From a virus: a DNA stretch of 38,042 bases. Position 1 is the first letter of the stretch. Each line of letters opens with the position of its first letter. The notes below the pieces were generated by a model. The model did no database searches. It saw only the letters and a program-made list of their open reading frames with translations, and had not been told where the DNA came from. The stretch lies in the IMG/VR virus record IMGVR_UViG_3300044796_000040, positions 1-38,042 of that record; one strand, given 5' to 3'. Made by a program: the position numbers and the translations under genes. This document shows, piece by piece, positions 1 to 38,042 of the stretch.

Positions 1-140
1 TGGATTAGCTATGGTTGATTTTCCTATTACCAATACTATCGGTAATCTGTATATTCCTGGTGGTGCTCCAACATCTACTACTGTTCAAGATCCAAATAAC
101 TACGTTAATTATCTGACTGGTCAGTTTGTAGTTACTTTTC
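1..140. repeat. Left copy of the 140-bp terminal overlap (circular assembly)
   Basis: The first 140 bases match the last 140 bases (37903-38042) with only three differences, at window positions 127, 133 and 139. The open reading frame that starts at 37388 runs off the right end and continues in the same frame from base 1, so the two ends join inside one gene. This is the signature of a circular or circularly permuted assembly, not of a biological terminal repeat. All three differences fall at third codon positions and are silent. Confidence 0.9.
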
Positions 141-565
141 CTTTTGCTCCTGGAGCAGGACAATCTATTAATAGCCAGACAGTGCCTCAGCAAGTTGCTC
201 TTCCTCAAGCAATGTTATTTTTTGACGGGAACTTCGTTCTTAGACCAGTTCCAGATCAACCGTATCGTGTGCAATTTGAAGTCTATATTAGACCGACTGA
301 ATTACTCCAATCAGGACAAACTCCTGAGCTGCAAGAGTGGTGGCAGTACATTGCGTACGGCGCAGCTAAGAAGGTATTTGAAGATCGTATGGATCTAGAA
401 TCCGTACAAATGATTATGCCTGAATACAAGAAGCAAGAGAGCTTAATTTTAAGAAGAACTATTGTCCAACAAACAAGTCAGCGAACAGCAACTATATATG
501 AAAATGACTCTGGTCATTCTGGTATATTCGGTGCAGGATTCGGCCAAGGCGGCGGACAATTCTAA
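1..565 (+). CDS. Putative head-tail adaptor/virion protein, C-terminal part (gene begins at 37388)
   Basis: This is the 3' part of a gene whose first 175 codons lie at 37388-37912. The ATG at base 11 is internal (codon 176) and has no good ribosome site. Joined across the ends, the protein is 359 residues. I recognise no named family with certainty. The N-terminal half is mostly helical with a conserved-looking block around residues 40-75. The C-terminal half is beta-rich, with a Gly-rich last 15 residues. It lies between small structural genes and a fibre gene, as expected for a protein of the portal-tail junction. The gp53-like fibre gene follows after 12 bases, so they are probably co-transcribed. 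The adaptor role is inferred from position. Confidence 0.7.
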   Translation, partial: GLAMVDFPITNTIGNLYIPGGAPTSTTVQDPNNYVNYLTGQFVVTFPFAPGAGQSINSQTVPQQVALPQAMLFFDGNFVLRPVPDQPYRVQFEVYIRPTELLQSGQTPELQEWWQYIAYGAAKKVFEDRMDLESVQMIMPEYKKQESLILRRTIVQQTSQRTATIYENDSGHSGIFGAGFGQGGGQF

Positions 566-577
566 AGGAGATACGTA

Positions 578-1144
578 ATGGCATATAATCCAAATATTCC
601 TCAGGCAACTGACGAATTAGCAGATTCACAATCAGACATTCTTGCAGACTTTCAAGAGATAGAAACCTGGGTTTCAGTAAATCACTACGACTTCGCTTCT
701 CCTAATGAAGGAAAACATAAGTTCGTTACAATGCCAGAACAAACAGCATCTCCAGGAACTGCCCTTGATGAAATGGCTCTCTATACAAAAGCTGTTGCAG
801 GCATTACTCAATTGTTCTTGCAGCGCGAAAATATTGCTCCCACTGGTGCAGATATCAATCTCACAAGCTTCTCTGCTGTGCTTGCTAATGGAGGAACTAA
901 TCTTCCTTCTGGCGTAATACTTAAATGGGGACAAGGAGCAACGGTAGCAGGAGTTCAGACAGTTACATTCACTACTGCATTTCCTACTGCATTACTTTCA
1001 GTACAAGTATCTCCTGCGGTATCTGCAGGTCCCGCTACTTATATAGGAGGTATTAATGTGAGTTCATATAGTGCTACTGCATTTAGTGTTGTTAATCAGA
1101 CAGGCGGAGCACAAAATTATTGTTGGTTTGCTATAGGATATTAG
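578..1144 (+). CDS. Tail fibre/collar protein with gp53-like C-terminal domain
   Basis: A 188-residue protein starting at an ATG behind an AAGGAG ribosome site. The N-terminal ~100 residues are helical and probably attach to the tail. Residues ~108-188 follow the pattern of the gp53-like C-terminal fibre domain: an opening LPSGVILKWGQ, a V-T-F-T-T-A-F-P strand, and a closing W-F-A-I-G-Y. In known phages this beta-domain sits at the fibre tip and contacts the host surface. The protein is short, so it is likely a small collar-attached fibre rather than the main receptor-binding protein. It lies between the adaptor gene and the large tail gene, which starts 2 bases after its stop codon. Confidence 0.7.
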   Translation: MAYNPNIPQATDELADSQSDILADFQEIETWVSVNHYDFASPNEGKHKFVTMPEQTASPGTALDEMALYTKAVAGITQLFLQRENIAPTGADINLTSFSAVLANGGTNLPSGVILKWGQGATVAGVQTVTFTTAFPTALLSVQVSPAVSAGPATYIGGINVSSYSATAFSVVNQTGGAQNYCWFAIGY

Positions 1145-1145
1145 T

Positions 1146-3671
1146 ATGGCACAAATCGATCGTTTCATGATTGCACCTCTTAATACAGGATTGCAGACTG
1201 ATTTAAAACCTTGGCTTATTCCCGATGATGCATTCCAGCAGATGATAGATGCATACATCTTTCGTGGTCGTGTCAGGAAACGATTTGGTGCTTCTCCGTT
1301 GAATCTTGCAGTTCCTGCTAATATTCAACAACTCTATACACGTCTACGAATGAATCTAGGAAATACTGATAATATTACTGGTAATGCTTCTTATACGGTT
1401 CCAGGAACGGTATACGCGGTAGGGCAAATGTTCTCTGTGGGACCAGGAACAGATATATTTACAGTCGTTAACCCGGGAACTCCGGCTGCTATGCTCACAA
1501 CTGGTGCTGGAACGGGTACTTATAATACATCCACAGGCGCCGTAGTTATTACAGGCGCTACTCCTGGTACTCCTGTTTATTTCTATCCTTCTACTCCAGT
1601 AATGGGATTCGGTACCTACGAACAAGATAATCTCAATAATGAACCTCTATTTGCCTATGATACGCAGTTTGCTTATCAATATATGTATAATCAAGCTACT
1701 CCAGGATGGGAATGGTTATTCGGAGCTGCAGAGGTAGGAGCAAACCAATGGTCTTCCCAAGATTACCAGTTTATGTGGACATCTACATACCGTGGTTTAT
1801 CCAACGCTGATTACTATGTTTTTGCTACAAACTATAATTATCCTCTTAATGCAATGAATACTGATTATGATTATCTCAGATATTATGATGGAACATTCTG
1901 GAACTACCTATATCCAGCCATAAATGGCCTACAGCGTATGCTTACCTGTAGAATGATACTTCCATTCAAGGATCGATTAATTGCTCTCAATGTAGTGGAA
2001 TGGGAAGACGGAAGCGATATTGGAACTAGTAGTGCGGGAACTGGTAACTTTAGTGGAAATATTGCAGGATATGTTTATAAGCCGGGCCAGTTATTTATTA
2101 TTGGAACCACCGTATTTTCTATTGTGAGTGACACTCCTGGTGCTCAAGCTATGGATGTTGAAACAGTCAATATCAATGGCAATAAAGCTACTGGAACTTT
2201 CGATGTAACTACCGGCAATGTAGTGATTACAGGAAACAATACCAATCCTAATCTTCCAGTATATTGGCTTCCTAATAGTATCCCTACGTATCTCGATTCA
2301 GAAGTGTATGTGAACCGCGTTAGATTCTCGCAAAACGGAGCTCCGGTTACTTCCAATGCATGGCTTGAAACATTAGCCGGAAGAGGCGGACGTCTTGATG
2401 CTCCAACTAAAGAACAGATTATAACTTCGGAATTCATCAAAGATAGACTCATTGTATATTTTGAGAAGAGTACTTGGGAATTAGTGTATACCGGTAATGA
2501 AATCCTTCCTTTTAGATGGCAGCAGATTAATACTGAGCTTGGTGCAGAGTCAACATTCTCATCTGTTCCCTTTGATAAGGTTGTTCTAGCAATAGGTGAC
2601 GTCGGTATTCATGCGTGTAATGGTGCGAATGTAGAACGTATCGATAATAAAATACCCGATAATGTATTCGCTCTTTCCAATAATAATAATGGAGTAGAAA
2701 GAATATGGGGCATACGGGACTTCTATGTTGAACAAGTCTATTGGGCTATACCTACTATACAAGCTCTTAAATTCCCCAATAGAGTTCTTGTATACAACTA
2801 TAAATCTGGAACTTGGGCATATAATGTCGATTCATTTACTGCTTTTGGTAATTATGATAATCAACCGAATGCTACTTGGGCAAATTACCCAATTGCATGG
2901 GATGATTCTGTAGAGACATGGCAAAGTGGAACACTTTATTCTAATGTCAGGCAAATAGTAGCAGGCAATCAAGAAGGTTTCACCTGTGTAATTCAGCCTG
3001 ATTTATCTATTAACTCTATGATGTTACAGGTTACTAATATTACTTATTCTGGTGATATCGTAACCGTCGTAGCAATCAATCATAATCTATCTACTGAAGA
3101 TACAGGTATTAATCCTATAGACTATATAATGATTGATTATGCAGATGGTATAACTGGAATCAATGGAATCATTGTGCCAGTATATCAGATTGTTACTGAT
3201 AACTCCTTTAAGATCAAACTTTCTGGCGTATCCGGAGCATATACTGGTGGCGGTGTTATTATTCGCGTATCGAATATATCTATAACGTCAAAGCAATATA
3301 ACTTTTATGTAGAAGATGGTGTTAACTCATTCATCAATAAGGTAGATTTCCAAGTTCAAAAGACTCCATCAGGCGCGATAACCGTAGATTATTCTGTATC
3401 TTCTTCTACAGAAACGCAACTCTATCAAGGTGGATCTACTGGAGCTTTATTGGGCAACGGTGTATTGGATACCGGTCCTTATGCATTGGTTCCTTTAGAG
3501 AATTCTCAAGAACGACTTTGGCATCCGATATATCCACAGGCAGAAGGTGAATTCATTCAGTTAACGATGTATTATACCGATGCTCAGATGAGAAATCCGG
3601 CGATATCACTGGTAGATTTCCAGCTTCATGCGATGATTTTCTATACTTCCAGAACTGGAAGACTCCAATAA
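1146..3671 (+). CDS. Large tail protein (tail nozzle/tubular-B-like candidate)
   Basis: An 841-residue protein. The ATG is only two bases after the preceding stop and is preceded by GGA. The N-terminus has a conserved-looking block, W-L-I-P-D-D-A-F then R-G-R-V-R-K-R-F-G, around residues 23-50. Two related inserted beta-domains occur near residues 75-150 and 295-385, both with a T-G-A-V-V-I-T-G or T-G-N-V-V-I-T-G strand followed by P-V-Y. Near residues 625-720 there is a third domain resembling the FCCH-type fold (Asn-His-Asn-Leu, then D-N-S-F-K-I). Size and position next to the adaptor gene match the T7-type tubular B or nozzle proteins of short tails, but I cannot show homology. A leftward terminator and a reversed gene follow. 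Confidence 0.6.
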   Translation: MAQIDRFMIAPLNTGLQTDLKPWLIPDDAFQQMIDAYIFRGRVRKRFGASPLNLAVPANIQQLYTRLRMNLGNTDNITGNASYTVPGTVYAVGQMFSVGPGTDIFTVVNPGTPAAMLTTGAGTGTYNTSTGAVVITGATPGTPVYFYPSTPVMGFGTYEQDNLNNEPLFAYDTQFAYQYMYNQATPGWEWLFGAAEVGANQWSSQDYQFMWTSTYRGLSNADYYVFATNYNYPLNAMNTDYDYLRYYDGTFWNYLYPAINGLQRMLTCRMILPFKDRLIALNVVEWEDGSDIGTSSAGTGNFSGNIAGYVYKPGQLFIIGTTVFSIVSDTPGAQAMDVETVNINGNKATGTFDVTTGNVVITGNNTNPNLPVYWLPNSIPTYLDSEVYVNRVRFSQNGAPVTSNAWLETLAGRGGRLDAPTKEQIITSEFIKDRLIVYFEKSTWELVYTGNEILPFRWQQINTELGAESTFSSVPFDKVVLAIGDVGIHACNGANVERIDNKIPDNVFALSNNNNGVERIWGIRDFYVEQVYWAIPTIQALKFPNRVLVYNYKSGTWAYNVDSFTAFGNYDNQPNATWANYPIAWDDSVETWQSGTLYSNVRQIVAGNQEGFTCVIQPDLSINSMMLQVTNITYSGDIVTVVAINHNLSTEDTGINPIDYIMIDYADGITGINGIIVPVYQIVTDNSFKIKLSGVSGAYTGGGVIIRVSNISITSKQYNFYVEDGVNSFINKVDFQVQKTPSGAITVDYSVSSSTETQLYQGGSTGALLGNGVLDTGPYALVPLENSQERLWHPIYPQAEGEFIQLTMYYTDAQMRNPAISLVDFQLHAMIFYTSRTGRLQ

Positions 3672-3678
3672 AAAGAAC

Positions 3679-3705
3679 GGTGAGATGCAGTATTCACATC
3701 CCACC
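3679..3705 (-). terminator. Hairpin terminator for the leftward gene 3745-4299
   Basis: GGTGAGATG (3679-3687) pairs with CATCCCACC (3697-3705) with one A-C mismatch and a 9-nt loop. On the minus strand the hairpin is followed by GTTCTTTTTATT, a U-rich tail. It therefore suits termination of the leftward gene. On the plus strand it lacks a U-tract, though it also lies just past the 841-residue gene. Confidence 0.55.
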
Positions 3706-3744
3706 GCCCTAAAAAAGGAGAGTAATCTCATTGCTACTGTAGCA

Positions 3745-4299
3745 CTAAGATTTGATGTACTCAAGTACCACGTAACAAAGTGTATAAGAACTATAATCTA
3801 TAGCAGTAGTGATATTCACATTCAAAGTATCAGCATTAAGAGTTATATTCTGATTCAAAGTTGAGCTGGCATAAGGCAATGGTATAAAACTAGTAGCACC
3901 AGTATTAGTCGCAGTAGCGTAAATGCGAGTGAATGAGTAGTTATTATTGATATTGATGTTGTGAGGTATGCTAGTAGTACCAGCGTTAGGAAGAATGCCA
4001 AAGTTAACCACCGTTCGAAATACCTGTCGGTACAACGGATTGCTTAATGGATTTTGTACCTCATTAGGATTGGGAAAATATAACTGACTGTTTAAGAATT
4101 CTTCTATGGAATAGTATCCAGTGTCTTTTAAGTTTAACGCTAGTGCTATGTTATTGATATTCTGATACAAGCGAACTAGCAATTCTTTAAAATCTTCTGA
4201 GTTAACATTAACCGAATATAATTGGCTTGTATCCCACACATTCGTGGTTGGAACGAACATCCCAGGATTAGCCTGATAATTGTAACTCGAATCTTGCAT
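3745..4299 (-). CDS. Structural-type protein encoded against the late genes
   Basis: About 184 residues on the minus strand. I choose the ATG at 4299 because AAGGG lies six bases upstream; the overlapping GTG at 4302 is too close to that site. The N-terminal part contains L-Y-Q-N-I-N-N-I-A-L-A-L-N and G-Y-Y-S-I-E-E-F, a helical block I associate with small phage virion or tail proteins. The C-terminal half is a beta-rich domain (residues ~105-184) with repeated Thr/Asn strands. No enzyme motif is visible. Its orientation is opposite to every neighbouring structural gene, with its own terminator on the left and a promoter candidate on the right. Function unknown; a minor virion protein is my best guess. 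Confidence 0.65.
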   Translation of the reverse strand: MQDSSYNYQANPGMFVPTTNVWDTSQLYSVNVNSEDFKELLVRLYQNINNIALALNLKDTGYYSIEEFLNSQLYFPNPNEVQNPLSNPLYRQVFRTVVNFGILPNAGTTSIPHNININNNYSFTRIYATATNTGATSFIPLPYASSTLNQNITLNADTLNVNITTAIDYSSYTLCYVVLEYIKS

Positions 4300-4334
4300 C
4301 ACTTACCCTTTCTCTTTTTTAGTAAATATACTAT

Positions 4335-4362
4335 ATCATAGTAGGTGTACATAACTTTGTAA
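4335..4362 (-). promoter_or_regulatory. Possible sigma-70-like promoter for the leftward 184-residue gene
   Basis: On the minus strand TTACAA (4362-4357), a 16-bp spacer and TATGAT (4340-4335) form a moderate -35/-10 pair about 36 bases upstream of the start at 4299. The surrounding intergenic stretch is AT-rich, so chance matches are likely. Confidence 0.35.
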
Positions 4363-4382
4363 CGATAAAATTTGGAGATAGT

Positions 4383-5111
4383 ATGGCTAAAAAGAGTAAT
4401 TATCAACCACCACAACCAAAGCCACCAAAAGATCCAAGAAAAGCATCAATTTGGCAATGGCTTCTTTCACCAGCCGGTGCTGCATTACATAATGCTACTC
4501 TTCCACCAATGAATCCTGCGGGTGCTAATGGCATTCCAGGTGGAGCTCCTGGATGGGGACCTCCTGCTGGTGGTGGCGGAACTCCTGGCGCTGGTGGACC
4601 CGGAATGACAAATGTAAATGGTATTGGTGTTCCTTCTAATATTGCTGATCGTAGTAGTTTCCAAAATACAGCATTTGGCACTCCTGCACATGCATCACAA
4701 ATTCCTGCATATGTTCCTGAACAAGGCCAAGGATTCCAAACTCTTTTGCGGATGGCGCTTCAAGGATTAGGCAGTACCCAAGGAGGTTTTGCTCCAATAG
4801 CGCAGCAAGCCAGACAGCAATTTGGTGAACAAACTATTCCTTCTATTGCTGAACGATTCACTTCTATGGGCGGTGGTGGCGGAAGATCAAGTGCATTCGG
4901 TCAGCAGCTCGGCGCATCAGCAGCTAATTTAGAAACTGGTCTAGCAGCCTCTGAGGGACAATATAATCAGCAACAACAGAAAATATGGGCTATTCTAGCA
5001 CAATTAGGACTTACTCCTCAGTTTGAAAGCCAATATAATGCACGACAACCAGGTCTTATTGAAGGTGGAGCTAAAGCAGCAGCGCAATCTCTTCCATACT
5101 TATTTTTCTAG
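4383..5111 (+). CDS. Gly/Pro-rich internal virion (ejection) protein candidate
   Basis: A 242-residue protein with the ribosome site GGAG seven bases before ATG. Residues 8-22 are Pro/Lys-rich, and residues ~40-75 are very rich in Gly and Pro. The region ~145-190 has a helix with T-I-P-S-I-A-E-R-F-T-S-M followed by five glycines, a pattern common in small internal proteins encoded beside phage tail genes. The C-terminal third is Ala/Gln-rich and helical. It lies directly before the 441-residue protein with a glycine-zipper C-terminus, 14 bases apart. Together they resemble the P22-type pair or trio of ejection proteins. The role is inferred from composition and position. Confidence 0.55.
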   Translation: MAKKSNYQPPQPKPPKDPRKASIWQWLLSPAGAALHNATLPPMNPAGANGIPGGAPGWGPPAGGGGTPGAGGPGMTNVNGIGVPSNIADRSSFQNTAFGTPAHASQIPAYVPEQGQGFQTLLRMALQGLGSTQGGFAPIAQQARQQFGEQTIPSIAERFTSMGGGGGRSSAFGQQLGASAANLETGLAASEGQYNQQQQKIWAILAQLGLTPQFESQYNARQPGLIEGGAKAAAQSLPYLFF

Positions 5112-5125
5112 GATAAAGGATTACT

Positions 5126-6451
5126 ATGGCACAAATTATTAATGATCCTAGCCTTGGCGCTAGCCTTGGTGAATCATTCGGTACTGGATTAACGAATACT
5201 CTTAATCTTCTAGCTCAGCATAAAATAGAAGAATTAATGTACCAAAAAGGTATAAAACGAGCAGCTAAAGGATTCGAGCCATTATTTGGTAAGAAAGCTT
5301 CTGAGACGTTTGCTTCGTGGAGTCCTGATTTGCAAAAAGCAGCTCTTCAGAATCCAGGACTGATACAATTATTACTTGGCGGAGAATCAGAAGGAGAAGA
5401 GCAACAAGCTCAACCCCAACAATCGCCAATGATGTCTAGCTTGCAGAATATTCAAGGTCCAAACCAAGTTCAAGGACCTACTCCTCAACAGCAACAATTT
5501 CTGCATTCTCTTGCTAATCCTGAACTGTCTCCTAGATCGCAAAATCCTATATTTGGTCAACAACATCAGGCGCAGCAATTGCCTCAGCAACCAATTGCTC
5601 AACAACAAGTTCAGGCTGAACCTAATGTTGTCGGACAAGGACCAAAAGAAACTGCAATAGAAAAGAAAGCAAGATTGATAGCTGATGCATTTAAATCTAC
5701 AGAACAGCGTAAGTTAGAATCCGAAGAAAGACGTTCCGCTTTTAAAGAAACTAAAGAAGAACGTCAAAAGATCCTAGAAGAAGGAAGATCCGCTAAGGAA
5801 ACTCTTCGCGATCTTGATCGTATGGAAGAACTAAATAAAGAAGGAAAACTTGATACTCCTGGATATACAGAATTTCTTAAGAGATCTGGATTAGATATTC
5901 CCGCTCTAATGAATCCTGAAAGCCAAGAATTCCAAAAAATTGCTCAAAACTTTCTTCGCGATGCGAAGACGTATTTCGGTGGAAAAGTTTCTAATTTTGA
6001 AGTTGAGCAATTTTTAAAGACAATTCCATCATTATCTCAAAGCCCTGAAGGTCGTCAACGCGTAATAGCAGGTCTCAAGAATATAGCTAATGCTAAAAAA
6101 GCTTATGCGGATACTTACTTAGAAATATTCAACGAATCCAAAGGAGTTCCTCCCTTAGATGTTAATGAACAGATTTATGAAAGAGTTGATAAGAGACTTG
6201 ATAAATTGTCAGAAAAATTTAGACAGGATTTATCTAAAGAAGTACCTAAAGGACAACATAAATTAATTACAGCTCTTCAGGCTGGAGCTGGATCAGCAGC
6301 TAAGATTGCGGCCCCTGCAATCGCCGGAGCTGCATTGGGATCAATAATACCAGGTGTCGGAACTGCCGCAGGTGGTGCAGCGGGTGGGCTCTATGGGCTT
6401 ACTTCTCCATTTATTAGCAGATTTCTTAATTCCATGGGCCAGGAAGGTTAA
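5126..6451 (+). CDS. Ejection/pilot protein candidate with glycine-zipper C-terminus
   Basis: A 441-residue protein. Residues ~90-170 are a Gln-rich low-complexity stretch. Residues ~180-250 are strongly charged and predicted coiled coil (repeated K-E-E-R and E-E-R patterns). The last ~60 residues are Ala/Gly-rich, containing A-G-A-A-L-G-S-I-I-P-G-V-G-T-A-A-G-G-A, a classic glycine zipper able to insert in membranes. This architecture is typical of proteins ejected from the capsid to form a DNA channel. The last 111 bases overlap, tail to tail, a minus-strand membrane-protein gene. The ejection role is inference. Confidence 0.55.
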   Translation: MAQIINDPSLGASLGESFGTGLTNTLNLLAQHKIEELMYQKGIKRAAKGFEPLFGKKASETFASWSPDLQKAALQNPGLIQLLLGGESEGEEQQAQPQQSPMMSSLQNIQGPNQVQGPTPQQQQFLHSLANPELSPRSQNPIFGQQHQAQQLPQQPIAQQQVQAEPNVVGQGPKETAIEKKARLIADAFKSTEQRKLESEERRSAFKETKEERQKILEEGRSAKETLRDLDRMEELNKEGKLDTPGYTEFLKRSGLDIPALMNPESQEFQKIAQNFLRDAKTYFGGKVSNFEVEQFLKTIPSLSQSPEGRQRVIAGLKNIANAKKAYADTYLEIFNESKGVPPLDVNEQIYERVDKRLDKLSEKFRQDLSKEVPKGQHKLITALQAGAGSAAKIAAPAIAGAALGSIIPGVGTAAGGAAGGLYGLTSPFISRFLNSMGQEG

Positions 6452-6613
6452 TAATTTATATATAAAACCTATAATAATAACTATTAAAGTTACAGGGCTA
6501 TGTTGTCCAATATGACGCATAGTCCTTCCCATCCAATATCCTGCATAAAATAATGTTCCCCATATCAAAACAGGCATTATCAAAATGCATATAATCATAA
6601 TCGAATCGTTCAT
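6341..6613 (-). CDS. Small membrane protein, last gene of a leftward cassette
   Basis: A 90-residue protein with a strong ribosome site, AGGAGGG, five bases before ATG. Residues ~4-25 and ~40-60 are two hydrophobic segments joined by a short polar loop, so it is probably a two-span inner-membrane protein. The C-terminal tail is basic and carries C-T-T-C-G near the end. The final 111 bases lie opposite the 3' end of the 441-residue gene. It is downstream of the ribbon-helix-helix and HNH genes on the same strand and probably shares their promoter. A holin is possible from topology, but there is no endolysin nearby. Function unknown. Confidence 0.6.
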   Translation of the reverse strand: MNDSIMIICILIMPVLIWGTLFYAGYWMGRTMRHIGQHSPVTLIVIIIGFIYKLLTFLAHGIKKSANKWRSKPIEPTRCTTCGSSDTWYY

Positions 6614-6644
6614 AATTCCCTCCTAGGAATGTTATTCAGTCTTT

Positions 6645-7322
6645 TTATCTTTTACTCTTGATTTGCTCTTTAGTTCTTCCAGTCATGTATCGATGTCTGC
6701 ATGAAGGTGAGCAGTATTTTGAGTTCTCATGTCTATATGGCTTTGTCCTATATTCTTTTTTGCATTCCAAGCATGTTTTTAGTTTTATCTCTTTTTTTGG
6801 AATGTAAAATTCTATATTTTTACGAACATGTTTATTCATCATATGATAAATAATATAACGAGATACATTCAATTCTTTTGCTATTTCTGTCGGTGTTTTA
6901 CCTGATGTAAACATTTTAGCTATTTCAATAGCCTGCGCATCGCTTATTTTTGATCTTGGATTATTCTCTCCGCTTAGTTTTCTATCCCTATTCTTTTTCA
7001 TTTTATCATCACTATTATCCTGATCAGTTCCTAACCATAGATGTTGAATTTTGACACAGTTTCTTACGTCACAATGATGTAAAACATGAAGTCCATCAGG
7101 TATCGGTCCATTATTTATAAACCATGAAAATCTATGAGCTATAATTTCATTATGATTATGAAAATGACCATAGCCCTTCTTGCCTAAACTTCCTGTAAAT
7201 AATAGGCATTCTTCTTTTTCAATGAGAAGGTTAAGGAATCTTTGTTTATAATATTCAAGATCCTTCTTCTGGTTCTGAGGTCGCATTTTCCATTCTTTGT
7301 TTTCAATTTTCATTTCATTCAT
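6645..7322 (-). CDS. Free-standing HNH homing endonuclease with HTH tail
   Basis: 225 residues. The HNH core lies around residues 65-110, with H-R-F-S-W, then H-V-L-H-H-C-D, N-C and H-L-W-L-G-T as the metal and catalytic pattern. Residues ~120-165 form a helix-turn-helix (D-A-Q-A-I-E-I-A-K, then T-E-I-A-K-E-L-N-V-S) that would bind the target DNA. The last 40 residues hold C-L-E-C-K and Y-C-S-P-S-C, a zinc finger. The start overlaps the end of the ribbon-helix-helix gene by eight bases, so translation is likely coupled. A gene like this nicks or cuts phage genomes lacking it. Its insertion between late genes on the opposite strand marks it as mobile. Confidence 0.85.
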   Translation of the reverse strand: MNEMKIENKEWKMRPQNQKKDLEYYKQRFLNLLIEKEECLLFTGSLGKKGYGHFHNHNEIIAHRFSWFINNGPIPDGLHVLHHCDVRNCVKIQHLWLGTDQDNSDDKMKKNRDRKLSGENNPRSKISDAQAIEIAKMFTSGKTPTEIAKELNVSRYIIYHMMNKHVRKNIEFYIPKKEIKLKTCLECKKEYRTKPYRHENSKYCSPSCRHRYMTGRTKEQIKSKR

Positions 7323-7467
7323 ATTGGCTATCTTTTTTTATCTGTTCTGCCACGGCTCTCAAAATATAAGCTTTCATACTTATACCTTTAAAAGCAGCTC
7401 TTGCTTTTATTTCTGCATGCATAGCTATATCGCTGTCTAACAATATTCTCTTTAATTTTTGTTTCAC
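7315..7467 (-). CDS. Ribbon-helix-helix DNA-binding protein (likely autorepressor)
   Basis: A 50-residue protein starting at GTG (7467) behind TAGGAG. It has the Arc/CopG layout: a short beta-strand K-R-I-L-L-D at the N-terminus, helix A (M-H-A-E-I-K-A-R-A-A), a G-I-S turn, and helix B (M-K-A-Y-I-L-R-A-V-A). Such proteins dimerise and read palindromic operators with the paired strand. Directly upstream are repeated ATGTACAT palindromes overlapping the -10 of a strong promoter, so self-repression is likely. It heads a three-gene leftward cassette with an HNH nuclease and a membrane protein. Confidence 0.8.
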   Translation of the reverse strand: MKQKLKRILLDSDIAMHAEIKARAAFKGISMKAYILRAVAEQIKKDSQYE

Positions 7468-7487
7468 TATTTCTCCTAGAAGTATAC

Positions 7488-7521
7488 ATGTACATTATAC
7501 CACAATGTACATTGATTTCAA
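7488..7521 (-). promoter_or_regulatory. Promoter and operator of the leftward RHH-HNH cassette
   Basis: On the minus strand TTGAAA (7521-7516), a 16-bp spacer and a perfect TATAAT (7499-7494) lie about 25 bases before the GTG. The palindrome ATGTACAT occurs twice, at 7488-7495 and 7505-7512, centres 17 bp apart. They are also arms of an inverted repeat, TGTACATT-N7-AATGTACA (7489-7511). One copy touches the -10 and the other fills the spacer, so a bound repressor would block polymerase. Confidence 0.75.
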
Positions 7522-7589
7522 GTATAGATTGCTATTTCTGTTAAGGTGCTCGAGAATAAATAAAATTAATAATTTAATAGGAGAATAAA

Positions 7590-8519
7590 ATGGCAATAAG
7601 AAACAGAACCGTTAATAGCGTAGCTTACGGATTTACAACGGCACTTCAAGACCTTTCGCCGTTGCCAATCGTGGCTTCTAGAGCTCCAATTGGGGCAGAT
7701 TCAAGCCCAGTGGGCGCGCTCTGGTGCTGGCCAGCAAATGCCCAAGTATGGGTTAATGATGGTATTATTAATGGCGTATCTCAATGGTTATTGTTAACGA
7801 CTTCTGGCGCAGCAGGTGTATTCAGTTCTCTTCTTGTTAATCCAGGCCCAGTTACCACTCAAGGAACTGGCGCAGTTAGTATATCTGGCGATGCAGTCGG
7901 TACTACTATTGGTCTCGGAGCAGGTGCGGGTGCTAAATTAATTACTATCGGTTCAGTTACTGGTGCGAGTTCATTAAGCCAATATGTAGGTTCTGGGAAC
8001 TATATTCTTGATGGTGTAGCAGGATCAACATATACCATTGGTGCATCTACTACTACTGGTACAATTACTATCGGTGGGACTGCTCAAACTGGGGCTATCA
8101 CAATTGGTGGTGGGACTGGTGCTCAAACTGTTAATCTCGCTACTGGTGGAACAGGTGCTAAAACTGTTCATATTGCTGATGGCGCGGCTGCTAATGTGGT
8201 AACTGTTGGTTCTACTACTGCTGCTTCAACTCTAACGCTTAATACTCCAACAGGAACACAAGTTGTTGCTGCAAATGGACTTGTTGCGACTGTAGGTAAT
8301 ATAACCGCAACAAATGGTAACGTAGTTCTTTCTACTGCGGCTACATTTGTACAGCTTCCTGGGCCAATTAAGATTATGTCAGGCGCTGGTGCTCCGGCTG
8401 GTGGATTAGCTGCAGAAGCTGGTGATCTCTATATAAATACTACTGGTTCTACTACTGCTACTCGTCTATACATAGCAACTGGAGCGGGTGCGTGGACGTA
8501 TATAGCTTCTAACGCGTAA
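7590..8519 (+). CDS. Tail fibre protein with tandem beta-helix-like repeats
   Basis: A 309-residue protein with ribosome site AGGAG. The N-terminal ~80 residues contain a tryptophan-rich block (L-W-C-W-P and W-V-N-D-G) shared in style with the fibre gene at 13569; this probably attaches to the tail. Residues ~85-240 are Gly/Thr/Ala/Val-rich short repeats such as T-I-T-I-G-G and T-V-N-L-A, typical of trimeric beta-helical fibres. The end (A-W-T-Y-I-A-S-N-A) resembles a fibre tip. It is first in a rightward fibre cluster running to 14831. I see no catalytic domain. Receptor specificity cannot be read. Confidence 0.7.
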   Translation: MAIRNRTVNSVAYGFTTALQDLSPLPIVASRAPIGADSSPVGALWCWPANAQVWVNDGIINGVSQWLLLTTSGAAGVFSSLLVNPGPVTTQGTGAVSISGDAVGTTIGLGAGAGAKLITIGSVTGASSLSQYVGSGNYILDGVAGSTYTIGASTTTGTITIGGTAQTGAITIGGGTGAQTVNLATGGTGAKTVHIADGAAANVVTVGSTTAASTLTLNTPTGTQVVAANGLVATVGNITATNGNVVLSTAATFVQLPGPIKIMSGAGAPAGGLAAEAGDLYINTTGSTTATRLYIATGAGAWTYIASNA

Positions 8520-8527
8520 TATCATTT

Positions 8528-8583
8528 CCTAAAAGCCCCCCTTTTAGGTCCTTTCCGCCCTAGCGTTTAGTCCGTTAGGGCGG
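8528..8583 (+). terminator. Two tandem stem-loops after the first fibre gene
   Basis: CCTAAAAG (8528-8535) pairs with CTTTTAGG (8541-8548) around five C residues. CCGCCCTA (8555-8562) pairs with TAGGGCGG (8576-8583), extendable by a G-U and a CG/CG step. Both stems are perfect, but neither is followed by a U-tract. They could slow or partly stop transcription, or protect the 3' end of the message. Confidence 0.5.
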
Positions 8584-8621
8584 TATGCTATACCCAAAAC
8601 TTTCAAACAATTAGGAGTCTC

Positions 8622-8870
8622 ATGGTTACTACTCAAATAGTTCAAATTACGATCACTAAAGGCGATTTAAACTTCGTATTCAATATGCCTGCTACTGCTA
8701 CCTGGGGAACTGCAATCGATGCTACAAATGATCTTTTAGCGGCGGTTTGCGATATGGCAAAGCAAGCAATAGGTACCCAATCTCCAACTCCTGTTGAAGC
8801 AATTCCAGAGACTTCAGGAGATACTATCGTTATAGATCCAATTGTTGAAGGAACTCAGGATGGCAATTAA
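8622..8870 (+). CDS. Small unknown protein of the fibre cluster
   Basis: An 82-residue protein with AGGAG nine bases before ATG. The first ~30 residues form beta-strands (V-Q-I-T-I-T-K-G-D-L-N-F-V-F) and the next ~25 a helix (D-A-T-N-D-L-L-A-A-V-C-D-M-A-K-Q-A). The tail is acidic and Pro-rich. I do not recognise the family. The stop overlaps the start of the next gene by 11 bases, so the two are translated together. Confidence 0.6.
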   Translation: MVTTQIVQITITKGDLNFVFNMPATATWGTAIDATNDLLAAVCDMAKQAIGTQSPTPVEAIPETSGDTIVIDPIVEGTQDGN

Positions 8871-9201
8871 TCGAGTAAAACCTTTACTACTGACCAGCAT
8901 AGCTTCTTCTACCTTGGGAGCAGCCTATCTTCCTATCAATCCTAACGGAACTGAAGGTGCTGCATTCTTTCTTAGAATCTACAACGATACCAATCAAACA
9001 ATAACGATTAGTTATGATGGCGTTAACGATCATGAACTTATGACTACAGGTACAATATACGATACTCCTACTACTCAGAACAATGCACTTCCAGCAGGAA
9101 AAGTAGCGCTATTTCCAGTGGGTCAGATTATATATGTTAAGGGAACCGCAGGAACTGGATCAGTATATCTTTCTGGCTTCTATCAACCTATAGGAGAATA
9201 G
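8860..9201 (+). CDS. Small beta-sandwich virion protein, paralogue of the next gene
   Basis: 113 residues from the ATG at 8860, which has GAAGGA upstream and overlaps the preceding gene. A longer frame from TTG at 8842 lacks support. The protein is beta-rich and shares a pattern with the following gene: F-F-L-R-I-Y-N-D-T, then S-Y-D-G-V-N-D-H, later I-Y-V-K and T-G-S-V-Y-L-S. The shared core suggests a duplicated jelly-roll-like subunit, perhaps a fibre adaptor or a decoration protein. No enzyme motif is visible. Confidence 0.65.
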   Translation: MAINRVKPLLLTSIASSTLGAAYLPINPNGTEGAAFFLRIYNDTNQTITISYDGVNDHELMTTGTIYDTPTTQNNALPAGKVALFPVGQIIYVKGTAGTGSVYLSGFYQPIGE

Positions 9202-9202
9202 T

Positions 9203-9550
9203 ATGGCAAGTGTAGCATTAGCTATTAGAATACAATTCGAGCCAGTACGATCATTAGGATTTGCTTCTATTGGCGCGGGATATATGGGTGTAGGAACTGC
9301 TATTAGCAATCCTGCTCGTCAGTTCTTTATACAGAATCTTACTGATGTAACGCTCATGTTCTCATTTGATGGAATACACGATCATTTCCCATTGCCAACC
9401 AATGGATTCCTTCTTGATGATATAACGAGCAATAAGACACAACTTGGTGGATTCTATCTTGCTGAGGGAACTCGTTTGTATGTGAAAGAAATTGGAGCCC
9501 CTTCAACTGGTTCTGTTTATTTCAGTATCATGTATGGCAGTGACGTTTAA
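9203..9550 (+). CDS. Small beta-sandwich virion protein, paralogue of the previous gene
   Basis: 115 residues, with the start one base after the previous stop and a GGAG-containing ribosome site in the upstream gene. Motifs match its neighbour: F-F-I-Q-N-L-T-D-V-T, then S-F-D-G-I-H-D-H, then L-Y-V-K and T-G-S-V-Y-F-S. Identity is modest, so the duplication is old. An HNH nuclease gene has inserted just after it. A fibre-attachment or collar role is inferred from position. Confidence 0.65.
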   Translation: MASVALAIRIQFEPVRSLGFASIGAGYMGVGTAISNPARQFFIQNLTDVTLMFSFDGIHDHFPLPTNGFLLDDITSNKTQLGGFYLAEGTRLYVKEIGAPSTGSVYFSIMYGSDV

Positions 9551-9565
9551 AAAATTGGAGATAGT

Positions 9566-10048
9566 ATGTCGTTTGGGCCGAAGCAAACTTTACAAGAAGG
9601 TTTTGAAAAATTCGTTGTAAAGAATCCCGAAGGATGTTGGGAGTGGAAAGGCTGCAGGCCTAAAAATCCTGGTTATGGTCAATTCCGTCATGGATCAAAG
9701 TTAGAGCGTGCTCATAGAGCGTCATGGATGATTCATTTTGGAGATATACCTAAGGGAATATTTGTATTACATAAATGTGATAACCATGAATGTTCTAATC
9801 CCGAGCATTTATTTTTAGGAACTAATTTAGATAATATAAAAGATATGTTATCTAAAAATAGACATCCCACTATTGGTAAAAAAGGAAATAATCTTGGAAA
9901 GAGATTAAATGAGGATCAAGTTAGAGAAATAAGAAAACTTGGATCAGAAAAAAATATCTCTGCTAAAGAAATGGCCACTTTGTTTAAAGTTAATCCAGTT
10001 ACAATCAGAGAAATTTTAAGAATAAATTCTTGGAAGGATTTACAATGA
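9566..10048 (+). CDS. Free-standing HNH homing endonuclease with HTH tail
   Basis: 160 residues with ribosome site GGAG seven bases before ATG. The HNH core is at residues ~20-95: C-W-E-W-K-G, Y-G-Q-F, A-H-R-A-S-W, then V-L-H-K-C-D-N, C-S-N-P-E-H-L-F-L-G-T. Residues ~110-155 form a helix-turn-helix ending I-N-S-W-K-D-L, as in other phage HNH nucleases. The stop codon shares bases with the start of the 1179-residue fibre gene (ATGA), and the fibre's ribosome site AAGGA lies inside this gene. The insertion is thus precisely tucked in front of the fibre without breaking it. Confidence 0.85.
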   Translation: MSFGPKQTLQEGFEKFVVKNPEGCWEWKGCRPKNPGYGQFRHGSKLERAHRASWMIHFGDIPKGIFVLHKCDNHECSNPEHLFLGTNLDNIKDMLSKNRHPTIGKKGNNLGKRLNEDQVREIRKLGSEKNISAKEMATLFKVNPVTIREILRINSWKDLQ

Positions 10049-13000
10049 GCCAAAGCGGCAGTTTTTTTAAACAAACAATAATCCCACCTGGAACCTATGT
10101 AGAGACCTTAACTGGTGACCTAGGAGGTCCAATAGCCCCAGATGGTGCGGGTAATATTAATGTCATAGCGGGAGTATCTACTTTAAATAGTGGCTCTTCG
10201 GTTGATATCACTGGAATAGGCCATACTTTAACGCTCAATGTTACCGATGCGTTGGGTAATACAATTATTGGTCTTGATTCTGGTAATCCATCTCTGGCAG
10301 GAAATAACTCAACAGGACTAGGATTCGATGTTTTACCCAATCTATTGACGGGTAATGGAAATTTGGCACTAGGATATCAATCCGGCTCAAACTACACTGG
10401 CAGTGAAAGCAATAATATCTTGCTCTCTAATGCAGGGGTGTTGGGTGAATCAGGAGTTACTAGAATAGGTACGGCTCAAACAGCATTCTATGCTGTTGGT
10501 ATCGATGATGTGGCACTTACTACTGCAAATGTTGTTACTGAATCAGGGAATCAACTTGGAACTGCGGTGATAACTGCGGGAACTAATATCACTATTGATG
10601 CTGCATCAATGCCAAACCAAATCATTATCAATAGTACAGGCGGTGGTGGGGATGTAACAATAACTACTGATGATGCCAATGTTCAAACAGGCCCGGCATT
10701 CAATCTTTTAGCAGACAGCCCATTATTACATAACGGATCAACCGTAAACTTTACGGGCGATGGCGCAACGAACATGTATTTCAATACTACCGATTCGAGT
10801 GCGAATATTATCATTGGTCTGAATGCAGGTAATACGTCTCTTTTGGGGGATGGTGCGTCATACAACACCTCTGTAGGTGCTGGAAATATGCAGCCATTAA
10901 CTACGGGTTCTGAAAATTGTGCGTTTGGGTATGGAGCCCTGAATAACGCCAATACTTCTATTGACTGCGTAGCCGTTGGATTTGAATCCATGATCACTGA
11001 TACGGCCTCATTAGCAACAATTGCAGTAGGTCCACAAGCGTTGTATCAAATCAACGGCGCTGATTACACGATTGGAATTGGGTACCAAGCTGGTGCTAAC
11101 TATACAAGTACAGAATCCAATAACATCGTCATCAATGCACTATCTACTACTGTTACGGGTGAACAAAACACCTGCAGGATTGGGGATGGCACAGGGACTG
11201 GGCAACAGCAGCTTCAAGCTACTTATATATCTGGTATTGATGGCGTAGCTCTTACTACTGCAAATGTAGTTACTGAAGCAGGAAACCAGCTAGGAACTGC
11301 GGTCATTACAGCGGGCTCTGGCATATCAGTAACGCCAGGCGCTAATACGATTACTATTGCTGCCACTGGCGGTGGAGCTGGTACTATAACTGGTAATGAT
11401 GGTACTCCAGAAGCACAAGTAGCAGGGAATTGGAATATTCTTACAGCTAACTCTAATATAGGATTTGTAGGAAGCGCAGGAACTGAAACTTTGGATTTCA
11501 TTGGAGATGCTAATGCGAATATAATTTTGGGATCTCTGAGTTATCCTAGTACTCTTACTGGTTCTGACAATACAGGGCTTGGATTTGAATCTCTTATTAC
11601 ATTGAACTCATCGTCTGGAAGTGGAAATACAGGCATAGGATCTTATTCATTTTCTAATATAAGCACTGAATCAGGAAATACGGGCGTAGGAGGTTGGTCG
11701 GGTCAGTTATTCTATCTAGGAGGCTCGTATAATACATGTATTGGCTATTATTCTGGCGGCGAAATAAGTGGTTTTGGAACCGGATCTTACAATACATTTC
11801 TGGGTACTAATACAGCAAATAACTATAATAGCGCTGAGTCCAACAATATTCTTATAAATAGCCTAGGTGTAGTTGGTGAATCAAATGTATTGAGAATATG
11901 CGATTCGGCTAATACATCTACAGGAACACCATTATCTGCAACCTATATCGGTGGTATTGATGGTGTTGCGCTGACAACAGCGAACGTAGTAACAGAAGTA
12001 GGAGATCATCTTGGAACTGCTGTTCTAACTGCTGGTGCTGGTATTAGCATTGATGCTGCCTCAACGCCCAATCAGATTATTATTACTAATACTGGTGGTG
12101 GCGGTGGCATTACGACCATTAATGGCGATACAGGTAACACTGGAGCGTCAACTACACCAACGATATATGCTGATAATGCAGCACTAAATTGTGGCAGCAC
12201 AGTTTTATTTGTAGGAGATAATGCTTCTACACTAACGCTCAATGTTACCGATGCGTTGGGTAACGTGATTATTGGTCTTGATTCTGGTAATGCGACAATT
12301 ACAGGCACAGATAACACAATAATCGGACCCCATAGTGGTGGCGCATTAACTTCCGGGGTAAATAATACTCAAATTGGGGGTTATGGAATGCCATCTCTGA
12401 CCTCTGGATCTTTTAATTTTGGCGCAGGGGCTGCTTTTTATTCTCTAACTACAGGCAGTAATAATTTCGGACTAGGTCAAAATACTCTTTTTGGATTAGT
12501 AAGTGGTGATTTTAACACTTGTGTAGGTGTAAATTCTGGGTATAGCTATACTTCAAATGAATCATCCAATATTATTTTTGGCGGCAATCAAGGATTTGCA
12601 GGAGACCAAAATACCCTAAGGATTGGTAATGGTACCGGATCTTCTCCTACCCAATTATCTCGCGCATTTATCTCTGGCATTGATGGAGTTGCTCTCACTA
12701 CTGCAAATGTTGTAACAGAATCCGGAGATCAACTAGGTACGGCTGTTTTGACTGCGGGAACTGGTATAAGTATTACTCCAGGCGCTAATACGATTACTAT
12801 TGATAATACTTCTCCCGCATCAGGGATCACTATTGCATTCGACAATGCTCAATATACACAACAGACTCCTTTCCCTAATTGTATTATAGATTTTGGAGAT
12901 ACGGGGGGAGCCCGAGGTTATAACGTAGGATTCGGTTCTTCGCCAAACTTCAATATTAATGTTAATGGAAGATTGAATACATTTCTGGGCTATAATGCTA

Positions 13001-13584
13001 TGAATGCGGCAGGAAATGGTGATGGAAATGTCGCTATAGGGGCCGATGCATTATCAAATTTAGCAACTACAGGTTATGCAAATGTTGCTATTGGGATAGG
13101 AGCTGGTCAGAGTTACACAACTACAGAATATTATAATATATGCATAAATAACCCAGGAGTAATTGGTGATCAAACAACTACGCGAATAGGTGCTCTTAAT
13201 TCTCAAACAGCTTGTTATATTAGCGGAATAACCGGTGTGAATGTTTCCGGCGCAGCGGTATTTGTTACTGGAGGAGACCAATTAGGGATTGTTGTATCGT
13301 CTCGCAAGTACAAAGACAATATCGAAGATATGGGATCAAAGAGCGAAGATATCTATAAGCTCAGGCCAACTACATTTACCTACAAAGAATCAACTGATAC
13401 ACGTTATGGCCTCATTGCTGAAGAAGTGGCTGAAGTGTTTCCTAATTTGGTTGTTTATGATCAGTCTGGTGATCCACAGACCGTTATGTACCATGAATTG
13501 CCTTCATTATTACTCAATGAAATTCAGAAGTTAAGAAAAGAAATTGATGAACTCAAAAAGGAGAGAATATGTCAAACGCCTTAA
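10045..13584 (+). CDS. Long tail fibre with ~240-residue repeats and S74 chaperone domain
   Basis: 1179 residues from the ATG at 10045, which has AAGGA seven bases upstream; the frame opens earlier at a TTG without support. The body has about four repeats of ~240 residues. Each carries YadA-head-like N-T-x-I-G and T-G-S-x-N strands, then a linker G-I-D-G-V-A-L-T-T-A-N-V-V-T-E, then an A-G-x-G-I-S strand. The linker begins near 10498, 11233, 11953 and 12676. Residues ~1090-1179 are a peptidase S74 intramolecular chaperone: S-S-R-K-Y-K-D-N-I, L-R-P-T-T-F-T-Y and G-L-I-A-E-E-V. These domains trimerise the fibre and then usually cut themselves off at a serine. The final ~25 residues are coiled coil. 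It is probably the main receptor fibre. Confidence 0.85.
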   Translation: MSQSGSFFKQTIIPPGTYVETLTGDLGGPIAPDGAGNINVIAGVSTLNSGSSVDITGIGHTLTLNVTDALGNTIIGLDSGNPSLAGNNSTGLGFDVLPNLLTGNGNLALGYQSGSNYTGSESNNILLSNAGVLGESGVTRIGTAQTAFYAVGIDDVALTTANVVTESGNQLGTAVITAGTNITIDAASMPNQIIINSTGGGGDVTITTDDANVQTGPAFNLLADSPLLHNGSTVNFTGDGATNMYFNTTDSSANIIIGLNAGNTSLLGDGASYNTSVGAGNMQPLTTGSENCAFGYGALNNANTSIDCVAVGFESMITDTASLATIAVGPQALYQINGADYTIGIGYQAGANYTSTESNNIVINALSTTVTGEQNTCRIGDGTGTGQQQLQATYISGIDGVALTTANVVTEAGNQLGTAVITAGSGISVTPGANTITIAATGGGAGTITGNDGTPEAQVAGNWNILTANSNIGFVGSAGTETLDFIGDANANIILGSLSYPSTLTGSDNTGLGFESLITLNSSSGSGNTGIGSYSFSNISTESGNTGVGGWSGQLFYLGGSYNTCIGYYSGGEISGFGTGSYNTFLGTNTANNYNSAESNNILINSLGVVGESNVLRICDSANTSTGTPLSATYIGGIDGVALTTANVVTEVGDHLGTAVLTAGAGISIDAASTPNQIIITNTGGGGGITTINGDTGNTGASTTPTIYADNAALNCGSTVLFVGDNASTLTLNVTDALGNVIIGLDSGNATITGTDNTIIGPHSGGALTSGVNNTQIGGYGMPSLTSGSFNFGAGAAFYSLTTGSNNFGLGQNTLFGLVSGDFNTCVGVNSGYSYTSNESSNIIFGGNQGFAGDQNTLRIGNGTGSSPTQLSRAFISGIDGVALTTANVVTESGDQLGTAVLTAGTGISITPGANTITIDNTSPASGITIAFDNAQYTQQTPFPNCIIDFGDTGGARGYNVGFGSSPNFNINVNGRLNTFLGYNAMNAAGNGDGNVAIGADALSNLATTGYANVAIGIGAGQSYTTTEYYNICINNPGVIGDQTTTRIGALNSQTACYISGITGVNVSGAAVFVTGGDQLGIVVSSRKYKDNIEDMGSKSEDIYKLRPTTFTYKESTDTRYGLIAEEVAEVFPNLVVYDQSGDPQTVMYHELPSLLLNEIQKLRKEIDELKKERICQTP
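10231..12810 (+). repeat. Internal ~720-bp repeats of the long fibre gene
   Basis: The linker module recurs with starts near 10498, 11233, 11953 and 12676, a spacing of 720-735 bp. Within the units, the 57-bp segments 10231-10287 and 12235-12291 differ at only four bases, far less than the rest of the units. A short segment near 11338 recurs near 12779. This points to duplication followed by divergence, with local gene conversion or recent copying. Confidence 0.7.
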
Positions 13585-14831
13585 GTGGAAAATCGTCATT
13601 AGCCTATCAAGGGACTAATGCGCCTACTCCTCCTAATTTATTCTTCTACCCACGGGCCCCTACTCCTCAGAACTATACAGGTTTTGAGATTGGGGACTTC
13701 TGGGTCTACAGAGTCTCTCAAGTAAGCAACATGAATCAGCTCTGGGTTCTTATGGGCAAAGCAGGCAATGTAGCCAATTGGGTATTACTATCCAATAGCA
13801 TAGGGGCATTGCTTGGTCTTACCGGAAATACTGGCGGACTTGTAGGGCCAACACTCGGAAACATTAATATCGTTGGAACTGGTGATATTTCAGTGGCTGG
13901 TAATCCAGGAACTTCTACTCTTACTATTAGTCTTGCAGGCGCTGGAAATATCGTCAGTACACTGACGGGTAACTCCGGTGGGGCGGTATCTCCATCAGCA
14001 GGTAATATCAATGTTATTGGTGACGGTGTTGGTATAACTATTGCTGGTAATCCGGGAACTCATACACTGACCGCTTCTTTAGTAGGTGGTGGTGAGGCTG
14101 CTCAATCATTTATTACTTCTCCTGCTACAGGTACTGCTACTCCTAATGCTGGTGTTCTGACATTTGCAGGGACCGGTGGTATAACTACTTCAGCTGCTGG
14201 TCATACGGTAACTATTACTGGATCTGGAGGAACGTTAACGTCGCTTACTACAAGTACTGATGGGAATGTAGTCACTCCAACCGCAGGAAATATTAACCTT
14301 CAGGCTGGAACCAATACGACTATTACAGGAACAGTAGGACCAAATACAGTAACTATTAATGTTCCTGGTGGCGCCACAAGAGTCAATTTCTTGGCTTATC
14401 TTAATACAATGGTTTCAAATGTAACAGGTGATGGCACTAATTACCGTGTGATATTTGATACTGCTACAGTAAATACTGGTGGAGGTTATAGTACAGGAAC
14501 AGGTATCTTTACTGCACCAGTAACCGGAGTATATATCTTCTCTACTGGAACGACGCTTACCAATTTGAATAATGCTTCATTTACTGAATCCGGAATGTAC
14601 ATAAGTCAATTTGGTACAACACCATTCGTTATGTCTGATCTGAATATTTTTGCAGTTCAAGATGCAGTATCTAATAAATACACTATGAATGGAACGGTTA
14701 TATTACCTTTAACAGCTGGTCAAACTGCATCTGTATTTGTATATGTATCAGGTGTATCAAAGACTGTTGGCGTTGATGGATTAATTGCAACGAATAGGCA
14801 GTCTTGGTTTAGTGGATCATTATTGATATAA
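13569..14831 (+). CDS. Tail fibre with C1q-like C-terminal domain
   Basis: 420 residues, starting 16 bases before the end of the long fibre with GGAGAG upstream. The N-terminal ~80 residues hold W-V-Y-R-V-S and W-V-L-L-S, an attachment block. Residues ~80-270 contain four or five repeats of a ~45-residue module (L-T-G-N-x-G-G, G-N-I-N-V/I, then an A-G-N-P-G-T strand). Residues ~275-420 look like a C1q/TNF-type jelly roll: N-F-L-A-Y-L, G-D-G-T-N-Y-R-V-I-F-D, then G-I-F-T-A-P-V-T-G-V-Y-I-F. C1q-like tips trimerise and bind ligands on cell surfaces. It ends the rightward late unit before a strong terminator. Confidence 0.8.
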   Translation: MSNALSGKSSLAYQGTNAPTPPNLFFYPRAPTPQNYTGFEIGDFWVYRVSQVSNMNQLWVLMGKAGNVANWVLLSNSIGALLGLTGNTGGLVGPTLGNINIVGTGDISVAGNPGTSTLTISLAGAGNIVSTLTGNSGGAVSPSAGNINVIGDGVGITIAGNPGTHTLTASLVGGGEAAQSFITSPATGTATPNAGVLTFAGTGGITTSAAGHTVTITGSGGTLTSLTTSTDGNVVTPTAGNINLQAGTNTTITGTVGPNTVTINVPGGATRVNFLAYLNTMVSNVTGDGTNYRVIFDTATVNTGGGYSTGTGIFTAPVTGVYIFSTGTTLTNLNNASFTESGMYISQFGTTPFVMSDLNIFAVQDAVSNKYTMNGTVILPLTAGQTASVFVYVSGVSKTVGVDGLIATNRQSWFSGSLLI

Positions 14832-14850
14832 CTATTTATCATCAAAACGC

Positions 14851-14887
14851 CCCTCTCTCCTCGAAGGAAGGAGAAAGGGGTTGTTTA
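14851..14887. terminator. Terminator between convergent units
   Basis: CCCCTCTCTCCT (14851-14862) pairs with AGGAGAAAGGGG (14870-14881), 11 of 12 pairs with a 7-nt loop, followed by TTGTTT. It ends the fibre operon. A second small hairpin follows at 14893-14908 (CCAGTA/TACTGG with a TTTC loop). The leftward gene ends at 14929, so this stretch may act in both directions. Confidence 0.75.
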
Positions 14888-14928
14888 AGACCCAGTATTT
14901 CTACTGGAAGCAGCGCCTAACCATAGGG

Positions 14929-15222
14929 CTAATCTGTAAAATCTTCACCAAATAGTTGGTTAAAGATATCTTCTGTGTATTCATCGAATTTATCATCTTC
15001 GAACGTTCCCATCAATTGCCAATCGGGATTGTTTGCATCATGAGAGAATTGAACATATAGATCGAATTTAGTGGCATTCACTACTTTACATGGAGTACCA
15101 AATGGATATTGATCAAACTTATTGGGTATACCCCATCGTGTGATAATATTATTAGTCATATAGCTCTCTCCTTGTTCTACCGATGTATTTAGTAATACTA
15201 CGAACAACATTAACTTAATCAT
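14929..15222 (-). CDS. Small protein with hydrophobic N-terminus; two in-frame starts
   Basis: The upstream ATG (15222, MIKLM...) has GAGGAG five bases away and gives 97 residues beginning with a hydrophobic segment, M-L-F-V-V-L-L, like a short signal or anchor. A second in-frame ATG at 15159 (MTNN...) has its own AAGGAGAG site and would give a 76-residue soluble form. The body is acidic and aromatic, with W-G-I-P-N and a D/E-rich tail. There is no lipobox cysteine. It is the last gene of the leftward operon, two bases after a small membrane protein. Function unknown; a membrane/soluble dual product is possible. Confidence 0.55.
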   Translation of the reverse strand: MIKLMLFVVLLNTSVEQGESYMTNNIITRWGIPNKFDQYPFGTPCKVVNATKFDLYVQFSHDANNPDWQLMGTFEDDKFDEYTEDIFNQLFGEDFTD

Positions 15223-15224
15223 TA

Positions 15225-15398
15225 TTACTCCTCTATCCAATTTAATTCTTGCTCATCATAAAATAAGCATATTTCCTGTTGTACACTTTCCAAAGCAGCT
15301 ATTCGTTCATGATTAATGTGCAATAGTGTAATGACCAGCATGAGTATCACGCATAACATTATCTTAAACACAATATTCAACCACTCATGCAATGTCAT
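15225..15398 (-). CDS. 57-residue single-span membrane protein
   Basis: Starts at the ATG at 15398 with AGGTG upstream. Residues ~9-28 (I-V-F-K-I-M-L-C-V-I-L-M-L-V-I-T-L-L) form one transmembrane helix near the N-terminus, followed by a helical, Glu/Gln-rich tail. Its stop is TAA, and the next gene's ATG follows after two bases. N-in topology with a helical periplasmic tail is like an inner-membrane spanin, but it is shorter than usual and the partner gene lacks a lipobox. I list it as an unknown membrane protein. Confidence 0.5.
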   Translation of the reverse strand: MTLHEWLNIVFKIMLCVILMLVITLLHINHERIAALESVQQEICLFYDEQELNWIEE

Positions 15399-15441
15399 TG
15401 ATTACTTTCACCTACAGGCTTTCCTACTTTTACTAATAGAA

Positions 15442-16179
15442 TTATTTGTTATTACGAAGATGTTTTATCTCACGTATTCTTTTCATCGATGCATGGTATT
15501 TACTCTTAGGGAGATCTGCCAGATTCTGAATTTTCAATCCATCAAGAATCATTTCTGCAATATCGCTATATTCAGCAAGTTCCATCTCCATTTCTTCAAG
15601 TTGATCTTTACTGATAGTCTCAGCAGTTTCTTCTCGAGGATTATATTTTGTATTTAGAGCGACGCCCTTAGCGAATGTATCTCTATGTACTGCAACGCTT
15701 GCTTCTCCATCGTCATCTTCATCGCCAACAACTACGCCAACCAACGATACATAGCACATGCGCTTCATATATGTGACCGTAGAAGACAAACTTTGTATAT
15801 CGTTCTTTGGCGGTACTATGCGAACTTTAGACTGCATCCATTCGCCAGAATTATGCATCATCTTAGTGGTAAGCCACTGACCCTCATCGTTATTCGTGAT
15901 TATCTGGACGATCGACAAACCATTCTTAGTCAAAGCTGGTCTAGATGCCTGAACCACCGACATCAAATCAGCATAAGCACTTTTAAAGTAGGGATTACTT
16001 TTGTTCTGACTGGCGACATCAAACTCAGACTGTGCTTTTGCTAAAGCAGTAGCAAGCTCTTTAATATCAGCAGATGAATTTGCCTCAGGAGAGATGATCT
16101 TGCTGTCGCTCATAGCTTGGATCTTCTTTAAAAGATCGTTGATCATATCCTGAATTCTTATTAGTTCTTGTGTTTCCAT
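15442..16179 (-). CDS. erf: Erf-family single-strand annealing protein
   Basis: 245 residues. Residues ~38-160 match the ERF superfamily: I-K-E-L-A-T-A-L-A-K-A-Q-S-E-F, N-P-Y-F-K-S-x-Y-A-D-L, the L-x-x-x-G-L-S-I-V-Q strand, and S-S-x-x-T-Y-M-K-R followed by G-D-E-D-D-D-G-E. Erf proteins form rings that anneal complementary strands, allowing phage recombination and circularisation without RecA. The C-terminal ~80 residues are a charged helical tail. AGG lies eight bases before ATG. It sits in the leftward operon and pairs functionally with the RusA resolvase encoded at 21096. Confidence 0.9.
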   Translation of the reverse strand: METQELIRIQDMINDLLKKIQAMSDSKIISPEANSSADIKELATALAKAQSEFDVASQNKSNPYFKSAYADLMSVVQASRPALTKNGLSIVQIITNNDEGQWLTTKMMHNSGEWMQSKVRIVPPKNDIQSLSSTVTYMKRMCYVSLVGVVVGDEDDDGEASVAVHRDTFAKGVALNTKYNPREETAETISKDQLEEMEMELAEYSDIAEMILDGLKIQNLADLPKSKYHASMKRIREIKHLRNNK

Positions 16180-16182
16180 TAT

Positions 16183-16425
16183 CTACCTAACTAATTTTAT
16201 AATAACAGTCGCTATACTCACAATGGAAGCCATAATACACGCTCCCAAGAGAATTCCAACAAGAGGATTCGGCTCTTCATAATTTTTGATAGCCTCTTCA
16301 TACTTATGTGTTAATTTAATTAAGATCTTGCTCTTATCTTTCATCTGCAGAGTGGCAGATTTCAAATCATTGAGAACATCTCGGATCTCTTGATCGTGCT
16401 GATTAAAGCAATCACATTTCTTCAT
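16183..16425 (-). CDS. Small C-terminally anchored membrane protein
   Basis: 80 residues. The N-terminus has C-D-C, followed by a long amphipathic helix (~residues 10-50) likely to be coiled coil. Residues ~55-76 form a hydrophobic segment, so the protein is tail-anchored or C-out. Its start overlaps the previous gene's stop as ATGA. It precedes erf with only a few bases between. No family recognised. Confidence 0.6.
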   Translation of the reverse strand: MKKCDCFNQHDQEIRDVLNDLKSATLQMKDKSKILIKLTHKYEEAIKNYEEPNPLVGILLGACIMASIVSIATVIIKLVR

Positions 16426-16598
16426 CCCAATTTCCTCTTCAACTTTGCGTCCTCAACCTTATCCATAGCTTCCCAGTCAATAAACTCATATAAACAATCC
16501 ATCGAGCAGAATCTCACATTCTTCTTAGGATTGTCGTGAAAATTGCCAGATCCCTCGAATTCTTCATAACATTGGCTGCAGCGTTTAATCTTGTCCAT
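16422..16598 (-). CDS. 58-residue zinc-finger-like protein
   Basis: Encoded from the ATG at 16598 to TGA at 16422. Two cysteine pairs, C-S-Q-C and F-C-S-M-D-C, are spaced 21 residues apart with a His between, as in treble-clef or short zinc ribbons. The C-terminus is charged and helical. Start and stop both overlap the neighbouring genes (TAATG upstream, ATGA downstream), indicating translational coupling in the leftward operon. Function unknown; small early zinc proteins of phages often bind host factors. Confidence 0.65.
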   Translation of the reverse strand: MDKIKRCSQCYEEFEGSGNFHDNPKKNVRFCSMDCLYEFIDWEAMDKVEDAKLKRKLG

Positions 16599-16837
16599 TA
16601 TTCTTCCAATCCTATTTTTTTAGCGTTTTCTTCAGAAATGTGATGTATATAAGAACGCTGATCAATGTCCATAGGATCATTAAAAACAGCATGTCTTATA
16701 TACCATTTTTCTGACTTACCAGTAAGATCTTGGCATGGGCCCACTATGTATTTTCCAGTTTTTTGAATATCGTAACAGTAGATACAGGACTTTGTATTAT
16801 CAAAAGAAGGAAAATCCGCAGCTTTCTTGTTATTCAA
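16598..16837 (-). CDS. 79-residue unknown early protein
   Basis: The start is a TTG at 16837 overlapping the preceding TGA, so it depends on coupling; there is little ribosome-site sequence. It contains C-I-Y-C near residue 18 and a later lone Cys, with aromatic and charged residues around (W-Y-I-R-H). The C-terminus is charged. No family recognised. It is flanked on both sides by overlapping genes of the same operon, which supports it being real. Confidence 0.55.
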   Translation of the reverse strand: MNNKKAADFPSFDNTKSCIYCYDIQKTGKYIVGPCQDLTGKSEKWYIRHAVFNDPMDIDQRSYIHHISEENAKKIGLEE

Positions 16838-17310
16838 AACTTACAATGAATCTTTAGGAAATCTAATGTTTTTTGTATGTTTTTTGTTAGCGTACTGAAC
16901 TGTCTCATTAATGATCTTGAACCTTGAGGTGCTAATTTTTTAGCAACGATAATCATTAATTTAATGCGATTTTCTAAGTCAGCAAGATTAGCAAACCTTG
17001 GATCATTAATATTTCCATCAATATAGATCTTTTTCTGAGTGTCATTGAATTCTCTTATTAAAGTATCTATTTGTGCGAGAATATTTTTTAATTCTTTATC
17101 ATCTTCTCGTTTATTATTCATCGCTTCAGCTATTGCCGTTTTCAGACTTTCTGGTGACGATATATCTTTGGCTGTTAATTCTGTTTCTTTGTCATTGTAT
17201 AGTATTGCAAATTTCATCGGCACCCCTTGTGTTTGTTTCGGATTTTCAATATCAGATTGATCAGTGTCATATTCTCCAAAACACCAATTACAATTTTTTA
17301 TATTTTTCAT
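16834..17310 (-). CDS. Unknown early helical protein with N-terminal CxxC
   Basis: 158 residues. The first ~12 residues hold C-N-W-C. An internal ATG at about 17217 (MKFAIL...) has AAGGGG upstream and could begin a shorter, 127-residue form without the cysteines. The rest is helical and charged, with heptad-like patterns at ~60-100 and a basic C-terminus (S-L-M-R-Q, T-K-N-I-Q-K). It overlaps the upstream gene's end by four bases. Not recognised. Confidence 0.55.
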   Translation of the reverse strand: MKNIKNCNWCFGEYDTDQSDIENPKQTQGVPMKFAILYNDKETELTAKDISSPESLKTAIAEAMNNKREDDKELKNILAQIDTLIREFNDTQKKIYIDGNINDPRFANLADLENRIKLMIIVAKKLAPQGSRSLMRQFSTLTKNIQKTLDFLKIHCKF

Positions 17311-17600
17311 ACTAAATCCTTATATTTCGGATCTTTTGCCATTGCTGCAAATAATCCTTTTTTGAATTTTTTATGCATTGAACTAGCAACATTCTCTTCC
17401 AGCTCATCACTTTTTCTGTGCAAGAAATCTACATCTTCACAAAGTAATTTGTATGCTTTGACCACTTCATAAAATGATTTGTCGATACCAGGCTGAGTAA
17501 GATTCATTTCTTTTAGATATCCAGCATCTTCTAAGCTATTTTTTAAAGATAGAATTGCTTGGCTTATTGGATCCATTGTGCAGTAAGTTTTCTTTTCCAT
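17307..17600 (-). CDS. Unknown first gene of the leftward early operon
   Basis: 97 residues starting at an ATG preceded by AAGGGAACGAACA. The protein is helical and highly charged; residues ~45-75 may form a coiled coil (D-F-L-H-R-K-S-D-E-L-E-E-N). The C-terminus is Lys-rich. No known domain recognised. As the promoter-proximal gene of the leftward operon it is likely among the first phage products made. Confidence 0.55.
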   Translation of the reverse strand: MEKKTYCTMDPISQAILSLKNSLEDAGYLKEMNLTQPGIDKSFYEVVKAYKLLCEDVDFLHRKSDELEENVASSMHKKFKKGLFAAMAKDPKYKDLV

Positions 17601-17636
17601 TGTTCGTTCCCTTCGTTGAACTATTTATATACATAT

Positions 17637-17702
17637 AATATAACATAAACATCTAATATTGCAAACTAATTATCATTATGTTATACTAGAAACATATAAC
17701 AT
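17637..17702. promoter_or_regulatory. Divergent early promoters sharing one -35 box, with operator-like repeats
   Basis: TTGCAA (17659-17664) is its own reverse complement and can serve both directions. Rightward, a 17-bp spacer leads to TATACT (17682-17687). Leftward, a 16-bp spacer leads to TATATT (17642-17637). The half-site ATAACAT occurs at 17640-17646 and 17696-17702 and inverted at 17678-17684. The last two form ATGTTAT-N11-ATAACAT across the rightward -10. They are candidate operators for the HTH protein encoded next door. Confidence 0.65.
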
Positions 17703-17717
17703 TGTATGGAGATAGAT

Positions 17718-17921
17718 ATGGACAAAGAGAAACTAGAAGATCTGGTCGCGAGGCTGGAGAACATCCGGGTTGAATTCCCGATGCGTCAGCAGGAGTTAGC
17801 TGATGCTATAGGTATAGGATTGCCTACCTTAATGAGATTCCTGCGTAAGATTAATAATGGAGCCAGAGATATAACTCTGCTCAGGATAGAGAAGTTTATT
17901 CGTGATAGGGAGAAGCAATGA
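17718..17921 (+). CDS. HTH regulator (Cro/repressor-like)
   Basis: 67 residues from the ATG at 17718, chosen because GGAG lies at a proper distance; the in-frame ATG at 17706 contains that site. Residues ~23-50 (M-R-Q-Q-E-L-A-D-A-I-G-I-G-L-P-T-L-M-R-F-L) fit a helix-turn-helix with the recognition helix at T-L-M-R-F-L-R. It is the first rightward gene next to a divergent promoter with inverted repeats. It therefore probably controls one or both early promoters. No integrase is present, so a lysogeny role is not supported. Confidence 0.7.
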   Translation: MDKEKLEDLVARLENIRVEFPMRQQELADAIGIGLPTLMRFLRKINNGARDITLLRIEKFIRDREKQ

Positions 17922-18223
17922 AACAATTGATATTGATAATACACTTGATGAGCGGACAGATATTTGAAGTGACAGATACGCTTGCAGTTGGTCGCATGAA
18001 TAATAATGTGAATAGATTCAGCACTACATTCTTCCAGGGAGCAGCCAAGGTCAATGTAGGAGACAAGTATGTCTACATGAATATGGCAAATGTTGAGTAT
18101 ATAGAAGAGAGATGGATTGATGTCTTTGATCCTAGGCTCTTAGATGAACTGAGTCGATCGAGATCAGAGGGGATAATAGATATGCCTCAAGAAGGTGATT
18201 CGTTGTCTATGGAGCAAGTATGA
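17918..18223 (+). CDS. Unknown early protein, 101 residues
   Basis: The ATG overlaps the HTH gene's stop (ATGA) and follows GGGAG. Residues 1-70 are beta-rich (L-I-L-I-I-H-L-M-S-G, K-Y-V-Y-M-N-M-A-N-V-E-Y-I), like a small beta-barrel; the C-terminus is acidic with E-R-W-I-D-V-F. No known family recognised. Tight coupling to the regulator suggests an early control or takeover role, but this is only inference. Confidence 0.6.
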   Translation: MKQLILIIHLMSGQIFEVTDTLAVGRMNNNVNRFSTTFFQGAAKVNVGDKYVYMNMANVEYIEERWIDVFDPRLLDELSRSRSEGIIDMPQEGDSLSMEQV

Positions 18224-18384
18224 TCTTACACTGTGATTACTGTGGCTTTGATAGAGAGATTGTGTTTAGTCATGAGCTTATTGATGGTATAAAGCATATC
18301 TGCAAAGAGTGCTATTACAAGATGCATGAATGTTACAATCAGATCATAGAAGATAGAAAGAAAGAGCTTGAGGAAGAAGAATGA
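18220..18384 (+). CDS. 54-residue zinc-finger-like early protein
   Basis: Starts at the ATG at 18220, overlapping the previous stop (ATGA), with GGAG just before. C-D-Y-C near the N-terminus and C-K-E-C at residues ~28-31 make a four-cysteine zinc site. The C-terminal third is a charged helix ending in a run of glutamates. This resembles the many small single-zinc proteins of phage early regions. The gene is continuous with its neighbours by start/stop overlap on both sides. Confidence 0.65.
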   Translation: MILHCDYCGFDREIVFSHELIDGIKHICKECYYKMHECYNQIIEDRKKELEEEE

Positions 18385-18428
18385 TGATATTAAATGAATT
18401 TATTGAACAAGCTACGGAACAAGCGTGA
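18381..18428 (+). CDS. Possible 15-codon coupling peptide
   Basis: ATG-ATG at 18381 overlaps the stop of the zinc protein, and the short frame ends with TGA at 18426-18428, which overlaps the GTG start of the alpha-CTD-like gene. GAGGAAGAAG supplies a ribosome site. It may be a real micro-gene or only a device that carries ribosomes to the weak GTG downstream. Confidence 0.3.
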   Translation: MMILNEFIEQATEQA

Positions 18429-18850
18429 GAGACAAATATATTATTTCTGTCAAATTTAAAAATGGATCAACTTATAGTGAAGGAACTTCGTCTATTTTAG
18501 ATTGGGATGAGCTATGGAGTGAAATGCTTGATGATAGACATAATTATATTTCTATAGGAAGTATTGATATAGATGGGTCCAACAGTAGACGAAAAAGTGT
18601 TATAAAAAAAGATGAAATTAGTTGTGTATATGTTGATCACCGTAAGATATCTGAAGATGAATCAATTGATGAATTAGGTATTTCTTGTCGATCATTCAAT
18701 TGCTTGAATTCGGCAGGCATAAAAACAATAAAAGACTTACTTCAATATTCAGAGGAAGATTTACTTCAAATAAAGAACTATGGTAGTGCATCAATTAGAA
18801 AAACGATGCAACAATTGCAGAAATATGGATACGAATTAAAGAGGAAGTGA
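18425..18850 (+). CDS. RNA polymerase alpha C-terminal-domain-like protein
   Basis: 141 residues with a GTG start. Residues ~78-141 closely follow the bacterial RpoA C-terminal domain: E-L-G-I-S-C-R-S-F-N-C-L, A-G-I-K-T-I-K-D-L-L, S-E-E-D-L-L-Q-I-K-N-Y-G. Compared with E. coli alpha, the DNA-contact positions R265, N268, N294, G296 and S299 are kept (here R89, N92, N118, G120, S123), while K298 is Ala. The N-terminal ~75 residues are an unrelated beta-rich module. The assembly and catalytic parts of alpha are absent. I infer a protein that binds UP-element-like DNA or polymerase partners and redirects host transcription. It lies in the early rightward operon beside the regulator. Confidence 0.8.
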   Translation: MRDKYIISVKFKNGSTYSEGTSSILDWDELWSEMLDDRHNYISIGSIDIDGSNSRRKSVIKKDEISCVYVDHRKISEDESIDELGISCRSFNCLNSAGIKTIKDLLQYSEEDLLQIKNYGSASIRKTMQQLQKYGYELKRK

Positions 18851-18854
18851 AAGT

Positions 18855-19097
18855 ATGAAATGGATAAAGATATCGGATCGATTTCCTGATAAGGATTGTG
18901 AAGTATTGTTGTGGGGATCATCGGCATACATTGGAGATATTCTTATTTGCGATGGTGGGCCTATGATGGCTATTTATGTAAAAGGGAATGACTATTTTAG
19001 ATGGGGTAACGGTGATAATAAACCAGAAGATGATATTGTAGATATTGATTCTGTATCTCATTGGATGGATGCTGCTGAGATTCCTGCCCCAGATTGA
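18855..19097 (+). CDS. DUF551-family protein
   Basis: 80 residues, ATG four bases after the previous stop with GAGGAAG upstream. It begins M-K-W-I-K-I-S-D-R-F-P-D and ends with V-S-H-W-M-D-A-A-E-I-P, the two signature ends of the DUF551 family of small phage proteins. The middle holds E-V-L-L-W-G. The family has no assigned biochemical role that I can cite. It ends the short early operon before a terminator. Confidence 0.75.
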   Translation: MKWIKISDRFPDKDCEVLLWGSSAYIGDILICDGGPMMAIYVKGNDYFRWGNGDNKPEDDIVDIDSVSHWMDAAEIPAPD

Positions 19098-19151
19098 CCC
19101 ATACCTGTAAAACAGATACAATAACAGCTAAACGACTTGAAATAAAAAAAA

Positions 19152-19181
19152 GACCACCATTTCTGGCGGTCTCAATTTTTT
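19152..19181 (+). terminator. Rho-independent terminator after the early rightward operon
   Basis: GACCACC (19152-19158) pairs with GGCGGTC (19165-19171) with one mismatch, loop ATTTCT, followed by TCAATTTTTT. An A-run precedes it, so it could also work leftward. The remaining bases to 19308 are AT-rich leader of the replication gene. They include an AAAAAGA/TCTTTTT inverted pair near 19220-19252. Confidence 0.75.
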
Positions 19182-19308
19182 GCTCTGTTCCCCTACAAAC
19201 GGACTGAGCTTTTAGATTAAAAAGAACCCGTTATTTAGACGAGCTCTTTTTAGTACTAATTAAATTTGCATCGAAACAAAATAATTAATTAAGTAAAGGT
19301 AATTCTAC

Positions 19309-20688
19309 ATGAACCTGACAGTAAGTCAACAACAAATTTCACAAAATCCCTTATCCAAAAGGGTTATAGGTAGAATTAATTACAATTCTGCTTCTGATTT
19401 GGTTAATTACAGGTTCAAACTCTCTAAAACCAACAGACTTATCTTCGACTATATTACGTCGTTTAAGAAAAAAGATTTCATTAAACTCAGAAGAAAGACC
19501 ATCGCTACTGCGGTAGGATGCTCTACTAAGTCGGTTACTCGCGCACTTGCGTTATTTGATGTTGATGGTGTTATTGCCAAACATAGACCCTTCCACCAGT
19601 CCCCTAACATTCTGACTCTAACTCCCCAACTTGTTAGGGGACCTCAAGCATTTTCTTTATGGATGAGTAAATTGTCTGATAGTAACAAAGAGATGGTATT
19701 TTATCAGAGCGCGTATCGCAATTTGAAAGGTGAAATCGTTCCCTTAAAAATTGAAAATGTCCCTACATATACTAAGAAGAGTAATAATAATAAATATATA
19801 TATAACACTACTACTACTACTACAAAGATTACTTACATTAGTAAGAGGGATGAGTCCTTTCAAAATCAAGCTCCAAAGAGAAACACTCAAAAAGGAGGAG
19901 TAGGAGTAGTAGAGAAGAATAAAAAAAGAAAAGAGAACGTAGTGTTGAACGAAACTAGTAGAAACTTCCTGATCAGAAGTCAAAATAACCCCAATGCAAG
20001 ACAAGTGTTAGATAATCCTGAGATAAAATCTGCGCTGTATACGCCTTTGATATTGGATATCCAACAGACCCTAAAAATGGAAGACCGTGAGATTCTTCAG
20101 CTTATGGCTATTCCTGAAGAAGCGTTAGCGCATACTCTTGCTATTGCTAAACGTATGATTTCTGGTGCTTTACCTATTACTACTCCTATCGATGACAGTT
20201 TTAATTGGTTCATTGGTGTGTCCCTGAATAAATGCAAGGCCATCGGTGAGACCATGGACAGACCATTCTACCAAGCGCTTTGCAAGATTATGGATGTTAC
20301 TCCAGTTGTTGCTGGTGAAAACCCTAGACCCTTGAAGAAGAATGCCAAACCACGCAATGAAGGCGGTCATAGTCCAGCAGTCCAAGCTCCAAAAATGAGC
20401 GACAACGAACGAATTGGGTTCCTGGTTAAGGAGATTGCAGCGTTCAAAGAAAAGATCGCTAATCCTGAGAAATACTTCCTTGGTAAAGTTAGGATTGAAG
20501 AAAGTCTAGAAGTTGGACGATCGTTCCTTGCTGAAAGGGAACAGGAATTAGCTGACTTACTTAATCCTCCTGCTAAACTAGGCGTCAACAAATCAGATAA
20601 AGATATGACCCCAGAAGAATGGTTGATCTGGAATAGAGAGTGCAAAATACAACGTTTGAAGGAACAGAAACTATGTGGATCGATTTAG
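19309..20688 (+). CDS. Replication protein candidate with N-terminal winged helix
   Basis: 459 residues; AAAGG lies nine bases before ATG. Residues ~40-105 look like a winged helix: R-L-I-F-D-Y-I, then T-I-A-T-A-V-G-C-S-T-K-S-V-T-R-A-L with a wing at I-A-K-H-R-P-F. The central ~150-205 region is low-complexity (Asn, Thr, Lys) and is encoded by AT-rich and CTA-repeat DNA. The C-terminal part is helical, with a coiled-coil-like stretch at ~370-425. Layout and place beside Erf and RusA fit an initiator of the lambda O or plasmid Rep type that recruits host replication proteins. No helicase or primase motif is visible, and the specific family is not identified. Confidence 0.6.
   Translation: MNLTVSQQQISQNPLSKRVIGRINYNSASDLVNYRFKLSKTNRLIFDYITSFKKKDFIKLRRKTIATAVGCSTKSVTRALALFDVDGVIAKHRPFHQSPNILTLTPQLVRGPQAFSLWMSKLSDSNKEMVFYQSAYRNLKGEIVPLKIENVPTYTKKSNNNKYIYNTTTTTTKITYISKRDESFQNQAPKRNTQKGGVGVVEKNKKRKENVVLNETSRNFLIRSQNNPNARQVLDNPEIKSALYTPLILDIQQTLKMEDREILQLMAIPEEALAHTLAIAKRMISGALPITTPIDDSFNWFIGVSLNKCKAIGETMDRPFYQALCKIMDVTPVVAGENPRPLKKNAKPRNEGGHSPAVQAPKMSDNERIGFLVKEIAAFKEKIANPEKYFLGKVRIEESLEVGRSFLAEREQELADLLNPPAKLGVNKSDKDMTPEEWLIWNRECKIQRLKEQKLCGSI
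19601..19937 (+). other. Possible replication origin inside the replication gene
   Basis: CCCCTAACA (19601-19609) and TGTTAGGGG (19632-19640) form a perfect 9-bp inverted repeat. Downstream, 19781-19805 is nearly pure A/T with TAA and TA steps, followed by CTA repeats (19806-19823) and a purine-rich strand (~19889-19937). A protein-binding palindrome next to an easily melted tract inside an initiator gene resembles the lambdoid origin in gene O. I see no iterons, so this is a suggestion only. Confidence 0.35.
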
Positions 20689-20879
20689 ATAATATACGCA
20701 ATGCAACTATTACTTCGGACGAATGGGTAGACCTAGTAAACATCATGGCTCAAGCAAAAGAAATGACCGATAAAGACTACGATCGACTTCCCGGAATGAA
20801 AGAATGGGTAGAAGAAGTAAGAAAGATCACGAAGGAAAATTACCAAGTAAACTCGGAATTTAAATCCGAATCTGCATGA
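20673..20879 (+). CDS. 68-residue acidic protein of the replication region
   Basis: The ATG at 20673 overlaps the replication gene by 16 bases and has AAGGAAC upstream; a longer frame opens at a GTG at 20640 without a better site. The protein is acidic and helical, with W-I-D-L-D-N-I at the start and W-V-E-E-V-R-K-I-T later. Not recognised. Its stop overlaps the next start. Confidence 0.55.
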   Translation: MWIDLDNIRNATITSDEWVDLVNIMAQAKEMTDKDYDRLPGMKEWVEEVRKITKENYQVNSEFKSESA

Positions 20880-21160
20880 ATGAGAGAGTAATGAACAAAC
20901 ACGACAAATGGATCGCGAAGAATCTTGATTGGAGTATTAGGGATCATTCAATTATGCCTGATAAGATAATACCAACTCCAAAGCGTGACATGGAACGCAT
21001 AAAGCCAAGAGAAAAGAAGATCAAGCAACCAAAGCAAGATATAATATACAAGAAGCTTGATGAAGTATGGAACCCTTTGAAGGATTGGAGACCACATGCG
21101 AAGCAAAACATACAAAGTAGAGATGACACCAATACCCCTGCGAAGAGCACGCATCAATAA
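20876..21160 (+). CDS. 94-residue basic protein upstream of rusA
   Basis: ATG at 20876 overlaps the previous stop; a second in-frame ATG at 20891 follows GAGAG and may be the true start. The protein is strongly basic (K-P-R-E-K-K-I-K-Q-P-K) with few hydrophobic residues in the middle, and contains two W-containing motifs. The last 65 bases overlap rusA in another frame. No family recognised; a nucleic-acid-binding role is plausible from charge only. Confidence 0.5.
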   Translation: MNERVMNKHDKWIAKNLDWSIRDHSIMPDKIIPTPKRDMERIKPREKKIKQPKQDIIYKKLDEVWNPLKDWRPHAKQNIQSRDDTNTPAKSTHQ

Positions 21161-21485
21161 TCAACGCTTTTATGATACTCAAGTTAAAGATAAGATCACT
21201 TTCGGATTATACCTCATCCAACAACATGGCTCTGCCCCTATATTCACCAAGCCATTACAGATAGACATTACTTTCTATATGAGAACTGGACAGCAGAAAG
21301 CAAAAATGGCAAAAACTCATCATGATTCAGTTCCTGACCTTGATAATTTAATCAAGTTTGCTCTCGATGCAATCGTTGATACAAACACAATCTTGACAGA
21401 TGATCGCATCATTTCTATCATTAACGCAAAAAAGGTATACGACTCTTTTCCCAGAACTGAGTTCACAATAACGGAGTTAGAATAG
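21096..21485 (+). CDS. rusA: RusA-type Holliday junction resolvase
   Basis: 129 residues. The RusA signature is clear at residues 75-103: H-H-D-S-V-P-D-L-D-N-L-I-K, with D81, D83 and K87 matching E. coli D70, D72 and K76, and T-D-D giving the fourth acid (D102, for D91). The dimer cuts four-way junctions symmetrically. With Erf this gives the phage a small recombination kit that can resolve branched replication intermediates before packaging. It overlaps the upstream gene by 65 bases and lies immediately before the terminase genes. Confidence 0.9.
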   Translation: MRSKTYKVEMTPIPLRRARINNQRFYDTQVKDKITFGLYLIQQHGSAPIFTKPLQIDITFYMRTGQQKAKMAKTHHDSVPDLDNLIKFALDAIVDTNTILTDDRIISIINAKKVYDSFPRTEFTITELE

Positions 21486-21486
21486 C

Positions 21487-22008
21487 GTGGCAAAGCCAAA
21501 AAAAACCACTAAGACTATAGAAAGAATTGACGTACTGTCAAATACACGTACCTGGTTAGATTTCATGAATAATGATGCTGTTCTTATCTCTCCTGAAAAG
21601 GATTCTTATCGAAAAAGACTCGGCCTAACAATGCTTACTTGGGCTCAACAAGAAACTTCTTTAGAGCTTGTTGATTTCGCTTTAGAGATGAAAATGCGTC
21701 GACAGAATCTTTCAGATTGGGCAGATAAATATCCTGATTTCAGAGAAGTGTACGATACTGTAAAGCTTATGATTGGCTCTCGACGTCGCAAGGGTGCACT
21801 AACCCGTAAGTTCGATAAAGATGTTGTATTTAAGGATGATCATATATACGATCCTGAACGACATGAACTTAATCAATACTGGAATAACATGAAGAAGGAT
21901 GTAGCAGCTGCTGAGAGTAAGCCTGCTATTGTTCTTGATAATCTCGTCACCGAATCTGGTGAACGAATATACCCTAAGAAACATGAACCCGAACCAAAGC
22001 CAGATTGA
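21487..22008 (+). CDS. terS: Terminase small subunit
   Basis: 173 residues from a GTG start with GGAG ten bases upstream. The central part (residues ~55-140) has the layout of small terminases of P22-portal podoviruses: F-A-L-E-M-K-M-R-R-Q-N-L-S-D-W as a DNA-binding HTH-like region, then I-G-S-R-R-R-K-G-A-L and a helical oligomerisation part. The C-terminus is Lys/Pro-rich and may contact the large subunit or portal. The role is to recognise the packaging site and regulate TerL. It starts one base after rusA and is 1 kb before the large subunit. Confidence 0.75.
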   Translation: MAKPKKTTKTIERIDVLSNTRTWLDFMNNDAVLISPEKDSYRKRLGLTMLTWAQQETSLELVDFALEMKMRRQNLSDWADKYPDFREVYDTVKLMIGSRRRKGALTRKFDKDVVFKDDHIYDPERHELNQYWNNMKKDVAAAESKPAIVLDNLVTESGERIYPKKHEPEPKPD

Positions 22009-22279
22009 TGAACTCAAGGGATTCTTGGCCCGATGGGATAAAGACCCTTTAAGAGATTCAGTACTTCGTGATGTACTCAAGATGATTAAGATTCTTGAAA
22101 CAGGTGTACAAAATTATGATTTCTGGAAAGATTATCCCAAAGAGTTTGAGCCTGATACTAAGAACTGGCGCATATGCCAATGCGATGAAGGCAATATCGG
22201 TAATAATACATTATTTAGAAAACACAGACATAGAATCCCAAGAACACTTGAACAAGCAATAAAGGAACTAAATGAATAA
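21983..22279 (+). CDS. 98-residue unknown protein between terminase genes
   Basis: I place the start at the ATG at 21983 (MNPNQ...), inside the end of the small terminase gene. The frame opens at 21929, but those codons overlap terminase and lack a ribosome site. The N-terminal half is helical (I-D-E-L-K-G-F-L-A-R-W, L-K-M-I-K-I-L). The rest contains Y-D-F-W-K-D-Y and a C-Q-C pair. Not recognised. The stop overlaps the next start. Confidence 0.55.
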   Translation: MNPNQSQIDELKGFLARWDKDPLRDSVLRDVLKMIKILETGVQNYDFWKDYPKEFEPDTKNWRICQCDEGNIGNNTLFRKHRHRIPRTLEQAIKELNE

Positions 22280-22616
22280 CACAGATATCCTACGATTCAT
22301 ACTCGCAAGAGGCTTTGATCATCTATCAGCGATAGCAACTGCAATAAAGAAGATAGATGAAGAGCCAGAAGATACTCCTTCTAAGAGACAAAGGCTATCG
22401 TCATTGACTATGACCTTTGGAGCTATTAATGATATATTACATCCCTCCTACTCCTCTATAAAAGATATTTTCCCCGAGCATGAACTACTTGAGTTCATAA
22501 AGAATCTAGAAGCATCGCATGAAGATGCGGTTAAGCAGACGCTGTTTCCACCCTGTCAGTGCCCAAACTGTAGACAACCAGAAGTTCTTGATGCGACACT
22601 AGTGGAGAACAAGTAA
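22272..22616 (+). CDS. 114-residue helical protein with C-terminal CxC..C motif
   Basis: The ATG overlaps the end of the previous gene by eight bases, with AAAGGA upstream. The protein is mostly helical for ~90 residues and ends with C-Q-C-P-N-C, a small metal-site candidate. No family recognised. It lies in the packaging unit between the two terminase genes and is translated in coupled fashion. Confidence 0.6.
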   Translation: MNNTDILRFILARGFDHLSAIATAIKKIDEEPEDTPSKRQRLSSLTMTFGAINDILHPSYSSIKDIFPEHELLEFIKNLEASHEDAVKQTLFPPCQCPNCRQPEVLDATLVENK

Positions 22617-22632
22617 ACTTTAAGGAGTAACG

Positions 22633-23055
22633 ATGAAACGAGCACTAGTGTTTTTTATGACCTTACCACTATCAGCAATGAATCAAGTTACTCCTGTAGA
22701 TCAAGCAGCAGAACAAGCATATACAACATTCTTTCGTAGAGATGAGTCTACGCATACTTCTTTAATCAAGCCTTACATAGCACAAGTCATGGACGAAGTA
22801 CGCAAATCTTCCCCACCACACGACGATGATTCTATAGTTGATAAGTTAGAACGAGGACAACTCAATCTTCGATCTGAGAAGGACTCTGAGCAACTTACAA
22901 ACATAATCATCAGAGCTATGGATAAATCATTTGAGCATCAACGTCTTGAAGATGATAAGAAGATAAGCAAGAAAGTCTCAGCGTATATAGCAGCAGCAGC
23001 AACATTGATATCAGCAGGCGTAACACTGACCATATTCTTAGTGAGTCATAAATGA
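22633..23055 (+). CDS. Membrane protein with signal-like N-terminus and C-terminal anchor
   Basis: 140 residues; AAGGAG lies six bases before ATG. Residues 1-16 (basic K-R, then A-L-V-F-F-M-T-L-P-L-S-A) look like a signal peptide. Residues ~115-137 (Y-I-A-A-A-A-T-L-I-S-A-G-V-T-L-T-I-F-L) are a transmembrane helix, and the part between is charged and helical. This topology suits a periplasmic protein anchored in the inner membrane. It could belong to lysis or superinfection exclusion, but no specific family is visible. Its stop overlaps the start of the large terminase. Confidence 0.6.
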   Translation: MKRALVFFMTLPLSAMNQVTPVDQAAEQAYTTFFRRDESTHTSLIKPYIAQVMDEVRKSSPPHDDDSIVDKLERGQLNLRSEKDSEQLTNIIIRAMDKSFEHQRLEDDKKISKKVSAYIAAAATLISAGVTLTIFLVSHK

Positions 23056-25232
23056 ATCTACGACCAGAAACACAGATAAGACTTAATGCATTCAGACCTC
23101 GAGAGTATCAGAAGGAATTCTGTAGAGTCTTTGAAGAGAATAAACTTAAACGATTCCTACTTATATGGCCACGACGATCAGGCAAGGATATATGTGCGCT
23201 GGCAATGATGGTGAGAGCAGCATTAAGGCGCGTAGGAACCTACTTTTATATCTTTCCTACATTCACATCAGGCCGCAGAATCTTATGGGATGCCATTGAT
23301 ATTCAAGGCAATCGCATCATGTATAAATACATTCCTGAAGAGATAATCGAATCTCGTAATGAGCAGCAGATGCGTATCAGACTGACTAATGGTTCACAGA
23401 TACTCATTTTAGGATCAGATAACTACGATACCGCTATTATCGGTACTAACGCAGTAGGCATGATCTTCTCGGAATATGCCCTTCAGGATTCTATGGCTTG
23501 GTCTCTATCAATACCTATTCTCAATGCCTCGGCAGGTTGGGCTCTGTTCGTATCAACACCACGTGGTAAGAACCACTTATGGTCTCTTTATAATGTTGCT
23601 GAAAACAATCCTAATTGGTTTTGCCAGAAACTATCCCTTGATGATACTTGTCACGTTCCCGTTGATGAGATAAGGCGTGAGATAGAAGAAGGACAGATGT
23701 CTGAAGATCTGGTTCAACAAGAATTCTACTGCTCCTTTGATCTTGGTGTTGAAGGTTCCTTTTATAGTAAGCATATGGATAATCTTCGTCTAAAGAGTCA
23801 GATTACTTCAGTTCCATGGGAACCATACTTCCCTGTTTTTACCGCTTGGGACTTAGGTTTTAATGACCCGACGACGATCATCTTCGCGCAAAAAATTGGT
23901 CAAACGATACGCATTATAGATTGCTATGAGAACACAAAGAAAGGACTGGATCATTATGCGAAGATTGTTAAAGAGAAGCCATATACATACTCTAAGCACT
24001 TGGCACCGTTTGATATTGCTGTACACGATCTTGGTACTGGGATATCTCGTTGGAAAACGATGCATGACTTGGGAATCACCTTCATCAAGTACGATACAAA
24101 GCAGCCAAGCATCGAAGACGGAATTGAAGCAGTGCGACGAAACTTGCCAAAGATGTGGTTTGATGAAACCAACTGTAAGTCTCTTATAAAGTCTCTTGAG
24201 AATTATAGGCAAGAATTTGATGTGAAGCGTAAAATCTATAAAGACAATCCACTTCACGATTGGTCCAGCCATTGGTGCTTTACGGGCGATACAAAAGTAT
24301 TGACACGTAGCGGAATGCGTCAGATAATAAACATTCAAGATAATGAAGAGATTCTTACGGCGAATGGATGGGAAAAATGTCTTGGCGCAAAGAATATGAG
24401 AAAGAATGTGAAGGTTATTCAAGTAGTCTTTGCAGATGGTGTCAAAGTGAGATGTACGCCGGATCATTTATTCTTGACGGAAAAAGGATGGATATCTGCA
24501 CAGAACCTAGAGAATGGATCGATGATCCTGTCATCCAAGATGATGGATCACAAAGATATAACAATAAAAGATACAAACTGCATGGACAAAAGTATTATCT
24601 TAGAACCTATGGCGCAAGATTGCACCGTGAAGTTTGGATTACAGCCTATGGAGATATTCCATCAGGTTGTCATATTCATCACAAAGATAGTGATACCGAA
24701 AATAACAAACTTTCTAACTTGGTTTGCTTGCCTGCTGAAGAGCACAGAAAATTACCAAAGCCAAACTGTAAAGGCGTTAGTAAAAAGACAAGAGATGCTG
24801 CTATCAAATGGCATGGTAGTGATGCAGGAAGAAAATGGCATAGTGAGCATGCAAAAAGAATTAAAAGTTGGGAAAAACATGTCCGAGTTAAAGGAGAATG
24901 TTTGTTCTGCAGAAAAGAAACTATGCTTCTGCAAAGGGAAAACAATTCCCAGAAGTTCTGTCACCCAAACTGCAAAGCATCTTATGGTAGAAAGAATAGA
25001 AAAAGTAGACGGAATGCATGATGTATGGTGTATTTTAGTTCCTAATTCAGGACATTTCTCGTTGTCTAATGGTGCTATAGTTAGTAACTGCGATGCAATG
25101 CGATATCTCTGTGTTGGGTTACCTCGTGTAGAGAATACATCTAATCCTGAAGCGCTTGAACGCAGATACCAAGAGGCAATGGGACATCAATCATTTCCTG
25201 GTATATTCAGTGACGACTTGCCGAATTACTGA
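23052..25232 (+). CDS. terL: Terminase large subunit interrupted by an intein
   Basis: 726 residues as translated, 455 after removal of a 271-residue intein. The ATPase half has Walker A W-P-R-R-S-G-K-D (39-46), a Walker B-like M-I-F-S-E and the coupling motif V-S-T-P-R-G. The nuclease half has D267 in A-W-D-L-G-F, D326 in V-H-D-L-G and the last acid D681 in C-D-A-M-R-Y. The intein sits between Trp408 and Cys680, splitting the final nuclease motif S-S-H-W/C-D-A-M-R-Y, so the nuclease should be inactive until splicing. The enzyme pumps DNA into the prohead through the portal and cuts it. The start overlaps the preceding stop (ATGA). Confidence 0.9.
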   Translation: MNLRPETQIRLNAFRPREYQKEFCRVFEENKLKRFLLIWPRRSGKDICALAMMVRAALRRVGTYFYIFPTFTSGRRILWDAIDIQGNRIMYKYIPEEIIESRNEQQMRIRLTNGSQILILGSDNYDTAIIGTNAVGMIFSEYALQDSMAWSLSIPILNASAGWALFVSTPRGKNHLWSLYNVAENNPNWFCQKLSLDDTCHVPVDEIRREIEEGQMSEDLVQQEFYCSFDLGVEGSFYSKHMDNLRLKSQITSVPWEPYFPVFTAWDLGFNDPTTIIFAQKIGQTIRIIDCYENTKKGLDHYAKIVKEKPYTYSKHLAPFDIAVHDLGTGISRWKTMHDLGITFIKYDTKQPSIEDGIEAVRRNLPKMWFDETNCKSLIKSLENYRQEFDVKRKIYKDNPLHDWSSHWCFTGDTKVLTRSGMRQIINIQDNEEILTANGWEKCLGAKNMRKNVKVIQVVFADGVKVRCTPDHLFLTEKGWISAQNLENGSMILSSKMMDHKDITIKDTNCMDKSIILEPMAQDCTVKFGLQPMEIFHQVVIFITKIVIPKITNFLTWFACLLKSTENYQSQTVKALVKRQEMLLSNGMVVMQEENGIVSMQKELKVGKNMSELKENVCSAEKKLCFCKGKTIPRSSVTQTAKHLMVERIEKVDGMHDVWCILVPNSGHFSLSNGAIVSNCDAMRYLCVGLPRVENTSNPEALERRYQEAMGHQSFPGIFSDDLPNY
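24276..25088 (+). mobile_element. Intein in the large terminase (codons 409-679)
   Basis: The element starts with C-F-T-G-D-T-K-V-L-T (block A; Cys1 is the first splicing nucleophile). Block B is V-R-C-T-P-D-H-L-F-L-T, with the usual Thr and His. The C-terminal blocks are H-D-V-W-C-I-L-V-P and N-G-A-I-V-S-N, with the final Asn, and Cys680 is the +1 residue. The penultimate residue is Ser instead of the common His; active exceptions are known. The stretch between the splicing blocks (~24540-24985) does not look like an endonuclease in this frame, although it stays open. Another frame of the same DNA encodes an HNH nuclease. Confidence 0.88.
24488..25021 (+). CDS. HNH endonuclease encoded out of frame inside the intein
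   Basis: This frame is +2 relative to the terminase. I propose the ATG at 24488 (MDICTE..., with GGA six bases upstream), giving 177 residues; the frame is open from an ATG at 24368 (217 residues). The HNH core is L-H-R-E-V-W-I-T-A-Y-G, H-I-H-H-K-D, N-N-K-L-S-N-L and E-E-H-R-K-L. Further on, C-L-F-C and F-C-H-P-N-C form a zinc finger, and the end is very basic (G-R-K-N-R-K-S-R-R-N-A). The stop at 25021 lies 37 bases inside the intein's C-terminal splicing block. It would cut intein-less terminase genes. It is fully nested, and both frames stay open through the overlap. Confidence 0.82.
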   Translation: MDICTEPREWIDDPVIQDDGSQRYNNKRYKLHGQKYYLRTYGARLHREVWITAYGDIPSGCHIHHKDSDTENNKLSNLVCLPAEEHRKLPKPNCKGVSKKTRDAAIKWHGSDAGRKWHSEHAKRIKSWEKHVRVKGECLFCRKETMLLQRENNSQKFCHPNCKASYGRKNRKSRRNA

Positions 25233-25276
25233 AAAGCGTTACTCTATTGATAATTCATATTACCAGACTCCTTCGT

Positions 25277-25343
25277 TGGGGTAATGTGTGTTATCATTTT
25301 CTACCCCAAAGTCACTGCTTGAACTTGGGGTAGTTTGTTTTAT
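25277..25343 (+). terminator. Terminator after the large terminase with an alternative hairpin
   Basis: CTACCCCAA (25302-25310) pairs with TTGGGGTAG (25325-25333), followed by TTTGTTTTATT, a good intrinsic terminator. Upstream, another TTGGGGTA (25277-25284) can pair with the same TACCCCAA (25303-25310). ATTACC (25259-25264) can in turn pair with GGTAAT (25281-25286). The stems exclude one another, which is how attenuators and antiterminators are built. Confidence 0.65.
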
Positions 25344-25362
25344 TGCCAATCCATCCAAAACA

Positions 25363-25457
25363 TATAATATAGAGACATCTTTCCTCTTCTTGGGGGAATG
25401 ATGTGTAAGTTTGCCTCTGACATTTATGGATTTCCATGCTGTCAGGGGCTTTTTTTT
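25363..25457 (+). ncRNA. Possible short structured RNA or attenuated leader
   Basis: A perfect TATAAT (25363-25368) has only weak -35 candidates. About seven bases on, an RNA would begin with ACATC.../...GATGT (25375-25403 region) and TTCC/GGAA pairs forming one hairpin. It would end in a strong intrinsic terminator: GCCTCTGACA (25413-25422) with TGTCAGGGGC (25440-25449), then eight T. The next gene's ribosome site begins right after the T-run. Either a ~85-nt RNA is made or the terminator limits entry into the head operon. Confidence 0.4.
25413..25457 (+). terminator. Strong intrinsic terminator just before gene 25467
   Basis: A 10-bp stem with one G-U pair, 25413-25422 against 25440-25449, a 17-nt loop and a run of eight T. 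It ends only ten bases before the ATG at 25467. The apparent upstream extension of that reading frame (from 25398) runs through this stem and is therefore not coding. Confidence 0.8.
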
Positions 25458-25466
25458 AGGAGAGAT

Positions 25467-25982
25467 ATGACTGAACATGGAATGAAAATAAACAATATCA
25501 CTGAATCAATAACAGCTAATCTGTGGAATTTGCATCACTTTCTTAATATAGAGCTATCTCGCCCCGAGAAGTCATTCGATATAGAGTTCAATGGCCGCAT
25601 GTTCAAATTCAATCCAGCATGGACGATAGAAGAAAAGCTGGAACAAGCTCAACTACGTAAAACTCTTATAACTGAGCTTATGCATGAAGCTATGATGAGT
25701 ATGTTGAATACTATTCATGATGAAGAAGAATATGAGAAGGATCATTGGACATTCGTTCTTGCTCTTGTTAGAGGTGAAGACCCTCGCAATCATCAGTTTG
25801 AGATCATTAGTGAAGAAGTAGTGTCAAATCTTGATGAAGATGGTAAACCTATAACTTCCAAGCCGTTGAATGAAGAGAGTATCTTAGTGCAATGGCAGGA
25901 TCAGAATAAGGGTATATTTCCAAGTCTTGAAGAAGAATTGAAGGAACAATATGAAAAGAATGCCAGCGAAACCGCTGAATGA
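25467..25982 (+). CDS. Unknown acidic protein upstream of the portal
   Basis: 171 residues from the ATG at 25467, with TTAGGAG right after the terminator. It is acidic and helical. Residues ~10-60 contain W-N-L-H-H-F and F-D-I-E-F-N-G-R-M-F-K-F; residues ~60-100 are a long helix with E-E-E-Y-E-K; the C-terminus is Glu-rich. It overlaps the next gene by 32 bases. No recognised domain. Position suggests a head-assembly accessory. Confidence 0.6.
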   Translation: MTEHGMKINNITESITANLWNLHHFLNIELSRPEKSFDIEFNGRMFKFNPAWTIEEKLEQAQLRKTLITELMHEAMMSMLNTIHDEEEYEKDHWTFVLALVRGEDPRNHQFEIISEEVVSNLDEDGKPITSKPLNEESILVQWQDQNKGIFPSLEEELKEQYEKNASETAE

Positions 25983-26295
25983 GAGCTCTACATACATTGC
26001 CGGACAACGTGATAAGCGTAATCACAATGTTACCGAAAAGAAGGATCCTAATGATCCAAGGACTATGGAAGAATTAAGAGAACTTCCGTTTGAAGAATAT
26101 TGGAAAGCGATTAAGCATAGATGCTTTCAAACTGAAGCATGGATCCGTGGTGAAGAATATCCTATGCCATTCAAGATTAGAATGCCTGAAGAAGGTGAGG
26201 TTCCTGATATTGAATTACATGCAACATCTTTCATGTCATCGGAAGAATTAGAATCTCAAGCGAAGATGGAACTAGAAAAGGAAAATGATGTCTGA
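25951..26295 (+). CDS. Unknown protein, 114 residues
   Basis: ATG with AAGGAAC nine bases upstream, starting inside the previous gene. The N-terminus is basic and Asn/Pro-rich; residues ~35-65 hold L-R-E-L-P-F-E-E-Y-W-K-A-I-K-H-R; the tail is acidic. Not recognised. Coupled to both neighbours by overlapping ends. Confidence 0.6.
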   Translation: MKRMPAKPLNESSTYIAGQRDKRNHNVTEKKDPNDPRTMEELRELPFEEYWKAIKHRCFQTEAWIRGEEYPMPFKIRMPEEGEVPDIELHATSFMSSEELESQAKMELEKENDV

Positions 26296-26653
26296 TTGGT
26301 TCAAATGGCTCAAAGAGCATTGCACAATAAAGCTTAAAGCTCCTATGAATGTCTCTAATCCTTTTACTCCTACTACTCAGGAAGATCCTCGCACAGTACA
26401 ATCTATTAAGCGCACGCGAGCAGCATTCAAACAACAAGAAGTATCCATGAATATGAGAGCTATGAAAGCTCATGCAGCAGAATGCAATGATACATGGACA
26501 TGTAGCGCAGAACCATGTTTTATCATTGAACCTGATAAGATTGTGAATGTTGAACAAGCATCTGAGAAAGAAGTAATGCGATTCAATAGTATTGCGAGCA
26601 AGAATAAGAGAATATTGCGCAGCATGAATAAGGCTCGACAAAAGAAGTCTTGA
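26285..26653 (+). CDS. Unknown basic protein directly before the portal
   Basis: 122 residues; two adjacent ATGs (26285, 26288) follow AAAAGGAA. It starts with an amphipathic W-F-K-W-L-K-E-H segment and is basic overall, with two cysteines near the middle (W-T-C and E-P-C) and a Lys/Arg-rich C-terminus. No family recognised. The 63 bases after it are AT-rich and contain a CTTTTAT/ATAAAAG hairpin before the portal start. Confidence 0.55.
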   Translation: MMSDWFKWLKEHCTIKLKAPMNVSNPFTPTTQEDPRTVQSIKRTRAAFKQQEVSMNMRAMKAHAAECNDTWTCSAEPCFIIEPDKIVNVEQASEKEVMRFNSIASKNKRILRSMNKARQKKS

Positions 26654-26716
26654 TTTTAGCTTACCGCCATTCTACACTGTGGAAAATTACTTTTATAAGA
26701 TAAAAGGGTGTAGAAG

Positions 26717-28861
26717 ATGTTGTTTCCGCAATTAGGGCCCCAATATTGGGATGAAAAGGATAAGCCTATCCTTTCTCGTATGGAAGCTTTCTACGCAGAA
26801 GCCATTACTATAAATATGTCCTTCTGGGGTGAAGCCGATACTGATACTCGATTCGAAGTAGGCGATCAAACTCTATGGTCTGATCTTTATGGTAATCTTC
26901 CTGCTAACCGCAAGAGACAATTCAGTTTCAACCGTATCCGACGCGTAGTTAATATGATTGGCGGACATCAAAGACGTAATCGCAAATCTACCATTGTTAC
27001 TCCTGTTGAGAATGGTGACGAAGAGACATCAGATCAATTCACAAAAGTGATGATGTGGTCGATGACTCAGGACAATGTCTTGCCCAAGATATCTGAAGCA
27101 TTTCATGGTGCTCTAGTTACTGGGATGAATCTTCTTCAAGTGTGGATGGACTACAGATCAGATCCTGTTTCAGGAAATCTTAAAGTCGATGTTGTTCCCT
27201 ATAACGGCTTTCTTATAGATCCTTATTTCCGTAAACGTGATCTTTCTGATTGTAATGCTTTATGGAAAAGATCATTCGTAACAAAACGTGAAGCAATATC
27301 TCTGCTACCCGCTAATACTGAAGAATTATTATCACTGGTTGGTAATGACTCAGGAACAGGACGAGATGGAAAGTTTCAATTCCTTCCTGAATCATACAAC
27401 TATGGCTATAAGAATCTTCTCACGTACGATGAGTTCTATTATCGTGACTATCGGAATCAAAAGATGCTTGTTGATACCCAAACGGGTGAAACAATGGAGT
27501 GGAAGTCTGATGATGATGAAGCTCTAGAGATGTATCTTAAACAATTCCCTACTATAGAAGCGATCAATCAGGAAGTTCCGACTGTTAAACTAGCGATCGT
27601 TGTTCAGGGTAAAGTGATGTATCATGGTCCAAATCCAATGGGCATTGATCAGTATCCATTTGTCCCAGTTCTTGGTTATTACAATCCGCAAATGCCTTAT
27701 TTTCCGTATCGCATACAGGGCGTTGTTCGTGGCTTGAGAGACGCTCAGTATTTGTACAACCGACGTCGTATCATTGAGCTTGATATACTTGAGTCTCAGA
27801 TCAATTCTGGTTGGGTATATAAAGAGAACGCGCTTGTTAATCCGAAGGATATATTCCTTTCAGGTCAGGGTCGTGGTCTTGCGCTTAAAGACGAAGCTCA
27901 GATGACTGATGTTCAGAAGATACCTTCTCCTGGTATTGATCCTTCTATGATTCAGCTTTCAGAATTACTTGCTAAGGAAATACAGGAAGTTGCCGGTGTG
28001 AGCGATGAGCTTCTTGGCTTTGATAATAAAGATACGTTGTCTGGTTATCATGCAATGCTAAAGCAATCTGCTTCTACTACTACTTTACAGATACTCTTTG
28101 ATCAACTTGATGAAGCGCAGAAGTTACTTGGTGATATCTATATAGATGCTATTCAGGCTAACTGGACTCCCGGCAAGATCAAGAAGATTCTTGAAGGTGA
28201 AGAGCCAACGCCGCAATTCTATAACAAAGCTTTCGGTAAGTATCATTCTGTTGTTGAAGAAGGTCTTAATACTGCTACTCAAAAGCAAATGCAATTTGGT
28301 CAGATGTTGCAATTGCATGAAGCAGGAGTTCAGATTACTCCAGAAGATCTCCTTGAAGCCGCTACTATACAGAACAAGAAGAAGATCGTTGCTAATGCTA
28401 CTCAAATGAAACAGCAAGCGGCTCAAATGCAGCAGATGCAGATGCAATCAGCTCTTGAAGAAACTAAAGCTAGAACTGAATTGGCGTATGCTCGTGCAGA
28501 AGCTGATAAGGGTCTTGGTCTCGAACGTGAATCTCGTGTTCAAGAGAATGAAGCACTGGCGGTTGAGCGTAGAGCGCAAGCTGAGAAAGATAACGAAATT
28601 GCTTTACTTAACTTTGTGAAGGCGTTAAAAGAAATGGAGAGTATTGATATCAGTCATCTTAAGGATCTGGTAGCGATAAGCCAAAGCTTGAAAGCCGAAC
28701 AGCGTGAAGCCAATATGGTAGATAGCGTTAAGAATAATGAGAATAGAGTAGAGCAGCCTTCTGATCCAGCAGCTAAGCAAGCACAACAACAAGAGAATCA
28801 GCAGGCAATGGCTCAAGAACAAATGAATCAAAACCCAGCTCAGAATGTATCTGGTCTGTAG
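26717..28861 (+). CDS. P22-type portal protein
   Basis: 714 residues, about the size of P22 gp1 (725). The N-terminal ~450 residues follow the P22-portal layout, with F-S-F-N-R-I-R-R-V-V-N-M-I-G-G-H-Q-R-R-N-R in the first 100 residues and Y-N-G-F-L-I-D-P-Y near 160. A helical crown or barrel region (~520-640) is rich in Gln, Glu and Ala, and the tail is Gln/Asn-rich. Twelve copies form the DNA gate at one capsid vertex, binding terminase during packaging and the tail adaptor later. It lies downstream of terL and upstream of the scaffold and capsid genes, the standard order. Confidence 0.85.
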   Translation: MLFPQLGPQYWDEKDKPILSRMEAFYAEAITINMSFWGEADTDTRFEVGDQTLWSDLYGNLPANRKRQFSFNRIRRVVNMIGGHQRRNRKSTIVTPVENGDEETSDQFTKVMMWSMTQDNVLPKISEAFHGALVTGMNLLQVWMDYRSDPVSGNLKVDVVPYNGFLIDPYFRKRDLSDCNALWKRSFVTKREAISLLPANTEELLSLVGNDSGTGRDGKFQFLPESYNYGYKNLLTYDEFYYRDYRNQKMLVDTQTGETMEWKSDDDEALEMYLKQFPTIEAINQEVPTVKLAIVVQGKVMYHGPNPMGIDQYPFVPVLGYYNPQMPYFPYRIQGVVRGLRDAQYLYNRRRIIELDILESQINSGWVYKENALVNPKDIFLSGQGRGLALKDEAQMTDVQKIPSPGIDPSMIQLSELLAKEIQEVAGVSDELLGFDNKDTLSGYHAMLKQSASTTTLQILFDQLDEAQKLLGDIYIDAIQANWTPGKIKKILEGEEPTPQFYNKAFGKYHSVVEEGLNTATQKQMQFGQMLQLHEAGVQITPEDLLEAATIQNKKKIVANATQMKQQAAQMQQMQMQSALEETKARTELAYARAEADKGLGLERESRVQENEALAVERRAQAEKDNEIALLNFVKALKEMESIDISHLKDLVAISQSLKAEQREANMVDSVKNNENRVEQPSDPAAKQAQQQENQQAMAQEQMNQNPAQNVSGL

Positions 28862-28920
28862 TCGAGAGCAAACACTTGCAGCGCGAAAGCGGTCTGTAGT
28901 CAACTACAAAGGAGCCAATT

Positions 28921-29166
28921 ATGGCAAGACATCATTCAAAACATGGTATGGATCCACGCCGACATCAAGAGATGAAGGATGCGGGAATGATACAAGAAGA
29001 TCACTCAGCAACTGCTAATCTTCCTCAAGAAGTTAAGTATCATGCATGGCCTTCTTCAGATGAGTATCCTCGATATGGTCTTGACGATACTATCAAAGGT
29101 ATCGACAAACAAGAATCAGAAGATGGTCGTATGGCTAAGAAGCATACTCAATTCGGAAAGTACTAA
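28921..29166 (+). CDS. Small charged protein after the portal
   Basis: 81 residues, with AAGGAG eight bases before ATG. It is rich in His, Lys and Asp, beginning M-A-R-H-H-S-K-H-G-M-D-P-R-R and including P-S-S-D-E-Y-P-R-Y-G-L-D-D-T. No membrane segment or known domain. The leader contains a second copy of the 11-bp GGTCTGTAGTC that also spans the portal stop (28854 and 28892 regions). Probably a small head protein. Confidence 0.6.
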   Translation: MARHHSKHGMDPRRHQEMKDAGMIQEDHSATANLPQEVKYHAWPSSDEYPRYGLDDTIKGIDKQESEDGRMAKKHTQFGKY

Positions 29167-29168
29167 TA

Positions 29169-29196
29169 ATGCCTTTACCATTAGAATGAAAGGCAT
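29169..29196 (+). terminator. Hairpin before the HNH gene
   Basis: ATGCCTTT (29169-29176) pairs perfectly with AAAGGCAT (29189-29196), loop 12 nt. What follows is AT-rich but not a clean U-tract. TATACT at 29205-29210 could be a -10 box for the HNH gene. The hairpin may shield head genes from the inserted nuclease gene or act as a weak terminator. Confidence 0.45.
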
Positions 29197-29234
29197 AAAT
29201 ATGTTATACTTTTACCATAGCAGAAGGAATTCGT

Positions 29235-29732
29235 ATGGTAAGAGCGCAACAGAAACATGGATTGACGTCTAATGGTGTAAAGCATCCAATATATAAACTT
29301 AGAGAAAGATTGATGCAATATTGTTATTCCATAAAAGAAAACAATCGAAATTATCCTTACTACAAAGGTAAAGGTATTAAGGTTTGTGATGAATGGAAAA
29401 ATGATATTCTTAAATTCTATCATTGGTGTTTAGATAATGGATGGAAGAAAGGTCTTAGCATTGATCGCATTGATTCGAATGGAAACTATGAACCGAGCAA
29501 TTGCAGGTTCGTAACTAAAAGTGAAAATAGTATTAAAGCTCGATCGGAGAATAATCAATCGGGAAATAAAGCATCCTCTGCTAAATTATCCGATGATCAA
29601 GTTATGGCGATAAAACTATTGTTAAGACTTGGTTATAGTGTAAGCAGAATTGCTAATTTTTTTGGAATGGGTCTCTCTGCGATTTGGGCTATTAATAATA
29701 GAAAAACTTGGAAACATATAAAGGAGATTTGA
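29235..29732 (+). CDS. Free-standing HNH-type homing endonuclease with HTH tail
   Basis: 165 residues, GAAGGA upstream of ATG. The core Y-K-G-K-G-I-K-V-C-D-E-W, F-Y-H-W-C-L-D-N-G-W and L-S-I-D-R-I-D-S-N-G-N-Y-E-P-S-N-C-R belongs to the widespread phage nuclease family with D-R-I-D and N-Y-E-P-S-N-C. The C-terminal ~45 residues (S-D-D-Q-V-M-A-I-K, then S-R-I-A-N-F-F-G-M) form a helix-turn-helix, as in the other two free HNH genes here. Its stop overlaps the next gene's start (TGATG), so it sits in the head operon without breaking neighbours. Confidence 0.85.
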   Translation: MVRAQQKHGLTSNGVKHPIYKLRERLMQYCYSIKENNRNYPYYKGKGIKVCDEWKNDILKFYHWCLDNGWKKGLSIDRIDSNGNYEPSNCRFVTKSENSIKARSENNQSGNKASSAKLSDDQVMAIKLLLRLGYSVSRIANFFGMGLSAIWAINNRKTWKHIKEI

Positions 29733-29881
29733 TGCCGGCAATGCCTAGAATAAGAGGTCGTGCAATGAAGATCGCGTTTGAAGTTCTAGGAACTCCTTCT
29801 AACTATCGTGAGAAGAAGACTAAGCTCCAGAAGCGAATCGATGAACGTCTCATGTATGAAAATACTCAACGAGTCCGCTAA
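29732..29881 (+). CDS. 49-residue basic protein
   Basis: The ATG overlaps the HNH stop, and AAGGAG lies inside the HNH gene at good distance. The sequence is basic throughout, with M-P-R-I-R-G-R-A-M-K-I, then K-K-T-K-L-Q-K-R-I-D-E-R. Too short for a family call. Position among head genes and charge suggest DNA or capsid contact, but that is speculation. Confidence 0.55.
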   Translation: MPAMPRIRGRAMKIAFEVLGTPSNYREKKTKLQKRIDERLMYENTQRVR

Positions 29882-29886
29882 AATGT

Positions 29887-29934
29887 GGCTGCGCTGATGC
29901 TGTTTTAAACTCGATGGCAGTTATCAGCGCAGCC
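29887..29934 (+). terminator. Perfect 12-bp inverted repeat, GC-rich
   Basis: GGCTGCGCTGAT (29887-29898) pairs with ATCAGCGCAGCC (29923-29934) around a 24-nt loop and is followed by TAAATATTTT. The stem is unusually GC-rich for this genome. It could be a terminator, an RNA processing site or a binding palindrome between two head genes. Confidence 0.5.
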
Positions 29935-29958
29935 GCTAAATATTTTAGGATGATTGAA

Positions 29959-30258
29959 ATGGCTGAGAAAAAAGTAACTGTTGCTAAGGGTGTAAAAGTC
30001 ACTCGCGGCAAAGAAGAAAAAATGCGTGAAAAGAAAGGTTCATCTAATGCTGGAAAGTATAAAGATGTTGAGCCTAAAGCATTTGCAGGCAAAGCTGGCG
30101 GAGCCTCTAAGTTCTCATTTCCAATTAATACTCTCGCTCGCGCTCGTAACGCTCTTGCACGTGCTCATTATGCACCAGATCCATCTGGCATCAGAGCAAA
30201 AGTGTACAAACGATTTCCAGAATTAAAGATGCGTCATGAAAAACGTGAAGGTAAGTAG
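29959..30258 (+). CDS. Basic protein with a DUF6582-like pattern
   Basis: 99 residues from the ATG at 29959 (TAGGA eight bases upstream). The frame opens at 29914 inside the hairpin, and that start has no ribosome site. The N-terminal 40 residues are Lys-rich. Residues ~50-90 read P-I-N-T-L-A-R-A-R-N-A-L-A-R-A-H-Y-A, then G-I-R-A-K-V-Y-K-R-F-P. The A-R-N-A-L-A-R pattern is found in the small DUF6582 module of phage head regions; I am not certain of this match. Possibly a capsid or DNA-condensing accessory. Confidence 0.6.
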   Translation: MAEKKVTVAKGVKVTRGKEEKMREKKGSSNAGKYKDVEPKAFAGKAGGASKFSFPINTLARARNALARAHYAPDPSGIRAKVYKRFPELKMRHEKREGK

Positions 30259-30259
30259 T

Positions 30260-30310
30260 ATGAAAAAGCCATGTTCTAAATGTTCTAACTGTTCTTGTAA
30301 GAAAAAGTAA
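30260..30310 (+). CDS. Tiny cysteine-rich peptide (16 residues)
   Basis: ATG at 30260 with AAGG about eight bases upstream. It encodes a Lys-flanked C-x-x-C-x-x-C-x-C pattern and ends with TAA nine bases before the next ATG. Such spacing can hold one metal ion. At 16 residues, coding status is uncertain, but the ribosome site and tight spacing argue for it. Confidence 0.4.
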   Translation: MKKPCSKCSNCSCKKK

Positions 30311-30318
30311 GGAAGCTC

Positions 30319-30531
30319 ATGCCAAAATTAAAAAAAACTGCTCCAAAGAAAGCTAAACGTGCTCGCGTTAAACTTGAAATGGATAAATTCAAAGAAGGTG
30401 AATTGCATTCAGGCTCTAAAAAAGGCCCTATTGTAAAGAATCCGAAGCAAGCAATCGCCATAAGTTTGAGCGAAGCTGGTGAATCTAAGAAGAAATCCAA
30501 GAAAGAAAAGAAGCACAAGAAAAAAAAGTAA
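30319..30531 (+). CDS. Lys-rich DUF6496-like protein
   Basis: 70 residues, AAGGAAG upstream of ATG. The middle K-E-G-E-L-H-S-G-S-K-K-G-P, then V-K-N-P-K-Q-A-I-A-I-S-L-S-E-A fits the DUF6496 pattern of small basic phage and bacterial proteins. N- and C-termini are runs of lysine. Charge suggests nucleic-acid binding, perhaps packaged in the head. A GC-rich hairpin follows. Confidence 0.7.
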   Translation: MPKLKKTAPKKAKRARVKLEMDKFKEGELHSGSKKGPIVKNPKQAIAISLSEAGESKKKSKKEKKHKKKK

Positions 30532-30541
30532 TCTCACTCTT

Positions 30542-30577
30542 AGCGGGGGTTTTTAATTCCTTTTTAGTTCCCCCGCT
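30542..30577 (+). terminator. GC-rich hairpin after the Lys-rich gene
   Basis: AGCGGGGG (30542-30549) pairs with CCCCCGCT (30570-30577), a perfect 8-bp stem with a T-rich 20-nt loop and TTGCCTTT after it. It is probably a terminator that separates the small basic genes from the scaffold-capsid unit. Confidence 0.6.
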
Positions 30578-30637
30578 TTGCCTTTCGTGGCGAATTCAGT
30601 ATCCTGATGCCAAATATACGATTCAAAAAGGCCTCTT

Positions 30638-31180
30638 ATGACTAAAAAGAAGACAGTTGGCGCTATAGCCAGTGAATTACAAAAGCAAAACACCAATCCA
30701 ATAGATCCCATCGAACTCCAACGTGCCACCGAACAAGAATATCTTGATAATCTGATATGGTGCGTAAAACACGCTAAGAAACAACTTGATTGCTCAGGCA
30801 TAGAAAACCATGAAGCATGTAAAGATCGTCCTGCTATGGACGGAGATTTCTATATTGCGGCCCTTTTAAAGAAGGAAAAGCTTCTTGAGAATGTCTTACG
30901 TAATTATTTCGTGCCTACAATCGCTTGTCCTACTCCTCATTTTGATCAAACTGTGTATCGTTATAGTAAAGAAAAAGAAGATGTAGAGTTTCTATGGGTT
31001 ATTCCTGATCAAGAGACCTGCGAGATATTCCACGCTAATAAAGATAAGATAGTTCCCGCAGAGCGCGGACTACTCGGTTATGTGTTGGCATATTACGATG
31101 GATCATTATTTAACATGGCTAAAAGATTTAACGGCGAAAGCCATTTTGCAGGATCTGCTTTAGAGAAATCAATAAAATAA
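30638..31180 (+). CDS. Unknown protein upstream of the scaffold
   Basis: 180 residues with ATG after AGGCCTCTT (weak site). The N-terminus is Lys-rich; residues ~40-65 contain C-V-K-H-A-K-K-Q-L-D-C and E-A-C, a cysteine group that might bind metal. The second half is mixed alpha/beta (V-E-F-L-W-V-I-P-D-Q, G-L-L-G-Y-V-L-A-Y-Y-D-G). No named family recognised. Placement suggests a head protein, perhaps a minor or assembly component. Confidence 0.55.
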   Translation: MTKKKTVGAIASELQKQNTNPIDPIELQRATEQEYLDNLIWCVKHAKKQLDCSGIENHEACKDRPAMDGDFYIAALLKKEKLLENVLRNYFVPTIACPTPHFDQTVYRYSKEKEDVEFLWVIPDQETCEIFHANKDKIVPAERGLLGYVLAYYDGSLFNMAKRFNGESHFAGSALEKSIK

Positions 31181-31198
31181 CTATAGAAGGAATTTAGT

Positions 31199-32122
31199 AT
31201 GGCAGTAGGCAAAGCACTCAATAAAAAAGGTTATTATGCATCTGAAGGCGGCGGCGATATTGCAATGCCACCTTTAAATGAAACACCAGCAATTCAAAAC
31301 GCGGCTCCCAATCCATGGGATAACGAATCTCATCAGCCTCAACAACAACAACATAATCCATTCACGGTTCCTGATGAGTTGCCTCAGGAAGTTAGACAAG
31401 AGATGCAATCTCAAGAGCAGCAATATGAAGAGCAAGAGCAGGAAGAGCAACAAGAAGTTCAAGAACAACCTCGTAAAGTATCTCCACAAGATAGCTTTAA
31501 GCAAGTTCGTGATGCTAAAGAGAAAGCTGAACGAGAACGTGATGCAATTCTTTCTCAAATGCTAGAAATGCAACAAAGAATGCAGGCACAGCAACAACAT
31601 CAGCAACCAATACAAGATGGGCCAGAAGAAGAGGATGACTTCGATATCGATTCTGATGCTCTGGTAGAAGGCAAGCACGTCAAGAAGATGAATGCTGAGA
31701 TGAAAGCAATGAAAAAGCAGATGCGACAATATCAAGCTCAGTCTGAAGAAGTAGCAGTCGAAGCAAGAATACGCGCTCAATACCCTGACTTTGAGAAAGT
31801 AGTATCGCCAGAAAATGTCGCTATTCTTAATGAACGATTCCCTGATATCGCTCAAACTCTTCGCAATACTCCAGATATCTATAACAAAGCAGCTTCTGCC
31901 TATACGGTGATAAAGAACTTCGGCATACATAAAGATCAGAAGATCGAGAATGATCGTGCTAGAGCGGTGGTTAATTCTCAAAAGCCTAGACCCTTAGCAT
32001 CAGTTAATCCCACCCAAGGCGAAACTCCACTTACGCGTGCGAATGCGTTCGCCAATGGTATGACTGATGATCTTAAAGAGCAGCTGCGTAGGGAAATGTT
32101 CCAAGCCCGTAAGGCTATGTAA
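31199..32122 (+). CDS. Scaffolding protein candidate
   Basis: 307 residues, AGGAA upstream. Residues ~40-90 are Gln/Glu low complexity. Residues ~95-130 and ~155-190 form charged coiled coils. Residues ~185-245 carry A-R-I-R-A-Q-Y-P-D-F, V-V-S-P-E-N-V and Y-N-K-A-A-S-A-Y-T-V-I-K-N, a block I associate with phage scaffold-type proteins. The C-terminus is helical and basic, as needed to bind the capsid protein. It lies upstream of the capsid gene. Scaffolds direct coat assembly and are removed before maturation. Confidence 0.7.
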   Translation: MAVGKALNKKGYYASEGGGDIAMPPLNETPAIQNAAPNPWDNESHQPQQQQHNPFTVPDELPQEVRQEMQSQEQQYEEQEQEEQQEVQEQPRKVSPQDSFKQVRDAKEKAERERDAILSQMLEMQQRMQAQQQHQQPIQDGPEEEDDFDIDSDALVEGKHVKKMNAEMKAMKKQMRQYQAQSEEVAVEARIRAQYPDFEKVVSPENVAILNERFPDIAQTLRNTPDIYNKAASAYTVIKNFGIHKDQKIENDRARAVVNSQKPRPLASVNPTQGETPLTRANAFANGMTDDLKEQLRREMFQARKAM

Positions 32123-32628
32123 TGATTGAAAACTTATGTGAAAACTGTTTCTATAACGGCAGCGTATTTGAATTATGCGAATTTCATCGTTTACACTTCA
32201 GTAAGAAGTTTAATCAACAATATGATGAATTCTATAAAGACTGCAAGACTGAATTACAAGTAGAACCTTGTATGGTTGCATTAGGAAGTAGTGGAATGAT
32301 TCCTCCGGCTCTTAATGAATATACTGATTTTGATTCATCGGTATTTTTCAAAGAGAGATCTGATATTCCTGTTCCTGAAGGTTTTTCTAATGATATAGAA
32401 CGCCTAAAAGGCTATATGCTTCAGCCTAAAGAGATAAAGCACATGCTGGATGCTCTCCATAATCCAGATCAAGCTTTAGCATCTTGGGAATTCGATAAGA
32501 CTTTCAAGACTAAATACAGTCGAGATTCTGTCTTGAATGCATCATTCACAGAAGAATATGATATGGAAGTATTGGGCGAGATTCTTCAATTGCTTAAAAA
32601 AGTTAAGAAAGTAAAAAGGATTGAATAG
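32122..32628 (+). CDS. Unknown protein with N-terminal zinc-site candidate
   Basis: 168 residues; its ATG overlaps the scaffold stop (TAATG). Residues 5-22 hold C-E-N-C, then C-E-F-H, a Cys/His set that could bind zinc, with another Cys near 41 and 50. The rest is helical and charged, ending in K-K-V-K-K-V-K-R. It is translationally coupled with the small zinc protein that follows. Not recognised. Confidence 0.6.
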   Translation: MIENLCENCFYNGSVFELCEFHRLHFSKKFNQQYDEFYKDCKTELQVEPCMVALGSSGMIPPALNEYTDFDSSVFFKERSDIPVPEGFSNDIERLKGYMLQPKEIKHMLDALHNPDQALASWEFDKTFKTKYSRDSVLNASFTEEYDMEVLGEILQLLKKVKKVKRIE

Positions 32629-32792
32629 TGATCGAGTGTAAAATTGGTCTTGGTATAATATGCAGACATAATAATGATAATGTCGTTATTTATGTAGAAG
32701 AATGTACCTGTTGCCATAATCCATTCACATCAGAGATTATTGTTAAATTTTGTCCCGAATGCGGATATGAATCAATCAAAAAAGAGGATTGA
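32628..32792 (+). CDS. Small zinc-ribbon protein, paralogue of the intron 2 ORF
   Basis: 54 residues from GTG at 32628, overlapping the previous TAG by one base, with AAGGA upstream. The pattern is I-C-R-H-N-N, then C-T-C-C-H, then S-E-I-I-V-K-F-C-P-E-C-G-Y, giving two cysteine pairs of a zinc ribbon. A 59-residue protein inside capsid intron 2 (34627) shares I-C-x-H-N, C-x-x-C, S-E-I-I and F-C-P-x-C-G. Function unknown; it sits just upstream of the capsid gene. Confidence 0.7.
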   Translation: MIECKIGLGIICRHNNDNVVIYVEECTCCHNPFTSEIIVKFCPECGYESIKKED

Positions 32793-32795
32793 ATA

Positions 32796-33005
32796 ATGCT
32801 ATTCCATTATGGTGATTGTGAAAAGAAGATTAAGAAATATGAACATCTATTGCATATAAAAGATGAGCAGATTGTAGATTTAGAGCTGCAAAAAGCACAG
32901 CTCATATATGAAATAGCATCTCTAAAACAGCGCGAGGAGCAGCAATCCACAGTATTGGACAAAACTGATAGTCCAGTGATTGATCGGTCCAAGAAGAAAA
33001 AATAG
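32796..33005 (+). CDS. Small coiled-coil protein
   Basis: 69 residues, ATG three bases after the zinc protein, with AGAGGA upstream. Residues ~8-50 form a coiled coil with heptads (L-L-H-I-K-D-E-Q-I-V-D-L-E-L-Q-K-A-Q-L). The C-terminus is Lys-rich. No enzyme motif. Last gene before the capsid leader. Confidence 0.6.
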   Translation: MLFHYGDCEKKIKKYEHLLHIKDEQIVDLELQKAQLIYEIASLKQREEQQSTVLDKTDSPVIDRSKKKK

Positions 33006-33067
33006 TTGTCATCTCTCGACGACTTATACTATAGTGAAGGTAGCGCAATAGAAGATTCGCTACCTTC
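33006..33067 (+). promoter_or_regulatory. Capsid leader: promoter-like site and strong hairpin
   Basis: TTGTCA (33006-33011), an 18-bp gap and TATAGT (33030-33035) resemble a sigma-70 promoter. Immediately after, GAAGGTAGCG (33036-33045) pairs perfectly with CGCTACCTTC (33058-33067). A transcript starting here would carry the stem near its 5' end, where it could stabilise the message. Alternatively the stem ends the upstream transcript, though it lacks a U-tract. The rest to 33170 shows nothing more. Confidence 0.4.
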
Positions 33068-33170
33068 AATCTCAAAACCCCTCGAACGCAATATGAGACT
33101 TCGTTCACCTCAGGGCGCAATAAAGCTTCGCCACCTTATGTAATTTTTACCAATTATATAAAGGACTCGT

Positions 33171-33466
33171 ATGTCTATTACTACTACTAGTTCGCTTCCA
33201 GCACCAGTTCAGCAAAGCTTTAGCTATAAGCTGCTCGCGGTTCCGGTTCCGAACATGATCCACAAGATTCCTGCCATGTTGAAGAACATGCCAAGAAACG
33301 GTGGTACAACTCTACGTATGCGTAGATACAATCCGTTAAACGTTGCAATGGTTCCATTAGGAAATTCTGGCGTTCTACCTCCGGCTCAAAATCTAACAGC
33401 CGTTGATATCGATGCTAAGATCTCTTTTTACGGAACTTATGTAATTTTGAATGAGCAAGTCACGCT
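33171..33466 (+). CDS. Major capsid protein (N4-gp56 type), exon 1
   Basis: First 98 codons and two bases of codon 99 of a capsid gene split by two group I introns. Exons 33171-33466, 34281-34536 and 34885-35280 add to 948 nt, exactly 316 codons including stop (315 residues). The joined protein runs V-I-L-N-E-Q-V-T-L/Q-N-Q-D-P-V-L-N-E, then T-R-D-M-L-A-G-T, then F-G-T-A-P/V-R-D-A-Y, and ends with V-L-N-L-R-C-T-L-A, the N4-gp56 coat pattern. Without splicing, translation stops after 105 codons at 33488. AAAGGA lies nine bases before ATG. The coat forms the icosahedral head with the scaffold. Confidence 0.85.
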
Positions 33467-33516
33467 TGGATTGACAGCTGAGGCGTGAATAAACCGAAGG
33501 TGATTACTGGGAAAAC

Positions 33517-34065
33517 CTAAACCTCCTCTAGCAATTGAGGCATGGCAACCCGAGGCAAGTGTCCACTATGTTTATAGGAATGAATACGAATATGAAGACT
33601 GCGCATTTCATCCATAAGAGATTGACGAAGAACTCTAACTTCATAAGGAAGTATAGAGACTCCTTGTTGTCCTTTTATAGCACCATTTTTGGTGTATGTT
33701 GCGCGCATTTTGAGCATTATTTCTGCTTGTCTCTTCTTAGAAATAAGATAGGGAAGTATGATTTCGCACAAATGAGTAAGTCTTTCTCCGCTAACAGTCC
33801 ATACAAAGGCTTTTCTGCGTGGACGATCGGTCTTTTCTTTGCATTTATCGTTAACAAGTCCACCAAAAGTATCATGAAGCCACTTTATAAGAGCTTCATC
33901 GGTATTGGTAACTTGAATGTTGGTTTGATAGTAAGGAAGTTTAGTAATTGGATTACAAGAAAAGTTTCCAATATAAATACTACCTTCTCCGTCTATTATG
34001 CCAGCGAGATAAGCAAGATCTGTTTCTTTATATTCTTTCCGTCTGTATTGCAAGCGTTCGTTCAT
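33517..34065 (-). CDS. LAGLIDADG homing endonuclease, antisense to its host intron
   Basis: 182 residues from the ATG at 34065, with GGAG six bases upstream; the frame opens further at 34131 without a ribosome site. The motif D-L-A-Y-L-A-G-I-I-D-G-E-G-S-I-Y-I near residues 15-31 is the catalytic LAGLIDADG helix and strand with acidic residues. A single motif means a homodimer. Later blocks T-N-T-D-E-A-L-I-K-W and L-L/I-S-K-K-R-Q-A fit small phage members. It would cut intron-less capsid genes near the insertion site. It is on the strand opposite to the capsid gene, so it needs its own transcript. Its stop lies close to intron core sequence. Confidence 0.88.
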   Translation of the reverse strand: MNERLQYRRKEYKETDLAYLAGIIDGEGSIYIGNFSCNPITKLPYYQTNIQVTNTDEALIKWLHDTFGGLVNDKCKEKTDRPRRKAFVWTVSGERLTHLCEIILPYLISKKRQAEIMLKMRATYTKNGAIKGQQGVSILPYEVRVLRQSLMDEMRSLHIRIHSYKHSGHLPRVAMPQLLEEV

Positions 34066-34102
34066 TACGACTCCGTTGTTATTGAATGTACCACTACAAT
34101 AC

Positions 34103-34131
34103 ATAATAACATATTTGATGTACAGCCGCAA
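34103..34131 (-). promoter_or_regulatory. Promoter for the antisense LAGLIDADG gene
   Basis: On the minus strand TTGCGG (34131-34126), a 17-bp spacer and TATTAT (34108-34103) stand about 38 bases before the ATG at 34065. The -35 box touches the intron's conserved ACGACTAAG core element, so one sequence may serve both ribozyme and promoter. Confidence 0.5.
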
Positions 34132-34280
34132 CGACTAAGCCCTTTGGCCTATAGAAATGTAGGATGCGATAGTCTGAACCCTTTCGAAAGACTGGGAGTG
34201 GGGAATAACAAGATCCACCGCTTATTTATTACAATAAGTCATAAAAGTAACAGTAATATAGAAATATTAATTTCTATTAG

Positions 34281-34536
34281 TCAGAATCAAGATCCGGTAT
34301 TAAACGAATGCGCAGCACGTCTCGGCGTCTCACTTCGTCAAACAGAAGATCAACTTACACGTGATATGTTAGCTGGTACTGCCGCTTTCATTAACTGTGT
34401 TGGTGGTGTGAACGGCGACAATCCAACTGAATTAACACGTTCAGATGTTGATGATGTTATTCGTGCCCTTTTAGGGAACAACGCGTATACCATTCTTGAT
34501 AACATCGAAGGTGATGATAAATTTGGTACAGCGCCT
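34281..34536 (+). CDS. Major capsid protein, exon 2
   Basis: 256 nt, completing codon 99 and coding through Pro at codon 184. It starts in frame with Q-N-Q-D-P-V-L-N-E and includes L-T-R-D-M-L-A-G-T and T-R-S-D-V-D-D-V-I. The last bases GCGCCT form P1 with intron 2. The reading frame seems to extend leftwards into intron 1, but that part is intron and antisense endonuclease sequence, not protein. Confidence 0.85.
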
Positions 34537-34884
34537 AAAATGAATGGGCGCTTTAAATTTTCTCTGATTGACTTGGAAACCGTAGTATACTGCTAAAAAC
34601 AGTACAACCGGCAACAAGGGGCAAGAATGATCCAAATTTGTAAATTAGATGATTATAACATATGTGAACATAATTCGAATGGCGTTACTCTATTCATCGA
34701 TTGTGATCCATGTATTTCAGAAATAATTATAAATTTTTGTCCAGTTTGTGGATTTCAGCCTGAACGACTAAGTGAGAAAACCTCGAAAGAGGATGCGATA
34801 GTCTGAACTGCGAAGGAAACTCGCAGAGGGAGATCCGAAGAGGTTTCCCCGCCTAGAAATAGGTCATAAAAGTAACAGAAATTG
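34537..34884 (+). mobile_element. Group I intron 2 in the capsid gene
   Basis: 348 nt. P1: exon AGCGCCT (34530-34536) pairs with GGGCGCT (34546-34552), with a terminal U-G. P10: GAAT (34542-34545) pairs with exon-3 GTTC (34885-34888), with one G-U. The intron ends in G at 34884. Core elements ACGACTAAG and GATAGTCTGAAC give P7 (GACTA/TAGTC). It shares GGATGCGATAGTCTGAAC and GTCATAAAAGTAACAG exactly with intron 1, so the two are sisters. It holds no endonuclease but a 59-codon zinc-ribbon gene. Confidence 0.88.
34627..34806 (+). CDS. Zinc-ribbon protein encoded in intron 2
   Basis: 59 residues, AAGGGG seven bases before ATG. It holds I-C-E-H-N, C-D-P-C, S-E-I-I-I-N-F-C-P-V-C-G-F, the same order as the free gene at 32628. 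After ~45 residues the frame runs through the ribozyme core, and the stop codon TGA lies within the P7 3' strand (GATAGTCTGA). The last ~14 residues are thus dictated by the RNA. It is not a recognised nuclease. It may be a gene captured by the intron from the nearby capsid region. Confidence 0.65.
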   Translation: MIQICKLDDYNICEHNSNGVTLFIDCDPCISEIIINFCPVCGFQPERLSEKTSKEDAIV

Positions 34885-35280
34885 GTTCGTGATGCATATT
34901 TTGCGTTATGTCATACTGACTTAATTAAAGATATGGACAACGTTACTGGGTTCACGCAGAAGTCACAATATCCATCACCGATGAATGCATTGCGTTCAGA
35001 GTGGGGCGCAATTGGTAACTTACGTTTCCTAATTTCGTCTATTGGTTCTGTAAGTCTTAATGCATCATCTCTAGGCAATAATGTGTATAACATTTTTTGC
35101 GTAGGTATGGAGGCATATGCTTGCGTTGAACAAGATGGTTATTCAGCTCAGTTCATATATCGTCCGCCTATTTATGACAGCCCACTTGCGTTGAACGCAT
35201 CTGTCGGTTATAAATTCGCAGAAGTTCCTCGGATCTTAAACGATCTATGGGTACTGAACTTACGTTGTACTTTAGCTTAA
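34885..35280 (+). CDS. Major capsid protein, exon 3
   Basis: 396 nt encoding the last 131 residues, from V-R-D-A-Y-F-A-L to V-L-N-L-R-C-T-L-A. It contains Y-N-I-F-C-V-G-M-E-A-Y-A-C-V, A-S-V-G-Y-K-F-A-E-V-P-R-I-L-N-D-L, blocks typical of the coat C-terminus. A frame from TTG at 34882 exists but is the intron's last codon; it has no ribosome site. Confidence 0.85.
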   Translation, partial: VRDAYFALCHTDLIKDMDNVTGFTQKSQYPSPMNALRSEWGAIGNLRFLISSIGSVSLNASSLGNNVYNIFCVGMEAYACVEQDGYSAQFIYRPPIYDSPLALNASVGYKFAEVPRILNDLWVLNLRCTLA

Positions 35281-35290
35281 GGGAGATACT

Positions 35291-36517
35291 ATGGACAATA
35301 CTACAATAATTGGACAAGGTAGCTTCGTTGCATCATCTATCGGATTGGCTAACCCTAATCCAGGTCATGCTACAACAAGTAACTCTATTGCTGCATATAT
35401 TCAGATTCCGTCAAATGCGGACTGGATGGTTGTTCGTAACTGGACTCAATTCGGTACTGCAAGTAGCGCAGGCGGCACGTACTTTAATGGTGTGGCAAAT
35501 GCATACACAGGTGTTGAATATTACTGGCAACGTGGAATGGCTGCAGGCTCTGCTATAGCTAAATACTATAGTGCTGCTCAAGCTATTTCTGGTGACACTA
35601 TTGTTTCTGGTGGTTTTACTTTGTATGATCCATCTGGACAATCACAAGGTGCTCAGCCGTTACTATCTGCTCCAGTAGCTACTACTGCTTCTACTAACGC
35701 AACGCGTCCTGTAGTAAGCACTGGTAATACTGCGGGTGTATCAGTTGGTACAGTCGTTCGTTTAAACTCAACAGCTCAAACAGACGTTAATGGTGTGGAC
35801 TTTGTAGTTGGAGCAGTAACAGCTAATACTAACTTTACTCTTCTTACTGCAGGTAACGCATTAGCAACAGCTCCAGGCGCAATTGGTGGTGCTGGGTTCT
35901 ATCGCATTGTTTACAATGGCAATAGCGCTCTGTTCTATCCGCGTTTACGCTATGTAACGAACATTACTCAAGCTGCTAACGCACAAGTAAGTACTTCAGT
36001 TGCTCATGGATTGACTCCTGGTCAAGAAGTTAGATTTAAAATACCTGCCACTTCTGGTATGACAGATCTTAATCCTCAACTTAACAACAATTACTTCCCA
36101 ACTGCTTCTTCAGCGGCTGCGATAGTACAAACTGTGGTTGATGATTATAACTTCACGATCAATATCAATACCTCTGGGTATTCTGCATTTACTTGGCCTA
36201 CGATTGCGCAAGAACCAACTGATTTCCCAACCGTAACTCCGTTTGGTGAAGACACTGCGACTTCGCTTTCTAGCAATACTGCACAAGTACCTACCATTGG
36301 TGGTGTACAGATCTTCAATACAAATACTGGTATTCTTGCTGACTCAACAGTCAACACAGGCTACTTAGGAATGGTATTGGGTATCGGTGGTGTTGGTACA
36401 GTTCTTACTACTCCTATCATTGGGCCTTCAGGTTCAATTGCATGGAGTGCGGGAAATGCTCCAACTGGTGATCTCATGTATTGGGTAGCTGGTAAATCAA
36501 CGTACGGCGGACTATAA
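35291..36517 (+). CDS. Capsid-associated (decoration-like) protein with FCCH-like module
   Basis: 408 residues, GGGAGA upstream of ATG, ten bases after the capsid stop. Residues ~1-120 are beta-rich (W-M-V-V-R-N-W-T-Q-F-G). Residues ~215-300 contain a module with V-A-H-G-L-T-P-G-Q-E-V-R-F-K-I-P and Y-N-F-T-I-N-I, the pattern of FCCH-type beta domains seen in phage virion proteins. A similar H-x-x-T-G-T-x-V-R-L element lies in the 121-residue gene downstream. Abundance of Thr, Ala and Gly fits an exposed virion protein. Exact role unknown. Confidence 0.65.
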   Translation: MDNTTIIGQGSFVASSIGLANPNPGHATTSNSIAAYIQIPSNADWMVVRNWTQFGTASSAGGTYFNGVANAYTGVEYYWQRGMAAGSAIAKYYSAAQAISGDTIVSGGFTLYDPSGQSQGAQPLLSAPVATTASTNATRPVVSTGNTAGVSVGTVVRLNSTAQTDVNGVDFVVGAVTANTNFTLLTAGNALATAPGAIGGAGFYRIVYNGNSALFYPRLRYVTNITQAANAQVSTSVAHGLTPGQEVRFKIPATSGMTDLNPQLNNNYFPTASSAAAIVQTVVDDYNFTININTSGYSAFTWPTIAQEPTDFPTVTPFGEDTATSLSSNTAQVPTIGGVQIFNTNTGILADSTVNTGYLGMVLGIGGVGTVLTTPIIGPSGSIAWSAGNAPTGDLMYWVAGKSTYGGL

Positions 36518-36541
36518 TAGTCTCGTTGTATAAGAAACATT

Positions 36542-36564
36542 GGGGGAGGGAAACTTCCCCCTTT
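36542..36564 (+). terminator. Hairpin with GAAA tetraloop after gene 35291
   Basis: GGGGGAGG (36542-36549) pairs with CTTCCCCC (36554-36561), 8 bp with one G-U and a GAAA tetraloop, followed by TTT. A very stable stem with a short U-tract, so a likely partial terminator after the abundant capsid genes. Confidence 0.65.
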
Positions 36565-36589
36565 CAAGAGTAAATTTTAAGGAGTGACA

Positions 36590-36979
36590 ATGGCACAATT
36601 AGAAGAACCAAAGAAAACAGTTTCTGAAAAAGAAGCGAATAAAGTGAACTTAGAATTTCAACGCAAACAAGATCGCACGCCTATTCGTGGCAAGTTTATC
36701 TTCCATGAAGTTCCAGGTGGCAAGATGGAATTCCCTTTCAGAAAATATAAAGGCGATCAGATGGAAAAGTTCTCATTCACTGATGGTGAAGTAGCAACGA
36801 TTCCATTGGGAGTGTATAAGCATTTGAATACTAATTGCTGGTATCCCTCATATTCTTATAAGAGTGATGAAGCAGGTAGGCCAACAATGTCTATCAGTGA
36901 AAAAATAAGACGCTGCAGCTTCCAAAGCTTAGAGTTCTTAGATGTAGATGGTCTTTCAGGATCTGCTTTACCTAAGTAA
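36590..36979 (+). CDS. Conserved-type virion protein, 129 residues
   Basis: Start at the ATG at 36590, with AAGGAG eight bases upstream; an in-frame GTG six bases earlier lies in the ribosome site. The N-terminus is charged. The middle contains V-P-G-G-K-M-E-F-P-F-R-K-Y and I-P-L-G-V-Y-K-H-L-N, and C-W-Y-P. I recognise the style of small proteins near N4-gp56 coats but not a named family. It is followed after eight bases by another structural gene. Confidence 0.65.
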   Translation: MAQLEEPKKTVSEKEANKVNLEFQRKQDRTPIRGKFIFHEVPGGKMEFPFRKYKGDQMEKFSFTDGEVATIPLGVYKHLNTNCWYPSYSYKSDEAGRPTMSISEKIRRCSFQSLEFLDVDGLSGSALPK

Positions 36980-36987
36980 GGTGTAAC

Positions 36988-37353
36988 ATGGCTTATCAGG
37001 CATACAAATTTCCCGTTTATCAACCTGCTATGAGAATCATTGCTAACGTTACCAATGCTAATCCAGCGGTTGTTACTACTACTTTCGCGCACCAGTATAT
37101 TACTGGTACTACCGTGAGATTGAATTTTCCCCCTGGTTATGGCATGGAGCAAGCAAATCAATTGTTTGGGGAAATAGTGGTAACGGGCGCTACTACCTTT
37201 GCAATTCCTATAGATACTACTCTCTTTGATCCTTTTATGACTCCTGCAACATATCCAGATAATATGCAATATGCTCAATGCGTTCCATTTGCAGAAAACA
37301 ACGGAATATTAAAAGCGGCTACTAACAACGCACTTCCTTATTCTGCAGTATGA
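36988..37353 (+). CDS. Small beta-rich virion protein
   Basis: 121 residues; AAGGTG upstream of ATG. Residues ~12-75 hold M-R-I-I-A-N-V-T-N-A-N-P-A-V-V, F-A-H-Q-Y-I-T-G-T-T-V-R-L-N-F-P, G-A-T-T-F-A-I-P, the FCCH-like beta module also seen in the 408- and 841-residue proteins. It is probably a single-domain adaptor or decoration subunit. It lies between head and adaptor genes. Confidence 0.65.
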   Translation: MAYQAYKFPVYQPAMRIIANVTNANPAVVTTTFAHQYITGTTVRLNFPPGYGMEQANQLFGEIVVTGATTFAIPIDTTLFDPFMTPATYPDNMQYAQCVPFAENNGILKAATNNALPYSAV

Positions 37354-37387
37354 TGTTAGGATTTTAAAAAAGCTCTAGGAGATTGAT

Positions 37388-38042
37388 ATGCCAGCGACAC
37401 CAACCGTAGTAACGTCTAATCTACAAACGATTCGTATCAAAGTTCGTCGTCTTACGCGTGCTTTGTCTCCATCGCAACTTTCTGATGCTGATATCGATGG
37501 TTATATTAATACATTCGTTCTTTATGATTTCCCTGAACATCTCAGGCTATTTAATTTACGCAAGACATTCACCTTTGTTACACAGCCATTTGTAGATTTC
37601 TATACCTCTTCTACGGATGTTAATAACCCTCTTTATGACTTCGTTAATCGCTATATTACTGTACATCAACCAGTTTATATCGCTGGATTTCAGGCATTAT
37701 TTTCTGAATCAAGAGAGCAATTCTATTCTATTTATCCTAAGTTAAATAGCATAGCAAGCATCGGCGTAACAGGAGATAATGTCACGACCCAGTTTGCAGG
37801 TGTTATTAATAGCCAGCAGGCAAATATCCCACCAAATTTACAGCAAACAGTTACGTTATTGCAGGATAATGTCTTATTTAGCTCTATTGATTTGAATAAT
37901 GCTGGATTAGCTATGGTTGATTTTCCTATTACCAATACTATCGGTAATCTGTATATTCCTGGTGGTGCTCCAACATCTACTACTGTTCAAGATCCAAATA
38001 ACTACGTTAATTATCTGACTGGTCAGTTCGTAGTAACTTTCC
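37388..38042 (+). CDS. Putative head-tail adaptor/virion protein, N-terminal part (continues at base 1)
   Basis: ATG with AGGAG eight bases upstream. 218 codons are visible here with no stop; across the circular join the gene totals 359 codons, ending at 565. The N-terminus reads R-I-K-V-R-R-L-T-R-A-L, D-A-D-I-D-G-Y-I-N-T-F-V-L-Y-D-F-P-E-H. That resembles small helical adaptors of phage head-tail junctions, but I cannot name the family. It lies between capsid accessory genes and tail genes, as expected for such a protein. Confidence 0.7.
   Translation, partial: MPATPTVVTSNLQTIRIKVRRLTRALSPSQLSDADIDGYINTFVLYDFPEHLRLFNLRKTFTFVTQPFVDFYTSSTDVNNPLYDFVNRYITVHQPVYIAGFQALFSESREQFYSIYPKLNSIASIGVTGDNVTTQFAGVINSQQANIPPNLQQTVTLLQDNVLFSSIDLNNAGLAMVDFPITNTIGNLYIPGGAPTSTTVQDPNNYVNYLTGQFVVTF
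37903..38042. repeat. Right copy of the 140-bp terminal overlap
   Basis: Matches 1-140 at 137 of 140 positions. The three differences (38029, 38035 and 38041) are all silent in the shared reading frame and six bases apart. They are more likely natural variation between phage genomes in the sample than random sequencing error. Confidence 0.9.

Follow-up and report, generated by a model that had tools for sequence, protein, structure and literature searches.

The window analyzed here is a 38,042-nucleotide viral contig (IMG/VR record IMGVR_UViG_3300044796_000040), and the locus of interest is its gene for the terminase large subunit (TerL). An intein interrupts this gene, and the DNA of the intein carries, in a second reading frame, an ORF for an HNH nuclease preceded by promoter-like and ribosome-binding sequences. 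The features are the following.

23052..25232, + strand: TerL ORF including the intein, 726 codons (phrog_2, 5.4e-28)
24276..24545, + strand: N-terminal splicing part of the intein, residues 1-90, with Cys1 and block B TPDH (pLDDT 92-95 over residues 1-80)
24300..24305, + strand: -35 element TTGACA, within intein codons 9-10 (Leu9 is TTG in 32/32)
24308..24321, + strand: putative operator TAGCGGAATGCGTC, located between the -35 and -10 elements and closely resembling the reverse complement of the TerL D-A-x-R-Y codons
24323..24328, + strand: -10 element GATAAT, after a 17-nt spacer (Ile17 is ATA in 30/31)
24366..24373, + strand: Shine-Dalgarno-like GGATGGGA before the ATG at 24377 (duplex energy -6.0)
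24377..25021, + strand: HNH nuclease ORF, at frame offset +2 relative to TerL (equivalent to -1), with an alternative ATG at 24368
24546..24974, + strand: intein linker, residues 91-233, the frame-shadow of the HNH gene, open and predicted to be disordered (pLDDT 31-39)
24975..25088, + strand: C-terminal splicing part of the intein, residues 234-271, ending in SN and followed by Cys
25092..25105, + strand: D-A-M-R-Y codons of the C-extein, immediately following the +1 Cys and presumed to be the part of the homing site that is recognized

A Hint splicing domain and a nuclease in two frames

The TerL frame is continuous from 23052 to 25232 (726 amino acids), i.e., the host gene is not broken into two ORFs. 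The 271-residue intein (24276-25088) interrupts TerL at its C-terminal nuclease motif (...SHW^C-DAMRY...), running from Cys1 at 24276 to Asn271 at 25086-25088, with Cys as the +1 residue. The original prediction, which had been made from the DNA letters and their translations, placed the intein at exactly these coordinates with these splicing residues and TPDH. It also proposed searching both frames against databases, and in such searches the intein matches TIGR01445 (intein_Nterm) at 2.6e-8, with a score of 34.7 vs. a cut-off of 24.5, and Pfam Intein_splicing at 2.3e-8, slightly below the curated cut-off. The Pfam model matches all 33 aligned intein homologs with E <= 0.01. In this alignment, C1, T61, H64, and N271 are invariant and the +1 residue is C or S in 33/33, while the penultimate residue is His in 31/33 and Ser in the window and in one homolog (L003). 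In the AlphaFold model, residues 1-80 and 241-270 have a pLDDT of 92-95 and form a Hint fold on either side of the 143-residue disordered linker (residues 91-233, pLDDT 31-39). The top Foldseek matches are gp41-1 inteins (6qaz and 6riz), with an E value of 8e-8 and a TMt of 0.86 to 6riz. By its motifs, its modeled fold, and the existence of intein-free alleles (see below), the element is a Hint splicing domain, which would be expected to splice.

As for the second frame, it is open from 24347 to 25021, so that both frames run through the overlap as predicted. Its product matches HNH_3 (2.5e-14) and carries the anticipated zinc finger (CxxC...CxxxC) at its C terminus. The HNH stop does lie within the C-terminal splicing region, but about 45 nt into its structured part rather than 37. 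The catalytic (H/H/N/H) and zinc residues are invariant in 33 homologs. The structure model of the nuclease is good except for the low-confidence residues 1-25; its best fold match in the PDB is I-HmuI, which is weak (E 0.21), and searching PDB sequences with the HNH profile returned no credible match. Since the endonuclease sits at offset +2 in the window and its homologs, it is not part of the intein polypeptide as it would be in a bifunctional intein. The window contains a second HNH endonuclease gene (9566-10048), which directly precedes a large tail-spike-like gene and is only distantly similar (30%) to the nested nuclease.

Recurrence of the layout and probable maintenance of both frames

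A scan of viral contigs with the window HNH protein yielded 80 loci. In 69 of these, a TerL intein contains the same HNH at the same offset and the TerL frame is open end to end. The HNH is found at offset +1 in two others, one with an open TerL frame (L044) and one with a closed frame (L055), and is free-standing in nine. A second scan, with an HNH profile, gave at least 488 relatives, from which 70 new loci were kept; in 69 of them, of which 42 are non-redundant with the first set, the offset is again +2 and the TerL frame is open, and in one the start of the intein falls at the contig edge. These counts support the original reading of the element as a splicing intein with a free nuclease out of frame. 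The same HNH in the TerL frame, which would have told against that reading, was sought among about 150 loci and found in none. Three phage records (TJE1, Highwayman, and Rhodobacteraceae phage LS06) share the layout, with TerL as the sole gene annotated at this place. A scan of genome contigs returned two loci, a Bacteroides bin with the HNH embedded at offset 2 (L098) and a Gemella locus in which it is not embedded in an open frame (L099). The intein-frame protein used alone as a query found no relatives, whereas the HNH query did, because the linker is not conserved. Judged by these sequences, the nested layout is widespread, rather than a one-off or an assembly slip. Six of the loci that share the nested layout (L064, L066-L069, and L080) come from genome IDs and are prophage-like contigs.

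To estimate how many stops an unselected TerL frame would contain, synonymous HNH codons were shuffled. Across 53 non-redundant open overlaps, 0 stops are observed vs. 108.5 expected, with a summed log10 P of about -71 that ignores shared ancestry. It is therefore most likely, from this comparison over homologs, that selection maintains both frames. In the window overlap alone, the open TerL frame is unremarkable (P = 0.22). Expected stops per locus are mostly 0.2-4.6 in the offset +2 phase vs. 7-34 in the other phase, and this scarcity of chance stops may be the reason why offset +2 dominates. In the other phase, L044 has 0 stops vs. 9.1 expected. Free-standing HNH homologs have about as many stops as expected, with 6-11 in L057, L059, L061, L077, and L096.

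The synonymous-site comparison suggested in the original prediction gave a further sign of constraint. Where the intein overlaps the N terminus of the HNH, its codons are restricted to those synonyms that keep the HNH residues unchanged (Asn44 AAT in 28/28, Leu47 CTT in 28/29, Pro62 CCG in 30/30, Leu88 TTG in 26/26), the AAT of Asn44 preserving an HNH Cys, while usage is near random at many other intein codon positions. The linker behaves differently. Its identity between homologs (residues 91-233) is 0.288 vs. 0.269 after synonymous recoding of the HNH, and it is predicted to be disordered, so that selection on the linker as a protein is unsupported. Since its similarity is about what HNH recoding alone predicts, it seems that what is maintained in the linker is its open frame, not its sequence.

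Predicted start signals and a putative homing-site copy within intein codons

The first codons of the intein also contain what looks like a promoter. The arrangement TTGAC(A/G)-17 nt-GATAAT is found at intein nt 25-53 in 33/33 non-redundant inteins and agrees with the sigma70 consensus at 9-11 of 12 positions. Intein codons 9-17, which lie upstream of the HNH start where the HNH frame has stops, are locked synonymously. In held-out inteins, 36/42 score at least 9/12 at this fixed place vs. 0/4074 same-phase control positions. Downstream, the Shine-Dalgarno duplex energy is between -5 and -12 in most homologs and the HNH starts at +86 or +101 (L022, L028, L035, and L038, whose listed start is out of frame, were left out of this analysis). 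The nested HNH thus has its own predicted start signals, from which we infer that it is transcribed separately. In a more distant group, a uniform promoter at the same place is not general, with L064 and L048 as exceptions, so the promoter is a feature of the window's subfamily. In L064, a 12/12 promoter stands just before the HNH start; the C-extein end of this locus is 96% identical over 50 bases to that of a Clostridioides phage terminase.

The spacer of the promoter carries TAnCGGAAnGnGTC, which is conserved at synonymous positions and resembles the reverse complement of the TerL D-A-(F/M)-R-Y codons that adjoin the insertion site (consensus 12/14). When scanned without a fixed register, similarity to the homing site is weak (9.88 vs. 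9.32). A common reverse-strand register taken from that scan was then tested, and the test was repeated on held-out loci. This register is the best diagonal among 8800 profile comparisons. In the held-out loci, the consensus match is 11/14, the mean match is 8.39/14 vs. 3.51 in other registers, and the per-locus P is below 0.05 in 33/38. The match within a locus (8.39) is hardly better than that between loci (8.08), so what it shows is similarity that has been conserved and not co-evolution. The exact placement of the homing site with respect to the insertion differs among loci, which read either SHx^CDA or HDW^CSHxADA. The analysis suggests that the nuclease may repress its own promoter through this putative operator; as in I-TevI, the candidate operator overlaps the promoter and resembles the homing site, here by similarity to a presumed site.

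Mobility, origin, and alternative readings

The trees of host gene and element conflict. In the TerL tree, the window groups with L005 and L009 (support 100), whereas in the HNH and intein trees it groups with L003 (support 100 and 98), and AU tests reject the exchanged groupings in the TerL, HNH, and intein trees (p = 1.7e-5, 1.4e-7, and 3.4e-4). On this phylogenetic evidence, the intein and its nested HNH were transferred jointly between TerL genes. The sequence statistics thus establish joint horizontal transfer, as they do open and conserved frames and conserved promoter-like and homing-site-like DNA. Intein-free alleles exist at the same site (L083 and L085-L089). They read SHW^ADA, and the window allele reads SHW^CDA, as expected if a splicing-competent +1 residue arrives with the element.

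Together, these findings make it probable, and we hold this with considerable confidence, that the element is a mobile intein whose homing endonuclease is a complete gene nested in the second frame of the intein DNA rather than a domain of the intein protein. The steps that we infer, from splicing and transcription to cleavage and repression, would proceed as follows. Reading through the TerL frame would give a TerL-intein-TerL polypeptide from which the Hint domain (residues 1-90 and 234-271) would excise itself in cis, a long disordered loop occupying the place that the nuclease domain has in other inteins. A sigma70-type promoter and a Shine-Dalgarno site within the first 34 intein codons would drive independent expression of a separate HNH nuclease of about 214 residues from the -1 frame. 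This nuclease would cut intein-free TerL near the conserved D-A-x-R-Y codons, and repair would copy in the whole unit together with the +1 Cys/Ser codon needed for splicing. By binding the near-copy of this motif in the promoter spacer, the nuclease would repress its own promoter.

How the nested gene arose is a separate matter, and the original prediction had offered two routes. The favored route is that a free HNH gene invaded a mini-intein, because a free HNH gene of the same family lies directly after TerL in phages PAE1, CL2, and SN1, and because two of the relatives without an internal HNH that the prediction had called for, L057 and L065, are mini-inteins with a free HNH downstream, outside the intein; the second phase (offset +1, L044) also counts in its favor. 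The other route, in which paired frameshifts occurred in an ancestor whose HNH domain was in frame, fared less well. A uniform offset does suggest a single origin for most members, but the absence of an in-frame relative among about 150 loci, the own start and stop retained by the HNH, the two mini-inteins, and an offset that is the phase with few chance stops for an HNH gene make this origin unlikely. Indels in sequencing or assembly, which the prediction had named as its possible undoing, would be conceivable in a metagenome-type virus contig. However, the same offset recurs in more than 100 independent contigs, at 35-72% HNH identity, and in the TJE1, Highwayman, and LS06 records; an indel origin is refuted by this recurrence, and we give it virtually no weight.

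Two further readings concern the role and expression of the nuclease in the window element. HNH proteins are encoded beside TerL in cos phages, and the nested HNH could be a partner of the terminase in packaging rather than a homing enzyme, considering that it is nearly always tied to TerL, including directly after it in the three phages above. This is distinctly unlikely since TerL relatives 75-80% identical (L083 and L085-L089) lack an HNH in the DNA examined, the HNH and TerL trees conflict, and the HNH promoter contains a near copy of the insertion-site sequence. Alternatively, -1 ribosomal frameshifting might produce the HNH fused to the N-terminal parts of TerL and intein, and the offset does correspond to a -1 shift in nearly all loci. 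Most loci nevertheless have their own Shine-Dalgarno site and start, in L006 and L014 the start at +101 is immediately preceded by a stop, L044 at offset +1 would need a different shift, and a conserved promoter lies just upstream of the HNH, all of which renders such a fusion highly improbable.

The nested-gene reading sets the element apart from described systems, with which it shares several traits. Homing inteins are described as single bifunctional proteins, and in maxi-inteins such as the PI-MtuI RecA intein the endonuclease is in frame, in the same polypeptide. The window element resembles them in its Hint splicing domain, conserved insertion site, and mobility, but its nuclease is a separate product from another frame. 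Fractured genes, reportedly described by Dassa et al. in 2009, are said to have split inteins (gp41-1 and others) with a free-standing endonuclease between the halves. The likeness extends to gp41-1 inteins being the closest Hint structures and to a free nuclease gene between intein halves; in contrast, the window TerL frame is unbroken and splicing would be in cis. Vibrio phage 1.245.O (L094, 2384-3374) resembles a split version of the window layout: its TerL frame stops inside the intein, the HNH overlaps the intein, and the C-terminal intein part is a separate ORF annotated as a hint-domain protein. This looks like a route from nested layout to split intein, since loss of the open intein frame would turn the element directly into a split-intein fractured gene. 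We put forward tentatively, as quite possible, that these elements are a widespread intein class with three overlapping codes (a splicing protein, a self-repressed promoter with a homing-site mimic, and an independently translated -1-frame nuclease) and a possible ancestor of split inteins.

The closest precedent is the ShiLan domain, an out-of-frame HNH in a mycobacteriophage methylase insertion, which has no intein motifs or fold, is assumed to be non-splicing, and has a GTG start for which leaderless translation was proposed; its authors raise the question of how the HNH gets translated (Arsenault, Gosselin, and Gogarten 2025, PMC11855218). In both elements, the insertion is in frame and free of stops, has a patchy distribution, and encodes the HNH in its third frame, whereas only the window element has a complete Hint domain, a promoter, and a Shine-Dalgarno site, and the two nucleases are distant (E 4e-4 to the nested-HNH profile in a small search). 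The statement that no well-described equivalent was known thus has to be amended for ShiLan, while it stands for an out-of-frame nuclease in a true intein, of which we found no report in the literature searched, with many journals outside its coverage. Also absent from the original prediction were the wide occurrence of the family, the promoter and ribosome-binding site buried in the intein, and the homing-site copy. I-TevI acts as a repressor of its own promoter, by way of an operator that is similar to its homing site (reviewed in PMC2988022). I-TevI and other T4 intron endonucleases likewise have a promoter inside the element, overlapped by a homing-site-like operator, but these are GIY-YIG or HNH enzymes in RNA introns, whereas here the same logic, with a putative operator, would be at work inside protein-coding intein DNA.

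The analysis implies that an intein can harbor its homing enzyme as a hidden gene of its own. What is new is that the first codons of the intein also encode a sigma70-like promoter, a ribosome site, and, in the promoter spacer, a near-copy of the presumed homing site. Splicing and homing would be uncoupled, yet locked together by overlapping frames. Mutations where the frames overlap are liable to damage both products, and the loss of the endonuclease that usually occurs may be slower as a result. The layout was probably overlooked as only one frame gets annotated: gene callers retain the long TerL frame alone, leaving nested nucleases unannotated even in isolates such as TJE1 and Highwayman, and single-frame gene calling may commonly have this blind spot. 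Testable links among mini-inteins, free homing genes, and natural split inteins are offered by the disordered but open loop, the buried promoter, and the split Vibrio version.

Two minor observations concern the insertions themselves. In L019, L027, L028, L033, and others, related inteins occupy two positions about four codons apart relative to D-A-x-R-Y, reading HDW^CSHxADAF or SHx^CDAF. In L014 (1576-4875), L015, and L026, the N-terminal part of TerL is split further, in L014 apparently by two extra in-frame insertions of about 1 kb each, and TerL genes of this type may carry up to three inteins.
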